From Candidatus Zixiibacteriota bacterium (GTDB lineage: Bacteria; Zixibacteria; MSB-5A5; GN15; JAAZOE01): DNA of 64,000 nucleotides. Numbering within the stretch: the stretch's first letter is position 1; each line of letters begins with the position of its first letter. Under the pieces are notes generated by a model. It worked only from the letters and a program-made list of their open reading frames with translations, had not been told where the DNA came from and ran no database searches. Where the stretch lies: assembly GCA_023138975.1 (NCBI GenBank), contig JAGLON010000004.1, positions 62,001-126,000 on the forward strand. Reading direction: 5' to 3'. The translations under genes and the position numbers were made by a program. Positions 1 to 64,000 of this stretch are shown here, in pieces.

Positions 1-588
1 GTCACCGGAACCTTTGGCTTTATCCAGTACCATTTTGAGAATACACTTTAGTGTATCAAAGACACCTGTGCCCTCAGTTGCGGAAGCTCCGAATTGAGGC
101 CAATTGCCGCTATTAAGTGCGTTTTTCATCTCATCCATGCTCAAAACACCAGGTAGATCCTGCTTGTTATATTGAATCACAAACGGAGTATCGTCGAAAC
201 TGTAACCGTATTCGGCAAGATTCTCCTTCAGATTATTCAGGGATTCGATATTTTCATCCATTTTGTCAGGCTGTGAATCGGCAACGAAGACTACTCCGTC
301 GGTACCACGTAGTACCAGCTTACGGGTTGCATTATAATAGACCTGACCAGGAACCGTATAAAGTTGAAATTTGGCCGCAAACCCATTTATCGTACCAATA
401 TTGATAGGAAGAAAATCAAAATAGAGAGTACGATCGGCATCGGTAGCCAATGAAATCAGCTTTCCCTTGGTATCTGATGGAACCTTTAGGTGAATGTATT
501 GCAAATTAGTTGTCTTTCCGGACAAACCAGGCCCGTAGTAGACAATCTTGCAACTAACTTCCCTTGTAGCATAATTAATAGAAACCAT
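1..588 (-). CDS. mglA: MglA-type small Ras-like GTPase (3' end off window)
   Basis: This encodes the polarity/gliding GTPase MglA, a cytoplasmic Ras-like switch that in Myxococcus marks the leading pole and is regulated by roadblock (MglB) GAPs. Reading leftwards from an ATG at 588 the frame is open for 196 codons to the window edge. The P-loop GPGLSGKT is at residues 19-26, the MglA-specific switch II TVPGQ at 78-82, and the base-specificity motif NKQD at 141-144. Family members are about 195-200 residues long, so only the last few codons and the stop should be missing. It lies 8 bp after the mglB-like gene and is the last visible gene of the operon. The motifs are seen directly; the polarity role is family knowledge. 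Confidence 0.93.
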   Translation of the reverse strand, partial: MVSINYATREVSCKIVYYGPGLSGKTTNLQYIHLKVPSDTKGKLISLATDADRTLYFDFLPINIGTINGFAAKFQLYTVPGQVYYNATRKLVLRGTDGVVFVADSQPDKMDENIESLNNLKENLAEYGYSFDDTPFVIQYNKQDLPGVLSMDEMKNALNSGNWPQFGASATEGTGVFDTLKCILKMVLDKAKGSGD

Positions 589-596
589 TTTCTGCC

Positions 597-947
597 TTAG
601 TAGATTGCTTCCTGGTTATTTAGTTTACCAATTGCGTTTTTTATCTCTAGTCGAACCAAACCGATATTTACTTCCGATTCCGTCAGAACAACTAATAAAC
701 CAATTCCTGCGTCACAGAAAAACATCTTTCCGTTATCGGCTTCGATCGTAACCTGTTGCACAGGCTTAGACTCCATACGTTCCAAAGACTTTTGTACATT
801 AGAAGTAATTGAGGCCGCCAACGCGCCGATTGTATCTTCCTCAATCTGAGTGTTGAGGTCGGCAGCGATTACAATGCCGTCTTTACCGACAATCATACTG
901 CCGGTGATGCCACTGGTTTTATTCAAACCTTCAAGAATTTGATACAT
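597..947 (-). CDS. mglB: MglB-like roadblock/LC7 domain protein
   Basis: A single roadblock/LC7 domain protein of about 116 residues, the fold used by MglB homodimers to bind MglA and stimulate its GTPase activity. I place the start at the ATG at 947 (protein begins MYQILEGLN) because a GGAGG ribosome-binding site lies just upstream. A longer reading to 992 would add 15 residues with no family support. With this start the gene overlaps the end of the preceding membrane protein by 17 bases and ends 8 bp before mglA, so translation is probably coupled. Typical roadblock features are visible: the core GSMIVGKDGIVIAADL strand-turn-strand, the helix after EEDTIGALAAS, and a final amphipathic helix. 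Confidence 0.88.
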   Translation of the reverse strand: MYQILEGLNKTSGITGSMIVGKDGIVIAADLNTQIEEDTIGALAASITSNVQKSLERMESKPVQQVTIEADNGKMFFCDAGIGLLVVLTESEVNIGLVRLEIKNAIGKLNNQEAIY

Positions 948-1917
948 AGCGTTCCTCCGCCCTGGCAAACAACGCCGGGCTGTATCGTTCACTCATATAT
1001 TTGCGGATCATATCCGTAGCTTGAGCGATTCGGATATGGATCGTTTCATCTATACTATCATCCGCCATTACCATCAAAGTCACATAATCAATGCGACGAA
1101 TAATAAGTCTGTTTTGACGAGTCATGATATCAATCTTTGTTGGTGCGCCCAGTCGGCTGTACTTATTCACAATCGTCCGGTTTTCTTTTTCTAAAATCAA
1201 TGCCAATGGCCCCCAAAGTTCATAATCCTCTTTGGATCGATTGAACCGAGCCAGAGTTAAACCTTCATCATCAACTAATAGAGCCATCTTAATAGAAGCC
1301 AATTCACCGATATAAGAAACGGCTTTACTTAAAGCACTCGTATCATCAAGAGGTGGCGAGGAACCGACCGATTCCATAGGAGTAAAATCTGGTGCCGAAA
1401 CCGCTGGCTCAAAACTTGTTATTGGCATTTGCGGCTCCTTGGTTTTATCAGTTATGTCTGCATCGACAATTCCTGGTGCAATCGTCGAGGCTGAATATGT
1501 TGGCTTAGCCAACTTCGCCGAACCAGACATTGCGTCGGCCAATGTCAAATACACCGGCTTAATGACAAACGGGACTGCTAGTACCTGCAAAATCAGAGCC
1601 GGAAGATACCGGGTCATCCCCAAAGAAAACGCAACTGAGCTCTCCAAACCATACATCAGAATAATAGTCGTTCCAAAAACTGCTCCAAGGCATAAACGAA
1701 ATACGAGCGTGATTGCCGCACCCATTAACAGTGCCGTTAAAGCTACTGAGCGCCGGAAGAAGTATAACACAATTCCGTAAAATACGACCTCATACAATAT
1801 GTATATTGCTGATGCGGTTAAGAGTGGCATTCCTAAACGACTGGGGAATATCACCATCGGTATTACAACCAAGACCAGCGACACCAGCAGTATCAGTCTT
1901 TTGCTATTTTTCTCCAT
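931..1917 (-). CDS. Membrane-anchored roadblock/LC7-like protein
   Basis: A 328-residue protein with roughly five hydrophobic segments in the first 125 residues (about 7-27, 30-52, 57-79, 80-98, 105-125), a polar linker rich in Pro/Ser/Thr, and a C-terminal domain from about residue 195 to 310 that reads like a diverged roadblock/LC7 module (a SALSKAVSYIGEL helix, then a MALLVDDEGLTLARF strand pair). I do not recognise a named family for the whole protein. The arrangement suggests a membrane receptor that could present a roadblock surface to MglA or MglB. It lies between the TPR-roadblock gene (22 bp gap) and mglB (17 base overlap). Domain assignment of the C-terminus is by pattern only. Confidence 0.72.
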   Translation of the reverse strand: MEKNSKRLILLVSLVLVVIPMVIFPSRLGMPLLTASAIYILYEVVFYGIVLYFFRRSVALTALLMGAAITLVFRLCLGAVFGTTIILMYGLESSVAFSLGMTRYLPALILQVLAVPFVIKPVYLTLADAMSGSAKLAKPTYSASTIAPGIVDADITDKTKEPQMPITSFEPAVSAPDFTPMESVGSSPPLDDTSALSKAVSYIGELASIKMALLVDDEGLTLARFNRSKEDYELWGPLALILEKENRTIVNKYSRLGAPTKIDIMTRQNRLIIRRIDYVTLMVMADDSIDETIHIRIAQATDMIRKYMSERYSPALFARAEERYVSNS

Positions 1918-1939
1918 ATGGTTGTTACCCTCGCCCGCC

Positions 1940-2824
1940 CTATTGCGCGGCCAATTGCGAAATTAGGCCTGATAGTTTTAATTTTAATGATCCCAGGTTT
2001 ACCTTCTCGGTACAAACAACTGATAATAATTTCCCTTGAACTCCGGCCATATAATATAATGATTGGGGAGTCTCAATCATCATCGACAGTAAATTCCCAT
2101 ATCCGGATTCGCGTATCTGTACTGTGCTATACCTTGCGGTTTCAACTGCCAAGGCGCCGATTAAATCAGTATCACCTTCCACATTCCACTCGGCTTCAAT
2201 AACTAACCCGTCACTGTTTATTATGAGCACTCCTTCCACACCCGGAGTACCGACCAGCGACTGCAGCATTTGCTTATGGCTTAACTCAACCACCGGGGCT
2301 GGTTCGGGAGGAGCCATGGTCACCGTCGGTGAAAATTGTTCTTGACTCTGCACCTGTCTAGATGGTGATGCGGAGTGAAAACTTTGCTCTGAATGTACCT
2401 GATCCAACGGAATCTTCTTGGCAATCTCCAAAAGCCGTTTAATCTGATCGTTTTCAGGATCATTCTGATGCAGTTTCTCAAGAATACGGCAGGCCTGGTT
2501 AAACTCCCCTTTATAAATATAAATCTCAGATAAAAGTAGTTCTGTCGCCCTTGTGGCGCCATCCAATTCAATGGCCTTATTCAGCTCGGTTTCGGCCCAA
2601 TCAAATAATCCTTTATCCATATTAACTTTGGCCATGACTAAATGTGCCGAGCCGTAATCAGGATGCACTTTCAATCCATTTTGGCAAATACGAAAAGCCT
2701 TATCAAGCTCTCCCTTTTTGCGGTGTGCTTCTGCTAATGCAGCAAAAATCTGAGAACTGGGGTTCTCATCAAGAATCTTATTGCATTTAGCTATTCGTTC
2801 GTCAATATCTGACCGATCAATCAT
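1940..2824 (-). CDS. TPR repeat protein with C-terminal roadblock/LC7 domain
   Basis: A 294-residue cytoplasmic protein. Residues 1-140 hold about three to four tetratricopeptide repeats (for example AALAEAHRKKGELDKAF and ELLLSEIYIYKGEFNQA). A Ser/Pro/Gln-rich linker covers 140-178, and a roadblock/LC7 domain fills 180-294 (QSLVGTPGVEGVLIIN then DGLVIEAEW). TPRs usually provide protein-binding surfaces, so this is plausibly an adaptor that connects the MglA/MglB switch to other machinery. It is the second of three roadblock proteins in the operon and is followed 22 bp later by the membrane-anchored one. The function beyond this is unknown. Confidence 0.82.
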   Translation of the reverse strand: MIDRSDIDERIAKCNKILDENPSSQIFAALAEAHRKKGELDKAFRICQNGLKVHPDYGSAHLVMAKVNMDKGLFDWAETELNKAIELDGATRATELLLSEIYIYKGEFNQACRILEKLHQNDPENDQIKRLLEIAKKIPLDQVHSEQSFHSASPSRQVQSQEQFSPTVTMAPPEPAPVVELSHKQMLQSLVGTPGVEGVLIINSDGLVIEAEWNVEGDTDLIGALAVETARYSTVQIRESGYGNLLSMMIETPQSLYYMAGVQGKLLSVVCTEKVNLGSLKLKLSGLISQLAAQ

Positions 2825-2917
2825 TATCTTGACCTATCCAGCTTAAAATGAGCGTGGCCTTCACATATCACGACTCGATAATAACCGATGGTTATATTCG
2901 AGTCAATCAAAATAACA

Positions 2918-3280
2918 TTACCCCAGCACTTTGCGCGTCTGTACTAACCCCGCAAACCACAGTATAACCGTACCCGAGTATAAAACAGCGGCAATATCAA
3001 AGTTCAATGCGAATATCTCAAATTTATCCGCCAGAGTGAACACTTGTCCTGTCGCAAGGACAATAAATGATACGACCCAAAGCTGGCAGCCCTTGGCAAG
3101 GGCACCGCCCTTGACAGCCTTGAAAAGCTTTAAGGCTATTGCCAGACAAGCGATTGCGCCAATGAAAATCACTAAATTAAGGATCACTGACACTTGACTA
3201 ATTTTCGAAAAATCAGCCGCCGAGGCTTGACCGCTAAATAAAAAGGGTACAACCATTGTCATTAATAATTTGTTTTTCAT
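2918..3280 (-). CDS. Small polytopic membrane protein of the mglA operon
   Basis: A 120-residue protein that I cannot assign to a family. The N-terminus looks like a cleavable signal peptide (MKNKLLMTMV..., likely cut near GQASA at residue 21). Three hydrophobic segments follow, at about 30-53, 67-87 and 95-115, with short basic loops between them. Its ATG overlaps the stop of the upstream DUF4388 gene as ATGA (4 bases), which argues for translational coupling and a shared process. A 93-bp gap separates it from the TPR-roadblock gene. A membrane partner for the polarity proteins is an inference from context only. Confidence 0.7.
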   Translation of the reverse strand: MKNKLLMTMVVPFLFSGQASAADFSKISQVSVILNLVIFIGAIACLAIALKLFKAVKGGALAKGCQLWVVSFIVLATGQVFTLADKFEIFALNFDIAAVLYSGTVILWFAGLVQTRKVLG

Positions 3281-4488
3281 GACTCACCCGACATAATTCT
3301 AATTGTTCTTTCGGCTTTTTTAATGGAATCATAAAAATTCTCATCGAGCCGATATTTTTTTACTAATTCTCTTCGCATGGCAAGCGGTTCGGATATTTCT
3401 TTCTTCACACCGCCAATAGCATCGCGAAAAGGTCTCTTACCCAAACGTACAAATATATATTCAAGCTGCTCAGACAGCATATCCTCAAGCATTGCCAATA
3501 ACCGGTGCATCCGAACCGCCTCCGGTATTTTCTTGACTTCTTCAATAAATTTCTCAAAAGAAGGACCAGAATCATCAGTAATATCAGCGCCGGGGAAAAA
3601 TACTAACACTCCCCGCCGAAAACTGGATATAAAACTATTATAACCCGGGTTAGTGTTCCCCACAACTCCTTCAATAATTTTCCTGGTTTTGAGAAAACAT
3701 GAGTTATATAACTTGAAAATAATGCCGAGGATTATCTCTTCCTCATCCTCATCTTGGCGAATCTGATCTCGTTCGCTCTTTCCCGCATTCTCAACCAGAG
3801 AATTTACTATCAATCGATAAAGCCCTCGACAGGTCGGAAATTCCCCAATCGGCGAAGCTTCGATAATCTCTGGCATTGTTCGCTCGCCATTTATGAGAGT
3901 AAGAATCTTAAACTCATCTAAGGATAGAGTTATTTCTTCAGAATTCAGTTTAGGGCTAATACGCACACGCAACAGAATATCATTCGGGGGCAGAACTTTT
4001 TGAATCTCCATCCATTCATCTATTCTGCGAGTTCCCTCCAGGATGATGTTCATCGTTGACAGATTCACTGTAAAGGGAGCATTATCAGGTGACACGCCTT
4101 CGGCAAAGGAGAATTCTCCTTCAACCCAGCTAAATAGATTATAAACGATTTCTTCAATCTGCATCCGTAAACACTCGGCTACTTCTTGCTTATCAAATAA
4201 CTGCATATCAATTAAGGTTGCACCAAGAGCCCGTCCAGATGACTTATGCAGAGCAATTGCCCGCTCCAGATCCTTTTTACTAATTTGACCGCGTTTTAAC
4301 AGAAGGCTGCCCAGTAAATCCTCATTGGAGTTTACCGAAGACGCAAAAATAATATTGCCCTCTTTGAATGCTATCTCCTTCTTACGCGAATCAGCTGCCA
4401 TTGTTAATATGCCGGTTTTCTTGCCCGTTGAAAGCAACTGCAATACATCAGAAAAGGATACTGTTTTTAGATTTCCAGTTAGTCCCAT
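3277..4488 (-). CDS. DUF4388 (PATAN-type) domain protein
   Basis: A 403-residue cytoplasmic protein. Residues 1-132 match the DUF4388 pattern: GLTGNL...FSDVLQLLSTGKKTGIL, an AFKEGNIIFA strand pair, and a helical tail with LGATLID...EIVYNLFSWVEGEF. DUF4388/PATAN modules are common in gliding and two-component signalling proteins of Myxococcus-like bacteria and cyanobacteria. The rest (about 150-403) is helical and of unknown family, with an acidic patch (RQDEDEEEI) near residue 245. It is the first gene of the mglA operon, with a 130-bp upstream gap that holds a perfect 16-bp palindrome. A signalling or adaptor role is inferred. Confidence 0.8.
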   Translation of the reverse strand: MGLTGNLKTVSFSDVLQLLSTGKKTGILTMAADSRKKEIAFKEGNIIFASSVNSNEDLLGSLLLKRGQISKKDLERAIALHKSSGRALGATLIDMQLFDKQEVAECLRMQIEEIVYNLFSWVEGEFSFAEGVSPDNAPFTVNLSTMNIILEGTRRIDEWMEIQKVLPPNDILLRVRISPKLNSEEITLSLDEFKILTLINGERTMPEIIEASPIGEFPTCRGLYRLIVNSLVENAGKSERDQIRQDEDEEEIILGIIFKLYNSCFLKTRKIIEGVVGNTNPGYNSFISSFRRGVLVFFPGADITDDSGPSFEKFIEEVKKIPEAVRMHRLLAMLEDMLSEQLEYIFVRLGKRPFRDAIGGVKKEISEPLAMRRELVKKYRLDENFYDSIKKAERTIRIMSGES

Positions 4489-4529
4489 ATCGCCTTATCT
4501 ACAAATATGTTAGCCTGCTGTTTATGCAC

Positions 4530-4545
4530 ACCGGTATATACCGGT
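4530..4545. promoter_or_regulatory. Perfect 16-bp palindrome upstream of the mglA operon
   Basis: ACCGGTATATACCGGT is a perfect inverted repeat 42-57 bp upstream of the DUF4388 start codon, in the only sizeable gap between comEC and the polarity operon. On the minus strand it would lie in the promoter or leader region, so it could be an operator. The plus-strand side is followed by a T-rich run, so a terminator acting on plus-strand transcription is an alternative, although no plus-strand gene is nearby. Confidence 0.35.
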
Positions 4546-4617
4546 TCTTTCTTTTTATCGGGCTCTTATAGAAATATCTTTACTCTTTCTTGCTCAGAAG
4601 TTGCTTTTATATAGGTT

Positions 4618-6885
4618 TTAGTCAATACCACCCGGAAAAACTTCATGTATTTCACCCGGATATATAACTTCCAAGGGGCCTGCCCCGCCTCGGTCAATTG
4701 TATCAAAACCGCTATCGGCCATATACTTATTGAGGTTATTATCCTTCCCTGGGAGAAGGATAAGCCGCCCGTCTGTTTTTACACCAAAAACTTTTCGAAA
4801 ATCAGAAATTGTACCGATTGAGATAATTATCAAATCTGTTTTTAAACTTTTACCGTCCAATAACTCCTTTATAACATAAATATCGGAAACATATAGTATA
4901 GAATAACCCCCTATATCAACTTTAGCTCCACCTGGAATCAATTTCAGAACTGGTACTAAATCAGTTTGTAGAAATGCCCTTCGGACAGGACTGGAAACTT
5001 TCCAAATTTTGCTCATAATAAAATCTTCAGAATCAACAACTGGCCTTAATCGGGTACTATTAAATCGTTCCTCGACCTGTTCAATCTGCTGATAAATGAA
5101 ATATTCCTTATCAAGAAAGCAGTAATACTCCGGATGCGTCTCTTCATTTTTATTCAAATAGCTAAAAACTCTCCGCGCGAATCCGTCCGAATTTCGTCCG
5201 CTAACACAATGGCTTAAGACCAATCCACCGGAAGCGTTTATTATTACCGCATGATTATTCCCTGCATTGAGTATTTTTATTGAGGCAGGAGGCAATGATG
5301 TTGCGCTCAGGTCCGGTATCAAGAATATAATACTCAGCACTAAAATATATAAAACGGTTAATCGTCTAAAGAACAATTTCCCCACGGCCGCCGCCGCCAA
5401 ACAAACACCTATCAGTGCTATCGTTACACTAATAAAAGAGACGCCCGGTACTTGAATTACCGCAAAATCCCAATGACCAAACCACATCACGGCAGAATTA
5501 GTCCATTGCAGCAAAAAATCCAGTACCATGCCCGGGATTTCTGCCAGCGGCGGATAAATGAAGTAGCATAACAGTAATATTACGATACCAACCACCGCAA
5601 GAGAAACCGCCGGAACAATAATGAGATTTGAAATTACCGTTACAGACGAGAATTCGCCGAAGTAATACGCCAAAATCGGAATTGATACAATAGAAGCAAT
5701 TAGTGAACATGAAACAACCAGTAATACATAGCGAGTAATTCGGCTATACTTATTGGTCTTGAGAAGCTCGTTTACCGGAAGTGTAAACAACACTAATCCC
5801 CAAGTTACACCAAATGACAGTTGAAAACCGATATCGAATAAATTTCCGGGATAGTACATTAATAAAACGCAGGCTGCTGAGGCCAAAATATTATTCAATT
5901 CGGCCCGACGGTAAATTGCTTGCGCCAGCAAAACCATAACGGCCATTACCGAGGCTCTTACCACAGACGGCTGATTATATGACAAATGACAGAATAAAAG
6001 AATAAATAAACTTAGGATAATAAGCCGTACATGCCGATGCGGCTTGAATATTCTCAGAATTAGTATAAAAACTAAAAGAACCAGAGCGACATTTGAGCCG
6101 GAAACCGCCAGTAAGTGCAGTGTTCCAGTCTTACGAAAAGCCAAATAAACTTCATCCGGAATATCATGAGTTTCTCCAATGAGGAATCCAGAAGCCATTG
6201 CGGCCGACAAATCAGACATTGTATTGGTAAAGCACTCATTTATCCATTTCCGTACAAATCCAACGATTCCACTAAACCCAAGCCCCGAATTTTTTTCTAT
6301 TAATATCTGAGCCGGATCAGAAATACTGACCTTCCCCGATATCCCTTTATTCCTCAGGTATGCATTGTAATCAAAATCACTGAATATATCCTCAGAAGTC
6401 ACCGATTGCAGATGTCCGGAAAAGCTGATGTAATCACCGCGAGCCAATGCCGTCGTTGCCCGACGAATATCTATCAAAACCAAGCCGGAAGCATCATAAA
6501 CATTACCATCTCGGACAATTGAATCAACTTCGACTGAAACATAAGTTTTCTGTTTCTTCAACACCGGCCAGGATTCTACTTCTCCGAAAATACGTATCTT
6601 GTCTTCAACTCCCGTAAAACGGTCTATCTCATTAGAACGATCACTTTGGTAGAAGCGCATTGAATTAACGTAAGAACCACTGACAATTATAATCATCAAT
6701 GGAATTATAACCATGTAGCCCAAGTCTTTCTTTCTAATGATAAAAAGTATCGCGAATGAAAGGATGATAAGAAAAATTGGGATGGCCAAAGGAATTGAAA
6801 AATTCTTACCTACAATAATACCGATTACTATCCCGGCTAACAAAAGCACCGCCGGATAACGATAGCTAAACATCGCTATCTTCAC
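4618..6885 (-). CDS. comEC: ComEC/Rec2 family DNA-uptake channel
   Basis: An inner-membrane channel for import of single-stranded DNA in natural transformation. The 755 residues show four hydrophobic segments at the N-terminus, an OB-like soluble domain (about 75-200, including FDYNAYLRNKGI), and the Competence domain (about 225-520) with its hallmark FRKTGTLHLLAVSGSNVAL and many membrane helices. The C-terminal soluble region (about 530-755) sits where ComEC normally has a metallo-beta-lactamase-like nuclease domain, but I see no HxHxDH motif or other metal-ligand cluster, so that domain appears degenerate. The first codons overlap murJ by 20 bases (an internal Met at residue 5 would also fit), so the two are probably co-transcribed. 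Confidence 0.9.
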   Translation of the reverse strand: MKIAMFSYRYPAVLLLAGIVIGIIVGKNFSIPLAIPIFLIILSFAILFIIRKKDLGYMVIIPLMIIIVSGSYVNSMRFYQSDRSNEIDRFTGVEDKIRIFGEVESWPVLKKQKTYVSVEVDSIVRDGNVYDASGLVLIDIRRATTALARGDYISFSGHLQSVTSEDIFSDFDYNAYLRNKGISGKVSISDPAQILIEKNSGLGFSGIVGFVRKWINECFTNTMSDLSAAMASGFLIGETHDIPDEVYLAFRKTGTLHLLAVSGSNVALVLLVFILILRIFKPHRHVRLIILSLFILLFCHLSYNQPSVVRASVMAVMVLLAQAIYRRAELNNILASAACVLLMYYPGNLFDIGFQLSFGVTWGLVLFTLPVNELLKTNKYSRITRYVLLVVSCSLIASIVSIPILAYYFGEFSSVTVISNLIIVPAVSLAVVGIVILLLCYFIYPPLAEIPGMVLDFLLQWTNSAVMWFGHWDFAVIQVPGVSFISVTIALIGVCLAAAAVGKLFFRRLTVLYILVLSIIFLIPDLSATSLPPASIKILNAGNNHAVIINASGGLVLSHCVSGRNSDGFARRVFSYLNKNEETHPEYYCFLDKEYFIYQQIEQVEERFNSTRLRPVVDSEDFIMSKIWKVSSPVRRAFLQTDLVPVLKLIPGGAKVDIGGYSILYVSDIYVIKELLDGKSLKTDLIIISIGTISDFRKVFGVKTDGRLILLPGKDNNLNKYMADSGFDTIDRGGAGPLEVIYPGEIHEVFPGGID

Positions 6886-8449
6886 CAGGTTCAGTCTCGA
6901 CCGAACCGCGGGACTCTCTAAACTTCGGGATATTATTTAGCGCATAGGAGACTAATAAATAGGAAGCAACAGCGATTAACCCCAAAAATCCTATTTTCTC
7001 TATTCGTCCCCACAAACCATCGCCCAGTGCCATTATCCATTCGGTTCGCAAAAGCAAAAAGACTAACAGCCCGGAAATAACAGACCCCATACATGACCGG
7101 AAAAACATCATGGCAACCCTGAGTAACCGTATCTCCGATAGTACTCTAGGAAGATTAAACAGCAGCAATCCGAAATTAACAATTCCGCCGATAGCCGTGG
7201 CCAGAGCCAAACCGGCAAAGTTCAATGATGGTACAAAGACTAATAAGTTAGCGGCCAGATTGACAAAAATTGAAATGATAGAATATTTCATCGGCCTCAC
7301 GGCGTCTTTTAAAGCATAGTAGATAGGTGCCGTCACCCTCACTCCCGCAAAACCAACCAAACCGATACTAAACCAGACCAAAGCCCGGTAAGTATTATAA
7401 GTATCCAGCGCGGTGAATTTTCCATGCTCAAATAACAACGCGACAATAATATCTCCGGCCACGATAAAAAAGGTTATAACCGGAAAGGTCAAAAAGAAGC
7501 ACAGATGAATTGCTCGATAAAAAGTTTCCCTTAATCCGTCAATATTATTCTCTGCCGCCTGCGCCGATGCTTTGGGCAAAGCCACCGTACCTAAGCCAAC
7601 GGCTATTATCCCCAACGGCAAATGCATAATTCGGTAAGCGTAGGTTAAATATGATACTGAGCCGGCGGCCATGAAAGAGGCAAGCAACGTATTTACGAAA
7701 ATATTAACTCGCCCGGCGGCCAACCCTCCAACCATAGGTGTCATTAATCGGCCGATTCTTTTTAGGCCCGCGTTTCTAAAATCCGGCTTGAAGGTAAATC
7801 GAAATCCCGCTTTCCAGAGACTCGGTATTTGAACCGCCATCTGTCCTAAACCGCCTAATAATACGCCGATAGCAATTCCAAAAATAGGATTCTCCATATA
7901 GGGACAGATAATAACCGCTGCGGAAATCACACCGATATTGAACATCGCCGGGGCCAAAGCCGGAATGCCGAATTTATCCAAGGAGTTTAAAATCGACATT
8001 ATTAAGGCCGCCAAAGCGACCAAGAGTAAGAACGGGAACATTAAAGCCGTCAACTGCGCGGTTAATTCGGACTTACCGGCAATATCGGAAAACCCCGGCG
8101 CTATCAGTTTGACTATATAGGGAGATAACAAAGCGCCGACGACACAAACCCCAGTTACGACTAGCCCTAAAACTGAAAAGGTAACTTGAGCCAGCTTAAA
8201 GGCCTGTTCTTTACCGCCTTTATTGAGCTCATCCTTAAAGACCGGCACAAAGGCGGAAGACAAGGCTCCCTCGGCAAAAAGATCTCTAAGCAGGTTTGGA
8301 ATTCGATAGGCGGCAAAGAAAGCATCAGCCGCCATTGAGGCTCCAAACAAATGAGCGAACACCTGTTCACGTATTAAACCCAGGATACGGGACAAAAACG
8401 TTCCCGAGGCGACTTTAGAAAAAGCTGATATAAAACTGTTTGTTCTCAT
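6866..8449 (-). CDS. murJ: MurJ (MviN) lipid II flippase
   Basis: A 527-residue, roughly 14-helix inner-membrane protein that flips lipid II for peptidoglycan synthesis. The start shows the highly conserved MurJ signature: SRILGLIREQVFAHLFG, then AADAFFAAYRIPNLLRDLF and AEGALSSAFVPVF. The length is typical (510-540). Its ATG at 8449 faces away from rpsT, with 73 bp between the two start codons, so their promoters must overlap or abut. The 3' end overlaps comEC. The short acidic tail (ETEPGEDSDV) is not notable. Confidence 0.96.
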   Translation of the reverse strand: MRTNSFISAFSKVASGTFLSRILGLIREQVFAHLFGASMAADAFFAAYRIPNLLRDLFAEGALSSAFVPVFKDELNKGGKEQAFKLAQVTFSVLGLVVTGVCVVGALLSPYIVKLIAPGFSDIAGKSELTAQLTALMFPFLLLVALAALIMSILNSLDKFGIPALAPAMFNIGVISAAVIICPYMENPIFGIAIGVLLGGLGQMAVQIPSLWKAGFRFTFKPDFRNAGLKRIGRLMTPMVGGLAAGRVNIFVNTLLASFMAAGSVSYLTYAYRIMHLPLGIIAVGLGTVALPKASAQAAENNIDGLRETFYRAIHLCFFLTFPVITFFIVAGDIIVALLFEHGKFTALDTYNTYRALVWFSIGLVGFAGVRVTAPIYYALKDAVRPMKYSIISIFVNLAANLLVFVPSLNFAGLALATAIGGIVNFGLLLFNLPRVLSEIRLLRVAMMFFRSCMGSVISGLLVFLLLRTEWIMALGDGLWGRIEKIGFLGLIAVASYLLVSYALNNIPKFRESRGSVETEPGEDSDV

Positions 8450-8457
8450 TTAGACCC

Positions 8458-8487
8458 TTGACAGAATTCCGATAATTTATATATTAT
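8458..8487 (+). promoter_or_regulatory. Sigma-70-type promoter of rpsT
   Basis: TTGACA at 8458-8463 is a consensus -35 box. It is followed after 16-18 bp by TATATT (8480-8485) or TATTAT (8482-8487), a good -10 box. The predicted start leaves a short leader of about 30 bases before the TTG start codon of rpsT. It is the clearest housekeeping promoter that I can read in the window. Confidence 0.7.
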
Positions 8488-8522
8488 GAGACTTTGATAG
8501 CAGAAAGGAAAGGAGAATTTTT

Positions 8523-8786
8523 TTGCCACATCACAAATCTTGCATTAAGAGACTGCGCCAGGCGGAGAAGAATCGGATTCGTAATAATACTACGAGGACT
8601 GAACTGAAGAAAACCTTGAAAGACGCGCGCGATAAAGTCAGCGGTAAAGAAGCTATAGACCTGAAGCAGGCTTATTCTAAAATAGATAAAGTTTGCAGTA
8701 AGGGTATCATTCATAAGAAAAAAGCTTCCCGTTTGAAATCCCGTATGGCTAAAGCCAACGCCAAATTAGCAGCGGCTTCGAACTAA
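8523..8786 (+). CDS. rpsT: 30S ribosomal protein S20
   Basis: An 87-residue, strongly basic, all-helical protein that binds 16S rRNA in the small subunit. It shows the S20 pattern: HKSCIKRLRQAEKNRIRNNTTRTELKK near the start and IIHKKKASRLKSRMAKA near the end. The start codon is TTG at 8523, supported by an AGGAG ribosome-binding site 8 bp upstream; no ATG exists near the expected N-terminus. Low-efficiency starts are known for rpsT in other bacteria and take part in its autoregulation. It converges with the reductase gene, overlapping it by 4 bases at the 3' ends. Confidence 0.96.
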   Translation: MPHHKSCIKRLRQAEKNRIRNNTTRTELKKTLKDARDKVSGKEAIDLKQAYSKIDKVCSKGIIHKKKASRLKSRMAKANAKLAAASN

Positions 8787-9964
8787 AAGATATGACGCGC
8801 CAGGCGTAATAAACCCGGCGCAGTTGTCAACGCGCTTTTTATCAATGCGGCCGGATTGACCGATTCGGCCTTTTGGTTTTTTAAATACGTTTCCAAAAAC
8901 TCGGCCAGACAATTCCAGTCTGCTTCCGTGAATTTCCGGACAATCGGGTAAGCCTTCTGAAAGACTCTCATATCCCAGCCGATCTCTTTTTCAATTGTCT
9001 TTCGATACCGCCTTTGAATTTCCGAACACTTGGCTCTCTGTTCAATCCCCTCAAGAATGGTCTCAGCCGCTATTTTACCAGTATGCAGCGCTCGGGCTAT
9101 CCCGGCCCCAGATAGCGAATCTATCAACCGGGCAGCATCTCCAGCCAAAAAAAGATTCTCTTTGCCCAGAATTTCAAACCCGATGAATTTCGGCACATTC
9201 CCGCAGCTCACAAAATCAACTTTCCCCAATGGATAATTTTCACTGATAAAGCTATCGAGATACCCTCTCAGTTCAGCATTATCAGCCTCCCCGGGATTTA
9301 ATCCCACACCGATATTGGCGCAATCTGAAGATTTTGGAAAAACCCATATGTAACCGTTTGGTGAATATTTCTGCCCAACAAAAAACTGCAGGACTGAAGG
9401 TTCGACTTCTATCCCAGAAACACGGTATTGAATCGCCGTTTCGCATTCTTTCAATTTTAGCTCAGTTTTTAACCCGGCCATTTTCCCAATCTGGGATTCA
9501 ACTCCATCGGCGGCAATAACGAAATCAGCCTCAATAGTAAAATCAGTATTGTTTTGTACCAATTCAATTACTGCTGGTTGCCCTTTATCAAGTTTGATAC
9601 CTTTAGCAAAAGTATTCAATAGCAAATCGGTCCCAGCCAAGACCGCTTCGTCAACAAGATAAGACTCAAACACCGGGCGGTCGAGAACATATCCAATCGT
9701 ATCTTTCGGACTAAAAGAAACCGTTTTACCACCAGCCACAGTCAGTTTCAGGCCATTTATTTCATTGGCAATAAATACTGGATCCGGCTCAATAAATGCG
9801 CCCAATCCCGCCACAGAGATACCCTCGGCACAACACAGTGGTAATCCGGGACGTTCATCCCGTTCTACCAATAGAACGTCGAGTCCGGCTTCCGCAGCTA
9901 TACGAGCGGCGTTTCCTCCGGCTGGCCCGGCTCCTATTATAATTATTTGATAATGGGGTTTCAT
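8783..9964 (-). CDS. Geranylgeranyl-reductase family FAD oxidoreductase
   Basis: A 393-residue flavoprotein that probably saturates double bonds of isoprenoid chains (quinone or polyprenol side chains). The FAD-binding Rossmann motif GAGPAGGNAAR is at residues 11-21, the family motif PLCCAEGIS follows near 41-49, and the second FAD motif AGDAARLIDSLSGAGIARALHTG is at about 275-297. It overlaps the upstream ferredoxin gene by 4 bases (ATGA), suggesting that this ferredoxin is the electron donor, as shown for an archaeal enzyme of the family in Methanosarcina. The exact substrate cannot be read from sequence. Confidence 0.87.
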   Translation of the reverse strand: MKPHYQIIIIGAGPAGGNAARIAAEAGLDVLLVERDERPGLPLCCAEGISVAGLGAFIEPDPVFIANEINGLKLTVAGGKTVSFSPKDTIGYVLDRPVFESYLVDEAVLAGTDLLLNTFAKGIKLDKGQPAVIELVQNNTDFTIEADFVIAADGVESQIGKMAGLKTELKLKECETAIQYRVSGIEVEPSVLQFFVGQKYSPNGYIWVFPKSSDCANIGVGLNPGEADNAELRGYLDSFISENYPLGKVDFVSCGNVPKFIGFEILGKENLFLAGDAARLIDSLSGAGIARALHTGKIAAETILEGIEQRAKCSEIQRRYRKTIEKEIGWDMRVFQKAYPIVRKFTEADWNCLAEFLETYLKNQKAESVNPAALIKSALTTAPGLLRLARHIF

Positions 9965-10164
9965 TCTTTCTCACTATTTAATAAACGTACTTTACCATCA
10001 ATTACCAGAGCAGTTACCGGACAGAATTTTACGCATAAACAGCATAAAGTACATTCGCCTTGGTTTACTCTTAAGCTATCAGACGTCAGAAATAACGCAG
10101 CTTCCGGGCACAGAGCAATACATCCGGCACATGAGAGACAAGCTGCTAACTCAATTTTAAGCAT
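9961..10164 (-). CDS. 2[4Fe-4S] ferredoxin
   Basis: A 67-residue bacterial-type ferredoxin with two cluster-binding motifs, CLSCAGCIALCP and CTLCCLCVKFCP, each with the CxxCxxCxxxCP spacing. It should carry low-potential electrons in the cytoplasm. The gene starts immediately after a terminator hairpin belonging to the upstream gene and runs into the geranylgeranyl-reductase gene with a 4-base ATGA overlap, so the pair is very probably one functional unit. A Cys-Cys step in the second motif (LCCLC) adds a ninth cysteine, which is not expected to bind a cluster. Confidence 0.9.
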   Translation of the reverse strand: MLKIELAACLSCAGCIALCPEAALFLTSDSLRVNQGECTLCCLCVKFCPVTALVIDGKVRLLNSEKE

Positions 10165-10198
10165 AAAAAAACCCGGCCTATATTACCACGGCCGGGTT
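10165..10198 (-). terminator. Intrinsic terminator after the ParB/SbnI-like gene
   Basis: A perfect 9-bp stem (AACCCGGCC at 10170-10178 with GGCCGGGTT at 10190-10198) with an 11-base loop is followed on the minus strand by a run of Ts. It lies directly between the ParB/SbnI-like gene and the ferredoxin, isolating the two. Confidence 0.85.
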
Positions 10199-10221
10199 AT
10201 AATTTCAACTAAATTTTTTAA

Positions 10222-11028
10222 TCAGTTATTAAACATGAAAACATTCCCATAATAATAAGCGGTTCGATCAGATGAGATTCTCATTTTAATCAACTGACGA
10301 AAGAACGATTCCTTTTCTTCGGGAGCCGCTTCTTCCTTAAGGATTGACAGCGAATAATCTACTCCCAGTACCCGGCCGGGCTGGTCAATTCGTACAATGC
10401 CCTGAACCATCGGCATGTCGTTTACCCCTATATGAGCCAGTTCATCTATTGTAAACACCGGAGGATAAATTACAGCAGTCGCCTTTTCAAACTGTTCAAA
10501 AGGTTCTGTATCGTACAAACTAAGATTGGCTCGGAAGCTTTGATTGCCGCGCATTACTTCGCCGCAAAGTTTATTGAACAAATCAACCCGAGTCATAATT
10601 GCATTCGACTTAAAGCTTATTCGCACCGGATTGTCTTCTTTGAATCTTATTTCAACCATATCAGATTTTAATGGTTCAGTAAAATCTTCTATCACTATAA
10701 GCTGTCGAGGAAACTTGCGGCAGAATTGGAGTAAGTCCTCTTTGTGCCAATTCTCCACAACCCTCTGCCAAGGGTGAACCGAAAACGTATCTTCGTCAGC
10801 AACCTGAACCGGGATATGATTAATACCCAGAGCTTCTAAAGCCTGTAGAATACAAGCATCATCTAATAGAAGGTATTTGTCGAAAAGCGGATAAACCAGC
10901 AGAGGATTTCTTAATTTCCCCTCCCGATCCATTTCATGAGTTAACTTAAAAACGTGCTCATCGGAAAAGGTCTCAAACGAGATAATCTGGCTTCTTGAAA
11001 TAATTTTAAGTGTATCTATCATCACCAT
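10222..11028 (-). CDS. ParB/SbnI-like N-terminal domain protein
   Basis: A 268-residue protein. Residues about 15-80 resemble the ParB/sulfiredoxin-like nucleotide-binding fold seen in ParB and in the free-serine kinase SbnI: NPLLVYPLFDKYLLLDDACILQALEALG followed by HIPVQVAD. The usual DGxHR motif is replaced by LDDACIL, so an arginine normally used for nucleotide chemistry is absent. The C-terminal 180 residues are of unknown family. The gene stands alone: no ParA, partition site or siderophore genes are nearby. A strong terminator follows. M3 (MIDTLK) is an equally possible start. I would not assign an activity. Confidence 0.6.
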   Translation of the reverse strand: MVMIDTLKIISRSQIISFETFSDEHVFKLTHEMDREGKLRNPLLVYPLFDKYLLLDDACILQALEALGINHIPVQVADEDTFSVHPWQRVVENWHKEDLLQFCRKFPRQLIVIEDFTEPLKSDMVEIRFKEDNPVRISFKSNAIMTRVDLFNKLCGEVMRGNQSFRANLSLYDTEPFEQFEKATAVIYPPVFTIDELAHIGVNDMPMVQGIVRIDQPGRVLGVDYSLSILKEEAAPEEKESFFRQLIKMRISSDRTAYYYGNVFMFNN

Positions 11029-11164
11029 TTCCTGTTTTAGATGTCTGCAACAGATAAAGCAAACAGAGTGCCATTATTGAAAAGAATATTTAGCCCGCAA
11101 ACATTAACGCGCACATCCTTAACTACCAACCATGAAATAAGTTAAGAAACTGGCCTAACAGGCC

Positions 11165-11199
11165 AAAAAGAAAGCCGAATTTCAAACAGAAATTCGGCT
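11165..11199 (-). terminator. Intrinsic terminator after the secreted propeller-like gene
   Basis: A perfect 11-bp stem (11173-11183 with 11189-11199, arms beginning AGCCGAATTT) closes a 5-base loop and is followed on the minus strand by TTTCTTTT. It lies about 45 bp beyond the stop codon at 11244. A smaller hairpin, TGGCC/GGCCA, sits just downstream at 11150-11165. Confidence 0.8.
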
Positions 11200-11243
11200 C
11201 CAATTAGATAAATTTATGCAAAGATTTGCTTTTATGACGGCAC

Positions 11244-12365
11244 TTAGCGTATCCGGAAATTAGTAATACTATCTTTGGTCTGAACGTAAATCGATGCCCC
11301 GCTTTCGGAGAAATGAACCTTAGGAAGACCTACTCCCCAATTTTTATAGGCTATCCTTTGCCGGGTCATATCCTGGCCATTCACCCTAAATAAACAGATA
11401 TATCCTTCTACATGCCGATTTGCTTTAATAACCTCAGAGCCAAGATTGACATCAATTCCACAGACAAAGAAATCTGAGTTGTCTGATAAATCGAGTGAGG
11501 TATAGGATTCCTTCTGGTCTTTTACGTCATATTCCCAGCGCTTTCGGCCGCTGATGAGGTTATAGACCTCAACCTTTTTTTCGCCCAGGAGGATTAAGAT
11601 ATTCCGCTCAACATCAATTTCGAAATCCTTGATCTTTGAAAGCGTACAGCGAACCTTCTGAACTACCCGCTCATCCTGAAACATCCGAAAAATACCATTG
11701 GTAAAGGTAGCGATATAGCGATCATCTTTATCGATTTTACATTTATCAGCCGCCGGCAGAGTGGCCAATGAGGTACCGCTCGAATCAAACACTTCCAATC
11801 CATCGACACCTTTATCTATTACAAATTTATAACCGCCCTGAGGCTTTATCACTCTACGGTAATTTTCTACCGTTACAACATTGAGAAGATCGCCAAATTC
11901 ATCGTAAACATGGATATGTGTTGGAGAGATTCCCGCGACTCCTTCTATGCCAAAAATATAGCTGTTATCAGCGAACTCAAACGTAGTTGCGTCCGGCTTG
12001 GGCAGATGCCATTTAAATTTGCCTCGATTATCATAATTAGCAAACTTCGTCGCCCTTAATGTCCGGGGTGAATTATCGTGATATGTCACTAATGCAAACG
12101 ATTTCCCGTTATCGGAAAACACCGGTTTGATGTTGTTTTTGACTTTCTTGCTAAACACCGCTTTTAACCGGGAATTATACACCGTGATATTGGGACGGCC
12201 ATAAACCATAATGGACCCCGACATATTTCCCAGAACACGGTCTTTTTCTTTGAGTGGAATGGAATCTCCGGGTTTCAAACTTAAGGCATAAGCCGGAAGG
12301 CTTAATAAAAGACAGAAAACAAACAGGTAGATCGGCAGTGTTAACGTTTTTCTCATACTCAGCAT
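11244..12365 (-). CDS. Secreted beta-propeller-like protein, unknown function
   Basis: A 373-residue exported protein. The signal peptide is clear (basic start, LPIYLFVFCLLLSLPAYA, cleavage near residue 27). The mature part consists of repeated short beta strands with patterns such as VFSDNGKSFALVTYH, LDLSDNSDFFVCGID and KVHFSESGASIYVQT, spaced like blades of a WD40/PQQ-type propeller. I recognise no catalytic motif. The start at 12365 has a GGAG 5 bp upstream; the Met three codons later is an alternative. An intrinsic terminator follows, so it is probably monocistronic. The propeller reading is from pattern, not from a family match. Confidence 0.65.
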   Translation of the reverse strand: MLSMRKTLTLPIYLFVFCLLLSLPAYALSLKPGDSIPLKEKDRVLGNMSGSIMVYGRPNITVYNSRLKAVFSKKVKNNIKPVFSDNGKSFALVTYHDNSPRTLRATKFANYDNRGKFKWHLPKPDATTFEFADNSYIFGIEGVAGISPTHIHVYDEFGDLLNVVTVENYRRVIKPQGGYKFVIDKGVDGLEVFDSSGTSLATLPAADKCKIDKDDRYIATFTNGIFRMFQDERVVQKVRCTLSKIKDFEIDVERNILILLGEKKVEVYNLISGRKRWEYDVKDQKESYTSLDLSDNSDFFVCGIDVNLGSEVIKANRHVEGYICLFRVNGQDMTRQRIAYKNWGVGLPKVHFSESGASIYVQTKDSITNFRIR

Positions 12366-12474
12366 CCTCGCTCCGGTGCGTTCTTAGAGGTGTTATCGGC
12401 TCAAAGCATATAATAATTATGCTTCGGGCGCAATACATCTTTTACACTTTAGACGGTCGGAGGACGCAAACGGC

Positions 12475-13032
12475 CTATATTTTTATGCCGCCGCCGGAAG
12501 ATTCTTGAGGCGTGATATTGGTGAGATTGATTTTCGGTTTCGTCAGGCTGAGATTCGCAAACGTTTTTATCTTTATCTTGCTGTCGGCAGGCATCGGAGG
12601 AATATCATTGACCGAACCAGTTGCGCGGTTCTCTCTTTCATGTACAAACTTGACTTCGTACTTGATGTTCTTAGCGTACTTTTCCGCTTCCCGGACAACC
12701 GCGTCCATCCCCGGTACAATAGCGTCTTTGTTCATTAAATAAACCAATAGCGGAAAATCGGTATATATGTGTAATATCCGTGAATTAAAGATATCGATAT
12801 TATGTTCGACAAAGCGGAGAAAAGTCAAAAACGCGATTATTTCGAGGTCAGCTTTATTTCCCTGAGCTGAACAGCGAAATAAGACACCATATTCAGGCAC
12901 GGCAAAGGAAACAATCCCCTCTTTGGGATCATCAGGCAGATACCGGCCAGCCACGTAACATTTGATAACATCTTTCATGCCCCTATTGAGTGCAAGAGGT
13001 ATGCCCACTTGAAAAATGTTTGAACGAGACAT
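12475..13032 (-). CDS. Conserved-looking hypothetical protein
   Basis: A 185-residue soluble protein of unknown family. Residues about 40-130 alternate strands and helices in an order reminiscent of an RNase H-like fold (a YGVLFRCSAQGNKADLEIIAFLTFL helix, then ILHIYTDFPLLVYLMNK), but I cannot identify the full catalytic carboxylate set, so this is only a resemblance. The tail is Lys/Asn/Thr-rich and ends in GGGIKI. It reads in the same direction as the thioesterase gene, 66 bp downstream of that gene's stop. Coding character is supported by an uninterrupted, well-composed frame. Confidence 0.55.
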   Translation of the reverse strand: MSRSNIFQVGIPLALNRGMKDVIKCYVAGRYLPDDPKEGIVSFAVPEYGVLFRCSAQGNKADLEIIAFLTFLRFVEHNIDIFNSRILHIYTDFPLLVYLMNKDAIVPGMDAVVREAEKYAKNIKYEVKFVHERENRATGSVNDIPPMPADSKIKIKTFANLSLTKPKINLTNITPQESSGGGIKI

Positions 13033-13098
13033 GTAATCTATTACTATGACAATTCTTAACCAGAATAGGCAATTGACCGTAGTGCAAATAAATGCCGA

Positions 13099-13533
13099 TT
13101 ATTGCTCAACTGAGTCCTTGAGCTTGTCTGACAGATCTGTTTTGGGTGCGATATATTTACCGGTCGCTTCTGCCACGACTTCACCGTGCTGATTAACAGC
13201 CTTCCCCTCAGTGAGAAACACACGCCCTTTGACGGCGGTTTTAGAGCCTTCAAATTTGATACAGTCTCCGGTATAAACCGGCTTTTTAAAGCGGACAGTC
13301 ATCTCTGCCGTGACGACAAAGAGGTCCTCGGCCAACAGAGCCTTTATCATGATTTCATCGAGCATAGTCGAAATGATTCCGCCATGAAAAATATTTTTAT
13401 AACCGGCATATTTCTCATCGGCAATGATTTCGGACACGGCTTTTTGACCGTCGAAGAAGAATTTGGCCTTGAGGCCGATGTTGTTTTCATCACCACAGAC
13501 AAAACAACCTTTATATTTCGCAATCTCTTTCAT
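13099..13533 (-). CDS. PaaI-family hotdog thioesterase
   Basis: A 144-residue acyl-CoA thioesterase-like protein with one hotdog domain. The hallmark GGIISTMLDE, preceded by FH, forms the hot-dog helix with the catalytic-region residues of PaaI-type enzymes. The following strands (VVTAEMTVRFKKPVYTGD) carry the conserved basic-strand motif. The N-terminus carries a CFVCG pair, common in the PaaI-like subgroup with N-terminal Cys-x-x-Cys. The substrate is unknown. It is the first gene of a short minus-strand pair with the downstream hypothetical gene, and 5' of it begins the repeat-rich gap at 13534. Confidence 0.82.
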   Translation of the reverse strand: MKEIAKYKGCFVCGDENNIGLKAKFFFDGQKAVSEIIADEKYAGYKNIFHGGIISTMLDEIMIKALLAEDLFVVTAEMTVRFKKPVYTGDCIKFEGSKTAVKGRVFLTEGKAVNQHGEVVAEATGKYIAPKTDLSDKLKDSVEQ

Positions 13534-13596
13534 GCCAGAGAAATTACAATTGTAGAGATTCTAAGTCAAGGGAGGTTTTATTCCTTCTTCTTAACC

Positions 13597-13706
13597 GTAG
13601 GTCAACAACCCCTGTCTGAGACCCTGATGTAGGAAGGGCCGAAGATCCTGAGCAAAGCCCCGCAAGGGCGTGGCGAAGGAGGTTTTGACATTCGCGCGAA
13701 GCGCGA
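13597..13706 (+). repeat. GTAG-type REP composite (decayed first stem)
   Basis: This opens with GTAGGTCAA and closes near 13690 with GGTTTTGACA, then runs straight into the perfect hairpin TCGCGC-GAA-GCGCGA (13692-13706). The first stem is interrupted by about 60 bases that include GCCCCGCAAGGGC. The same order of GTAGGTC, stem, GACA and then a TTCG...CGAA hairpin recurs at 24544-24587, so this is one family. Confidence 0.65.
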
Positions 13707-14053
13707 AAATGGCTTTGTTTTTCATATTAACATCTATGTCCAGATGTTATTTTTCCATAAAATTCGGTGCAGACACATGCAAAGCAATAGGTTATAGAGA
13801 ATTGTCTTTACTGGTCTACGACGAGTACTCCGTGCTTGCTCATTTTTAGGGGTGTATATGTTTTACCGAAGCAAATTTCGGATTCATAAATTGGATTTTG
13901 TGTCATAGAAATTGCTGTAAACATAAATAACCTCGATTTATAGTTCTATGTATACATCTATAATCTGATTTAGTATCGTGTTGGTAGTGAAATTGATATA
14001 ATCGAGGGTGAACGTTTTATTGAACAATACTATCGAGCAGAATTACCAAAAAT

Positions 14054-14078
14054 GATCCCACCCAATGGGTGGGGTACA
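14054..14078 (-). repeat. GGTAC-type palindromic repeat, left copy of island
   Basis: CCCACCC AAT GGGTGGG with a GTAC end, read on the minus strand as GTACCCCACCC. It is the inverted partner of the copy at 15468-15490 and belongs to the dispersed family whose ends read GGTAYCCCA...TGGGATACC. Confidence 0.6.
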
Positions 14079-14113
14079 AGTGTTCAATCCATATTCGACA
14101 ATAGGAGATTAAA

Positions 14114-14506
14114 ATGATCGTATTTAGATTAGATACAGAAGACGAAATTGATATAGTAAATTTAATAGGCGATATTTCGATTACAGATGGCAAAACCTCA
14201 ATCCATTTTCAGTATGGTTATGTCGATTCTATACTCGAAACCCTTCTAACCGGAGTAGTTGAGTTAAAAGGTAAATGCAATTCTTCCGTAGAGCTTATAG
14301 AAGAACCAGGTAGCTTCGATTTTGAGGTAATTGGTGAAGGGATAAAACTGACCTATTTAAAAAATGAACTATTAATTGATAAGTCATCTCTTATAAAAAA
14401 CCTGAAATTGACAATAGACAAATTACTTAGTGAAATTCGAGAACTCCAGGGAACTAAAACCACACCAATTATTGATAGTTTAAGGAGGTTGGTAGAGCAG
14501 CTTTAG
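14114..14506 (+). CDS. Orphan hypothetical protein in island
   Basis: A 130-residue protein with no family that I recognise. A clean AGGAG ribosome-binding site lies 7 bp before the ATG. The first 85 residues are mostly beta-strand-like (MIVFRLDTEDEIDIVNLIG...), and the last 40 form a Leu/Lys-rich amphipathic helix. There is no signal peptide and no membrane segment. The local base composition is clearly more AT-rich than the housekeeping neighbours, which with the flanking inverted repeats suggests acquisition. It precedes the second island gene by about 75 bp on the same strand. Confidence 0.55.
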   Translation: MIVFRLDTEDEIDIVNLIGDISITDGKTSIHFQYGYVDSILETLLTGVVELKGKCNSSVELIEEPGSFDFEVIGEGIKLTYLKNELLIDKSSLIKNLKLTIDKLLSEIRELQGTKTTPIIDSLRRLVEQL

Positions 14507-14580
14507 TCATTACGCAGCTTGCTGTGGGGCCCCGGAGCACTTATTAAGGAGACCTTTATTATGGATGTGAAGAGGTGAAA

Positions 14581-15033
14581 ATGCGATGTTGGCTATTTAT
14601 TCCTATATCCCTTTTTATTGGAATGATCAATGTATCGTGTGACTTTGATTTGGAGTCCCAGCCAATTAGTATTGAGGAAGTACCTGGGAAATATGAAGCA
14701 GACTTCGGGGATGCCCTGATTCATTACTTTGAGTTACATGAAGACTCAACGTACGTTAAGTACTATATGGGTGGTGATAGTCTTCTATATCAAGATACAG
14801 GAAAGTGGGAGTTTACACACCAAACACATGGCAGAAGCTATGATCTTACACTCACTAATTTCAAGCCAAGATTTGAGGAAAGTGAATGGAAACTCGAAGA
14901 AATAACTTTTGCCGCAGAATGTGGTGTTGACACACTTTCTAGGGGAGGATTACTCAAAAAATATTTTGATGGTATATCATTTGAATATTGTCATACCGCT
15001 CGGCAGCATTACAAAAAGAAAAAAACAGAATAA
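14581..15033 (+). CDS. Orphan exported protein, possible lipoprotein, in island
   Basis: A 150-residue protein beginning MRCWLFIPISLFIG. I choose the ATG at 14581 because GAGG lies 5 bp upstream; a GTG at 14575 is in the same frame. The N-terminus is a short export signal ending at VSC (Cys20). The position -3 residue is Asn, which is unusual for a lipobox, so lipidation is uncertain. The mature part is acidic and rich in Tyr and charged residues, with a lipocalin-like run of strands (GKYEADF..., LYQDTGKWEF). I know no family for it. AT-rich composition agrees with the island context. Confidence 0.5.
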   Translation: MRCWLFIPISLFIGMINVSCDFDLESQPISIEEVPGKYEADFGDALIHYFELHEDSTYVKYYMGGDSLLYQDTGKWEFTHQTHGRSYDLTLTNFKPRFEESEWKLEEITFAAECGVDTLSRGGLLKKYFDGISFEYCHTARQHYKKKKTE

Positions 15034-15062
15034 TCTCGTAGCCCTATCGTTTAAATAAGTAA

Positions 15063-15224
15063 GATGCGGGTTTCGATTTAAAGATTGATTCTGATGAAAT
15101 TGAAACAAAGAAAGCAGAAACACTCCATTATCTTGAAAATCTAATTGACAAGTTAAAAGAACGAGGTGAGGCTGTGATAGATTTGGAGGAGGAGATCAAG
15201 AAAATTACTAATAAGAAAAAATAA
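15063..15224 (+). pseudogene. Start-less coding remnant, Glu/Lys-rich
   Basis: A 53-codon open stretch ends at TAA 15222-15224 and is preceded immediately by an in-frame TAA. It contains no ATG, and the only GTG or TTG codons are near its end. The translation is a charged helix (DSDEIETKKAETLHYLENL and on to KERGEAVIDLEEEIKK) typical of coiled-coil protein tails, so it looks like the 3' end of a broken gene rather than chance sequence. Confidence 0.3.
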
Positions 15225-15467
15225 TGTCATAGTAATTACATCGCAAGCAGTAGGATGCCATTTCCCTTGCAGAAACTTATCAGTACTTTTTCCAACATTG
15301 GGAGTTACCTCCTGGAAACAGAATCTTTAGGTAGGAGAAAGTGTTGTGAAATTCGGTTTCGTTGTAGAATCATCGTTAAAATTCGCCAAAGTTAATGTTT
15401 TTAGTTTTGCCTCACGGAATGAGGCAAAACTAAAAATAAATGAATATATTGACGTGTTCTATTACTT

Positions 15468-15490
15468 TGTACCCCACCCATCGGGTGGGA
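15468..15490 (+). repeat. GGTAC-type palindromic repeat, right copy of island
   Basis: GTACCCCACCC followed by ATC and GGGTGGG. It is oriented opposite to the copy at 14054-14078 and sits 26 bp inside the right 14-bp inverted repeat. Confidence 0.6.
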
Positions 15491-15638
15491 AATTAATGGG
15501 TCATTTTGCTGTCTTAATTTCACTACCAATATACTACTAATCCCGAACAGATCAATTATAATAAACGCCATTAGAAAGGAATACCAATAATAATTCCCAT
15601 CATGAATGATGAGCTACCCGATTAGTCATGGGAGCCAA

Positions 15639-15712
15639 GTAGGTCGGGTTTACCCCTTTGGGGCACTATAGCCGAATGAAGACCCAAGCGGGTCGTAATG
15701 AGAAACCCAACA
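15639..15712 (+). repeat. GTAG-type REP-like element
   Basis: It begins GTAGGTCGGGTTT and ends AAACCCAAC. The arms GGGTTT and AAACCC pair around a 50-base middle that itself contains GACCC...GGGTC and a CCCCTTTGGGG hairpin. Confidence 0.55.
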
Positions 15713-15755
15713 CAGAATTATTAAAAGTCTTGGAAGATATATGGCGAGTGAACAT

Positions 15756-15799
15756 TGTCGGGTTTTTCGCTCATTTCACTCGCTCAGAACCCGACCTAC
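15756..15799 (-). repeat. GTAG-type REP element, reverse orientation
   Basis: On the minus strand it reads GTAGGTCGGGTT...AACCCGACA. It is closely similar to the element at 23041-23090, sharing both ends and the CTCATTTCAC middle. Confidence 0.65.
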
Positions 15800-15918
15800 T
15801 AATTTTGAAGACTTAGCAACCAATTCCCTGCGGGCCGGAATACCTCATGAGGCCTTTGGTCCGGTCGCTACGGTTTGAGGATAAAATAATCTTTGTGGCA
15901 AAGTCCCTACAAAGAAAA

Positions 15919-15943
15919 TACCCCACGGCAGAGCCGTGGGGTA
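15919..15943. repeat. Perfect GGTAC-type palindrome
   Basis: TACCCCACGGC, loop AGA, GCCGTGGGGTA: an 11-bp perfect stem. It shares the ACGGC...GCCGT core with the compound elements at 50757 and 53915. Confidence 0.65.
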
Positions 15944-15970
15944 CCAATTTCAATAGTATCGCCACACGAA

Positions 15971-16044
15971 TGTCAAAACCTCCCTCGTTTTACTCGGGAT
16001 CTACGGCCTTTTCAAAAAGGCCTGCGACAGGGGTTTTGACCTAC
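15971..16044 (-). repeat. GTAG-type REP element abutting argF 3' end
   Basis: Read on the minus strand it opens GTAGGTCAAAACC and closes GGTTTTGACA. A second hairpin (GGCCTTTT...AAAAGGCC) is nested inside. It ends 14 bp from the argF stop codon and, as the first stable RNA structure past that gene, could protect or end its transcript. Confidence 0.6.
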
Positions 16045-16057
16045 AAAAGGAGCAGGT

Positions 16058-16963
16058 TCATCCCCCCATGCAGTGGAGCATGAGCGCTTTTTGGATGTGC
16101 AGGCGGTTTTCGGCTTCGTCAAAAACCACGCTGTGTGGACCGTCCATCACCTCGTCAGTGATTTCCTTGCCCCGCTCAGCCGGGAGACAATGCATAACCA
16201 GACAATCCGATTTGGCTTTCTTGAGCATCTCGCTGTTTATCTGATAAGCCTTGAGGATACGAGCCTTTTCATCAGCCTGATTCTTCTGCCCCATGGAAGC
16301 CCACACATCGGTATAAATCACATCGGCATCGGCGACAGCTTCATCAGGGTCGGTCGTGAGCTTGATTTCGGAGATACCGGCATCCTGAGCTTTCTTCAGA
16401 ATCGCTTTATCCGGGCCGGTTTCGGCGGCGGTACCGATGTAAAATTTCATCGGGATGCGGGAGGCTAAGTTAAGCCAGGAGTTGGTAATATTATTTCCGT
16501 CACCGACATATGCAATCTTGAAATCGTCCCGTTTTTCTTTATTCTCCAGCAATGTAAAATAGTCACCCATAATCTGGCACGGGTGAGTCAAATCAGTCAA
16601 ACCGTTTACGATCGGAACATCGGCGTACTTAGCCAGATCGAGAACATCCTGATGATCAAAAGTGCGAATCATGATGGTTGACAGATAGCGCGATAATACC
16701 TTAGCGGCATCATGGATAGATTCACGCTTACCCAGTTCAATTTCTTTTTCGGTTATATAGAGAGATTGTCCGCCGAGCTGATAGATGCCCGTTTCAAAAG
16801 AAATACGGGTTCTCAGGGACGCTTTATGAAAAATGCAGCCGACCGTTTTACCATCAAACGGTTTCGGCGCGATTTCTCCGGATTTCATTTTCTTACATAA
16901 ATCAAAAACTTCCCAGATCTCGTCTGCGGTCAAATCAGTAATCTCAACAAATGATCTAGCCAT
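16058..16963 (-). CDS. argF: Ornithine carbamoyltransferase
   Basis: This enzyme makes citrulline from ornithine and carbamoyl phosphate in arginine biosynthesis, in the cytoplasm. The 301 residues carry the carbamoyl-phosphate loop SLRTR (family SxRTR), HPCQ, the ornithine-binding DVWASMG loop, and the catalytic HCLPA near the C-terminus. The length matches the family (300-310). The start at 16963 has GAGGTG 5 bp upstream. The promoter region contains TTGACTAAAGTCAA (17016-17029), a short palindrome that overlaps a possible -35 box. No other arg gene is in the window, so it is transcribed alone here. Confidence 0.95.
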   Translation of the reverse strand: MARSFVEITDLTADEIWEVFDLCKKMKSGEIAPKPFDGKTVGCIFHKASLRTRISFETGIYQLGGQSLYITEKEIELGKRESIHDAAKVLSRYLSTIMIRTFDHQDVLDLAKYADVPIVNGLTDLTHPCQIMGDYFTLLENKEKRDDFKIAYVGDGNNITNSWLNLASRIPMKFYIGTAAETGPDKAILKKAQDAGISEIKLTTDPDEAVADADVIYTDVWASMGQKNQADEKARILKAYQINSEMLKKAKSDCLVMHCLPAERGKEITDEVMDGPHSVVFDEAENRLHIQKALMLHCMGG

Positions 16964-17191
16964 AATTCACCTCATGATCAAAAAGTTACAAAACCGCCTC
17001 CAAATAACGTATGACTTGACTAAAGTCAAGGAAAACTTATCGACATTGCCTGATTCTACATGCTAAAACTAGTAACTAAAAGAGGAGGATTTGCAAACAC
17101 CGATATTTTTGTTGACTTCAAAGACGAATAATCCTGTTTTATAGGCATAAACTAGACTTTAATAATCGACAATAGTAAGAAAGGGGCAGGG

Positions 17192-18451
17192 ATGAAAATC
17201 ACTGTAAAAACAATCTTAATAATCTCCTGTATGCTGATAGCTTTTTCAGCGTCGGCATTGGCAGAGACAAAATTCAGTTATGACGGGCAAATCCGACTGC
17301 GCGTTGAGTTCAGTAATAAATCTTTTGCGCAAGAGCGTCATGCTCAGCAGTACAATGACCTCCGTACCCGCTTGGGCTTCACGTTTGAGCCGACTGATAT
17401 GGCCAAGGTTTATATTCAATTTCAGGATTCCCGGCGTCTTGGTTCTCCAAGCTCGGGCGGATTGACATCATCCAATAATGTTGATCTCCATCAGGCTTAT
17501 TTTGAGCTTCAATGCCCGAAACACCCATCATTCCATCTGAAGGGTGGACGTTTTGAGGTAAATTACGGCAACCAGCGGGTATTCGGCGCTGTCGGTTGGC
17601 ATAACATTGGGCGAAGCTGGGAAGGTCTTATCGCCTCTGTACGCCCGGAGAATTTCAACATCGATTTCTTTTTATTAAAGAAGATGGAAATTAACTCCGG
17701 CGGATATAATCGCGATACTGATATCTTTGGCGCATATGCCAAGCTCTTGAAAGCCAAGGTAGACCTATTCGCTTTTTATGAACTCGACGCTGACTCCAAT
17801 GGGTATGTCGAAGCACAACTGAAACGTTTCAATATCGGCACCTTTTATAAGAATAACTTCGATAACTTCGATGTTACCTTTCAGGGTAATTATCAATTAG
17901 GCACCTTTGTCCCAGATGGAATTCCGGATTCAACAGTGCTTGATATAGCGGCCTTTATGATCAATGGAGAATTTGGATATGCATTCGAAGGTAAGAGCAA
18001 GGCAAGGGTGGCATTAGGACTTGACTATACTTCCGGTGATGACGGCTCTGATACAACAAAGTACAAAGCCTACACCAATGCCTATTACACCGGTCATGCC
18101 TATCGGGGTTATTTTGATGAATTCCTGGGATCTCCAATGCACGGATTAATTGACATAATGCTCCGCGCCAAAGGCAAAGTCACATCGAATATATTGATTA
18201 AAGGCGATTTCCATTACTTCAAGGCGGCTGAGAATTACTCTTATATTGTTGACGAGGGTACTACAGATGAAAAAACTGGACTATCGTCAAATATCGGTTA
18301 TGAATTTGACTTAACACTCGTGCGCAAGATTGAGAATGGTGCGGTATTCACCGCCGGCCTGTCGGTCTTCGCTCCCGAAGAGGAATATGCCGGTTATTCC
18401 GACAAAAAAATGGGCATGTGGTCCTATCTTATGTGGACTGTCAATTTCTAA
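17192..18451 (+). CDS. Porin-like outer-membrane beta-barrel (alginate-export type)
   Basis: A 419-residue outer-membrane protein with an N-terminal signal peptide (MKITVKTILIISCMLIAFSASALA, cleavage about residue 24). The mature sequence is made of amphipathic strands with aromatic girdles and long loops, opening with FSYDGQIRLRVEFSN and LRTRLGFTFEPTDMAKVYIQFQDSR as in the alginate-export/OprB-like group, and ending in the barrel-targeting signal ...YLMWTVNF with a terminal Phe. The substrate is unknown. An AAGGGG site precedes the ATG and a strong terminator follows, so it is monocistronic. Confidence 0.8.
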   Translation: MKITVKTILIISCMLIAFSASALAETKFSYDGQIRLRVEFSNKSFAQERHAQQYNDLRTRLGFTFEPTDMAKVYIQFQDSRRLGSPSSGGLTSSNNVDLHQAYFELQCPKHPSFHLKGGRFEVNYGNQRVFGAVGWHNIGRSWEGLIASVRPENFNIDFFLLKKMEINSGGYNRDTDIFGAYAKLLKAKVDLFAFYELDADSNGYVEAQLKRFNIGTFYKNNFDNFDVTFQGNYQLGTFVPDGIPDSTVLDIAAFMINGEFGYAFEGKSKARVALGLDYTSGDDGSDTTKYKAYTNAYYTGHAYRGYFDEFLGSPMHGLIDIMLRAKGKVTSNILIKGDFHYFKAAENYSYIVDEGTTDEKTGLSSNIGYEFDLTLVRKIENGAVFTAGLSVFAPEEEYAGYSDKKMGMWSYLMWTVNF

Positions 18452-18475
18452 TTAGTATATAAATAAGTAATTTGA

Positions 18476-18502
18476 GGGAGGCTCTACGCCTCCCTTTTTT
18501 TT
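18476..18502 (+). terminator. Intrinsic terminator of the porin-like gene
   Basis: GGGAGGC (18476-18482) and GCCTCCC (18488-18494) pair around the loop TCTAC and are followed by eight Ts. It starts 25 bp after the stop codon. Confidence 0.92.
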
Positions 18503-18566
18503 ATATGGGTTCAAGCAACTTAAAACTATAGATTGCGTAACAGTACTATGCAAGGAGGTACATATC

Positions 18567-19118
18567 ATGACTTTTAAGGGCAACAATTTATGGGGGCTTA
18601 TCCTCGTCGTAGCAGGAGTGTTATTCCTGTTGAATAATTTCCACATAGATATTTTCGGTATGGTGTCCATCTGGCCGATAGCTTTAATCGCCTTCGGAGG
18701 CTATTTAGTCATTCGAGCGTTGAAGAAAGATTCAGGACAAAAATCATCGTTCAGCGATTTTACGGTCTTCGGAGATACTAACCGGGATTCGATTGATAAT
18801 GAAATTGACGGCACCAATATCAGCCATTTCATCGGTGATACGGAGCTAAATATAACGCGCGGAGAATTAAAAATCGGCGAAAATAAGATAAACCTGTCTT
18901 CCTTTATCGGAGATGCCAGAGTATTTGTACCGCGTGACGCGGCCGTAAAATTGAATGTCAGCAGCCTTTTTGGCGATATTCATTTTTTTGATATTAAACG
19001 AAGTGGAGTCGGGAGTTCGTTTACTGAAAAGACCGCAAATTATGATTCATCAGAAAAGAAGATATTTATTAACGCCAGTTCATTTATCGGCGATATAAAA
19101 ATCCAAGGGATGGGCTGA
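18567..19118 (+). CDS. LiaF-like membrane protein (toastrack/DUF2154 type)
   Basis: A 183-residue protein with two N-terminal membrane helices (about 9-26 and 33-50, the LiaF-type LWGLILVVAGVLFLLNN pair) and a C-terminal extracytoplasmic beta-rich domain that repeats the pattern FIGD/FGD: SHFIGDTELNI, SSFIGDARVFVP, SSLFGDIHFF, SSFIGDIKI. LiaF proteins restrain LiaSR-type stress kinases in Firmicutes; related proteins occur widely without a dedicated kinase, as here. AAGGAGG lies about 10 bp before the ATG. It is convergent with the PD40 gene, leaving only 7 bp between their stops. Confidence 0.8.
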   Translation: MTFKGNNLWGLILVVAGVLFLLNNFHIDIFGMVSIWPIALIAFGGYLVIRALKKDSGQKSSFSDFTVFGDTNRDSIDNEIDGTNISHFIGDTELNITRGELKIGENKINLSSFIGDARVFVPRDAAVKLNVSSLFGDIHFFDIKRSGVGSSFTEKTANYDSSEKKIFINASSFIGDIKIQGMG

Positions 19119-19125
19119 GAACAAA

Positions 19126-20064
19126 CTACTCTCTCAGCTCCACCGGTTTTAATTTATCCAGAATTTTCGCGTCAACCCAATAGAAATCTTCCCCGGATTT
19201 AAAGAATAAGTATTTGCCATCGGGTGAAACTACGCCCATCGTGGTTTTGGCTTTCACTTTGAAAAGCTGTCCCAATGGCTGCGGTTCACTCCAGGAATCA
19301 TCCGGCAATCTAAAAGATATAAACATCCAGTTAGCTATAACATCCCGCTTCCGGTTGGAATCAAAAATAATATAGCTTTCATCGGGAGCGATAAAAGGAT
19401 GTCGGTCCCGATTGAAGGTGCTTATGGGGGAACCGATAATTTCATAATCAGAATACCCACCATCAACCCACCGTGACCGCGCAATTTGCGTCGAATCAAA
19501 ACCTTTCGAGAGATCAGTTGTATATATCGTCCAATCCTTTGTCATCGATATAAAAAAAGCCTTATTCGGATTGAACGGTTTTTCCATTTGAATCGGAGGA
19601 AAACTCCACCCGGAGTCGGTTCGCTCCACAAACCAGATATCGCAAACGGTTTCTAATGTTCTTTTGCTGGGGCGAAAAGAATTGTAGTATATTTGATTTC
19701 CTTCGGGAGAGACGCAGGGGTAGAAATCTCCGACTCGTCCCGAGAAGGATGCTATTTCCGGTTTAGTCCAGCCGTCCTCTTCCCAACGTGTAACAAGGAT
19801 ATTTCTATTTCGGTTTGGTCCCATTTCCCGGGTAAAATAAATCTCTTTGCCATCCGGTGTCATCGAAATCGCATATTCACACTCATCGGTCGATATAATT
19901 CCAGGGGCGAATAAAACAGGAATGGTATCGGGCGGTTCCTGCCCCAGATAGGGTCCGGTCAATACCGAAAAGTTTAGACTGTCCGGTTCTTGAGCCTCAA
20001 TTGATTGATATGCACAAAGCAAACAAACTATCATTAAAAGACACAGGAGCCGATCAATATGCAT
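19126..20064 (-). CDS. Secreted PD40/TolB-like propeller protein
   Basis: A 312-residue exported protein with a signal peptide (LLCLLMIVCLLCAYQSIEA). Repeated PD40-type blades are visible: SMTPDGKEIYFTRE, CVSPEGNQIYYNS, FIAPDESYIIFDSN and VVSPDGKYLFFKSG. These form a WD40-like beta propeller as in the C-terminal part of TolB. No enzymatic residues are evident, and the partner or ligand is unknown. It stands upstream of nothing on its strand, being convergent with the LiaF-like gene. Two other proteins with propeller-like repeats occur in the window (11244-12365 and 51390-52460). Confidence 0.75.
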   Translation of the reverse strand: MHIDRLLCLLMIVCLLCAYQSIEAQEPDSLNFSVLTGPYLGQEPPDTIPVLFAPGIISTDECEYAISMTPDGKEIYFTREMGPNRNRNILVTRWEEDGWTKPEIASFSGRVGDFYPCVSPEGNQIYYNSFRPSKRTLETVCDIWFVERTDSGWSFPPIQMEKPFNPNKAFFISMTKDWTIYTTDLSKGFDSTQIARSRWVDGGYSDYEIIGSPISTFNRDRHPFIAPDESYIIFDSNRKRDVIANWMFISFRLPDDSWSEPQPLGQLFKVKAKTTMGVVSPDGKYLFFKSGEDFYWVDAKILDKLKPVELRE

Positions 20065-20103
20065 ATCTATCTATTCCTTTCAAAACCCATTCAACCTTAA
20101 ACG

Positions 20104-21486
20104 CTATAAGATATATCTGCTGAGGTCCTTATTCTTCACAATACTCGACAGCGTTTCTTCAACCAGTTTCTCGGTTATTGTGATCGAACTATCGCAGTCA
20201 GGAGCATCAAACATGATTTCATCAAGCAGTGTCGTCATCACGGTATGGAGTCTTCGGGCGCCGATATTCTCCGCAGTTTCATTCACCTCGGCGGCAATCG
20301 CCGCGATTTTCTTAACAGCACCATCATCAAACTCAATATCAATACCCTCAGTCGCCAATAGCTCACGATATTGTTTGGTCAGAGCCGCTTTCGGCTCAGT
20401 TAATATCCGTACAAAATCAGCGGCATCGAGTGAACTCAATTCAACTCGAATAGGCAGTCTCCCCTGCAATTCCGGAACTAAATCGGATGGTGATTTACCA
20501 TGAAAGGCTCCGGCGGCAATAAACAACACATGGTCGGTTCTGACCATACCGTACTTCGTTGTCACATTACAGCCTTCGACGACCGGTAAGATGTCGCGCT
20601 GAACGCCTTCGCGGGAGATGTCGGGTCCCTGTTTGGAATCCTTGCCAACAATCTTGTCAATCTCATCGATAAAAATCATTCCCGATTCCTGGGCTCGTTC
20701 GAGAGCTATAGTAACGACCTCATCCATATTCACCAGCTTGCCGGTTTCATCAGCCTCAATGATTTTCCTGGCTTCGGATATTGCCATTTTCTGTTTCTTT
20801 CCCGGCTGAGGCGGCATTAGATTTCCAAACATCTCCTTGAAATTCATGCCCATTTCTTCGAGACCCTGCGGAGTAAAGACTTCGATAGTCGGCGAGCCTT
20901 TACCAGACACTTCGACCTCTACTGTTCGGTCTTCGAGCAGTCCGTTTTCAAGCATACCTTTTAGCCGTTCACGAGTACTTTTTATTCGGCTGGAATCGGC
21001 CTCGGTCATATTGTCAGGATTTCTATTACTCGGGAGTAATAACTCAAGCAGTTTTTGTGTAGTCCGTTTTTTGGCTTCTTCGGTTACAGATTTTGATTTT
21101 TCCTCTTTGACCATATTAACAGACAAATCAACCAAATCTCGAACCATCGACTCTACATCGCGCCCGACATAACCTATTTCGGTAAACTTTGACGCTTCAA
21201 CTTTAACAAACGGAGCCGAAGTCAAATCAGCCAAACGCCGGGAGATTTCTGTTTTTCCGACACCGGTCGGACCAATCATCAGAATATTGGCCGGCATAAT
21301 TTCTTTTGCGATTTCAGAATCTATACTCTGCCGCCGCCAGCGGTTTCTTAGCGCAATAGCTACGGCACGTTTGGCTTTATGCTGACCGACTATATATTTA
21401 TCGAGCTCCTCGACTATCTGCTTCGGTGTCAGTTTTTCTATGGCACTTGTATTTTTATCAGTATTATCAGCCGTTTGAATTTCCAT
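20104..21486 (-). CDS. hslU: HslU, ATPase subunit of the HslUV protease
   Basis: The AAA+ unfoldase that feeds substrates to the HslV peptidase. The 460 residues show the N-terminal LTPKQIVEELDKYIVGQHKAK, Walker A GPTGVGKT at about residue 70, the pore motif GYVGRDVES, the intermediate I domain (about 115-230), Walker B FIDEID, and the C-terminal tail DLSRYIL, which in the family docks into HslV and activates it. It starts 2 bp after hslV and is the last gene of xerC-hslV-hslU. All key residues appear intact. Confidence 0.97.
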   Translation of the reverse strand: MEIQTADNTDKNTSAIEKLTPKQIVEELDKYIVGQHKAKRAVAIALRNRWRRQSIDSEIAKEIMPANILMIGPTGVGKTEISRRLADLTSAPFVKVEASKFTEIGYVGRDVESMVRDLVDLSVNMVKEEKSKSVTEEAKKRTTQKLLELLLPSNRNPDNMTEADSSRIKSTRERLKGMLENGLLEDRTVEVEVSGKGSPTIEVFTPQGLEEMGMNFKEMFGNLMPPQPGKKQKMAISEARKIIEADETGKLVNMDEVVTIALERAQESGMIFIDEIDKIVGKDSKQGPDISREGVQRDILPVVEGCNVTTKYGMVRTDHVLFIAAGAFHGKSPSDLVPELQGRLPIRVELSSLDAADFVRILTEPKAALTKQYRELLATEGIDIEFDDGAVKKIAAIAAEVNETAENIGARRLHTVMTTLLDEIMFDAPDCDSSITITEKLVEETLSSIVKNKDLSRYIL

Positions 21487-21488
21487 GA

Positions 21489-22031
21489 TTACTCCAGTAT
21501 TTCCACGTTGATATTAGAATTGGTATAAACGCAAATTTGCGACGCAACCTCCATTGCCTTGCGGGCAATATCGGGAGCCTCAAGATCGGTTTCGGCCACC
21601 AGAGCGCGCGCGGCCGCCAGAGCATAGTTGCCCCCCGAACCGATTGCGATTAACCCGTCATCGGGTTCTACGACATCCCCCTTGCCAGTGAGAATCAAGA
21701 GATGGTCTTTGTCGGCTACCGCTAATAACGCTTCGAGATGACGAAGAAATTTATCCCGGCGCCACTCTTTGGCCAACTCGACCGCAGCCCGAACCAACTG
21801 ACCGGAGAACTCCTCGATTTTTTTCTCGAATAACTCAAAAAGAGTAAACGCATCGGCGGCAGAACCTGCGAAACCTGCCAAAATCTGGTCATTATACATC
21901 CGGCGCAGTTTTTTGGCTGAGCCCTTCATTACTGTTTGACCAAATGTCACCTGCCCGTCTCCGGCCATGGCAACTTTGCCTTTGTGTTTGACGGCGATAA
22001 TTGTTGTCGCATGTATTTCGATAATACTCAT
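21489..22031 (-). CDS. hslV: HslV, peptidase subunit of the HslUV protease
   Basis: A proteasome-beta-like Thr peptidase of 180 residues. The catalytic threonine is Thr9 in HATTIIAV; the first eight residues are a propeptide, as in non-enteric HslV. The motifs [14 protein letters not shown] and [14 protein letters not shown], which line the active site and bind the metal, are present. It is preceded by xerC (15 bp) and followed by hslU (2 bp), the arrangement known from Firmicutes (codV-codW-codX) and other phyla. Substrates would be cytoplasmic misfolded or regulatory proteins. Confidence 0.97.
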
Positions 22032-22046
22032 ATCTTCCTCGTATTT

Positions 22047-22979
22047 TTATGCTCTGGGATGAGCCTTTTTGTAGGCTTCTTTCAGCCGTCCGGCCGTTAT
22101 ATGCGTATATTCCTGTGTGGTCGATAAAGCTTCGTGTCCAAGCATCTCCTGAATGGCCCGAATATCAGCGCCGTTATCGAGCAGGTGCGTTGCAAAACTA
22201 TGTCTGAGCATATGAGGCGTTACTTTCACTCCGGCTTTGAGTCCATACTCTTTTACTATCCGGTTTACGCTTCGGACGGTCAAAGATTCCCCTCGATAAT
22301 TAAGAAACAGCTGCTGGCTTTCTCCGCCTAAAGATTCAAGTTTACGCTTTCTCATATGTATGTACTTATTGTATACCTTGATGGCCAAATCGCCGAGAGG
22401 CACGTTACGCTCTTTACTCCCCTTGCCCAAGACAGTTATCATTTGCCGGTCGAGATCGACATCCGTTATTGAAATTCCAGCCAATTCGGCCCGGCGCATA
22501 CCGGACGAATAAAGAAATTCCAAAATTGTCATATCCCGATACAGCTTAAACCATTTACCGAGCATTTCCTTTTCGGTGCGGGCAGTTTTGGTCGGCGGTT
22601 TCTGTTCCAGTATCTCTTTTACCTGTTCCGGCGATAAAAATTCAGCCAGTTTTCGAGAGTACTTAATTTTTGGAACCTCAAAAAGTAAGTCCGACGCAGC
22701 CTTATTGGTCAGGATATACCGTTGAAACGTAGCCAAAGCTGACAGAAACCGAGCGATTGAACGATTGCCAATCTTTTTATCATTGAGTCGCCCAAGATAG
22801 GTTCTGAGAAGAATTTTATTAATACGCTCGTACGCATCGGTCGGAAACTGCTGAGTATCCAGATATTCGGCGAAGCGAGACATATCTCGTTTGTAACCGG
22901 AGACAGTATTGGAGCTGTACCGGCCGGATTTTTCGAGATGCTCATAGAACTCGGCCAGATATCGGGCATACTTTTTCAT
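22047..22979 (-). CDS. xerC: Tyrosine recombinase XerC/XerD
   Basis: A site-specific recombinase of 310 residues that resolves chromosome dimers at dif. The N-terminal SAM-like DNA-binding domain (1-95) precedes the catalytic domain, with Arg in SSGMRRAEL, Lys in the beta-hairpin GKGSKER, HxLRHSFATH near residue 260, and the nucleophile Tyr in STTQEYTHI. The position upstream of hslVU supports orthology with CodV/XerC rather than a phage integrase. The short extra segment with PPTKTARTEKEMLGKW around residue 130 is common in this branch. No dif site was recognised in the window. Confidence 0.92.
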   Translation of the reverse strand: MKKYARYLAEFYEHLEKSGRYSSNTVSGYKRDMSRFAEYLDTQQFPTDAYERINKILLRTYLGRLNDKKIGNRSIARFLSALATFQRYILTNKAASDLLFEVPKIKYSRKLAEFLSPEQVKEILEQKPPTKTARTEKEMLGKWFKLYRDMTILEFLYSSGMRRAELAGISITDVDLDRQMITVLGKGSKERNVPLGDLAIKVYNKYIHMRKRKLESLGGESQQLFLNYRGESLTVRSVNRIVKEYGLKAGVKVTPHMLRHSFATHLLDNGADIRAIQEMLGHEALSTTQEYTHITAGRLKEAYKKAHPRA

Positions 22980-23040
22980 GATAACAAGGTATTAGTTTGA
23001 GCAGACGGAATCAATCACTTTCTTGGGGGGAGATTCTCTT

Positions 23041-23090
23041 GTAGGTCGGGTTCCGAATGAGCCCGTTGGGTGAAATGAGAAACCCGACAA
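23041..23090 (+). repeat. GTAG-type REP element upstream of xerC
   Basis: It starts GTAGGTCGGGTT and ends AACCCGACAA, with a GAGCCCGTTGGGTG middle. It lies between xerC and the downstream end of the lipoprotein gene and resembles the reversed copy at 15756-15799. Confidence 0.65.
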
Positions 23091-23097
23091 ATATTTA

Positions 23098-23685
23098 TTA
23101 ATTCCTGGCATATCCTCTGACCGCACTAAAATCTATATCATTTAAACTGACAGTATCACTTCCATGAACGATATATCCGATATCCGCCTTGATAGGAAAA
23201 TGGAGATACCCCAAAGAATCATAAAAGCTACTATAGCTAAAGAATACTTCCATGCGTCCTGGACCGATAAGAAAACTTACTTCCTTGAAATAAGATTTTT
23301 CCTTTCCGTCGTATTCAATGAGATTCTCCTTTTTGCTACTATTTAGCGAAAAATAATTAACCGAAATGTCATCTGGATATATAGCATGAGAACCGCTGAG
23401 AATAGACGTACGAGAGAACACATATTCACAGGAATCCTGACATTGACTGTTCATATATATATAAAGTCCCGCTGCTTTAACTTTTTTTGTCAATGGTTCC
23501 TGAATACACCCACCACTGATTTCTACATACAACGTACTATCGGGATTGCAGTAAATAAAATGTTGCGGTTTTGATGATTTACCATTGCCCTCATCTGATA
23601 CATGAATAAGATGATATATACCGTCGCAACCTGAAAATATGAGAATGACTGAGACTATAAAAATTACTCGTGATCGTAATATCAT
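23098..23685 (-). CDS. Orphan lipoprotein, unknown function
   Basis: A 195-residue predicted lipoprotein: a signal of about 19 residues ends in the lipobox FSGC (Cys20). The mature part contains five further cysteines (for example CNPDSTLYVEISGGC and CQDSC), suggesting disulfides in the periplasm or on the surface. I recognise no family. GGGAGGGG directly precedes the ATG. REP elements flank it on both sides, and it lies with the RAYT gene inside the topA-xerC gap, so it may have arrived with, or been trapped by, the repeat cluster. Confidence 0.6.
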   Translation of the reverse strand: MILRSRVIFIVSVILIFSGCDGIYHLIHVSDEGNGKSSKPQHFIYCNPDSTLYVEISGGCIQEPLTKKVKAAGLYIYMNSQCQDSCEYVFSRTSILSGSHAIYPDDISVNYFSLNSSKKENLIEYDGKEKSYFKEVSFLIGPGRMEVFFSYSSFYDSLGYLHFPIKADIGYIVHGSDTVSLNDIDFSAVRGYARN

Positions 23686-23825
23686 ACCCCTCCCTGCACA
23701 TCAATGTGATAGTACATTATACAAATAGTATGAGATAATGGTAAAAAAAAGACAGTCCTGTAGGTCGAAACCTACCCACTGCGTGGGCACTATAGCCTGC
23801 TGAGAGTCTTAACTTTTCTTAACTC

Positions 23826-23853
23826 GTAGGTCGAAACCCCTGCGGTTTCGACA
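23826..23853 (+). repeat. GTAG REP hairpin, inner left
   Basis: GTAG followed by a perfect stem GTCGAAACC / GGTTTCGAC around the loop CCTGC, then A. It lies 77 bp downstream of the RAYT stop codon. Confidence 0.8.
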
Positions 23854-23930
23854 TCTATTTATTCGCCGAAGTCCCCCTCTAATATAATTCCTTCTTTCAC
23901 GCCCCAGTCATCTGAGTAAACATCTTTATA

Positions 23931-24356
23931 TTAAGCCATCGAAGAATACTTCCAATCAAACGGCCTTTTAGTATAACCATGTTTGACCGGGTTGTAATGA
24001 ATATAATCTATATGTGTGTTTAAGTCAATTTTGTCTCTTATCACATGGTCCCAATATCTATACTGCCATATCCTGCCCCCTCGTTGTTGCAACCGCTTGC
24101 GAAGCTTCATAGAAAAGGATAATTTTATTTTTCGCATTAACTCAGGCAATCTCTTGTCACGAAGCTTAATGAGAAGGTGCATATGATCGGGCAAAACAAC
24201 CCATGAAATCAATTCATATTTCTCTTTCTTTTGGTAAGAGATTATGCTCTCCATTAACAGATCAAAATGCTTAACCAAAATAGGTCGTCTTTTATAGGTC
24301 ACATGAGTCAGGAAGTAAATGTATTCATCGTTTATGAAACGTCTTATGTTAGTCAT
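23931..24356 (-). CDS. REP-associated tyrosine transposase (RAYT, IS200/IS605 Y1 family)
   Basis: A 141-residue single-domain HUH enzyme that cuts and joins single-stranded REP hairpins. The metal-binding HxH is H58-M-H60 in LPDHMHLLIK. The nucleophile is most probably Tyr118 in the motif DYIHYNPVKHG, and WQYRYWDHVIRDKIDL is the RAYT-typical segment before it. The length matches short RAYTs. The ribosome-binding site is weak. Inverted REPs lie on both sides. It appears intact. RAYTs are usually single-copy, vertically kept genes whose host role is unsettled. Confidence 0.92.
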   Translation of the reverse strand: MTNIRRFINDEYIYFLTHVTYKRRPILVKHFDLLMESIISYQKKEKYELISWVVLPDHMHLLIKLRDKRLPELMRKIKLSFSMKLRKRLQQRGGRIWQYRYWDHVIRDKIDLNTHIDYIHYNPVKHGYTKRPFDWKYSSMA

Positions 24357-24418
24357 GCTCTAGAATAATGCTCTATTCGAAAGTGGCAATCACATATTGT
24401 CGAAACCGCTATATATTT

Positions 24419-24446
24419 TGTCGAAACCTCAGGGGTTTCGACCTAC
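24419..24446 (-). repeat. GTAG REP hairpin, inner right
   Basis: On the minus strand it reads GTAG, stem GTCGAAACC, loop CCTGA, stem GGTTTCGAC, A. It differs from the 23826 copy by one loop base and is inverted relative to it. Confidence 0.8.
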
Positions 24447-24498
24447 AAGTTACTGTGAGGGACTAAAGCCTTCAGGGTCAGAATGAAAGCTCCTTTCA

Positions 24499-24523
24499 CT
24501 CAACCCTAAAGGGTTGAGCTACC
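24499..24523 (-). repeat. GTAG REP hairpin of a second stem type
   Basis: CTCAACCC / GGGTTGAG pair around TAAA. On the minus strand the stem is preceded by GGTAG, so the GTAG foot is kept while the stem sequence differs from the other copies. Confidence 0.6.
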
Positions 24524-24543
24524 GGCTAATTTGAGAAACAGAG

Positions 24544-24587
24544 GTAGGTCAAGATCCCTGCGATCTTGACATTCGTGCAGTGCGCGA
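24544..24587 (+). repeat. GTAG REP with changed stem plus second hairpin
   Basis: GTAG, stem GTCAAGATC, loop CCTGC, stem GATCTTGAC, A, then a TTCGTGC-AGT-GCGCGAA hairpin. Relative to 23826 both arms have changed together (GAAACC to AAGATC), keeping the pairing. Confidence 0.75.
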
Positions 24588-24631
24588 ACAGTGGGTAGGT
24601 TTCGACCTGCAAGGCTCGCCGGCGCAAACAC

Positions 24632-24660
24632 AAAAAAAGGCGGACACAATGTCCGCCTTT
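24632..24660 (-). terminator. Intrinsic terminator of topA
   Basis: AAAGGCGGAC (24636-24645) and GTCCGCCTTT (24651-24660) form a 10-bp stem with an ACAAT loop, followed on the minus strand by a T run. It lies 30 bp beyond the topA stop. Confidence 0.9.
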
Positions 24661-24689
24661 TTAATCTATCTATATCTAATCTGTAGATT

Positions 24690-26975
24690 CTATTCAGTTG
24701 CCGGGGCTTCCGTCTTTGGTTCTTCAGTCTTCTCGGCTTCGGGATAACTGACCGTTTTGCATTCAGGGCAGTAATGATGCAATCCCTTCGCCTTAGTCGT
24801 TTTTTCGACGATAAAGATATGACCACAGGCTTTACACGGTTGGTTGACCGGCTGGTTCCACGAAGCGAAATCGCATTTTGGATAGTTGGTACAACCAAAG
24901 AAAACCCGTCCCCGTTTGCTCTTGCGTTCGACAATCTCGCCCTCACAACCGTCTTTGGGACATTTAACACCGGTGGTAATCGGCTGAGTATGGCGGCATT
25001 TGGGATAATTTGAACATCCGAGGAATTTCCCGAAACGGCCGTTTTTCACAACCATCTTGGCGCCGCACTTTTCACAATCGATATCGGTTTCGGCGGCGAC
25101 TTCCTCTTCCTCAAGCGGTCTTGTCGTTTTGCATTCGGGATAACCGCTGCAGGCGAAGAAACGTCCGTTGCGTCCCCACTTAATCACCATGTCAGAACCG
25201 CAGTTTTCACACTTTTCATCAGTTTTCTCGATGAGCGATTCTTTGATTTCCTTTGTCTTACCTTTGAGCGCTTCCATATTTTTTGAAAACGGGTTATAGA
25301 ATTCGCTCATGACATCGGTCCATTCGACCTTGCCCTCTTCAATCCCATCCAACTCCAATTCCATGTTGGCGGTGAATGAAACGTCGAACAGATTTTCGAG
25401 ATTATCAACTAAGATTTTGGTAACCGCAAAACCGAGTTCAGTCGGGATCAGCCTCCGGTCGGTTAAGTCCACATATTTGCGGGACTTGAGCGTTGCGATA
25501 ATTTGAGCATAGGTTGACGGTCGTCCGATTCCCTGAGCTTCTAATTCTTTGACAAGAGATGCTTCTGAGAAACGGGCCGGCGGTTTGGTGAAATGCTGGC
25601 TCGGATTGAATTTTTCTACGGAGACAGCCTCGCCTTTATTCAGCGGAGGAATCTCCTTATTACCGCTGCCATTGCCGTTTTTACCGTTTGATTCGCTCTC
25701 TTTATAGACTCTCAGATAACCGTCAAATTTCAGATTGAGTGAATTGGCCCGGAAGAGATACTGATCGGCGGTAATATCAACCGCAACCGTATCATAAACA
25801 GCCGGATTCATCTGAGATGCTAAAAATCTATCCCAAATCAGGGTATATAGTTTTAAGCGATCTTTAGTCAAAGCTCGTTTAAGTTTATCCGGGCTGTATT
25901 CCAGATAAGTCGGACGGATTGCTTCGTGAGCATCCTGGGCCGATTTCTTAGTCTTGAAAACCCTCGGAGAATCGGGCAGGTATTCCTCGCCATATTTGGA
26001 CTTGATAACCGAACGGGCTTCTTTGATGGCATCCGGTTCGATTCTTACCGAATCGGTACGCATGTAGGTAATCAAGCCAACCGTGCCCTCTTTGGTCTTG
26101 AGATCAATACCTTCATAAAGCGCCTGCGCTACGCGCATAGTCTTATTAGGCGCAAACCCTAATTTTGTGGCCGCTTCCTGTTGTAAAGTCGAGGTGATAA
26201 ACGGCGGTAGAGGATTTCTTTTCTTGGTACCGATTTTTATATCGGAAACCGTGAAATTCTTTTCTTTTAATTCGGCGAGAACCTTGTCAGTTGATTCCTG
26301 ATCGCCTAATTCTGGTTTTTTACCATCGATTTTAGCTAATTTCGCCGTAAATGGCTGTTTTTTCTGGTTGGCAAACTCGGCTTCAATTTCCCAGTATTCC
26401 TGAGGTATAAACGCCAGAACTTCGCTTTCACGCTCACAGACGATTCTTAGCGCAACCGACTGCACTCTTCCGGCAGATAATCCCCAAGCCAAAGTTTTCC
26501 AGAGAAACGGAGAGACTTCGTAACCGACAATACGATCCAGTATCCGTCGAGCCTGCTGGGCATTGACAAGATTCATATCAATTTCACGAGCGTGGTCAAA
26601 AGCTTCCGTGACCGCCTTGCGAGTAATAGCGTTAAAGGCTATGCGGCTGATTCCAGCCGTGATGCCTCTGGCCTTCTTTAGGCTATTTGCAACATGCCAG
26701 GCAATCGCCTCGCCTTCACGATCCGGATCGGGAGCCAGATAGATATGGTCAACCTTCTTGGCCGCCGCCCGAAGCTGCTTGATAATCTTGTCTTTGCCTT
26801 CAATTACTACGTAATCCGGCTTGAAATTATTCTCAACGTCCACGCCGGTTTTGGATTTAGGCAGATCTATTATGTGCCCAACGGTGGCCAATACCTCAAA
26901 GTCATTACCCAGAAATTTCTTGAGTGTCTTTGATTTGGCCGGTGACTCAACTATCAGAAGATTTTTCGGCATCAT
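24690..26975 (-). CDS. topA: DNA topoisomerase I
   Basis: The type IA enzyme that relaxes negative supercoils. The 761 residues comprise the TOPRIM domain (NLLIVESPAKSKTLKKFL at the start, DPDREGEAIAWH with its Asp/Glu metal ligands), the catalytic Tyr in GLITYMRTDS (about residue 300), and four C-terminal Cys4 zinc ribbons (CENCG...CSGYPEC, CEKCG...CSNYPKC, CPKDGC...CTNYPKC, CKACG...CPEC). A second ATG follows the first directly, so either could start. The 5' end overlaps rpoZ by 29 bases. It is the last gene of yicC-gmk-rpoZ-topA. Confidence 0.97.
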   Translation of the reverse strand: MMPKNLLIVESPAKSKTLKKFLGNDFEVLATVGHIIDLPKSKTGVDVENNFKPDYVVIEGKDKIIKQLRAAAKKVDHIYLAPDPDREGEAIAWHVANSLKKARGITAGISRIAFNAITRKAVTEAFDHAREIDMNLVNAQQARRILDRIVGYEVSPFLWKTLAWGLSAGRVQSVALRIVCERESEVLAFIPQEYWEIEAEFANQKKQPFTAKLAKIDGKKPELGDQESTDKVLAELKEKNFTVSDIKIGTKKRNPLPPFITSTLQQEAATKLGFAPNKTMRVAQALYEGIDLKTKEGTVGLITYMRTDSVRIEPDAIKEARSVIKSKYGEEYLPDSPRVFKTKKSAQDAHEAIRPTYLEYSPDKLKRALTKDRLKLYTLIWDRFLASQMNPAVYDTVAVDITADQYLFRANSLNLKFDGYLRVYKESESNGKNGNGSGNKEIPPLNKGEAVSVEKFNPSQHFTKPPARFSEASLVKELEAQGIGRPSTYAQIIATLKSRKYVDLTDRRLIPTELGFAVTKILVDNLENLFDVSFTANMELELDGIEEGKVEWTDVMSEFYNPFSKNMEALKGKTKEIKESLIEKTDEKCENCGSDMVIKWGRNGRFFACSGYPECKTTRPLEEEEVAAETDIDCEKCGAKMVVKNGRFGKFLGCSNYPKCRHTQPITTGVKCPKDGCEGEIVERKSKRGRVFFGCTNYPKCDFASWNQPVNQPCKACGHIFIVEKTTKAKGLHHYCPECKTVSYPEAEKTEEPKTEAPATE

Positions 26976-27198
26976 TTCCCGACTTAATTTCTATTTTTCC
27001 TTCAACACATTCCTGCAAAGAACGGAACGTTACTTTGCGACCATCGATTTCAATTCGATCCGCGTTTTCTTTGGATAACATTTCCAGCTTTGCCAATCGG
27101 ATCTGATTCAGCTGACGAGCCCGCCGTGAAGCGACAATAACCGCTTGATAACGGTTCTCAGTCATTTCATCAAATAAATCAAGAGGTATATATCCCAT
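26947..27198 (-). CDS. rpoZ: RNA polymerase omega subunit
   Basis: An 83-residue assembly subunit of RNA polymerase. The conserved core ENRYQAVIVASRRARQLN is present, and the remainder (SKENADRIEIDGRKVTFRSLQE) fits the family though it is diverged. The position between gmk and topA is typical in many phyla, where gmk-rpoZ are adjacent. In proteobacteria omega is the binding site for ppGpp; whether that holds here cannot be seen. It overlaps topA by 29 bases. Confidence 0.88.
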   Translation of the reverse strand: MGYIPLDLFDEMTENRYQAVIVASRRARQLNQIRLAKLEMLSKENADRIEIDGRKVTFRSLQECVEGKIEIKSGNDAEKSSDS

Positions 27199-27232
27199 AT
27201 AGATTCTCTCCTCATCCTGATATGGTTATCGT

Positions 27233-27850
27233 TTATTTAGGAACCGGATAAGCTTTTGATTTGTTCCGGCCAAAATAAGTTACGCCTACCGTCCAGGATT
27301 TAATCATATGGTCGGCAGCGTTTACCGCATCATTAATATCTTTATTGACGATTATATAGTCAAAACGGTTGTACTTTTTTGTCTCCGCCAATGCATTATC
27401 AAGCCTAACTTTAACCTGCTCTTTAGTTTCCGTTCCCCGCCGTTCAAGTCTTCTGGTTAGTTCAGCAGTCGATGGGGGCAATATAAACAACGAAATGGCT
27501 TCAGGATAGTTCTTTTTTATACTCACGGCGCCTTTTACATCGACATCAAGAAGAATTGTCTTGCCCTTTTTCAGAGCTCCCTCTAATGGTTTTCGTGGCG
27601 TGCCATAATAATAAAGATGAACTTTGGCTGATTCCGCAAAATAGTCATCGGCCTTTAATTGTTTGAATTCTTCTATTGTAGTAAAAAAGTACTCTATTCC
27701 ATCGGTTTCATTTTTCCGTTTATCACGAGTTGTATAAGATATCGAAAAAAGCCATTCAGGGTTCCGGGCTCGGAGTCTGTTACAAATAGTGGTTTTGCCT
27801 CCGCCTGACGGCGAGGAAATAATTACAATTTTTCCTTTTGTTTTTGCCAC
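27233..27850 (-). CDS. gmk: Guanylate kinase
   Basis: This enzyme phosphorylates GMP to GDP. The 205 residues show the P-loop SPSGGGKTT at about 13-21, the GMP-binding SISYTTRDKRKNETDGIEYFF, and a lid region with TAELTRRLERRGTE. The P-loop has Gly where many Gmk have Val or Ala (GGGKT), a minor variant. The length is normal. It starts 11 bp after yicC and ends 34 bp before rpoZ, a widely conserved trio. Confidence 0.96.
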   Translation of the reverse strand: MAKTKGKIVIISSPSGGGKTTICNRLRARNPEWLFSISYTTRDKRKNETDGIEYFFTTIEEFKQLKADDYFAESAKVHLYYYGTPRKPLEGALKKGKTILLDVDVKGAVSIKKNYPEAISLFILPPSTAELTRRLERRGTETKEQVKVRLDNALAETKKYNRFDYIIVNKDINDAVNAADHMIKSWTVGVTYFGRNKSKAYPVPK

Positions 27851-27861
27851 TGTATATAACC

Positions 27862-28731
27862 CTACTCGATATTTTGAACCTGCTCGCGCAGTTTTTCAAT
27901 CTCTTCCTTGAGTGCAATGGCGTGTTCTGACGTATTGCTGGTAACAGACTTAGAGCCGATTGTGTTTGATTCCCGTCCCATTTCCTGCAGAATAAAGTTC
28001 ATCCTCTTACCGGCCTGAGCATTCTTTTTCAACGCTTTTTGGAACAAATCAACATGTGATCTAAGGCGGATACATTCTTCGGTTACATCCGATCGATCTG
28101 CGTAAACGGTCACCTCTTCGGCCAGCCGAGTTGGGTCAAGTTGGATTCCTCCGCCCAGTTCCTTGATGCGCTTCTCAAGTCGCTTTTTGTAGGCCGCAAT
28201 ATTTTTTGGCGATTGCTTCTCGATCTGTGATACCAGCTTAAGCGCCAGATTACATCGTTTCTGCATATCCTGTTTCAAATTGCGACCTTCATCTGCCCGC
28301 ATTTTGACGAGCTCTTTTAAGGCCTTTTTCAGAGCTTTCTGAAAATCAGGCCAAATCATGGCCTCGTCAACCGATTCCATCGGGCGGCTGAACAGCTCGG
28401 AATTTGACGCGATATGACCAATTTCCACATCTCCACTGAGCTTCAATTTGGTTTTCAAGCGCGTGAGTTGTTTGTAATAAGCTTCGGCCGCATCTAAATC
28501 TATCATCTCTGAAGCCGAATGCGTAATTTCCAGATTTACCGTAATCGTCAGTTTACCACGTGAGATATGCTGATTAATAGCCTCCTTAACCTTATTTTCC
28601 ATACTAGCCAGTACTCGAGGCATACGAAAAACACATTCAAGATAACGGCTATTTACCGAAGCGATTTCGAGATTGAGTTTGTAGCTCTTACGTCGCGCTT
28701 CTGCACGACCAAACCCGGTCATAGAATTCAT
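27862..28731 (-). CDS. yicC: YicC family endoribonuclease
   Basis: A 289-residue YicC-like protein; the E. coli member is an endoribonuclease acting on the small RNA RyhB. The N-terminal signature MNSMTGFGRA, the SVNSRYLECVFRMP segment, and the C-terminal helical RKAMNFILQEMGRE-like stretch (here RMNFILQEMGRESNTIGSKS) identify it clearly. It heads the yicC-gmk-rpoZ-topA run. The start has no other in-frame candidate upstream within the gap of 54 bp to the response-regulator gene. Confidence 0.93.
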   Translation of the reverse strand: MNSMTGFGRAEARRKSYKLNLEIASVNSRYLECVFRMPRVLASMENKVKEAINQHISRGKLTITVNLEITHSASEMIDLDAAEAYYKQLTRLKTKLKLSGDVEIGHIASNSELFSRPMESVDEAMIWPDFQKALKKALKELVKMRADEGRNLKQDMQKRCNLALKLVSQIEKQSPKNIAAYKKRLEKRIKELGGGIQLDPTRLAEEVTVYADRSDVTEECIRLRSHVDLFQKALKKNAQAGKRMNFILQEMGRESNTIGSKSVTSNTSEHAIALKEEIEKLREQVQNIE

Positions 28732-28785
28732 ACTTTACCAACCTTGTTTAGATAAGCAGAGAATATAGGGAACATTAGATGTTTG

Positions 28786-29529
28786 TCAATTGCTTTTATC
28801 GGCTGATTCAACTACAACAGCCTCAACCTTTTTAATGCGGCTGGGTAATACCCGCTTTAATTTCAACATTGGCCCTACCGGGGTGTCAGTCGTTGAGGCA
28901 GTTGTCAAGTTAGCCATTTGCTTGGTTATCGATTGAATACGAAGCGCCAAGTCGGAAATCATCGAGAGTTTTTCCTTTACGGACTTATCCTGCAGCTGCG
29001 GGTTATCCATTAAAAGTTCGACGTTCCCCATTATTGCCATAAGCGGATTATTAATTTCGTGATTGAGTGTCGAGGTCATAATTGTTATTGTTTTAAGTTT
29101 TTCGGCATTGACTGATTTTTCCTCAAGCCGACGGTTCTTAAGAATAAGCCGCTGCCTCTGATAGGCCTGTTTAATAACCCTGGGAATGGTCTGAGTATAT
29201 TCGGTGCTTTTAGTGATATAATCGGTCGCGCCAGACTTCATCGCTTCCACCGCGATTTGTTCAGAACCGGCACCGGTAATAATAATAATTGGGACATCCG
29301 TTATTTCGGCCCGGACTAATGACAGTAGTTCAAGCCCGGTATAGTCGGGCAGGTGAAAATCAAGACAGATGATGTCATACTTTTCAGTTTTTAGACTTTT
29401 GAGGAACTCTCCACCAGTTGAAAAAAAGCGCAATGATGCTTGCGGATACTTTTCTTTTACCGATTGTTCAAATAGGATAGCATGAAAACGATTGTCCTCT
29501 ACTAAGCCGATTTTTAAATGCTTTTTCAC
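28786..29529 (-). CDS. Receiver domain fused to an orphan histidine-phosphotransfer (DHp) helix pair
   Basis: A 247-residue signalling protein. Residues 1-122 are a complete receiver: acid pair E11-D12, phospho-acceptor D57, Thr85 and Lys107. Residues 140-205 read as a histidine-kinase dimerisation/phospho-acceptor domain with TLNHEINNPL (His157), but no ATP-binding domain follows: the last 40 residues lack N, G1 and G2 boxes. It lies 17 bp after a full histidine kinase gene. A relay in which that kinase phosphorylates D57 or H157 is plausible but inferred. Truncation is unlikely, because the frame ends in well-composed sequence. Confidence 0.85.
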   Translation of the reverse strand: MKKHLKIGLVEDNRFHAILFEQSVKEKYPQASLRFFSTGGEFLKSLKTEKYDIICLDFHLPDYTGLELLSLVRAEITDVPIIIITGAGSEQIAVEAMKSGATDYITKSTEYTQTIPRVIKQAYQRQRLILKNRRLEEKSVNAEKLKTITIMTSTLNHEINNPLMAIMGNVELLMDNPQLQDKSVKEKLSMISDLALRIQSITKQMANLTTASTTDTPVGPMLKLKRVLPSRIKKVEAVVVESADKSN

Positions 29530-29546
29530 ATGTCCCCCTTTGTAAA

Positions 29547-31403
29547 TCAGGGAAGGGAAAATGATATTCGCGTCCCTTGAGACTCTTTAGTCTCGATCTC
29601 GATGGTCCCACCCCATTCATTGACAATATCTCGTGTTATTGCCAAACCGATTCCGGTCCCCGGTATTTCAAGGACATCGGGATCTCTGAAAAACGGTTCA
29701 AAGACCTTTGCTTGATACTTGCTGGCTATTCCCGTTCCATTGTCCGACACCGTAAACGTATGCCGCTCATCTTTAAATGAATATTCTAATTCAATTGACG
29801 GAAGTTTTACGCGCGCTGAATACTTAAATGCGTTATCCAATATATTTTTAATAACGGTCGTAAATCTATTTAGAGGAGCTGTTAATTGCGGCAGACGCGA
29901 CGGTAATTGGACGCTGTAATCGGAATCAGGATAGTGAGCCCTTAATTGCTCGACCAATTCTTTTATAATCGTTGAAGTAGCGAACTTGATTTTCGGCTCA
30001 TCGCTTAGCCAATTGCGTGACAAGTCCTCAATACCACTAACCATTTCGCCTAATATATTGGTATTTTCAAGTATACAGTTTACCGCGAACTTCCCATTTT
30101 CTGACAGTTCATTGCTATGATATTTTTCAAGCCGGCGACTGAAGGCATCGATTGTAATAATCGGAGCTTTCAAATCGTGGGCAACATTGAGGATGAAATC
30201 CTGATGCCCCGATTCGCTATTACTCAATTGAGGTAGTGATGTCAGCGAATAAACAAACAGCTCCGAATCTTCAACCATCAGAGGCGCACAGGAGATTATC
30301 ACTGATTCCTCAAGAGCGCCAAACCTGACCTTTTTTGTACTTAACTCACCATTCAGTGTTGTTAAGGCAAACGGTGATGCTTCAAACGACAAGGGATTGT
30401 GTTTACTATCAAGGATACCCATCTTCTCATATATTCGAGTAATATCACACAACGAAGGTTCAATTTTTAATTTTTCAAGTAATTCGTTGAATAGATCGTT
30501 ACAATACAGGATATCAAAGTTATCATTTGCAATGGCTAACATGACTCCCTGAGATGACGCTACCTGACCGGTCAATGAGAATTTCTTGCCAAATGTGTAA
30601 CGCAGATCAAACTCCTTGAACCGTTCATTCCAATGATTGGCAAACAGTTCAACATCTTCGATACAACTTTGTGGAGGCAGGTATTCAATGGGACTTTGGA
30701 GACTTAATGTTAATCGGGAGCTCTTATAAGTTAAAAAAAGTACTGCTTCGGTTCTGCTATCACCGAAACCCTCATGAAGAGCTCTGTCTTCTGAACGAAA
30801 TGAGTACCTATTGCTCGGCTCTAAAGAGAACAACTCTATATATGCCGGAGCGGCAAAGCCGGTTTCCGATTGCGGATATGACCCAGCGCTCTCAAGGTCG
30901 CCTCTATCATTAGGCAAATATACATCGCCCCGCGCATATCCGCCGGCCCGACAAAATAACTCAACAATATTCGGCAAAGGAATATCATCAATATCGCCAT
31001 CAATCATATGCAGAAAACGACGTTCGAGATTGCAGGACTCATCTGAATTCTGCTCTTTTGGGGGCAAAAGGATAAGCTGGTAATTTACCGGATTGCCTCC
31101 AATAAAATTCAGCGTAATGACTGTATCGTATAGATGTAATTGGCCATCTTTCAAGCGGATAGAAAGATTTAATGACTCATAAAAAGACTCATACCGGTTG
31201 TGACATGAAATGACTTCATCCAGCTTTTGGCGGGATGGACTTGATATATATTCGTTTATAGATTTCCCGAACAACTCCTCAAGAGATTCCCCCAGGAGTT
31301 CCTCGATTTCATCATCGATATAAACGAAACGACCTCTAAGGTCTATTTTACAAACGGCGCAGGGCGCCTTGACTCGCATTTCTGATTTGTTGGTATCTGA
31401 CAT
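29547..31403 (-). CDS. PAS-containing sensor histidine kinase
   Basis: A 618-residue kinase without membrane segments or a signal peptide, hence cytoplasmic. The N-terminal PAS domain (about 10-115) starts CAVCKIDLRGRFVYIDDEIEELLG. The middle (150-390) is a sensory region with a second PAS-like stretch (IANDNFDILYCNDLFNELLEKL). DHp follows with His409 in NVAHDLKAPI, and a full HATPase with NILDNAFKYS, SDNGTGIA and GTGIGLAI. It begins 4 bp after the subtilase stop and is followed by the receiver-DHp gene, so the three are likely co-transcribed. The signal is unknown. Confidence 0.92.
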   Translation of the reverse strand: MSDTNKSEMRVKAPCAVCKIDLRGRFVYIDDEIEELLGESLEELFGKSINEYISSPSRQKLDEVISCHNRYESFYESLNLSIRLKDGQLHLYDTVITLNFIGGNPVNYQLILLPPKEQNSDESCNLERRFLHMIDGDIDDIPLPNIVELFCRAGGYARGDVYLPNDRGDLESAGSYPQSETGFAAPAYIELFSLEPSNRYSFRSEDRALHEGFGDSRTEAVLFLTYKSSRLTLSLQSPIEYLPPQSCIEDVELFANHWNERFKEFDLRYTFGKKFSLTGQVASSQGVMLAIANDNFDILYCNDLFNELLEKLKIEPSLCDITRIYEKMGILDSKHNPLSFEASPFALTTLNGELSTKKVRFGALEESVIISCAPLMVEDSELFVYSLTSLPQLSNSESGHQDFILNVAHDLKAPIITIDAFSRRLEKYHSNELSENGKFAVNCILENTNILGEMVSGIEDLSRNWLSDEPKIKFATSTIIKELVEQLRAHYPDSDYSVQLPSRLPQLTAPLNRFTTVIKNILDNAFKYSARVKLPSIELEYSFKDERHTFTVSDNGTGIASKYQAKVFEPFFRDPDVLEIPGTGIGLAITRDIVNEWGGTIEIETKESQGTRISFSLP

Positions 31404-31407
31404 AAAC

Positions 31408-33330
31408 TCATAGCTTTAATAGTTTTACCTTCTTATCAATACCTTCGGCAGAAATGCGAATTATATAAACACCTGAAGCGATTTTTTTACCATCGGAATT
31501 AACCGCCGGCCAATTAAACTCAGATGAAAATACTCTGTTTTGATATACAAGCTCACCACTCAAAGAAAAAATATCAATAGTGTAGCCCGATGGAAATGAT
31601 TGGGTCGTGCTCACAATGAGATTGTTTTTAAATGGATTTGGGCCCACAAAAAATGACTCACTGGAATCAACCATAACGATTACCAGAGTCAGCGAAGCGG
31701 TTACTGAGTCAGCGATAGCGGTAATTAGATAGGATTTCGCCCCGGCTAATGATGCATCACCGGTAATGTTCAAGGTTGCGGAGCCGTCGTTGTTGTTAAC
31801 CAAACTGTATCCTGATGGTAAACTATCGGCAGCAAATGACACCGACATGCCGTCATTATTTAATGTCTCGATAATAATCGATGTATCGGAATCAGGAGAA
31901 ATATATATCGGAGGAATTATTGCTATTTGAAAAACATGCATGGCTTCAATCACATTCGGGATACCATACCCAAGACGATTACCCGAATCGGAATCAGGGA
32001 AAAGATGCCCGGCTTCAATCAGACGTTGCCGTATCGCCATCGGATTGCCTCTCAGGTGCGGATTGGATTCAAGAATTAAAGCCGCTGCGCCAGATATAAG
32101 CGGAGCCGACAACGACGTGCCGGAAACGAACGAAAAACCACCATTTGCATTGGCACTATAGGTCCGCACCCCCAGAGCCGAGACTTCCGGCTTAATTCGC
32201 CCATCAGCGGTCGGCCCATACGAGGTGAATGATGCTGGAGCACCTCCGGCATCGACCGCTCCTACCGCGACAACCGAATCGGCATCGGCCGGAGCAGATA
32301 TTATGCGCCAGCTGCTATTATTGCCATCATTACCGGCTGAAACAACAACCAGAATACCCCGTGAAGCCGCAATGTCGGCCGCAATCGTAGTTACCGACGT
32401 GTTGCCGTCCATAGAATCAACTGTGTACCAGTCGGTATATCCTAACGATGTTGAAATAATATCAGCGCCTATCGAATCGGCCCATTCAGCAGCCAACACC
32501 CAGTTATCTTCCTCAGCCCTGATTTCCAGAGGTACATTTTCTGTTTTGGCCAAGATATAATCAGCTCCATAAGCAGTGCCAATTAACTGTCCAGAGACAA
32601 ATCCGCCGCAAGCAGATAATGTCGCGGTGCCATGATTTACTTGAGTTGCAGTCGGAAAGAAATCGTCAACATCATCATCATCATTTATAAAATCCCAAGT
32701 AGCGAGGATTGTCATCGAGTCAAAAGCAACATGGGATGTATCAAACCCGGTATCTAAAAACGCAATTAAAACGCCAGACCCGCTATATCCGAGCGTGTGA
32801 GCTGAATCTGTCTTAAGCATACGATTTTGAGTCAACGAGGCTCCGTATATGCTTTCATCAAACAACGGCTTTGGATGAATTGGAAATGCTTCGGGTATCG
32901 GTGCACGTCGAGATTCTACAACTTTTGCTATTGATTTCACGCATTTTAAACTCGAAACGACTTGTATTTCAGAAGGAGTCAAAAAGGCCGAAACCGCATT
33001 CAACCACCGCGAGGCGCGAACATTATATCCGCCCGCATCTTTAATCTGCCGGATATACTCCTCACTGACTGGTAAGTCCCGCATATCAAGTGGAATATTC
33101 TGACGGCGATCAAGACATTTAACGGCAAACAAATCATTAAGCGTAGCGCTCTTCGCAACGGAAATGTTTTTATCAGCAAAGTAAATCCAGACTTTGACTG
33201 CCGAATCAGACGGTTGAGTTTTTAGTGACGAAACCAATCGATCATCAATCTTTTCATTGGCATAAACCGGGAAATTGGCGGCCATCAGTAAAATAAACGC
33301 TACGGCGAATATGCTCTTAATTTTGTTCAT
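31408..33330 (-). CDS. Secreted subtilisin-like (S8) peptidase with C-terminal sorting module
   Basis: An exported serine protease of 640 residues. A signal peptide (about 1-24) precedes an inhibitor-like propeptide, then the S8 domain with Asp193 (AFLDTGFD), His233 (NHGTAT), the oxyanion Asn (SAGNDG) and Ser406 (SGTSLSAP). After an Ig-like stretch the last 80 residues match a FlgD/T9SS-type sorting domain (GPNPFKNNL, then GVYIIRISAEG...KKVKLLKL). I prefer the ATG at 33330; a TTG one codon earlier is in frame. Placed 4 bp upstream of the histidine kinase gene. The T9SS reading is by motif only, since no T9SS component is visible here. Confidence 0.9.
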   Translation of the reverse strand: MNKIKSIFAVAFILLMAANFPVYANEKIDDRLVSSLKTQPSDSAVKVWIYFADKNISVAKSATLNDLFAVKCLDRRQNIPLDMRDLPVSEEYIRQIKDAGGYNVRASRWLNAVSAFLTPSEIQVVSSLKCVKSIAKVVESRRAPIPEAFPIHPKPLFDESIYGASLTQNRMLKTDSAHTLGYSGSGVLIAFLDTGFDTSHVAFDSMTILATWDFINDDDDVDDFFPTATQVNHGTATLSACGGFVSGQLIGTAYGADYILAKTENVPLEIRAEEDNWVLAAEWADSIGADIISTSLGYTDWYTVDSMDGNTSVTTIAADIAASRGILVVVSAGNDGNNSSWRIISAPADADSVVAVGAVDAGGAPASFTSYGPTADGRIKPEVSALGVRTYSANANGGFSFVSGTSLSAPLISGAAALILESNPHLRGNPMAIRQRLIEAGHLFPDSDSGNRLGYGIPNVIEAMHVFQIAIIPPIYISPDSDTSIIIETLNNDGMSVSFAADSLPSGYSLVNNNDGSATLNITGDASLAGAKSYLITAIADSVTASLTLVIVMVDSSESFFVGPNPFKNNLIVSTTQSFPSGYTIDIFSLSGELVYQNRVFSSEFNWPAVNSDGKKIASGVYIIRISAEGIDKKVKLLKL

Positions 33331-33545
33331 CAAATGAATGCATCCTTCTTTATCTGACGATAAGGCTATCTCGGATTGCTCCTGTGTTATCCTAATACAA
33401 TATAGACTTGGCTCTTAGCGCAAACGTAAAATTAAAAGACTCTCTAAATTATATTTATTGGTTTTTTATTGCATCTCCTTTAGCATCCGATATATTTATG
33501 AATTAGTAATTCGCACATCTGAAGACCTAAGCCGGAGAAACCATC

Positions 33546-34880
33546 TTGGAATTTCTTGATTCGTTCTTTGCCACTGCTGTTGATTACGCCTGGGGACTAC
33601 CGTTAGTCGTATTATTAATATCTGCCGGAGTTTTTTTCACTCTGGCCGGGCGGTTTATCCCGTTTCGAGGTGTCCGGCATGCAATAGAAATCATCCGCGG
33701 AAAGTTTGACAAAGATGATGACCCCGGTGAGATTAGCCATTTTCAAGCGTTAACATCCGCCTTGTCAGCCACTATCGGTATGGGTAATATTTCCGGCGTC
33801 GCTATAGCGATCACTCTGGGTGGTCCGGGAGCAATATTCTGGATGTGGATTGCCGGACTGATAGGAATGTCCACTAAGTTCTTCACTTGTACTCTCGCCT
33901 GCCTCTACCGCAAAAAGGATGAGAATGGTATTGACCAGGGCGGCCCGATGTATTTTCTCGAAGTCGGCCTGGGTAAATATGCCAAGCCGCTAGCGATTAT
34001 GTTTGCCGTATTCGGGATGATCGGCTGCCTGGCCATGTTTCAGACCAACCAGCTTTCAGGGCTTCTTTATAACGACTATGGAATAAGCAAGTATATTACC
34101 GGGATCGTCTGCTCGATAGTAGTAGGTATCGTCATCATAGGCGGCATTGTCCGCGTTGGTCAGGTGACGAGTAAAATCGTTCCGATAATGTTTATACTGT
34201 ATCTTGTGTCCGCTCTTATAATCATCTTAAGTGATATTTCAGTGGTACCGGGAGTATTAAAATCTATTATTAGCCAGGCGTTCGGCGGCGAGGCAATTAT
34301 CGGAGGCGGTACGGCGGTAGCATTCAGGGAAGTATTAGTTACCGGAATCAAGCGGGCCGCCTTTTCCAATGAAGCCGGTATCGGAACAGCTCCAATGGCT
34401 CATGGGGCGGCAAAAACCAAAGAACCGGTCAGAGAAGGCTTAATTGCCATGCTTGGGCCGTTTTTGGACACTAATATAGTCTGCACAATAACCGCCATCG
34501 TCATCCTGTCTTCCGGCGTTCTAGCGACCGATGACGGTGTCGTCATGACCGTCAATGCCTTTGAACACGGAATGCCCGGTATCGGGCGCTACCTGCTCAC
34601 TTTGATAATAATTCTATTCTCTATTTCGACAATGATTTCATATTCATATTACAGCCTTAAATGCTCGCGGTATTTATTCGGATACAAATTTGGCAGTTAT
34701 TATGTATATATATATATTCTAAGTCTCTTCTTTTCATCGATTTGGACACAGAATATGGTCATCAATATATTGGATACTTCGTTTGCTATGATGGCAATAC
34801 CGACCCTGATTGGAACATTATTATTATCTCCGAAAGTAATTCAGGAAACAAAAAAGTACTATAAGAAGATGTCTCTGTAA
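33546..34880 (+). CDS. AGCS family Na+/H+:alanine or glycine symporter
   Basis: A 444-residue inner-membrane transporter with about ten helices. The AGCS signatures are clear: SALSATIGMGNISGVAIAITLGGPGAIFWMW, DQGGPMYFLE, and KRAAFSNEAGIGTAPMAHGAAK. The start is a TTG at 33546, after a GGAG site about 9 bp upstream; no ATG fits the N-terminus. The substrate (alanine, glycine or a related amino acid) and coupling ion cannot be told from sequence. It is divergent from the subtilase gene across a 215-bp AT-rich gap and appears monocistronic. Confidence 0.93.
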   Translation: MEFLDSFFATAVDYAWGLPLVVLLISAGVFFTLAGRFIPFRGVRHAIEIIRGKFDKDDDPGEISHFQALTSALSATIGMGNISGVAIAITLGGPGAIFWMWIAGLIGMSTKFFTCTLACLYRKKDENGIDQGGPMYFLEVGLGKYAKPLAIMFAVFGMIGCLAMFQTNQLSGLLYNDYGISKYITGIVCSIVVGIVIIGGIVRVGQVTSKIVPIMFILYLVSALIIILSDISVVPGVLKSIISQAFGGEAIIGGGTAVAFREVLVTGIKRAAFSNEAGIGTAPMAHGAAKTKEPVREGLIAMLGPFLDTNIVCTITAIVILSSGVLATDDGVVMTVNAFEHGMPGIGRYLLTLIIILFSISTMISYSYYSLKCSRYLFGYKFGSYYVYIYILSLFFSSIWTQNMVINILDTSFAMMAIPTLIGTLLLSPKVIQETKKYYKKMSL

Positions 34881-35102
34881 GATTGTTTTGGTCGTTGACT
34901 TTCATTATAAATTGCCGAGATGCCCACATCGCGGTGACTACCAACAAGTTACTGACCGCCACATTGTGGCATAAGCCCAAACAGCTTGCATAAGTATATT
35001 TTTACTTTATCTAAAATGTTCTTACGAATTTGGTTTTTATTGCCGATAACATAAGTAGGTTTCTTATGGATAACACTATCAATTTAGGATACAATATCAA
35101 TT

Positions 35103-35510
35103 ATGAGTAAATTCAAAAAATATCATATCGGCATCCCTGAAATGGATAGTCAACACGAGAAATTACTATCTAATATTGATAAATTGCGCAACAGCATTAT
35201 AGCCAAAGACACTGCTGTGCAAATTAACGACTCAATTTCGGAAATGATGCATTATGTAAAAGTTCATTTTACTGCCGAGGAGAGTTTACTAAAAAAGGCC
35301 GGATACCCCGGCTTCGATAATCATGTACTAAAACACCGCCAGTTTATAAAGAAAGTCGTTGAATACCACAAGCGAACCTCGGCCGGCACGACTCCATCAA
35401 AGTATGAACTTATTTCTTTTTTACAGGAATGGGCTAATAATCATATTTTAACGGATGATAAAAAGTACGCCGAGTATATCATCAATATGGTTGAGGTGAA
35501 ATCCGGATAG
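35103..35510 (+). CDS. Bacteriohemerythrin
   Basis: A 135-residue four-helix protein that binds O2 at a non-heme di-iron centre. Ligand motifs are all visible: MDSQHEKLL (first His), HYVKVHFTAEE (His and Glu), HVLKHRQF (two His), and NNHILTDDKKY (final His and Asp). A single-domain form like this may store or sense oxygen in the cytoplasm. There is no obvious ribosome-binding site, and an AT-rich 220-bp leader separates it from the transporter gene. It is convergent with cysE, 4 bp apart. Confidence 0.93.
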   Translation: MSKFKKYHIGIPEMDSQHEKLLSNIDKLRNSIIAKDTAVQINDSISEMMHYVKVHFTAEESLLKKAGYPGFDNHVLKHRQFIKKVVEYHKRTSAGTTPSKYELISFLQEWANNHILTDDKKYAEYIINMVEVKSG

Positions 35511-35514
35511 GTTT

Positions 35515-36081
35515 TTACTTTTCTTCTTTATAGCTTGTCGGTAACGGCTTTAGATGCACTTTACTACCATCTTTTCGAACGATCACCCCGGGTGTACCAA
35601 CAACAGTGCAATTGTCAGGAATATCCACCATATAAATAAATGTATTGGCTCCAATATTTACATTGTTGCCAATGGTAAGCGGACCCAAGATAGTCGCGCC
35701 AGTTCCGATTGCTACATTATTACCCATTGTCGGATGGCGCTTTTTCTTATGATGACCGGTTCCACCTAATGTGACATTATGGAATAAAACGCAATTATCC
35801 CCAATCTTGGCAGTCTCTCCGATAACAATTCCAGCTCCATGATCGATAAACAGACCACTCCCGATATTAGCTCCGGGATGGATTTCCACACCGGTAAGAA
35901 ACCGGCTAATCTGGGAGAACATTCTTGGAAAGAACGGAACTCTAAGATTCCAGAGAACATGTATGAAGCGGTGCATAAATATGGCATGAAAACCAGGATA
36001 CAGCAGAAACTCTATATTTCTGGAAGCCGGGTCATTTATCCTGATAGCCTTGGCATCTGCAAAAATTCTTTTAAGTATCAT
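35515..36081 (-). CDS. cysE: Serine O-acetyltransferase
   Basis: This enzyme makes O-acetylserine for cysteine synthesis. The 188 residues are the short form without the long N-terminal helical domain. The left-handed beta-helix hexapeptides run from [15 protein letters not shown] through [11 protein letters not shown]; the catalytic [10 protein letters not shown] and the CoA-contact [11 protein letters not shown] are intact. It sits at the end of a minus-strand run that also contains a cysteine desulfurase and mnmA, a loose sulfur-metabolism association. Confidence 0.94.
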
Positions 36082-36118
36082 CGTGTCTCGTCAGTTTATT
36101 TTCAAATAAATACGTGAT

Positions 36119-38635
36119 TTATTTTTTCTTGAATAAATTATTAATGAATTTATTCGCTTCTTTTTTTAACTTTTCCTCAACTTTGCTTTTAACGGCATCA
36201 TTTTCGGTTGAAATATTGGCAATATCCGGTTTTTCATAGGTCCCGATAATTTTGAAATTTACTTTAACGCGTCCCCGGTCGTCTTTCAATAAATCTCCGA
36301 GGAAATTCATATTTTGCGAATATTGTTCGGACAAATACAATCCAACCTGAAGATCCAGTTTTTTATCGATAAAGGCTATCGTGCCTACGATATCCCAATC
36401 ACCCATTCGATTGAAAACTTTGGTACCATCCAAGAGGAGTTTACCGTCTCGAATGAGAATATCGGAGACCAGGTTTTTAATCTGTTCTTCCTCAAATGTT
36501 TTAAAGCTGAATTTGTCGGCTAACTTCTCTATTAAATCAATGTTAACAATCCGGCCCTCATCAATCTTTACATTGCTCTCAGCACTCATTGACTTGATGA
36601 AGTCTTCGGGTTCACTCCCCCGGCCTGCCAGCCGCCCTTTAGCATTTACCTTACCGAACAGATGCCCGCCAAGATTAGCCAATTGAGTCATAACTTCGTT
36701 GGCTTCAATATTTTCAGCCTGGAATTCCGATTTTACAAACGGTTGATACATATCATTAATATCAACCGAACCATCAGCCTGGATATCTCCGCCATAAATC
36801 ATACACTTGATGTTATGATAAGAAATAATCCCGTCATTGTATTCCAGTCGCCCGGTTATTCCAGTGAACTCCATCTCGCGGAAAATAAATTTATCGACAG
36901 CAATCGTGCCTTGAGCCTCAATATCAGGAATAAATATTGGCAAAGAAGCATCATTGGCCGCAATGGTTCCTGAGGATGATATTGAGGGTGATGAGCTGGA
37001 GGAGGGTGCAGAAGAGGATACTGTCGAGGATGGGTTTTCTACCGCTGCATCCTCAGGCAATAGGATGTCATAATTAATTAGCGATGAAGATAACTTGAAA
37101 TCAAGAGATGGTTTCCTATGCCCGCCTTTCGGCTCTAAAAGATGCGCGAAACCATTCGTAACAGTCCCTGACAGCGACAGATTAACGCCCGGATATTCAG
37201 CGTAAAGCTGTTCGACTTCAACACTGTTTTTCTTAAAGAGGAGATCTATATCAAGCCGTTCCAACGGTGATGTCAGACTATCGTTGTTAAAAAACATCTT
37301 GTCCAACGTCAATCGTCCGAGAACTTTGGTGTTCACCCAATTCGACTTAATCCCGCTAATCGAAAGATCAAAATCAGCATTCCCCTTAAGCTCATTATTC
37401 AGCGATTTATCTAAAAACGGCGTTAAGCCGCTGATATCATAGAGACCTTTTGTCTTCAGGCTATAAGTCAGATCATCCCAGTTTGAAACATTTCCAGCAA
37501 TCGCAAATGGTTTCCCCGAAAGGGTACCTCCGCTTGAAACGAACGAAACTGAATCGGAGTTAAAATCAACTTTGAGCGACTCGAAACTAAGACGTCCGGC
37601 AATATTCTGGTACCCCGCCGTAAGATCGCTAAAAGTAAAACTACCAACCAGATACGGTTGTCTTTTTGATTTTAATTCTATGCGCGACTCAACGTTTCCG
37701 GTTATCTCTCCCTGCAAACGTAAATCATCGGGATTGAAATTTTCACTCGACGGTATATACTTTAGTAAAGGCTCAATTGAGACATCGGAGGCACTTATTT
37801 TGGCAAAAATAGATGACGGGTCTTTGAAATTTCTGATAGTCGATTCAACGTCGAAAGCGATACCGTTGATTTCAAGTCGGGTCTTCTCAAAAGTAATATC
37901 GGAGTTTTGAAAATCAATTCCTGCATTATAAGCCAGCTTGATATCTACGGGGAGCTTATTAGGAAGCAATTCGGAAGTCATAGACGGAATATGAATCGTC
38001 CCATTCGAACGGCCGCTTTTACCATCTGGGTTTAGATGTAAGCGGGATTTCATCGAGAAATTATTCAGTGTGAATTTATATTCCGACGAATCGTCAGTGT
38101 AGATAATATCACCATGATTTATTTCAGCCCAATCAACGGCGAAGGCAGTCATGGCGACTTCTTCCGAGGTCACTTTTTCCTTTGGGCCAAGCGGAGTTTG
38201 TATTGGCTTCCCTCCGGTGTGAATCTCAAAGCTATAATTAACTCTACCGTCGGGAGCTTTACGCAGTTTTAGTACGGGATGTTCAATGATAATTTCCGTG
38301 AATTTATACTCACCCGAAATCAAAGGCAATAACTCGACACCGCATTGTAGTTTGTCTACCGAAACAAACTCTCCGCCCGCAAAATCCTCAGGATTGTAAA
38401 TTCTAATTCCGGTCAATTCCAAATGAGGCGTGGGAAATATAGAAAAAGATATATCATCAAGTTCAACCTGCCGCTGGAGCATATCTTCGGCTTGTTTGAT
38501 CAATTCGCCTTTCAGCCTCTCAGCCGGGAAAAATAATGTCGCTCCTACATAGACAACTATTATAAGCAGAATTCCGACTATAAATAATCGAGTAAGACAT
38601 CCCATTCCTTGAGATTTTTTCTTTTTGTCGACCAT
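36119..38635 (-). CDS. AsmA family envelope protein
   Basis: An 838-residue protein anchored by one N-terminal helix (about 12-34). The start of the mature part, LFFPAERLKGELIKQAEDMLQRQVELDDISFS...PHLELTGIRIYNP, is the classic AsmA-like pattern. A long repetitive beta-rich region follows, and the C-terminal region carries the AsmA_2-like LGGHLFGKVNAKGRLAGRG. A Ser/Pro-rich linker (SSAPSSSSSPSISSS) breaks it near residue 555. AsmA proteins form beta-groove bridges that move phospholipid to the outer membrane, as TamB does; a TamB is encoded further along this strand. Confidence 0.88.
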   Translation of the reverse strand: MVDKKKKSQGMGCLTRLFIVGILLIIVVYVGATLFFPAERLKGELIKQAEDMLQRQVELDDISFSIFPTPHLELTGIRIYNPEDFAGGEFVSVDKLQCGVELLPLISGEYKFTEIIIEHPVLKLRKAPDGRVNYSFEIHTGGKPIQTPLGPKEKVTSEEVAMTAFAVDWAEINHGDIIYTDDSSEYKFTLNNFSMKSRLHLNPDGKSGRSNGTIHIPSMTSELLPNKLPVDIKLAYNAGIDFQNSDITFEKTRLEINGIAFDVESTIRNFKDPSSIFAKISASDVSIEPLLKYIPSSENFNPDDLRLQGEITGNVESRIELKSKRQPYLVGSFTFSDLTAGYQNIAGRLSFESLKVDFNSDSVSFVSSGGTLSGKPFAIAGNVSNWDDLTYSLKTKGLYDISGLTPFLDKSLNNELKGNADFDLSISGIKSNWVNTKVLGRLTLDKMFFNNDSLTSPLERLDIDLLFKKNSVEVEQLYAEYPGVNLSLSGTVTNGFAHLLEPKGGHRKPSLDFKLSSSLINYDILLPEDAAVENPSSTVSSSAPSSSSSPSISSSGTIAANDASLPIFIPDIEAQGTIAVDKFIFREMEFTGITGRLEYNDGIISYHNIKCMIYGGDIQADGSVDINDMYQPFVKSEFQAENIEANEVMTQLANLGGHLFGKVNAKGRLAGRGSEPEDFIKSMSAESNVKIDEGRIVNIDLIEKLADKFSFKTFEEEQIKNLVSDILIRDGKLLLDGTKVFNRMGDWDIVGTIAFIDKKLDLQVGLYLSEQYSQNMNFLGDLLKDDRGRVKVNFKIIGTYEKPDIANISTENDAVKSKVEEKLKKEANKFINNLFKKK

Positions 38636-38675
38636 GCTTTCCCCGGTAATTATATTTGCTTTAATCTAATAAAAA

Positions 38676-39359
38676 CTATAGTTCCAAAGACTCATTCGGT
38701 TTTAAGATAACGACGTCAACACCTGAACCATCAAGCCGTTTTTTGAAATCTTCCGGTTCAGCGTTGATAATATCCCATGTATTATAATGTATTGGAACCA
38801 CAACCTTGGGATTAACAAACTCAACCGCCTTTACCGCATCATCTATTCCCATAGTAAAGTTATCGCCAATCGGCACAAACATTACATCGATATTGTCTAA
38901 TTCCCCGATTAATTTCATATCCAAAAAGAGGCCGGTATCACCGGTATGATAAACTGTTTTACCGCCTATACTGAAGACGAATCCACACGGATTGCCGGTG
39001 TACTCAAGACCTGATTCACCTGCTGCCGACCCATGATGAGCAATTGTTAATTTAACCCGGCCAAATTCAAAACTATAGGCTCCGCCAATATGCATATTAT
39101 GTGCCTGGGCACCTTTATTCGTTACCCATACAGCCAGCTCATTGGGAGCGATAATTGTCGCTCCGGTACGCTTTGAAATAGCGATGGAATCGCCCAGATG
39201 ATCGCTATGGCCGTGCGTGGCAAGGATATAATCGACATCTATTTCTTCCGGTGTTAAAGTCGCCTGAGGGTTACCGGTTAAAAACGGATCTATTACAATC
39301 TTATATTTTCCATCTGTGGCAGAGACACAGGAATGACCAAGAAAGGTAAGTTTCAGCAT
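38676..39359 (-). CDS. UPF0173 metal-dependent hydrolase (MBL fold)
   Basis: A 227-residue metallo-beta-lactamase-fold protein of the UPF0173/YtkL group. Metal ligands are visible as HGHSDH (about 50-55), a further His in IAHHGS, Asp in HTGDTGLF, and the final His in VPIHYNTW. The substrate is unknown. It is transcribed with mnmA upstream (84 bp) and the AsmA gene downstream (40 bp). Confidence 0.9.
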   Translation of the reverse strand: MLKLTFLGHSCVSATDGKYKIVIDPFLTGNPQATLTPEEIDVDYILATHGHSDHLGDSIAISKRTGATIIAPNELAVWVTNKGAQAHNMHIGGAYSFEFGRVKLTIAHHGSAAGESGLEYTGNPCGFVFSIGGKTVYHTGDTGLFLDMKLIGELDNIDVMFVPIGDNFTMGIDDAVKAVEFVNPKVVVPIHYNTWDIINAEPEDFKKRLDGSGVDVVILKPNESLEL

Positions 39360-39443
39360 GTATTCCTCTCCACTTTATAATGAATTATTAATCAAGAAAG
39401 ATAACTCTGGTAAATCAACAATAATTAATTGAACAGAGAGCAA

Positions 39444-40544
39444 TTAGTCAATAATACCACCGGCAAGAACCGTACCCCCGTCAAAAATAACCGCAGATTG
39501 TCCCGGTGTAATTGCCGGTTGAGGAGACTCAAAGAGTATTCGCAGGCGGCCTTTCGATTCCGGAACTATTTTTGAGGGACAGGCTGAGTGCTGATAGCGG
39601 ATTTGAGTGAGTCCGTCAAACGGCTCATTGGTCGGAGATTTTGAGACCCAGTTTACTTGAGATATCGTAAACTCATGGGAGTGGACAGCTTTCTTGTTGC
39701 CGACGACAACACGATTGTTGCCGACATCAATTTTATTGACATAAAGAGGCGTTGGATTGGAAATCCCCAAACCTCTCCTTTGGCCTATGGTATAGAATGG
39801 TACGCCTCTGTGACGTCCGAGTATATTTCCTTCTTCATCAATGATATCGCCAGGCGGAATATCTTTATCTGTCCGTTCACGGATAAACCGTTCGTAATTA
39901 TTATCCGCAATAAAGCAGATTTCCATACTTTCAGCGACTTTTGCCGTTTTTAGTCCGGCTTTTTCAGCAATCACCCGGACTTCCTTTTTCTCTAAATTTC
40001 CAAGTGGTAAAAAGGTTCTCGCCAGCGCCTCCTGAGAAATACCCCAGAGCGCATAGGCTTGGTCCCGGGTGCAGTCTATTCCCCGGCGGAGGTAATTGCG
40101 CTGTTCAGATTCATCGAACCCGGTAATGGCATAATGGCCAGTCGCGATATAATCACAACCTATCCCTCGGGCGTAGCGCAGAAACATTTCCCATTTAATC
40201 TCGGTATTGCACAGGACACAGGGATTTGGAGTCCGGCCTTTGCTATATTCTGTAACGAAATTTTCGATTACGGTGTTTTTAAACTCTTTGGAGAAATCTA
40301 TGACATAGTGGCGGATACCAAGATTTTCGCAGACGGTTCGGGCATTGTTGATGGCGTTGAGGTCGCAGCAACCGCCGTCGGCACGAGCATGTTCCTGGCC
40401 TCCAACGTCACTGTAGTCCCAGAGCTTCATGGTCGCGCCATAGACAGTATAGCCCTGCTCTTTCAGCAAATAAAGAGCTACCGAGCTGTCAACCCCGCCC
40501 GACATGGCCACCAGAATATGTTTATCTTGATTTTTCCGACTCAT
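39444..40544 (-). CDS. mnmA: tRNA-specific 2-thiouridylase MnmA
   Basis: This enzyme installs the 2-thio group on U34 of Lys, Glu and Gln tRNAs. The 366 residues carry the PP-loop AMSGGVDSS at about 13-21, the first catalytic Cys in TPNPCVLCN, the second in AESMEICFI, and the tRNA-binding C-terminal beta domain. It starts 36 bp after the cysteine desulfurase gene, which would supply the persulfide sulfur. The pair is a common association in bacteria without the full Tus relay; no tus gene is present here. Confidence 0.96.
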   Translation of the reverse strand: MSRKNQDKHILVAMSGGVDSSVALYLLKEQGYTVYGATMKLWDYSDVGGQEHARADGGCCDLNAINNARTVCENLGIRHYVIDFSKEFKNTVIENFVTEYSKGRTPNPCVLCNTEIKWEMFLRYARGIGCDYIATGHYAITGFDESEQRNYLRRGIDCTRDQAYALWGISQEALARTFLPLGNLEKKEVRVIAEKAGLKTAKVAESMEICFIADNNYERFIRERTDKDIPPGDIIDEEGNILGRHRGVPFYTIGQRRGLGISNPTPLYVNKIDVGNNRVVVGNKKAVHSHEFTISQVNWVSKSPTNEPFDGLTQIRYQHSACPSKIVPESKGRLRILFESPQPAITPGQSAVIFDGGTVLAGGIID

Positions 40545-40580
40545 AATTGTTTATACGTCGGGAGTTAAAGATCCGTCAAC

Positions 40581-41750
40581 TTAAGCCGGCTTTTTATAAG
40601 CCGCTGACATTTCCCGCAGCCGGTTTATAATCTCCGGTAATACCGAAGCGGTGTATTCAAGCTGCTCTTTAGTGGTATCCTTGCCCATCGAAAAACGAAT
40701 TGATCCTTGAGCCAGTAGAACATCCACATCCATAGCCTTTAGGACATGGGAGGCTTCGAGAGAGCCCGAAGTACAGGCTGAGCCAGATGAAACGGCGATA
40801 CCTTTGATGTCCAGAGAAAGGATAATAGCCTCTCCCTCAACACCCAGGAAAGACAGATTGACTGTTGATTTAACCCGGTTCTCGACAGAACCATTTAGAA
40901 AGACATCAGGAACTTTTGACTGAACTTCGTTGATGAAGAACTCACTGAGCTCTTTCATACGAGCTTGTTCTTGATCTATTTTTCCAATCGCGATTTCCAT
41001 CGCTTTGGCCAATCCGACTATAGATACTACATTTTCGGTACCGGCTCGTTTGCGCCGCTCATGGGCGCCGCCGTGAGACAGCGGAGTAATCTTGGTGCCT
41101 TTGCGGATATACAGAACGCCTATTCCTTTGGGGCCATATACTTTGTGACCCGATAAAGAAAGCATATCGATGCCCAGGTCGTTCACATTTACAGGAATCT
41201 TTCCAATTGCCTGAACCGCATCAGTATGAAAGACAACGCCAGCTTCTTTGCAAACGGCAGCCATTTCTTTGATCGGCTGAATAACTCCGGTTTCATTATT
41301 GGCCATCATGACTGACACCAGCGAAGTTTCAGGCTTAATCGCCTTTTTCAACTGCTCAATTGACACAATGCCATCATGGTCACAACCGATATAATCGGCA
41401 GTAAAACCATTCTTTTCCAGAAAATGAACCGATTCGAGTATGGCATGGTGCTCAATTAGTGAAGTTATGATATGATTGCGGTTTTTCTTTAAACCGGAAT
41501 AAGCCGCACCCTTGACCGCTAAATTATCGGCTTCGGTACCGCCTGATGTAAAATATATCTCCGAAGGTTTGGCGCCCAGAAGATTCGCGATTTTCTCGCG
41601 AGCTTCTTCCATGAGTACTTTCGCCTTTTGTCCCATATTATGAACCGATGAGGGGTTGCCGTAGGTTTCAGACATATGCTTATACATCTCGGCAATAACA
41701 TCCTCGTGCATCGGGGTTGTGCTGTTGTTATCAAGGTAAATTTGTTCCAT
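40581..41750 (-). CDS. NifS/IscS-type cysteine desulfurase
   Basis: A PLP enzyme that releases sulfur from cysteine as an enzyme-bound persulfide. I start at the ATG at 41750 (MEQIYLDNNSTTPM), the usual N-terminus; a reading from 41765 adds five residues with no ribosome-binding site. PLP contacts: NETGVIQP, HTDAVQAIGK, and the Schiff-base Lys in LSGHKVYGPKG. The persulfide Cys is in SSGSACTSGSLEASHVL. The length (389) fits group I enzymes. It lies directly upstream of mnmA (36 bp) and is not part of an isc or suf operon here. Confidence 0.94.
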   Translation of the reverse strand: MEQIYLDNNSTTPMHEDVIAEMYKHMSETYGNPSSVHNMGQKAKVLMEEAREKIANLLGAKPSEIYFTSGGTEADNLAVKGAAYSGLKKNRNHIITSLIEHHAILESVHFLEKNGFTADYIGCDHDGIVSIEQLKKAIKPETSLVSVMMANNETGVIQPIKEMAAVCKEAGVVFHTDAVQAIGKIPVNVNDLGIDMLSLSGHKVYGPKGIGVLYIRKGTKITPLSHGGAHERRKRAGTENVVSIVGLAKAMEIAIGKIDQEQARMKELSEFFINEVQSKVPDVFLNGSVENRVKSTVNLSFLGVEGEAIILSLDIKGIAVSSGSACTSGSLEASHVLKAMDVDVLLAQGSIRFSMGKDTTKEQLEYTASVLPEIINRLREMSAAYKKPA

Positions 41751-41856
41751 AATACTCTCACTCATTAGTGTAATATATGTATTTCAAGTTGGCTACCCAT
41801 AATAGTACAAAACGGTTATATTGTCAATCCACTTTACCACAATTATCCTCTTTCGC

Positions 41857-43815
41857 CTAAAAGGCATACAGAATGGTAATATGCCACCGATCTCCTTTAC
41901 CATAGCCTTCTCTATCAAGCCGATAAGCGTAATCAAGGCGAAGCGGTCCGGCTGGGGACATGAACTGCAGTCCGGCTCCGTAAGAGAACAATAATTTGTC
42001 AGGGCTCAGGTCGGAAAGAGACTCAAACCCGTTACCAATATCTACGAAGGTTGAACCCCAGAATTTCCAGAATAGGGGGAATCGAAATTCCTGATTGAAT
42101 ATAAAATACGCGTTAGATCCAACATTGACTGTTTGCTCGGAAAAAGAACTATCATTTGGATTAATTGTGTATTCGGTTACCCGTGGGCCGATTGAATTTT
42201 CATCAAAACCGCGAATAGAGTTTGCTCCGCCTAAATAAAAACGGTCATTTAGTGGCACCTCGCTGGATGAGCCGAATTCTTTTACCCAGCCCCCCTTGAG
42301 GCGAGTGGCATAAATAATGCTTGCAAACCCGGGTTGGTAACGGGCCCAGGAGAACTCAAACTTCAAAAAGCTATCATCCCCGCCCAAAAAACCACCGACA
42401 TATTGAGTAAAATAAGTTGTATAAGAACCTGATTTCGGGACAAATTTATCGATGCGGGTATCTCGTACGATAACAGCAGTGAATTTTCTCCGGACACTAA
42501 TTTCTTGCTCATTCTTAATTTCCGCCGCTGCAATATCACTTACGGCATAAATATTCACGTTTTCATATTCACCTGAGAATACGGCATAGAATTGCTCTGA
42601 CCATTCCTTACGAGTGGATAGCGCCAGAAGCCATTTCTGAATCCGATAGTCCTGAATTTGTGAGCGTACCCCCGGTTCGAACCGGGCCGTTAAAGTAATC
42701 GGAAGTCGAAATCCGGCAAACCATGGGTCAGTAAACCGCATCTGGTATCGATGCCGGATGATGCGCCAATCGGTAAAAATGACAAAGCGTGAGTTAATTG
42801 AAAACTCTACCCGACGTGAAGTAAAAATATTTCGTTTTCCCCACGAGGTGGAAAAATCCCAGGTTAAATCCTGGAGAGAATCCTGACTGGCGCCGGTCTT
42901 AAGGGCAATGTAATGGGCTTTTCGTTCGATGGCTGAAAAGCGGAAATCGGGGTTAATATCAAGCGTCTTTTCTTTTCCATTACCACCGTTCTTTTTGGAG
43001 AAATCCAAATTTATAGAATTGAACAACCCGGTTCGATAAAGTCTTTTTTGCGTGTCGAAAATTTTTTCACGGCTATACGGTTCACCTTTTTTAAAAGTTA
43101 TTTCCCGACGGGCCAATTCAGGGGAATAGATTCTAAGACTATCAATAAGCACATCACCAAATCTAACGAAAGGTCCCTCACTGCCAGTAATGAATATTTT
43201 CGTGTTTTGCGGTCCAAGAGAGCTGTCAATTTTGTGGATAAACTCAGCATAGGGATATCCATTATTGGAACAAACAGTTTTCAGGCTGAATAGAATCGTA
43301 TTGAGCTTCACCGGATTAACCGGCTCGCCAACTCTCATATTATGGGCTAAATCTCTGATGGTTCTGGCAAACGGCAGACTATCATTAATGGTTAGTCTCA
43401 CTTCTCCGATTATAAACCGACGGCCCTCATTAATGCTAATATAAATAATCGCGCTGGAATCTACCGGATAAACCTCCACTTGCTCGTTGACTATTATATT
43501 AAGAAAACCTTCTTTCAGATACAGATATTGAACTTCGAGGGTGTCGCGATTAACGGTATAACGGAGGACTTTATTTCGAGAACCGGATTTAAGCGACTGC
43601 CAAATGCTGTTAGTCCGGGAATAGAGTCGGGAACGTATCTTGGAATCCGAGAAGAATTCGTTGCCTTCAATATTAATAATAGAAATATATGGTTCATCGG
43701 CCAGCCATGAACGATACAGCTTATCTCTCTTGTAAGCAGATTGCGCCGATATTGATGCCGCGCAGAAAAAACAAATCAGCGATAAAATGATTATAATAAA
43801 ACTTCGCCTTAACAT
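41857..43815 (-). CDS. tamA: Omp85-family TamA/BamA-like outer-membrane protein
   Basis: An outer-membrane assembly barrel of about 652 residues. The signal peptide follows the ATG at 43815 (MLRRSFIIIILSLICFFCAASISA), the better start; the reading from 43836 lacks a ribosome-binding site. POTRA repeats cover about 40-300 (ISIINIEGNEFFSDSKIRSRLY, and FGDVLIDSLRIYSPELARREITFKKGEPYSREKIFDTQKRLY). The C-terminal barrel has the diagnostic GGANSIRGFDENSIGPR loop and ends in Phe. It begins 8 bp after the tamB stop, the pairing that identifies it as TamA-like rather than BamA. The exact client proteins are unknown. Confidence 0.88.
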   Translation of the reverse strand: MLRRSFIIIILSLICFFCAASISAQSAYKRDKLYRSWLADEPYISIINIEGNEFFSDSKIRSRLYSRTNSIWQSLKSGSRNKVLRYTVNRDTLEVQYLYLKEGFLNIIVNEQVEVYPVDSSAIIYISINEGRRFIIGEVRLTINDSLPFARTIRDLAHNMRVGEPVNPVKLNTILFSLKTVCSNNGYPYAEFIHKIDSSLGPQNTKIFITGSEGPFVRFGDVLIDSLRIYSPELARREITFKKGEPYSREKIFDTQKRLYRTGLFNSINLDFSKKNGGNGKEKTLDINPDFRFSAIERKAHYIALKTGASQDSLQDLTWDFSTSWGKRNIFTSRRVEFSINSRFVIFTDWRIIRHRYQMRFTDPWFAGFRLPITLTARFEPGVRSQIQDYRIQKWLLALSTRKEWSEQFYAVFSGEYENVNIYAVSDIAAAEIKNEQEISVRRKFTAVIVRDTRIDKFVPKSGSYTTYFTQYVGGFLGGDDSFLKFEFSWARYQPGFASIIYATRLKGGWVKEFGSSSEVPLNDRFYLGGANSIRGFDENSIGPRVTEYTINPNDSSFSEQTVNVGSNAYFIFNQEFRFPLFWKFWGSTFVDIGNGFESLSDLSPDKLLFSYGAGLQFMSPAGPLRLDYAYRLDREGYGKGDRWHITILYAF

Positions 43816-43823
43816 TGTCTCTT

Positions 43824-46800
43824 CTAATACTCCCATTGAAATTTAAAACTAAAATGATACAAGTTAAACTCGTCTCGACGTCCCTCAAAAAGATAATGTT
43901 TGCTCAATCGATATTCCAGACCAACTTCCTGCCCTTTATTGACATCAAAATAACTGCTTCCAAAGATGTAAAGATTCGGCAGAGTGTAGGTTCCAATTGT
44001 CACCCGTGTCCCCGAAGGATTAAACCCGCCCGCTGCATCAGGGTTAATTTCAAACGTCTCAACTCCTAAAGTCCTCGTACCGATGCGCGAAGCCTGATTC
44101 GCCAAAAGGTTAGCCCCGCCTACTTCAATTCTATTGGAAAATGAGCTTGATGAGCCACTCGATTCCACATTTGAATTGGTTAGAATCGTTAGTAGGATAT
44201 TTTCGTTTGATATCGGAGCATCGCCGGTAACAGTAATAATCGGCTTATTCAATGTCCCCGAAACCAAAAGCGGTAGCTCATACGAATAACTATCCTCTGT
44301 TTCATATCCGGTAAAACGGGATTGAGTACGAATCCGGGTCGTAATTTCCAGATTCAACCTCGGATCAAGCTCTTCAATATTATCATAGATAATCTGCCCG
44401 CCCGGAATTATCCTGAATTTCTTATCAAACAGATAGTACTTCCCACGAATTACTTCGAGCGTACCCAGGAAATTATACACTCCCGCAACTCGTCTGATGT
44501 TCAACGAGCCACCGTACTCGGCGTCAATATCATCATTCTTCGTCCAAAAATTAGAGGGACAATCGACCATGAGGTTTAGGTTCCAGGATTTATCAGCTTC
44601 TAAAGCGGTCAGAATACTAAAACCGCTCTCCTCCTCAAAGCTCTCACGATAGTATGCATTATGAACCTTGATGGTACCCACAACGGTTGGAGGAGTTTGA
44701 CCGGTGATAATAATGTCGGCATCCGCCAAACCGGTAAAATCTCCCAATTCATAATTGAGCGGCATTTGCTCACAGGTGGCGTTGATGTTAAAAGTAAAGA
44801 TGCTGATATCGTTGATAATAATATCTCCCTCGGCGAATATCTTACCCGGTATCTTGCTGTCTTTATGAGGCATTAAAGCCTGAGCCTTGTCTATTTGGAC
44901 CCGATTGTCCTGGAGCGTAAGGGCAACTTCGACTTGTTCAAGTTTATCTTTTAGATCAATCAGTTTTATTTCACCGTTGTTAAGTTGGAAGTTCCCATTA
45001 AGATGCGGTTTCAAAGGCTGGCCGGAGAGCTTTATGTCGGCCCAAAAATCGCCAATCATGTATTCCACTGACTCAAGAACAAAAGCGGCTAAATCAAGAC
45101 GTTTATCTTCGGCATGAATTGTAATACTCTGTTCGCGCTCATCGAATAATTCATGATCCATCGACAAGGCCAGGTTTATCGGGAACTCGCCTTGGGCAGT
45201 GTATATACCTTCTTCCGATTTTAAAAAGCAGGAATCTATATGCAAGAGTGTATCATTATAAGTTAAGAAAGTTCGCAAATCTCCTAAAACTAACTCTTGA
45301 TATGTTAATGAATCCAAGGTTGCTTCAAGTTCAAAATATGGGTTGCTAAAGTGTCCTTGAATATTCCCATTAGATGACAGTATCCCATCAATTTCGAGGC
45401 TGTCATTTAATAAATCAACCCATGGCCCGGCGGAAATGCTTTTTATATTCCAATTCAGATTCAGCGATTCGTCGTAATTAGCCCTACCATCCACATCAAT
45501 AAAACCGTTCGAACCTTTAATATTAATATTGCTGAGAATAAAACCTGTACTATCAATTAAGATTACCTGACTCCCGTCAGAATAGAAAAATCGATCGCTT
45601 AATTCAATTTCCAGAGTATCCAATCTAAGCTCCCGTGGATATTTCTCATAATCCAGCACCCCTATCGAACTTATCTGAGAAAACTGATTGGAAACCACAA
45701 CGGTATCTAAAATAAGTAAATTACTGTCAAGAGTCATTTCAGCAAAAATAGAATCATACGGAAAACTCCAGGCATCACCGCTACGGCTCCAAACTTTTAC
45801 CGGTCCTTTTTTCCGTTTTACAAAGCTCTCGATATTAAATTCCGTGTAAAAATCAGTCGAATAAAAGTCATAAAAGAAAACCGAATCGGATTGAAAGGTC
45901 CCGGATAAGGCTGGATCTTTAGTTGGACCAGTGAAATTAAAACTGGCTTTCCCTACCCCGGCCGGGAGATCAATAAATGTCTGATGAGTAAATCGGGATA
46001 GATTTTCAAAATTTGCACGGCAGGTCAGATCCAGGTTCCCGCGATAATTGACATCGCCTTCACACAAGAATTGATTTTCATAATAATCAAATCTATATCC
46101 GGGGAATAGATAGAGCCCATTTCTGGTTATCGTCATCTGGCCAGAGGACTGATGAAAATGATATCTATCGAAGTACGATTCATCAAGCTTGGTGTCGATG
46201 TCGATAGCCATAGTTTCTGATTGCAGACCACGCCCGTTTAATTCCAGATGCCCAGATAAATCTGATGAAAAGGAATTGGAGATCAAATCAGACAGATTGA
46301 AATTTTTAATATCGGCCGACAAATTATATCCCGACGGCGCCGATCCGAAACTCATTGAACCAAAGCCGTTTATTTCGCACCCGTTTAACACTGTCCCGTG
46401 AAGTGAATCGAAATATACATTTTTATCGCTAATATGAAACCGAGCGTTGAGCGAATCAAATTGTCGCTTGACAAAATCTCCGCTTATCAGAAGATCACCG
46501 CCAAAACGGCCAAACTGCGAATATAGCGAGCCCCTGACGTTCAAATTACCGGATAATCGTGAACCTACAAAAGATATAAAGTCCTGCAAATGGATTCTCG
46601 ATTGCTCAATAGTTACTTCTGTCCAGAGCTCCTTAGTCTGATCTAAAACCAGCGAGAAGTTGATATGCGATGAGTCCGTTTGGATGTTCACATTCTGCAA
46701 TGCTATTTTCTTATGAAAGATTGTTGCCAGCCCCGAAGCATGATTAACTCGCAGACGCCCGTCATCGGAATTAAAACGCATTGATTGGATACCGACGGTT

Positions 46801-47345
46801 AATGTGCCCTCTTCGGAGCGGGCTGTCGAGTTGAGCTGAACATCATACCACTTATAAACCGTGTCACCGACATTGAAAACAAACTCTCCCCCGGTGATTT
46901 GTATATTACCCACCTGCCATGAAGGCATGATATTGCCGGATGATCCTTTGGCGGCTATCTGGGGAAGAATAATTTTCCCGGAATCGTCCTGTATTAGATA
47001 GACCTGGGGATTTTCAAGTTTTAAAGTATCGACTATCCATTGCAGGTTCCAGATATCCGACATGTTATATTTCATTGATATTCGGGGGAGATAAGCTAAG
47101 GTATATGATGTGTCCGGCCGGTTATATTTGACCATAACATCTTTCAGGGAAAACCCATTAACAAACGAACCGTCAATCTCAGATATTATAACTTCAAGCC
47201 CGTACTCATCGGCCAGCTTATCGGCCAAGTACCGGTTTACCCAGTTTTCGAGAATATGCGACTGATATAAAAGTACTAGCCCGACAATGACTGCAAGCGC
47301 CATCATCACGGCTCCAAAAAGCGGTATTTTAAATCGTTTACGCAT
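43824..47345 (-). CDS. tamB: TamB-like translocation and assembly module protein
   Basis: An 1173-residue protein with a single N-terminal membrane helix (about 9-29) and a very long beta-taco body. The C-terminal DUF490/TamB domain is recognisable: TVVGTIKVHNAYYRESF, LNIRRVAGVYNFLGTLEVIRGKYYLF, FRIIPGGQIIYDN, GTLNKPIITVTGD, and the terminal segment ending FKFQWEY. In the family it spans the periplasm, partners TamA, and helps phospholipid and outer-membrane protein transport. It overlaps the CMD gene by 8 bases and precedes tamA by 8 bp, so the three are clearly co-transcribed. Confidence 0.9.
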   Translation of the reverse strand: MRKRFKIPLFGAVMMALAVIVGLVLLYQSHILENWVNRYLADKLADEYGLEVIISEIDGSFVNGFSLKDVMVKYNRPDTSYTLAYLPRISMKYNMSDIWNLQWIVDTLKLENPQVYLIQDDSGKIILPQIAAKGSSGNIMPSWQVGNIQITGGEFVFNVGDTVYKWYDVQLNSTARSEEGTLTVGIQSMRFNSDDGRLRVNHASGLATIFHKKIALQNVNIQTDSSHINFSLVLDQTKELWTEVTIEQSRIHLQDFISFVGSRLSGNLNVRGSLYSQFGRFGGDLLISGDFVKRQFDSLNARFHISDKNVYFDSLHGTVLNGCEINGFGSMSFGSAPSGYNLSADIKNFNLSDLISNSFSSDLSGHLELNGRGLQSETMAIDIDTKLDESYFDRYHFHQSSGQMTITRNGLYLFPGYRFDYYENQFLCEGDVNYRGNLDLTCRANFENLSRFTHQTFIDLPAGVGKASFNFTGPTKDPALSGTFQSDSVFFYDFYSTDFYTEFNIESFVKRKKGPVKVWSRSGDAWSFPYDSIFAEMTLDSNLLILDTVVVSNQFSQISSIGVLDYEKYPRELRLDTLEIELSDRFFYSDGSQVILIDSTGFILSNINIKGSNGFIDVDGRANYDESLNLNWNIKSISAGPWVDLLNDSLEIDGILSSNGNIQGHFSNPYFELEATLDSLTYQELVLGDLRTFLTYNDTLLHIDSCFLKSEEGIYTAQGEFPINLALSMDHELFDEREQSITIHAEDKRLDLAAFVLESVEYMIGDFWADIKLSGQPLKPHLNGNFQLNNGEIKLIDLKDKLEQVEVALTLQDNRVQIDKAQALMPHKDSKIPGKIFAEGDIIINDISIFTFNINATCEQMPLNYELGDFTGLADADIIITGQTPPTVVGTIKVHNAYYRESFEEESGFSILTALEADKSWNLNLMVDCPSNFWTKNDDIDAEYGGSLNIRRVAGVYNFLGTLEVIRGKYYLFDKKFRIIPGGQIIYDNIEELDPRLNLEITTRIRTQSRFTGYETEDSYSYELPLLVSGTLNKPIITVTGDAPISNENILLTILTNSNVESSGSSSSFSNRIEVGGANLLANQASRIGTRTLGVETFEINPDAAGGFNPSGTRVTIGTYTLPNLYIFGSSYFDVNKGQEVGLEYRLSKHYLFEGRRDEFNLYHFSFKFQWEY

Positions 47346-48021
47346 TTTGTTCGGCGGTAACTTTCCTAAGTATTTTCTGCGCCGTTAGGCAATTCTTCCG
47401 GGAGCAAAACAGTCCGCAGTTGGTCATAGTTTCAAACAGCAATTTTTTTTCGGCTCCGGTATTCAGCGCTCCCCTAATATGTGCCCCAAGCTGATTGACA
47501 TATCCGGTAACTGTCAACGTCGCCGTTACTGACAGCTCCCTCAATCTGAATGAAACTCCGGGTCTTGATAACACCTGCCCATATCCATCATTTATCATCC
47601 ATGTCAATATCTGAGGCGAAAACGAATTGATATACGGTATCAGGCGATCAAATGCCGAACCATAAATTTTCCTTATTTTTTGCAATCCGTTTCGGTTCCA
47701 GCTCCCGGTAGTTTTACTATTATATGCCTCTGGAAGTTGACTCTTTTTATATCTTCGAGGATGGATTTCGGCGAATGCCCGAGCGGCTTCTATCATCGCT
47801 GGAAAACCCAAAAACAAATGCACCTGCAAAATAGCTTCATCTATCATTTTTGCCGAAACACCGTCGTCAAGAGCCGCCTGCATCAGCATTCGGCTCACCT
47901 CATCGGCCCTTCCCGCAATTGAGGCTGATAACATGGGCAGATAGAAGTACTCCACCTTCCAACGCTTCGTAAAATCTCTTTTCAGAGCAGCAATGATTGC
48001 TTCATCTATAATATTCACCAT
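47338..48021 (-). CDS. Carboxymuconolactone-decarboxylase-fold protein
   Basis: A 227-residue all-helical protein with two CMD-like units (about 30-90 and 130-205), for example EAILQVHLFLGFPAMIEAARAFAEI and RELSVTATLTVTGYVNQLGAHIRGALNTGA. The CxxC peroxidase motif of AhpD is absent: the first unit has VHLF where the cysteines would lie. It may therefore be a gamma-carboxymuconolactone decarboxylase-like or unknown enzyme, or a binding protein. Some cysteines (CGLFCSRKNC) occur near the C-terminus and could bind metal. It is embedded between the pseudo-HtrA and TamB genes. Confidence 0.7.
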   Translation of the reverse strand: MVNIIDEAIIAALKRDFTKRWKVEYFYLPMLSASIAGRADEVSRMLMQAALDDGVSAKMIDEAILQVHLFLGFPAMIEAARAFAEIHPRRYKKSQLPEAYNSKTTGSWNRNGLQKIRKIYGSAFDRLIPYINSFSPQILTWMINDGYGQVLSRPGVSFRLRELSVTATLTVTGYVNQLGAHIRGALNTGAEKKLLFETMTNCGLFCSRKNCLTAQKILRKVTAEQNA

Positions 48022-48066
48022 AGATGCATAAACTAAAGGGGTGAAACAAGAAAGGCAAGATAAACT

Positions 48067-49257
48067 TTAGCGGGGCTGGCGAAATCGATTGATTAATCGA
48101 TCTAATTCGAGCTGCATCCGACGCATCTCGTTTTTCATGGAGTCAATTCTCTGCTGAATCTCAAAAGCGGCCAGAATATCCTGCTTGGAATCTGAGGAAC
48201 CGGAGACGTTCGCAGTGAAATTACTTTGACCTGGCATAATCGAAAGGGCTATCCGAACGGAGTAATTATTCTGGCCTCGAAGGAAATCAATCGTTACAAT
48301 ACTATCAGGCCCGGCGTTCAAAATCATTTGCTGCAATTGTCGATTACTGGTAATCTTCTTTCGGGAAAAACTGGTAATAATATCACCAATGCTCAAACCC
48401 GCAAAAGCTGCTGGGGATTCCATCGCCAAATCGGCAACAACGACCGCTTCTCCCAGAATCGTACCGTCATCGGTTACCAGTTCAATTGAGGTTGTGCGGA
48501 CTCCCAAATATCCGGCATCCCGGCTACCGCTGCTGATAATTTTCTGAGCCGCCAAAAAAGCTTCACCGGCCGGTACCATGATGATTCCGCCCCAGACAGG
48601 GCTATTTGTTTCAGGGCCGCTAACGCTTCCGGCACTGATTATCCCTATTAACCGGCCTGATAAATCGAAGACCCCGCCCCCCAAAAGTCCCGGTAGGACT
48701 GTTCCGGACATGAGGAAAGTACCATCGGCCTGCTGTCCGGCAATAACCCCCAGAGTCGGATACCCGGTCAACCCGATAGAGCGTCCATATGACAACGCCA
48801 TCCGTCCCATCAACGGCGGATAGGGAGAAAGTTCGACCGGATGATTGTGCTTATCGGTAATTTTCAGGACGGCCAGATTCAGACGCCGGTCAATTCCAAC
48901 CAGTTCCGCGCTGACCTTACGCCCATCAATATCAACATGATAATAATCAAAGCCATCGACTAACGATTGAATCGTAAGAATATGTCCGGAAGAATCGACG
49001 ATAATCCCGCTTCCCAGAACCGATTTGACCGGATTATAATAATTGCTGTTCTGCCCCCGGTAAAACGGCGCGGAACCTTCACCCAGACGAGCTTCAACGG
49101 TTACCACCGATTGGGAGACATTACTTATTATAGTAGAAATTTCACTATCGAGAGCTTCGAGACTCTGACTCACAACAACGCTAATAAGTAAAATATAAAC
49201 CGAAAAAAAAACCGCCGCAAAACGGGCGGTTTTTTTGGCTTGATCAGTTATCCTCAA
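48067..49257 (-). CDS. HtrA/Deg-like protein with all three catalytic residues replaced
   Basis: A 396-residue membrane-anchored protein with a trypsin-like domain (about 40-230), one PDZ domain (about 250-340) and a C-terminal coiled coil (360-396). The fold motifs of HtrA are kept but the triad is not: where HtrA has TNNHVV this has TIQSLV (His to Ser98), DLAVLKI is NLAVLKI (Asp to Asn127), and GNSGG is GLLGG (Ser to Leu192). It should be a pseudoprotease, perhaps a sensor or scaffold. The start codon is TTG at 49257, overlapping the anti-sigma stop as TTGA, with AGGAG upstream. A membrane helix covers about 12-30. Confidence 0.85.
   Translation of the reverse strand: MRITDQAKKTARFAAVFFSVYILLISVVVSQSLEALDSEISTIISNVSQSVVTVEARLGEGSAPFYRGQNSNYYNPVKSVLGSGIIVDSSGHILTIQSLVDGFDYYHVDIDGRKVSAELVGIDRRLNLAVLKITDKHNHPVELSPYPPLMGRMALSYGRSIGLTGYPTLGVIAGQQADGTFLMSGTVLPGLLGGGVFDLSGRLIGIISAGSVSGPETNSPVWGGIIMVPAGEAFLAAQKIISSGSRDAGYLGVRTTSIELVTDDGTILGEAVVVADLAMESPAAFAGLSIGDIITSFSRKKITSNRQLQQMILNAGPDSIVTIDFLRGQNNYSVRIALSIMPGQSNFTANVSGSSDSKQDILAAFEIQQRIDSMKNEMRRMQLELDRLINRFRQPR
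49204..49236 (-). terminator. Terminator-like hairpin inside the 5' end of the pseudo-HtrA gene
   Basis: A perfect inverted repeat with ACCGCC / GGCGGT arms, extended by A and T runs, spans codons 8-18 of the pseudo-HtrA gene. On the minus strand it reads as a GC stem followed by TTTTTTTT, the form of an intrinsic terminator, 21 bases after the TTG start. It could lower expression of the downstream genes relative to the sigma and anti-sigma genes. Coincidence of Lys/Ala/Phe codons cannot be excluded. Confidence 0.45.
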
Positions 49258-49940
49258 TAAACAGCTCCTGTGTTTATGGCATTAGCCGCATTCGGAATCA
49301 CCAGGTAATTCTTAACAACCGGACGAACTCGAAATGCGGGCACTGTCGCCGGCATACCAGAGGCCGTTAAGGTTGTCTGTGACGCATTACTCAGTAATTG
49401 TTCAACCGCTATATTTGTCCGAAGCGATTTGGAATACTCCCGAAAACGATTGTACTGCTGTACCATTGTCGATACACTCTTACGCTCGTTTAAAAGAGGA
49501 TTATCGGTCGGTTGTGCCGTCAGATACAAATCGTCTGACTGACCGTTAGTCGTATTAGCCACTTGCGGAGATGAGGGCGCTAAAAAATCATTGCTGAAGT
49601 TCATACCGAACCCCAGACTTAGGACAATAACAGCGGTAGCGGCATAGGTCGCCAAACGCATTGAGCCGAATCTTGGGATTCTCTTCGGCATATAAGCTTT
49701 TGAGCGTTTTTCCGCGAAATTTTCCTGTCCGATCTTCTGAAACAGCCGGGCATTAAAATCGTCCGACGCCTTGAGTTGAGGCAAATCATCATATGATTTG
49801 TTCAAAGACCGGTATACATCAAGCTCTCTTCGGCAGGAAGGACAATCATCAAGATGATGTTCAATCCGCGCCGCAACTTCAGGGGCAGTTTCCCCCTTAG
49901 AAAAAGTTGACAGGAAGGAGCGCACCTTTCGACAACGCAT
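49254..49940 (-). CDS. Zinc-finger (zf-HC2/ZAS) membrane anti-sigma factor
   Basis: A 228-residue inner-membrane anti-sigma factor. The ZAS zinc site is Cys3 with HHLDDCPSCRREL (His27, Cys32 and Cys35 or near). A single membrane helix follows at about 95-115 (LATYAATAVIVLSLGFGMNF), then a periplasmic domain of about 110 residues. In the family the cytoplasmic domain holds the ECF sigma factor until proteolysis releases it. The ATG overlaps the sigma gene by 44 bases, and its stop overlaps the pseudo-HtrA start. Confidence 0.9.
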   Translation of the reverse strand: MRCRKVRSFLSTFSKGETAPEVAARIEHHLDDCPSCRRELDVYRSLNKSYDDLPQLKASDDFNARLFQKIGQENFAEKRSKAYMPKRIPRFGSMRLATYAATAVIVLSLGFGMNFSNDFLAPSSPQVANTTNGQSDDLYLTAQPTDNPLLNERKSVSTMVQQYNRFREYSKSLRTNIAVEQLLSNASQTTLTASGMPATVPAFRVRPVVKNYLVIPNAANAINTGAVY

Positions 49941-50499
49941 TCCGTTCCTCCATTCTCGGTTTAAGCTTATCTCTCAGAATCGAGCGGGCTCGATTCACGC
50001 GGGACTTGACAGTACCCAGAGGTACTGATAATACCCGGGCAACTTCGTCATAAGGCATTTCTTCGATATCGCGGAGTAAAAACGCAGTCTTGTATTTTTC
50101 CGGCAGAGTGTCAATTGCTTTCTGCAGGATCGGGCCAAGGTTTGAGGGAACTTTGGCATCGACCGACGCTTCTACTTCTTTGTTCTGCATATCGAATATA
50201 TCCACAAAGGTATATTTCTTGTTTCGGCGTAGTTCATTACGGGCCAGATTCAAGGCTATAGTATATAACCAGGTTGAAAAACAGTGTTTGAAATCGAATT
50301 TGTCCCGATGCTGATACACGCGTAAGAACGCCTCCTGAATAATATCTTCAGCGCATTCCCGACTGATTCGCATCCGCCCGATCACATTCATCAGACGATC
50401 ACGATAGCGGTTTACAAGTTCGCTAAAGGCGACCATGTCGCCATCTTGAACCTGCCGCAGCAGTCTGTGATCCAGTTCTTTTGCTGTCTCTTTTGCCAT
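49897..50499 (-). CDS. rpoE: ECF RNA polymerase sigma factor, RpoE-like
   Basis: A 200-residue group 4 sigma factor. Region 2 (about 12-85) shows FSELVNRYRDRLMNVIGRM, AEDIIQEAFLRVYQHRDKFD and FSTWLYTIALNLARNELRR. Region 4 (about 125-180) shows LPEKYKTAFLLRDIEEMPYDEVARVLSVPLGTVKSRVNRAR. Region 1.1 and 3 are absent, as in all ECF factors. It heads a minus-strand run with its anti-sigma, the pseudo-HtrA, CMD, TamB and TamA genes, so envelope stress control of TamAB is likely. The unusual promoter-like elements upstream are listed separately. Confidence 0.93.
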   Translation of the reverse strand: MAKETAKELDHRLLRQVQDGDMVAFSELVNRYRDRLMNVIGRMRISRECAEDIIQEAFLRVYQHRDKFDFKHCFSTWLYTIALNLARNELRRNKKYTFVDIFDMQNKEVEASVDAKVPSNLGPILQKAIDTLPEKYKTAFLLRDIEEMPYDEVARVLSVPLGTVKSRVNRARSILRDKLKPRMEERNALSKGALLPVNFF

Positions 50500-50529
50500 A
50501 CTTCTCCCGTGGTCTGTAAGTAATACATC

Positions 50530-50548
50530 TCAGACGGCGGAAAGTTCC
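50530..50548 (-). promoter_or_regulatory. Possible ECF-type control elements upstream of rpoE
   Basis: Read towards rpoE, GGAACTTT (an ECF -35-like box) is followed after only three bases by CCGTCTGA (an ECF -10-like box). The standard spacing is about 16 bp, so they cannot be one promoter in the usual sense. Either the true -10 is further on and the second box is fortuitous, or these are parts of a regulatory site. Confidence 0.3.
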
Positions 50549-50756
50549 AGAGTTTTATTGGTTTTGCAGTAGATCGTCACCTGAATATAACACCTTAAGT
50601 CGTTTGATACAAGCGACTTTCGTCTTAAAGTGTCAGGTTAACAAGGAGGCATAACTGCCTGATAGGCAGTAATTACAACTGTTCAGTTTTTGCACAGGTG
50701 GCTTGCAAATGTATCTGTTAACCAAAGATGAAAAAGAAAACGATTTGAATAAGGCC

Positions 50757-50820
50757 GGTAACCCAAGGCATCAGCCTTGGGAAACAGAAATCACCCACGG
50801 CTGAAGCCGTGGGATACCAA
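50757..50820. repeat. Compound palindromic element (two hairpins)
   Basis: GGTAA, hairpin CCCAAGGC-ATCA-GCCTTGGG, spacer AAACAGAAATCA, hairpin CCCACGGC-TGAA-GCCGTGGG, then ATACCAA. The same two-hairpin order and nearly the same spacer recur at 53915-53976. Confidence 0.75.
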
Positions 50821-50866
50821 ATGGAGATATTAAAAAACCGCAAAACTACTCAGTAGATCGAATTGC

Positions 50867-51208
50867 CTAAATGCTATCTTCAGGTAAAGTTAGAGAAATT
50901 GGTTCTCGCCAAAACTTTACCATAATGCTATCGCCTAGTACAAAATAACACTCCGGCCACTCAGCAAATCTTCCTCTTGGAGGTTGAAATCGCCAAATTT
51001 CTAATCCTTCGAAAGATGAATCAATTGTAGCTGGTTCACCCATTATCTCAATAACTTCATTCTTAGTAATTCCAGGTATTAATTGCTTTACTAAATTATC
51101 ATATCTAGCATGAGTTATTATTAGCCATACCCAACATATAATCAATAGTGCAATAGTAAAAAGAAATGTTCTCAAAAGTATCTTCTTAATACATTGTATA
51201 TTTATCAT
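50867..51208 (-). CDS. SmpA/BamE-like small membrane-anchored protein
   Basis: A 113-residue protein with an N-terminal hydrophobic segment (about 10-32) and an extracytoplasmic domain that begins with the SmpA/BamE pattern YDNLVKQLIPGITKNEVIEIMGEPATIDSSFEGLEIWRF: the G-x-T-k-x-e-V helix followed by an MGxP turn and a Trp-containing strand. There is no lipobox; the helix is probably an uncleaved anchor. It is monocistronic, with a palindromic repeat just past its 3' end. A BamE role is not implied by the fold alone, since many small exported proteins share it. Confidence 0.6.
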   Translation of the reverse strand: MINIQCIKKILLRTFLFTIALLIICWVWLIITHARYDNLVKQLIPGITKNEVIEIMGEPATIDSSFEGLEIWRFQPPRGRFAEWPECYFVLGDSIMVKFWREPISLTLPEDSI

Positions 51209-51389
51209 AGTAACATAATCCTAAAAAGTCTTATAAATTAAACAATGCGGTAACACCTGCCATTTTCATTATTCTGGATTAAACTGCCGTCTTTATGTGA
51301 TCGGCAGACGTCCCCTGTATATTTTGTATTTTACTGGCAGAAGATTTTGTAGTTCTACCGTCATCATATAGATTGATTTTTAAAGTCTT

Positions 51390-52460
51390 CTACAACCCCG
51401 GTGACCAGGCCAGTTCATGCACATAACCAGTTCCAAATGTATTTATCAGTTGGATTATTTCCGAGCCATCGCTGTTCATGATATACAACGCAGAAGTAGT
51501 TCCCACTTTTGAGATATACGCGATTTTTGTACCGTCCGGCGACCACTTGGGAGAATACTTAAAAGAGGAACTATCAGTCAAATAAACAGGATCTGAACCA
51601 TCGGCGTTGACCACAATAATATTGGCGGTATCATAATTTATCATTTCGGTGTATGCTATTTTCTGGCTATTGGGCGACCAGAACGGTTCCAGGTTATCAT
51701 TAGTTGAAGTACTTATTTTTGTACGATCAGTACCGGTTATGGAGCATACCCAGACTTCATACTGCTGTGTACCGTCAAGTATGGAAACGTATGCGATTTT
51801 TTGGCCGTTGGGAGAAACGGTTCCATAAGTGTCGTCATAAGTAAGATTGCTTAATACGCTTTTAATACTTCCGTCTATAGTCTCAAGGCATAAATCATAA
51901 TTCGTACCGTTATAAGTTGAGTAAAGAAGTTGCTGGCCGTCGGGTGTAAATTTAACCTGACGACTTTCAAATGATTCGCCTGATGTAATATTGGTCGCAG
52001 TCATGCTATCGAGATCCATCACATAGATATTATAATTGGTATTATCACGGGTAGAAATAAATGCCATTTTGGTGCCATCGGGAGAAATATCGCATAATCT
52101 GTCCAACCCCGCATAATTGGTCAGGTTAACTTTGTGAGTCCCATCGTCAGCATTCATTCGAATAATCTCATTGGTTTCATCCATAAAATCCTTGTAATAA
52201 ATGTATTGTCCATCGGGGGACCAAGTGGCGCTGCTGTTGGAGGAAGTTAAAGAAGCGAAAGTCAATTGGACTATATCAGTTCCGTCGGGATCGATAGTGA
52301 ATATATTATTCCGCTCACTATCGCCAATATCCAGGCTGTATGCGATTTTGTAAACACCCGGTACGGGAGTGGGGTTAGTTGATTTATCCGAACAGGCATA
52401 TAGAAGCAGGGATAAACCAATCAATGAGATACACACAGCAATCGTTTTTGGATAGTTCAT
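51390..52460 (-). CDS. TolB-like PD40 propeller lipoprotein
   Basis: A 356-residue lipoprotein with the lipobox LYAC (Cys23), followed by a short Ser/Thr/Pro linker (SDKSTNPTPVPG) typical of FCB-group lipoproteins. The rest is a series of PD40 blades: ATWSPDGQYIYYKD, CDISPDGTKMAFIS, VKFTPDGQQLLYST, GTVSPNGQKIAYVS, FWSPNSQKIAYTE and KWSPDGTKIAYIS. It is a six- or seven-bladed propeller without an N-terminal TolB domain. The ligand is unknown. There is no neighbour on the same strand within 180 bp, so it is probably transcribed alone. Confidence 0.8.
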   Translation of the reverse strand: MNYPKTIAVCISLIGLSLLLYACSDKSTNPTPVPGVYKIAYSLDIGDSERNNIFTIDPDGTDIVQLTFASLTSSNSSATWSPDGQYIYYKDFMDETNEIIRMNADDGTHKVNLTNYAGLDRLCDISPDGTKMAFISTRDNTNYNIYVMDLDSMTATNITSGESFESRQVKFTPDGQQLLYSTYNGTNYDLCLETIDGSIKSVLSNLTYDDTYGTVSPNGQKIAYVSILDGTQQYEVWVCSITGTDRTKISTSTNDNLEPFWSPNSQKIAYTEMINYDTANIIVVNADGSDPVYLTDSSSFKYSPKWSPDGTKIAYISKVGTTSALYIMNSDGSEIIQLINTFGTGYVHELAWSPGL

Positions 52461-52585
52461 AGAGGCTCCTATATTTTTCTAAACAATCATTATACAATAG
52501 TTTATTATACTGAATATGCGATATGGGGTAAAGTTAATTCGGGAGTTTAATCAAAAGCTATTGTATGTGATGGTTTGTGTAAAAC

Positions 52586-52610
52586 TGGTATCCCACCTAA
52601 CTGGTGGGTT
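52586..52610 (+). repeat. GGTATCCCA-type palindrome
   Basis: TGGTATCCCACC, loop TAACT, GGTGGG. It belongs to the same family as 15468-15490 and the compound elements, judged by the GGTATCCCAC end. Confidence 0.5.
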
Positions 52611-53073
52611 TATCGGGTCAAACGGACATTTGTGATATTCTATCTACTGTACCGCACCCATTGGCTATAGTCCCGCTTGCGGGGGTGCGTCATAAAAACT
52701 CGACCGGCTATTTTAATTCTGCAAACGAAGTTTGCTCACACATACAATTTCACCACCAACTTGCCTTTAATATCGATTTTGCCTGCTTAGTAAACAATGC
52801 AAGTTGGAGTTACCAATGAAAACAATTTCTATACAAGATCAGGTCATCCACACGACAGCCCAAAAGACACAATGTGTTAAAAATACTTTAAAAAGTGACG
52901 ATCCACAGGGTACTCGTCAAAGACGGGTGAAGCCAATTCCTTGTAAGCCATTAATCGAATAGAGATTACAAGAGATTTTGCCTTAGGACACAAGAACAAC
53001 GACAATGCCCCACTTATCCCCCTCATTTTCAAGGAGGGGGTTGGGGGTGGTTATGATTTGACTCTGTGGATTA

Positions 53074-53100
53074 TACCCATGGCGAAGCCATGAGATACCA
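53074..53100. repeat. GGTAT-type palindrome with GAA loop
   Basis: CATGGC-GAA-GCCATG inside TACC...GATACCA ends. The GAA loop is shared with 13692-13706 and 52721-52735. Confidence 0.5.
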
Positions 53101-53259
53101 AGTTTTGTTTTAGGACACTCATATTAATATGAATTTATTTAGTTGCCTGTACTGAAACGACGAAGTGATCTGTTATAATTCCAACCTGCCTAACTATATT
53201 TTTTTTGAATATTCTAATAAGTTTTATATATAGTTATTACATACAATAAAGGATTTAAA

Positions 53260-53838
53260 ATGTATACCAGACCCTGGCTAAAAGAGTACAAAAGTTTAGT
53301 GAATCAGATTAAATCGACAATGGGCGGTAAGATCAAGATAAGCAATTTGAATGAACCCAGTTCGCATATCGGCTCTGATCGTGTACACACTATGGCGGAA
53401 GAAGAGCATTATCCTTCCTATTGGGGTGAGTTAGATGGATATGGGTTGCGAATTGAATTGGAATCACATAATACCCCGGAAACTTTGGTTCTCTCTGTTT
53501 TAATCGGTCACGATCATTATATTATTATTCGACCGGAGAATCTCTTTGACAGCTTTATGAAAAAAATAAAGTTTTCGTCAGAATTCCTGACCGGTAAAAA
53601 TGAGTTTGATAATACTTTGTTCATTGACCGACTGCAGAGTTCAGATAAACCTTTAGTCTCCAATCCAAATTTTCAAGATTTGGCATTAAAAATCATGCCG
53701 TTTTGCGAATTAAGGATCAGACGCGGCCAAGTTGAAATGACATTTGAAGTAAATGATGCAACAATGTTATCTTACGATTTTATTGAATCCAGGGTAGTAT
53801 CATTAGTTGAAATAGCAAAAATAATCAAACCCAAATAG
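53260..53838 (+). CDS. Orphan hypothetical protein between repeat clusters
   Basis: A 192-residue soluble protein with no signal peptide or membrane segment. An AAAGGA ribosome-binding site lies 8 bp before the ATG. The N-terminal third contains a Tyr/Trp-rich stretch (HYPSYWGELDGYGLRIELESH), and the remainder alternates strands and helices, including FSSEFLTGKNEFDNTLFIDRL. I recognise no family and would not assign a function. It is AT-rich relative to the housekeeping genes and flanked on both sides by palindromic repeats, like the two orphans at 14114-15033. Confidence 0.5.
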   Translation: MYTRPWLKEYKSLVNQIKSTMGGKIKISNLNEPSSHIGSDRVHTMAEEEHYPSYWGELDGYGLRIELESHNTPETLVLSVLIGHDHYIIIRPENLFDSFMKKIKFSSEFLTGKNEFDNTLFIDRLQSSDKPLVSNPNFQDLALKIMPFCELRIRRGQVEMTFEVNDATMLSYDFIESRVVSLVEIAKIIKPK

Positions 53839-54196
53839 CCAATCGAGCCCATCCCGTTGGGGACGGAAAGTCCCTTCGGGTGGGGTTTGAGGTCTCCGCC
53901 ACACATATACAATCGGTACCCCAAGGCTTCAGCCTTGGAAAACAGAAATTACCCACGGCTGAAGCCGTGGGATACCGAATTACGTTTACGAGGCAGTAAA
54001 TCCAATCATTTACGCGACAGCCTCTAACAGGCAACGCCTGAAAAGGGACAACGTCCCCCCAGATTATTCTTTTGACAAAACGTGGATTGAAACGTATATA
54101 TTATGTAGCACATTGTTTTCCGCAACTGGAAAACAGTTCATCTCGCACCGTAAAGAATTCTTTGAAATCTATAATTTGTCACAAGGAGAAAACGGT
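53839..54196. other. Repeat-filled leader region before the dockerin gene
   Basis: It contains the compound two-hairpin element (53915-53976), a CCCATCCCGTTGGGG-like palindrome near 53850 and further small stems at 54028-54040 (CAGGC-AA-CGCCTG type) and 54044-54056 (GGGAC-AAC-GTCCC type). An in-frame upstream extension of the dockerin ORF from 54113 is probably untranslated. Confidence 0.5.
53915..53976. repeat. Second compound palindromic element (two hairpins)
   Basis: GGTACCCCAAGGC, loop TTCA, GCCTTGG, spacer AAAACAGAAATTA, then CCCACGGC-TGAA-GCCGTGGG-ATACC. The second hairpin is identical to that at 50794-50813; the first differs by its loop (TTCA for ATCA) and an outer base. Confidence 0.75.
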
Positions 54197-55264
54197 ATGT
54201 TTAATAGAGTCGAAACATTTGCCATCCTGATTCTTCTTTGCCTGTGCATAAATGCGTCCTGTCCGGCAACAACGACCTGCGGTGATGCCAATGGCGACGG
54301 GACAATAAACCTCGGCGACCCGATCTATCTCATCAATTATATTTTCAGGGGTGGTCAGGCGCCGGATCCGTTGGGAAAGTGCGATGTCAATTACGATGGC
54401 AATGTAAACATTGGCGATGCGGTATGGCTGGTGAGATACGTTTTCGCCGGTGATTTTCCGCCAATATGCCCTCCATTTGCCTGCGGAGGCCAATCGGGCG
54501 AGTGCAAGATATTTAACGTGAAGGATGCCGGCAGTAATGCCGAATGCGCCGAATGGATATATGACGGCGAGTCGATGCTATCGATACTGCATATCAACGC
54601 TGGTTTCAATTGCTGTCCCGGAGAACTTACTTTCGACATTGATGTTACTGATAACATTATTACCGTCACCGAAATGGAAGAAGATGAAGGTTGTGACTGT
54701 CTTTGCCTGTTTGACGTAAGCTATGATATTATCGGGATAGAGCCGGGCGTATATACGCTGATAATAGACGGACCTTACACCGCTTATGGCGCGAATGATC
54801 CTCTGGAATTCTCAATTGACTTGACAGCTTCCGGTAACGGTGAATACTGTGTTCCTCGAAGTCATTATCCGTGGAATGTCGGCGGAGCATCAGGCTCAGT
54901 TAGCGACTACGGAGAATGCAAAGTAGACAAAGTCATTGATTCAACCATCTGTCTGAACTGGTTTTATGACGGAGCCGGAACGCTTCTACTGACGCATATC
55001 AACAGCTTGGCTAATTGCTGTGTTGATTCCTTGTATGCCGACATAACTATTACGGGAAGCGATATCGCAATCGTCGAATATGAGGACTTGGAAGGCGGGG
55101 GCTGTTATTGCAACTGTCTATATGATGTTGATTTTGTGTTGACCAATATCACTCCGGGAGAGATAACGGTCACGGTTCAATGTATCTATTGTGATCCCGA
55201 GGAAACGTTTGAAGTTACGATAGACCTGATCAATGACCCCGAAGGCAGTTTCTGTCTGGAATGA
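54197..55264 (+). CDS. Secreted dockerin protein with duplicated Cys-rich domains
   Basis: A 355-residue exported protein. The start is the ATG at 54197, with AAGGAG upstream. The signal peptide covers about 1-21. Residues 28-91 are a type I dockerin pair: CGDANGDGTINLGDPIYLINY and CDVNYDGNVNIGDAVWLVRY, each a Ca2+-binding loop and helix. Two homologous domains follow (about 102-235 and 255-355). Both open GECK, carry a NCC pair (GFNCCPGEL; LANCCVDSL), and a Cys-x-Cys-x-Cys cluster (CDCLCLFDV; CYCNCLYDV). No cohesin partner is visible in this window. Confidence 0.78.
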   Translation: MFNRVETFAILILLCLCINASCPATTTCGDANGDGTINLGDPIYLINYIFRGGQAPDPLGKCDVNYDGNVNIGDAVWLVRYVFAGDFPPICPPFACGGQSGECKIFNVKDAGSNAECAEWIYDGESMLSILHINAGFNCCPGELTFDIDVTDNIITVTEMEEDEGCDCLCLFDVSYDIIGIEPGVYTLIIDGPYTAYGANDPLEFSIDLTASGNGEYCVPRSHYPWNVGGASGSVSDYGECKVDKVIDSTICLNWFYDGAGTLLLTHINSLANCCVDSLYADITITGSDIAIVEYEDLEGGGCYCNCLYDVDFVLTNITPGEITVTVQCIYCDPEETFEVTIDLINDPEGSFCLE

Positions 55265-55278
55265 GCCAGTATTATTAG

Positions 55279-55302
55279 TGGCAGGAGCACAAGTTCCTGC
55301 CA
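55279..55302. terminator. Shared hairpin between convergent genes
   Basis: TGGCAGGA and TCCTGCCA form a perfect 8-bp stem around an 8-base loop, between the stops of the dockerin gene and the DUF401 gene. T runs on either side are short, so termination efficiency is uncertain. Confidence 0.4.
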
Positions 55303-55313
55303 TATCGAAAGTT

Positions 55314-56534
55314 TTATACCCCGATCAAGCCCCAGGGGTAGCCGGTGATGTATAAAGTTATTCCTACCGCCGCGAGAATTATTATTCCCGGTACATAAGC
55401 ACGATAGACTTTGCCCAAGTCAGCTTTATAATACTCTGACGATAACAACAGACAAAAATGAGTCGGCGCCAATATTATACCGAGATAACCGCTCAGATAT
55501 GCCAAAAAGATATTGCCAAGATTTATGTCGGGACTGTACAAGAATCCGGCCAGAATAGGAAAACTTAGTCCCACATACATAGCGACCATACCGGACATCA
55601 GCCCGGTCAAAAAGGCGACAAAGAAAATAATAAAGGCAGGATGAATCCCCAGCCGGGCCACCTCGGCCGGCATATCGGCGACGGCTCCGGACATCGCCAG
55701 CATATCTTTGAAAACTAAAATACCGAAGATCATCAAGAATAGCTTGAGCGTAACGGAAGCTCGCAGGGCATGCCAGAAATGCGCCCAGCTCCCCTTGTGG
55801 GTGAGCATGGTGACAATCAACGCGGCCAAAAGGGCCAGTACGATATCAATCTTAAAGATAAAGGCCAGCAGTACCGCCAGAAACAGCGGCCAGATAGATA
55901 CAATAATCTGAATAATTGATTTGAAGCTGTTCTTCTTCTGAGTTCCGTTGGGTATTTTGCGCAGGAACAGAAACGCTCCGATAATAATCATCGACAGGGT
56001 CATGATGATACCGAGCGATGAGAATGTATGCTGAGGTATCCCGCAGATTCCGGCTCCGAGGATAATCCCCGGATACAGCGGCCAGAAGAACTCCATAACG
56101 TGGCGGTACCAGTAATTGGTCGCCGCCAGAAATTCCGGCTTCATATTTTCATCTTTGAGGACTTCTTTGACCAACGGCGCCGAGAGTAACGCTCCGGCCG
56201 GCATCGGCATCATACCGATTGTCGCCGGAAGCACCGCCGCCGCTGTCCTCTTCCCTCCAGCCAGATGCTGGGCCGCTTCGGTTAGTTTGTCAAACGACCC
56301 AACCGCCTTGAGAATCTGTCCCAGAAACATCACGATAACAATGGCTAGAAACAACCGCCAGATATCCATCGAGGTTAGCGTGCCGAGGAGTGTTTGTCCG
56401 ATTTCGAGAGGCACTTTACCGAATAGCAACGGAGTGCAGATACCGACCACGGCGAGAAGATAGCCGACGAAGATTTTTCGTTTGATACCGTAGATTATCA
56501 CGGCCAGCACAAAAAGAAGTTTTAACACAGCCAT
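55314..56534 (-). CDS. DUF401 family membrane transporter
   Basis: A 406-residue polytopic inner-membrane protein with about eleven helices. It matches the DUF401 pattern: an N-terminal LGQILKAVGSFDKLTEAAQHLAGG, the segment GMMPMPAGALLSAPLV, and YWYRHVMEFFWPLYPGIIL. These features resemble the Na+/dicarboxylate and gluconate-type ion transporter (IT) superfamily. The substrate is unknown. It is divergent from the aminotransferase gene (122 bp apart) and convergent with the dockerin gene. Confidence 0.82.
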   Translation of the reverse strand: MAVLKLLFVLAVIIYGIKRKIFVGYLLAVVGICTPLLFGKVPLEIGQTLLGTLTSMDIWRLFLAIVIVMFLGQILKAVGSFDKLTEAAQHLAGGKRTAAAVLPATIGMMPMPAGALLSAPLVKEVLKDENMKPEFLAATNYWYRHVMEFFWPLYPGIILGAGICGIPQHTFSSLGIIMTLSMIIIGAFLFLRKIPNGTQKKNSFKSIIQIIVSIWPLFLAVLLAFIFKIDIVLALLAALIVTMLTHKGSWAHFWHALRASVTLKLFLMIFGILVFKDMLAMSGAVADMPAEVARLGIHPAFIIFFVAFLTGLMSGMVAMYVGLSFPILAGFLYSPDINLGNIFLAYLSGYLGIILAPTHFCLLLSSEYYKADLGKVYRAYVPGIIILAAVGITLYITGYPWGLIGV

Positions 56535-56656
56535 GCGCCGAAGGTAGAGATTGTTTATCTATCTGTCAATTAAATGCTTGGCTAAAGTCGGGAGAAATAG
56601 GTTGACATTATCCCTCCCCCCGTCGTATGCTGTCTGATTATTACTCCGGAGACGAC

Positions 56657-57502
56657 ATGGCCAAGACAATTGTATTCATAGACGGCAGACAGGTTGATTA
56701 CCGTAGGGCTACGGTTTCGGTGTTCGATTATACTCTTCACTGCGGCATAGGACTGTTTGAATCTATCCTCGGAGTCGAAGACCGGCTGATTTTATTAAAT
56801 GAGCATCTCGACCGCATGGAGCAGGGTATCGAACGGCTGGGATTGGAAACTCTCAACTATGATCGCAAAAAGATTTCCCGCACGCTTCACCGGGCAGTTA
56901 AACTGCATCCTGAAAAGATAATGAAAGTGAAAGTTTTCCTGACCCAGGGAGGATCGCATCTCTGGCCGGGAAACAAACCGAAGCCGAAAATGATTGTCAT
57001 GGTTACCGGGCATAGGCTCCAGTATAAAAAGCAAAGGCTGATAGTAACGCCTATGATTATTACCGCCGACAATGTCCTTCAAGGCACCAAAACCCTCAAT
57101 TATATGACCGAATGGATGTCTCAACGCAAGGCCGAAGAGGCCGGATACGATCAGGGGATTATCATCAACGCCAAGGGTCATATCACCGAAACCGGTTCGT
57201 CGAATATATTCATCGCCAAGAATGATAAACTGTTTACGCCACCATTGTCGTCAGGCTGCCTGCCGGGAATTACCCGCGATGAAATCATGCGATTGGCCAA
57301 AGAGATGAAAATCAGATGCCATGAAAAGCATCTAACACCGGATGATTTGGCCCATGCTGATGAGATATTCACTTCCAGCTCATTCAAAATAATCTGGCCG
57401 GTCGTGGAATTGAAATCGAAACGGACACACAAATATCAGACCGGACCGATTTCAAAGGTATTATTCGACTGCATGAAAAAGAATTTTCTGCAAAGTTGCT
57501 AA
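56657..57502 (+). CDS. Class IV PLP aminotransferase (branched-chain or D-amino-acid type)
   Basis: A fold-type IV PLP enzyme of 281 residues. I use the ATG at 56657 (MAKTIVFIDGRQVDY), which has GGAG 5 bp upstream, rather than 56627. Key positions: FDYTLHCGIGLFESI in the substrate region, the PLP Lys145 in QGTKTLNY, and Glu178 in ITETGSSNIF, followed by PPLSSGCLPGITRD. The set fits branched-chain aminotransferase, D-amino-acid transaminase or aminodeoxychorismate lyase. The motif spacing is closest to the IlvE-like group, but I cannot separate them. It stands alone. Confidence 0.85.
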   Translation: MAKTIVFIDGRQVDYRRATVSVFDYTLHCGIGLFESILGVEDRLILLNEHLDRMEQGIERLGLETLNYDRKKISRTLHRAVKLHPEKIMKVKVFLTQGGSHLWPGNKPKPKMIVMVTGHRLQYKKQRLIVTPMIITADNVLQGTKTLNYMTEWMSQRKAEEAGYDQGIIINAKGHITETGSSNIFIAKNDKLFTPPLSSGCLPGITRDEIMRLAKEMKIRCHEKHLTPDDLAHADEIFTSSSFKIIWPVVELKSKRTHKYQTGPISKVLFDCMKKNFLQSC

Positions 57503-57741
57503 TTGGAAAGCTAAACGATCTTCGCGCACTATAATTGTGCAACGCCACATTTTGTCGTCTGAATACTGTGCAATATTCCGCATCAAAAGAATCATTTCAC
57601 ACGGTAAGTTTTTATTAAACTTATACTTAACGTTTCCGGTATAAAGTTTGCGAACCAAATGGAAGGTAACCTGTTTTTTATTGCGTTGAAAAGACGAGAC
57701 GACTATCATCTTAGTTAGAACCGAAAACAGATGGAGGTATT

Positions 57742-58572
57742 GTGTCACATAAGCTCGTTTCATTACTTTTCACCCTACTCATTGCGACAGTACTTATATT
57801 ACCGTCAACCGTGTTGGCTCAATATGAGTCCGACGAATTACCGGCCGTCGAACGCTATCAATGGCAACCGACTATGTTAGTCGACTGTCCTACCGCCGGT
57901 ACTTTAAAGCGCGCCAGCTATAATGTATCGATACGATCATACCCTGCCGGAGGAGTGTTGGGGGCGATTAATATCGGCCTTTCGAATCGTTTAATGCTCG
58001 GCATCAGCTACGGCGCCCAGGGTATCATCGCAGAAGAAAGACCGATCTGGAATCCTCGGGTAGAGTTTAATGTTAAACTTTCGATAGTCGATGAGACTAT
58101 TATTATGCCTGCAATTTCCGCCGGTTTTTGCAGTCAGGGTTTTGGCGCCTGGCATAACGTCGCTCCTAAAGATATAACCCAGAAAGTTGACCGCTATACG
58201 TTTAAATCGAAGGGATTCTATGTCGTCGGCAGTAAAAGCTACACCATGGGTCAGTTTCAAACCGGTCTGCACGGTGGCCTAAATTACTCTACTGAGCAAG
58301 AAGACAATGATGAAAACATCTCGTTTTTTCTCGGCTTAGATACCCGTTTGAATAGAGATATCGGCCTGGTTCTGGAATATGATTTTGCTACCAATGACGA
58401 TATCAACGGCGGCAGTTTTGGACGAGGCAACGGTTATTTAAACGGGGCCATTCAATGGGTTTATGCCGATAATCTGGTTATGGAGTTTTTGTTTAAGAAT
58501 CTGACAAACAACCGGAAGGATGCGTCTGATATATGGCGCGGGTTACAAGTTACGTACGTAGAATATTTTTAA
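57742..58572 (+). CDS. Putative outer-membrane beta-barrel protein
   Basis: A 276-residue exported protein starting with GTG at 57742 after a GGAGG site. A signal peptide (about 1-26) ends near VLAQYESDE. The mature part has alternating hydrophobic strands with Gly and aromatic residues (SIRSYPAGGVLGAINIGLSNRLMLGISYGAQG, FFLGLDTRLNRDIGLVLEYDF) and an aromatic C-terminus (VTYVEYF), consistent with a barrel. I recognise no name. It leads a three-gene plus-strand cluster with the CxxCH lipoprotein and FadL-like barrel. Confidence 0.7.
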   Translation: MSHKLVSLLFTLLIATVLILPSTVLAQYESDELPAVERYQWQPTMLVDCPTAGTLKRASYNVSIRSYPAGGVLGAINIGLSNRLMLGISYGAQGIIAEERPIWNPRVEFNVKLSIVDETIIMPAISAGFCSQGFGAWHNVAPKDITQKVDRYTFKSKGFYVVGSKSYTMGQFQTGLHGGLNYSTEQEDNDENISFFLGLDTRLNRDIGLVLEYDFATNDDINGGSFGRGNGYLNGAIQWVYADNLVMEFLFKNLTNNRKDASDIWRGLQVTYVEYF

Positions 58573-58604
58573 GGAACAACTACTTGCATTATCCGGAGGG
58601 AAAC

Positions 58605-59228
58605 ATGAAACGAGCGATTCACCTCCTTGTCGTCTTCACATTCGCCCTGGCACTGATAGCACCGGGATGCTATACGGTCATATCGCATCCCACAGATGAG
58701 CGCGGATACGCCGCCTCCCAAACATCCGACTGTACGCGTTGCCACGGCGACTACAATGAATTCCCCTACGGCTATTACTATTCCCCTTATCCCGACTACT
58801 ATTGGGCCAATGACAACTACGCGCTCTACTATGCTTACCCCTGGTGGTGGGATTATTATCATGGTGACATAGATGACGAAGATGGTTTACGGGATTCCAA
58901 ATTCAGCGATAGGGATGCTCATCCCAGTCCTCCATTACCGCCGCATGTAATTATTATTGATCCTATTTTTATGCCGGGCGATGTTGGCAACTATTACATT
59001 CCGCCGTCCGGTGATGGAGGAACCAGTTCCCGACCGGGAACCGAGACCGGTTCTCGTGGAAAAACCGAGAATAACGATGACTCCGGCAAAGAAACCCGGC
59101 AATCGAATCAAAATAAAAAATCGGCTCCAAAGAGCGAAGACTCATCAAATTCAGACGATTCAAAAAAAGATAGCAAGCCCTCAAAAAGCAAAGACACTAA
59201 AAAATCACGACGGGAAGGAAAGCCATGA
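58605..59228 (+). CDS. Lipoprotein with a CxxCH motif, Tyr-rich core and charged tail
   Basis: A 207-residue predicted lipoprotein. The ATG at 58605 has GGAGGG upstream; a longer reading from 58533 is unlikely because it overlaps the previous gene. The lipobox is IAPGC (Cys22). Residues 43-47 are CTRCH, a canonical c-type haem attachment motif, followed by a Tyr-rich segment (about 50-85, for example YGYYYSPYPDYYWANDNYALYY). The last 60 residues are Lys/Ser/Asp/Glu-rich and disordered. The gene overlaps the FadL-like gene by 4 bases (ATGA). The haem attachment is inferred from one motif only. Confidence 0.65.
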   Translation: MKRAIHLLVVFTFALALIAPGCYTVISHPTDERGYAASQTSDCTRCHGDYNEFPYGYYYSPYPDYYWANDNYALYYAYPWWWDYYHGDIDDEDGLRDSKFSDRDAHPSPPLPPHVIIIDPIFMPGDVGNYYIPPSGDGGTSSRPGTETGSRGKTENNDDSGKETRQSNQNKKSAPKSEDSSNSDDSKKDSKPSKSKDTKKSRREGKP

Positions 59229-60523
59229 GGGTAATTGCTCTATTCCTTTTTTTAATAGTTATTCCGACAATTTCAATAGCTCAAGACTTAGGTAATTTGG
59301 AAGAAACTTCAGTTGGGAATTTTTTCGGCATCAGCGCTCGTCAGATGGCTATGGGCGGTACCGGAATAGCTAATAGTATAGATGGTGCGGCGATATTCTA
59401 CAACCCGGCGGCATTGGCCCGTATCCCCCGAATTGAGTTTCAAATCGGATTGACGCATCAAAAATTCAATAATGAATCAAGCCAGCTAGCCGGAAGATAT
59501 GATCCCCCTGCTGAATTCAGATCTACCTTAAACAGTTCCTCAATTGATGCGACCAAGACCCGTTTTAACACCTTGAACTTAACCGTTCCGATTCCGACCT
59601 ATCGCGGATCTTTAGTCGTTGGAGTCGGTATAAATCGTATTACTTCTTTTGACCGCGTCTCTTTTTTGCATCTCATCGACAGGAGAATTTCTGATAATGC
59701 GCTGATTGATGATCAGGTTAACGAACATGAAACAGGTCGTATCTTTTTATATTCTGGAGCCGTTGGAATTGATCTAACTCCAAACTTATCAATCGGCGGA
59801 GCCTTGAATGTATTCGCCGGATATGACAAATTAGCTTACACGTACAACTGGATCGATAATACTCAACATCCCGATTCAAGTTCTGGTGGTTTCACAAATC
59901 AATTTGATGATGATTATTTTGGAGTCGGCGTAAAAGGCGGATTACTCTATCGACCTAATAACCGGATAACCTTTGGACTCACTATCGAATCTCCGATATA
60001 TTGGGAAATTCAACAGGGCTATATAGATGGAGATTACATCGATGTCGTTGAATATGATCTGATCCATCCCTTCAAACTCGGCACGGGGCTATCATACAGT
60101 CACAAACAATTGACGCTTACCGCTGATGCTGAATATGTCGACTGGTCACAATTGGAATATACCGACAACAACGACATGGAACAGTATAACGATTCATTAT
60201 CGAATCTCTATCGCGATGTCTTAAATCTGAGAGGCGGCATTGAGTATCAGTTCCCGAAAACCGGCGTAGCTCTGAGAGCAGGGATATTTTCAAAGCCACT
60301 CCCCTATCATAGCAAATTTATTATTGATGATGAGATGGGTTACAGTTTCGGGTTCGGCTGGCTGTTGGATAAAGTTCTGCTGATCGAAGCGGCTTATGTA
60401 AATGGCGGCCTAAAACGAACCTACACCTCGGTCAATGCCGAATTTACGGTAGCCGATAATAAAATGGCTGTTGCCGAGGACAGATATAAACGGTTCTACC
60501 TGACGCTTTCCTATCGATATTAA
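59225..60523 (+). CDS. FadL/OmpP1-type outer-membrane protein
   Basis: A 432-residue barrel of the OmpP1/FadL/TodX or PorV-like group. A signal peptide (about 1-19) precedes the family hallmark ISARQMAMGGTGIANSIDGAAIFYNPAALARI. The remainder is a run of amphipathic strands ending in the outer-membrane signature YLTLSYRY. FadL proteins carry hydrophobic compounds, while related PorV-like proteins take part in T9SS cell-surface secretion. Which applies here is not decided by sequence. Overlaps the CxxCH lipoprotein gene, so translation is coupled. Confidence 0.83.
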   Translation: MRVIALFLFLIVIPTISIAQDLGNLEETSVGNFFGISARQMAMGGTGIANSIDGAAIFYNPAALARIPRIEFQIGLTHQKFNNESSQLAGRYDPPAEFRSTLNSSSIDATKTRFNTLNLTVPIPTYRGSLVVGVGINRITSFDRVSFLHLIDRRISDNALIDDQVNEHETGRIFLYSGAVGIDLTPNLSIGGALNVFAGYDKLAYTYNWIDNTQHPDSSSGGFTNQFDDDYFGVGVKGGLLYRPNNRITFGLTIESPIYWEIQQGYIDGDYIDVVEYDLIHPFKLGTGLSYSHKQLTLTADAEYVDWSQLEYTDNNDMEQYNDSLSNLYRDVLNLRGGIEYQFPKTGVALRAGIFSKPLPYHSKFIIDDEMGYSFGFGWLLDKVLLIEAAYVNGGLKRTYTSVNAEFTVADNKMAVAEDRYKRFYLTLSYRY

Positions 60524-60565
60524 TAGTTTTCTACTCCGATTCTCTTCTGTATCATACTTACACGA

Positions 60566-62746
60566 TTAAGGGCAACAGGGAGCCGGACCACCTTTGAAAG
60601 CATAATTGATAATATATACGGCGTCGCCGAGATTGGTGTTATCGTCGCAGTTGGCATCTCCCGCTTCCAATGGGTCGGGAGCAGGACCGCCTTTGAAGGC
60701 ATAGTTGATGAGAAACACGGCATCGCCAACATTGACATCAGCATCATCATTGGCATCTCCACAGATATATATCACCATCACCACGGTTGAATCGGCCGCC
60801 GAAAAGTCTCCCCATTCCCCTTCAGCATCCTGGGCACGAACAAAATAATGATAATCACCCAGCGGTTTGTCAGTAAAAACCATACTGGTCTCAGTCAGCG
60901 GGTAGTATAACGTCGTTGAGTCATACAACCTGACCGGATAGATATCATCGATGAAGATTCCTTGCCCCACTTCTGCCTGATCAGTATAGTAAGAAAACTT
61001 AAAATACACCGTTTGACCCACATAACTACTGAGGTCAAATGATGCGGTTGTCCACTCTTCGAGATAGCTCATACCGGTGATACCGTTTCCACGGTTTTTC
61101 CCATTGGGGTTTTCATCGGTTGTGATATTCCCCGCAATTGGTACAAACACAACGCCATCGGTCGATATTTCGACATAGGCATAATCAAAATTTGACTCGA
61201 TATCAAAATAAGTATTGAAAGTTAGCGTGTCACCGGGGAGGACAACATATGGCAAGAGAGTCTGGAAAAAATTATACCTCTCATTCACGGCACCGCTATA
61301 GAAAGAATACGGAGGTGATGAGTAATTGGCGGCGTTTATAGTAAAAAATTGATTCTTGTAATCATCAAATGAGGCCAAGGGGTCCATCACCGGATCAGCC
61401 CCCACATGGTGCCCAGAGCGTTCAATCAGTTCATAAGCGGTGACCGGATTAATGGGATCATCGACCGGATTCCAGCTAACTGTATAAATCTCAGAATCAA
61501 CTGTGTCTGGCACCGAAACAACGGTTGTTTCAGGTCCTCTGGCTTTCAAAAAAGCTTCGGCATTTCGTGCAATCAGCAGACAGGTCGGCAGGTTTTCCGC
61601 GACCAGTACCGGAATCCGCTCAGGCGGAGGCCAGAAACCATCAGATTGTGTACCCACCTCGTTGATGAATGTGATTGTTTTATGTTTGCATACACTTTCA
61701 CCATAATGCCAGTCTACCGCACCGCCATTGACGGTGTACAAGGTCGTCGCAGTAGTGCCGGTCGTATAGCCGTTGAGGCTGTTAACGGTGTCAGCAAAAG
61801 CCTCGTAGAGAGCGTTATCCTCGGTATAAGCATTAGCATACTCCCACGAGTACATGAATAAATTACCTTTGGAATGGAAATATACCGCACCGGCAAAATC
61901 ATGAGCCACTGAGAAGTCCCGCATGGCCTGGGTTTCCGGTTCAGAAAACGGGCTGGTGCCGCGATATGTGGAAGAGTAAGGAGTGTTGGATGATCCATAC
62001 GCGTCATAACTCCAGAAATAGTCATAATTTCGATTGAGATCAACGCCGACGCTGCCATCGGTGTTTACTCTCCGATTCTTGCGCCACATTCCTATACCGT
62101 CAGGATTGGTAACTTCATTGTGATAATAACCGTCGGGATTAACAACAAGAACGAACCATAGCTGATTATTGTCAACGATCTTGGTCACCCCGGTATCAGA
62201 GCCATAATTGCTCACCAGATATTCGATAAAATGAAAAAGAACCTCAGGTGTGATGACCTCGCGGGCATGGATGCAGGAAGTATAAAGAATTTCTGGTTCC
62301 GATTCCGTCAAATTTGGATTATCTGAAATCTTAAAGGCCCAGATATCGCGACCTTCGATTGAGGTACCGATGCTTATCTTGTCCGAAATAATCGATGGGT
62401 TCTGTGCAATCAAGGTATCAATGTAATTATTTATTTCCTGTAATGTTTTGTATGCGCCCATTGGTTTATCGGCTAATCGTGACTGGTAAAAGGCGACAAC
62501 ATCATCATGAATGACCTTGACCGTAAAACCATCGCTTCGCAGACCCTCAATCTGTTTGGCTGAAGCAAAGACCTCAAGGTAATCGCTTCCCCTGCCGGTG
62601 ATATCAAGATCCCTAATGAGAAGTTGATTGAGTTGGCTGTCAGAGTCAAAATCCACATTTGCCTGTATAATCGGACTTGCCTGCCCTGATGCAAAAGCGG
62701 AAAAAAAACATAGCGACAAGACAATAAGTATAATTAGTGATTTCAT
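60566..62746 (-). CDS. Secreted M14 zinc carboxypeptidase with C-terminal dockerin
   Basis: A 726-residue exported metallopeptidase. The ATG at 62746 has GGGAG upstream and gives a clean signal peptide (about 1-22). The zinc ligands are His160 and Glu163 (CIHAREV) and His291 (VYFHSKG); the catalytic Glu is 363 (INEVGTQ), with NPDGYYHNE and DLNRNYDYFW also typical. An accessory beta-sandwich region (about 430-650) follows. The last 65 residues are a two-repeat dockerin (CGDANDDADVNVGDAVFLINY and GDANCDDNTNLGDAVYIINY). It resembles carboxypeptidase T. Cohesin partners are not seen in the window. Confidence 0.92.
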   Translation of the reverse strand: MKSLIILIVLSLCFFSAFASGQASPIIQANVDFDSDSQLNQLLIRDLDITGRGSDYLEVFASAKQIEGLRSDGFTVKVIHDDVVAFYQSRLADKPMGAYKTLQEINNYIDTLIAQNPSIISDKISIGTSIEGRDIWAFKISDNPNLTESEPEILYTSCIHAREVITPEVLFHFIEYLVSNYGSDTGVTKIVDNNQLWFVLVVNPDGYYHNEVTNPDGIGMWRKNRRVNTDGSVGVDLNRNYDYFWSYDAYGSSNTPYSSTYRGTSPFSEPETQAMRDFSVAHDFAGAVYFHSKGNLFMYSWEYANAYTEDNALYEAFADTVNSLNGYTTGTTATTLYTVNGGAVDWHYGESVCKHKTITFINEVGTQSDGFWPPPERIPVLVAENLPTCLLIARNAEAFLKARGPETTVVSVPDTVDSEIYTVSWNPVDDPINPVTAYELIERSGHHVGADPVMDPLASFDDYKNQFFTINAANYSSPPYSFYSGAVNERYNFFQTLLPYVVLPGDTLTFNTYFDIESNFDYAYVEISTDGVVFVPIAGNITTDENPNGKNRGNGITGMSYLEEWTTASFDLSSYVGQTVYFKFSYYTDQAEVGQGIFIDDIYPVRLYDSTTLYYPLTETSMVFTDKPLGDYHYFVRAQDAEGEWGDFSAADSTVVMVIYICGDANDDADVNVGDAVFLINYAFKGGPAPDPLEAGDANCDDNTNLGDAVYIINYAFKGGPAPCCP

Positions 62747-62841
62747 GGATTCTCCCAATATCAACGCCTGTAAATAATATACCAGAAACCTGAAAAGAAA
62801 CAACAGGAAAGAGCTATCAACCCTCAAGTATTATCACATAG

Positions 62842-62872
62842 AAAAAGGCAGATGAGTGTTTATCCATCTGCC
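62842..62872 (-). terminator. Intrinsic terminator of the creatininase-family gene
   Basis: GGCAGATG (62847-62854) and CATCTGCC (62865-62872) pair around a 10-base loop and are followed on the minus strand by TTTTTC. It starts 28 bp after the stop codon. Confidence 0.88.
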
Positions 62873-62899
62873 CAGTATATTACCTCAGATGTCTATATC

Positions 62900-63637
62900 T
62901 TACATCAAATTCGCATTTTTCCAGCGAGTGAGAATATCCAGCATGAAATCACCAACGACATCGGACATCTTTTTTAGATATTCTTTTGATTGTTCGATGT
63001 CAAAAGTGGGATAACCTTCATTTTCGACATATAATAAAATCGTTCCCGGGACCGGATAAATATCGGCTCCGCCTTTCATGTGAAAACCCATATCCTTTGA
63101 GAATTCCTCTTTGTCAGCCAAAGCCGGGTCGATTGCTTGAACACAGGCGGTTTCATTATTCCCGGCATGTCCGCCGGCTTCACCAAAATGCTCTTTGGTC
63201 AAATCATCAACCAGTTCCCACCAATGAACCGCCGCAATGTGAACCCGATGTTCCGTATGCTTTTCATAACAGGCCTGTTTCAGCGCGCTGTTATTGCCTC
63301 CGTGCCCATTAACAATAAAAATATACTTAAACCCGATATCGACTAATGAATCGATAATATCGCTGACAAATGCCCTAAAGTGCTCTGGCTTTATAGACAT
63401 CGAACCGGGATAACGATATAAAGATTTAGTGATTCCATAGTTCAGAGTAGGAGCGATCATCGCGTTCATGCGTTCCGCTTGAGATTCCGCGATTGCGGTC
63501 GGGATAAAGTTATCGGTGCCTAAAGCCGCACAGCCATGCGCTTCCATCGTTCCTATCGGCACCAACACAATATCGGTCTTTGAGGGAACCATGTTTTTCA
63601 TCTTAGTCCATGATAGTCTCTGAATCTCTCGTTCCAT
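62900..63637 (-). CDS. Creatininase family metal-dependent amidohydrolase
   Basis: A 245-residue hydrolase of the creatininase/MftE/formamidase group. The metal ligands are visible: Glu32 and His34 in GTMEAHG, Asp42 in LGTDNF, the second motif NGHGGNNSALKQ, and Glu in GHAGNNETACVQ. The first 15 residues (RLSWTKMKN) fit the usual helix. The true substrate is unclear: family members hydrolyse creatinine, riboflavin-related formamides or peptides (mycofactocin). No mycofactocin or creatine genes are nearby. It has a strong terminator and a terminator-separated upstream neighbour. Confidence 0.9.
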   Translation of the reverse strand: MEREIQRLSWTKMKNMVPSKTDIVLVPIGTMEAHGCAALGTDNFIPTAIAESQAERMNAMIAPTLNYGITKSLYRYPGSMSIKPEHFRAFVSDIIDSLVDIGFKYIFIVNGHGGNNSALKQACYEKHTEHRVHIAAVHWWELVDDLTKEHFGEAGGHAGNNETACVQAIDPALADKEEFSKDMGFHMKGGADIYPVPGTILLYVENEGYPTFDIEQSKEYLKKMSDVVGDFMLDILTRWKNANLM

Positions 63638-63647
63638 ATTGCCTCAC

Positions 63648-63676
63648 AAAAAAGAAGCGGCCCGCTACCGGACCGC
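63648..63676 (-). terminator. Intrinsic terminator of the gene at the right edge
   Basis: GCGGTCCG and CGGGCCGC (63669-63676 with 63657-63664, one G-U pair) form an 8-bp stem followed on the minus strand by TTCTTTTTT. It ends the gene whose 5' part is off the window. Confidence 0.85.
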
Positions 63677-63693
63677 TTGTGCATTAAAAGTCT

Positions 63694-64000
63694 TTATGAT
63701 AAACGACTGAGAATTCTCTCCAGAACTTTTTCGGTTTCCCGAGCGGTTTCTTCATCGCCCGTTAATCGGAACTGGTTTATATCCATCGCCAGATATTCAA
63801 TATTCTCGGGGTGTTCGACGGCATACCAAATTTGAATCTCTTCCCATGACAGATTGAGCGCCTCCAAACGAGACGATACCTGAGAATAAATATCCGGCTG
63901 TTTCCAGTCAAACTCCTGAAGTTTTATCTGATAGGTGCCTTTGAAACCGAGCATATAGTACCGTCCTTCAACGGTAGGCCCTATAGCCACATCCTTCTTA
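63694..64000 (-). CDS. Hypothetical protein cut by the right edge
   Basis: The frame is open from the window edge to the stop at 63694; the visible part is about 102 residues. A GTG at 63990 could be the start, but no ribosome-binding site can be seen because only a few bases remain beyond it, and the preceding codons (Lys-Lys-Asp) are also open, so I treat it as partial. The visible sequence (IWYAVEHPENIEYLAMDIN, then an acidic helix EETARETEKVLERILSRL) is soluble and cytoplasmic in character. I know no family for it. Confidence 0.55.
   Translation of the reverse strand, partial: KKDVAIGPTVEGRYYMLGFKGTYQIKLQEFDWKQPDIYSQVSSRLEALNLSWEEIQIWYAVEHPENIEYLAMDINQFRLTGDEETARETEKVLERILSRLS

Follow-up and report, generated by a model that had tools for sequence, protein, structure and literature searches.

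An ECF sigma factor and TamAB locus of Candidatus Zixiibacteriota with a predicted transcription terminator in the signal-peptide codons of a degenerate HtrA gene

Does an ECF sigma factor whose gene stands at the head of a tightly packed run ending in tamB and tamA drive the whole run, so that TamAB dosage rises under envelope stress? The question is raised by a window of 64,000 nucleotides (the whole stretch of DNA that was analysed) from a Candidatus Zixiibacteriota bacterium. In E. coli rpoE-rseABC and Pseudomonas algU-mucABCD, an autoregulated ECF sigma factor gene lies beside that of a membrane anti-sigma factor, and the Pseudomonas cluster includes the HtrA protease MucD. The locus studied here resembles them in having an apparently autoregulated ECF sigma factor adjoining a membrane anti-sigma factor and, as in Pseudomonas, an HtrA-type gene. 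It differs in that the anti-sigma factor is of the zinc-finger and not the RseA/MucA type, in that the HtrA is catalytically dead with a predicted terminator inside its gene, and in that CMD, TamB and TamA genes follow with a predicted promoter of their own.

The six genes and their order in the phylum

The features of the locus are the following.

49897..50499, minus strand: ECF sigma factor, sigma2 plus sigma4 (Pfam Sigma70_r2 and Sigma70_r4_2; orthologs)
49254..49940, minus strand: anti-sigma factor, zinc-finger type, one apparent membrane helix (zf-HC2; alignment; overlaps)
48067..49257, minus strand: pseudo-HtrA with TTG start, signal peptide, trypsin-like domain without H, D and S, one PDZ and a C-terminal helix (Pfam Trypsin_2 and PDZ_2)
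47338..48021, minus strand: CMD (PcaC-like) protein, two-part, without CxxC (Pfam CMD; NCBIfam decarb_PcaC below cut-off)
43824..47345, minus strand: TamB (PF04357, 128.9 bits, cut-off 22.4)
41857..43836, minus strand: TamA-type Omp85, the likelier start being the ATG at 43815 (Pfam Omp85 and POTRA)
50524..50548, minus strand: ECF-type promoter, putatively autoregulatory, GGAACTTT-N13-TGTA (GGAAC conservation; perfect match in the window)
49203..49236, minus strand: predicted intrinsic terminator AAAAAAACCGCC-CGTTTTGC-GGCGGTTTTTTTTT in the pseudo-HtrA signal-peptide codons (KKTARFAAVFFS) (hairpin scan, covariation, codon bias)
49265..49269, minus strand: Shine-Dalgarno-like AGGAG ahead of the pseudo-HtrA TTG start (sequence)
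48030..48058, minus strand: predicted sigma70-like promoter TTGCCT-N17-TAGTTT, 8 nt before the CMD start codon (conserved in gaps)
41799..41827, minus strand: sigma70-like promoter TTGACA-17-TATTAT before nifS, at the cluster end (sequence)

ORF calls and translations of the window agree with the original prediction on the six minus-strand ORFs (sigma, anti-sigma, HtrA-like, CMD, TamB and TamA) and on the five junctions between them, three of which are overlaps (44, 4 and 8 bases) and two are gaps (45 and 8 bp); all six names are backed by Pfam matches above cut-off. The description of the run as unbroken holds for the ORFs but not for the transcription signals, since a terminator is predicted at 49236-49203 and a promoter-like element lies at 48058-48030.

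The sigma factor, about 200 aa long, consists of sigma2 and sigma4 only and is of the ECF type by its Pfam matches. Its score against the NCBIfam RpoE equivalog TIGR02939 is 123 bits, below the 236-bit cut-off, and it is therefore not assigned to RpoE. A close homologue is found in 71 of the 81 genomes of the window's order and in 116 of 133 genomes of the phylum. The anti-sigma factor has the marks of a ZAS protein: a zf-HC2 match of 31.9 bits (cut-off 22.2), an HHLDDCPSC motif and a hydrophobic stretch. The two genes overlap by 44 nt (49897-49940), as they do in most loci across the phylum, and this constant overlap may serve translational coupling.

TamB matches PF04357 up to its last residue, and its translation begins with a signal anchor. 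Its neighbour is an Omp85 barrel with POTRAs, distinct from BamA. The equivalog model for TamA, NF047950, gives it 100 bits, below the 625-bit cut-off, and the best NCBIfam model is that of BamA at 228 bits, also below its own cut-off of 297. The name TamA is reasonable because another, BamA-sized Omp85 (788 aa) is encoded elsewhere in the same genome (G000:C47).

A search of named genomes with the sigma protein gave eight loci, of which seven belong to close relatives and six of these seven carry the label of Candidatus Zixiibacteriota. About 100 loci were compared, and their gene order was mapped with profiles. Sigma and TamB genes lie at most 6 kb apart in 62 of the 63 testable loci of the order, the exception being genome G034, whose TamB gene lies some 170 kb from sigma. 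In other families of Candidatus Zixiibacteriota the two are linked within 8 kb in 18 of 26 cases; tested loci of families f6, f12, f16 and f17 have sigma, anti-sigma and HtrA genes with no TamAB nearby. Loss of TamAB linkage in close relatives, which had been named as grounds for doubt, is thus confined to G034, whereas several distant families are indeed unlinked. In family f3 the HtrA gene is mostly missing between anti-sigma and CMD. One genus (L041, L044, L133 and L143) has no CMD gene here, and only a 167-nt gap separates the HtrA gene from TamB. These comparisons confirm the gene order sigma, anti-sigma, (HtrA-like), CMD, TamB, TamA and show it to be old.

A tamB gene next to an Omp85 gene is a feature shared with the TamL-TamB, TamA-TamB and BamA-TamB operons (PMC4494059); the Zixibacteria locus differs from these by the addition of sigma and anti-sigma, pseudo-HtrA and CMD genes upstream. 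The word 'sigma' is absent from the text of that survey, and no description of a TamB-ECF locus was found in open papers, which is weak evidence of novelty as subscription papers lay outside the search.

Several other features were noted around the locus. Downstream, a nifS-mnmA-metallo-hydrolase-AsmA(-cysE) block (35515-41765) is widely syntenic in the order and, with its AsmA, places two AsmA/TamB-like proteins within about 15 kb. Upstream of sigma, 50867-51208 encodes a small protein that resembles BamE weakly, the score lying below cut-off. Paired palindromes (CCCACGGCTTCAGCCGTGGG and CCCAAGGCTGATGCCTTGGG) occur at 50760-50815, also upstream of sigma, and again 3 kb off at 53920-53971; the window's genome has 14 such sites and the reversed control 0. 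They are likely to belong to a REP/RAYT-type family, because the window also carries a Y1 (IS200-like) transposase gene (23931-24356).

A hairpin at the end of the sigma unit

Loci of the order were scanned over the 120 nt after each stop codon for a hairpin with a T-tract at ≤ -10 kcal/mol. After the anti-sigma gene, such a terminator is present in 64 of 68 loci (60 of 68 at ≤ -14), as compared with 12 of 274 for the other five junctions (2/69, 3/55, 5/56, 1/48 and 1/46) and 237 of 5094 random windows. The loci with no hairpin, or a weak one only, are L051, L055, L147 and L152. By its G+C-rich hairpin, its T-tract and its conservation, the element qualifies as a predicted intrinsic terminator; an Rfam search of the window gave no matches.

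In families f1 and f4 and in genome G033, the pseudo-HtrA ORF starts before the hairpin, and the stem and tract encode part of the signal peptide: in the window, AAAAAAACCGCCCGTTTTGCGGCGGTTTTTTTTTCG translates as KKTARFAAVFFS. The hairpin lies 20-29 nt past the pseudo-HtrA start codon in most loci. Within the family this distance is 26 nt in six of seven members and 29 in the other, and in three members the anti-sigma stop codon has shifted by 33-35 nt, yet the distance from the HtrA start is kept. The possibility that the HtrA start is misannotated and that the true start lies past the hairpin was rejected: in 15 of 48 loci the frame offers no start codon beyond the hairpin, and a start in that region would do away with the signal peptide. 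Families f3, f5, f18 and f19 have an intergenic terminator at the same site, f3 mostly without an HtrA gene. In the genus that lacks CMD, a different hairpin has been rebuilt at this site together with a different signal peptide.

Promoters and the expression of the run

Outside family f2, related GGAAC elements occupy the position of the ECF-type promoter ahead of sigma in the loci of the order that were examined. The exact pattern GGAACTTT-N13-TGTA, which lies about 25 bp upstream of the sigma gene and is matched perfectly in the window, occurs once per genome and only before sigma in six of seven family genomes; as a sequence pattern, this is a signature of autoregulation. When the motif is relaxed, matches in the window's genome (19) do not clearly exceed those of the reversed control (15), and we therefore name no wider sigma regulon. 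Before CMD, the element is of another kind. TTGCC is found in 36 of 48 HtrA-CMD gaps, as compared with 4.6% of windows, and in 34 it is followed by a -10-like element about 17 nt on, although in the window the -10 is imperfect (TAGTTT). The presence of this conserved sigma70-like promoter before CMD suggests that tamBA probably has its own supply of transcription and does not depend on the ECF sigma factor alone. As the promoter element ends 8 nt before the CMD start, the CMD mRNA is predicted to be nearly leaderless. The promoter is close to the CMD start in most relatives (48021-48030 in the window), and the message from which CMD-tamB-tamA is translated may be leaderless.

We consider it probable that three expression regimes are arranged head to tail: an autoregulated sigma unit with an in-gene attenuator, a pseudo-HtrA reached by read-through, and a separate CMD-tamB-tamA unit. 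The gene order, the dead triad, the conserved hairpin with its U-tract and the ECF-like and sigma70-like elements are there to be read in the DNA; termination strength, read-through, promoter activity and the adaptor role discussed below are inferred from them. Sigma and anti-sigma would be transcribed from the autoregulated ECF promoter, and most of this transcription would stop shortly after the anti-sigma gene, at the strong intrinsic terminator, which in the window's family and its sister families falls within the signal-peptide codons of a catalytically dead, one-PDZ HtrA. Because the signal peptide begins upstream of the terminator, a transcript for the exported, full-length pseudo-HtrA must come from RNA polymerases that pass it. 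Passage could be plain leakage, or a ribosome at the pseudo-HtrA start, 20-29 nt before the hairpin, could block its folding. Either way, pseudo-HtrA would be scarce relative to sigma and anti-sigma, while CMD, TamB and TamA would be made from their own housekeeping-type promoter with a minor share of read-through from the sigma unit.

One possible elaboration, which we hold only tentatively, is that the attenuator is regulated. Ribosomes at the pseudo-HtrA start would decide whether the hairpin forms, so that pseudo-HtrA, and some TamAB, is made only if translation closely trails RNA polymerase, and the stopped transcripts would be non-stop messages calling for ribosome rescue, as with brfA. 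The conserved spacing just described speaks in its favour, as do the overlapping or abutting of the HtrA start and the anti-sigma stop in most loci, the strong U-tract and the ORF that stays open through it. The spacing could, however, come from signal-peptide length alone. A search for an antiterminator upstream of the hairpin found none (a mean of 5.56 of 8 matched, versus 5.48 in shuffles), so regulated read-through would have to depend on ribosome position alone. brfA is a precedent for a rho-independent terminator within a coding region that yields mRNA without a stop codon (PMC6881298), and the terminated messages here would likewise end before any stop codon of the pseudo-HtrA frame. 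But the brfA terminator is near the 3′ end and its truncated protein works (PMC6881298), whereas that of pseudo-HtrA comes early in the gene, within the signal-peptide codons towards the 5′ end, and only a signal-peptide fragment would remain. In the open-access literature, we found no paper on a terminator of such form within an anti-sigma operon. At this point we may also speculate, with a good deal of doubt, that the signal-peptide codons double as the stop of the sigma operon in such a way that ribosome entry reports the translation pace of an exported protein, and so sets the amount of PDZ adaptor and of TamAB read-through for feedback on the anti-sigma factor.

Another reading, which was that of the original prediction, is that the run is a single stress operon in which the sigma factor drives everything as far as TamA, coupling the switch directly to TamAB dosage. 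The shared strand, the tight junctions and the linkage in the order and beyond it are all compatible with this, and read-through beyond the terminator could still occur. But the prediction had itself pointed to internal promoters or terminators as what would speak against it, and both are predicted here: a strong terminator conserved after anti-sigma, even in G034 with its TamAB elsewhere, and the conserved sigma70-like promoter before CMD. Furthermore, a pattern search before CMD and TamB did not find the exact ECF-type promoter. Direct coupling is thus not supported, and we regard a single sigma-to-TamA transcription unit as unlikely.

It is still less probable that the hairpin is a real RNA structure with some other task, such as marking an RNase site or limiting the translation of pseudo-HtrA. 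Compensatory changes were seen at 8 of 10 pairs among 32 equal-length hairpins, with a covariation score reached by none of 500 shuffles; these loci were picked because their outer pairs form, which biases the paired percentage upward but does not explain the swaps of pair type. Such covariation shows the helix and not its function. However, the T-tract is as strongly conserved as the helix, its Phe codons being TTT in 84 cases and TTC in 2 (2516:2435 in cluster genes), and in families without an overlapping HtrA start, a hairpin of this shape closes the sigma unit from an intergenic position. Finally, the idea that the hairpin simply follows from conservation of the signal peptide (TA...AVFFS), the RNA being under no selection, can draw on conservation of the motif in two families but is rejected in view of the paired changes, of the Phe codon bias, of family f3, which keeps the hairpin without the ORF, and of synonymous recoding, which mostly loses a terminator present in 48 of 51 real genes at ≤ -10 (46 of 51 at ≤ -14) and in 645 of 2040 recodings (32%; 15% at ≤ -14).

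The degenerate HtrA and what the locus may mean

The HtrA-like protein of the window has the trypsin-like and PDZ domains of its class (Pfam; PDB HtrAs at E 5e-22) and lacks the His-Asp-Ser triad, the positions aligned with those of DegP being changed from H to S, D to N and S to L. In families f1-f4, the His and Ser of the locus HtrAs are always replaced, and so is the Asp, except for five f4 genomes in which an Asp is aligned there. The earlier view of a dead HtrA-like protein in the place of MucD/DegP is thereby borne out, the protein being degenerate throughout the order. Most locus HtrAs of families f12-f19 keep the Ser and have lost the His; the full triad is seen only in family f10. In the tree, f10 forms a group with f9, f11 and the window's order that has a support of 0.999, the support of deeper nodes being weak. 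Because of this placement of an intact triad, the simplest reading would be an intact ancestor followed by several separate losses. The window's genome encodes two more HtrAs, both with intact triads.

Given its signal peptide, its PDZ and its place beside the anti-sigma factor, pseudo-HtrA most likely acts in the periplasm as a PDZ adaptor to modulate the anti-sigma factor, standing where an ancestral protease once stood. Of 25 aligned anti-sigma factors, 22 end in Tyr or Phe, and this end might be a PDZ ligand; the idea is weak, as the aromatic residue is absent from three family members (L031, L033 and L035). A parallel is MamO of magnetotactic bacteria, which has the fold of an HtrA and, despite its degenerate active site, has kept a function, and such pseudoproteases arose independently several times (PMC4794232). 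MamO serves magnetosomes, whereas the pseudo-HtrA of Zixibacteria, which lacks the whole catalytic triad, is part of a sigma-factor locus.

If the preferred reading of three regimes is right, the locus would be a clear case of one DNA stretch selected both for a protein and for a transcription stop, and the terminator would account for the conservation of the peptide motif AVFFS, which might else be put down to protein function. Its position in signal-peptide codons would allow a simple reporter test of ribosome control over intrinsic termination. More broadly, an HtrA at an envelope-stress locus has been retained as a protein although its protease residues were lost, probably on several occasions, and TamAB, about whose regulation little is known outside Proteobacteria, appears tied to the locus of an envelope-stress sigma factor across much of an uncultured phylum.
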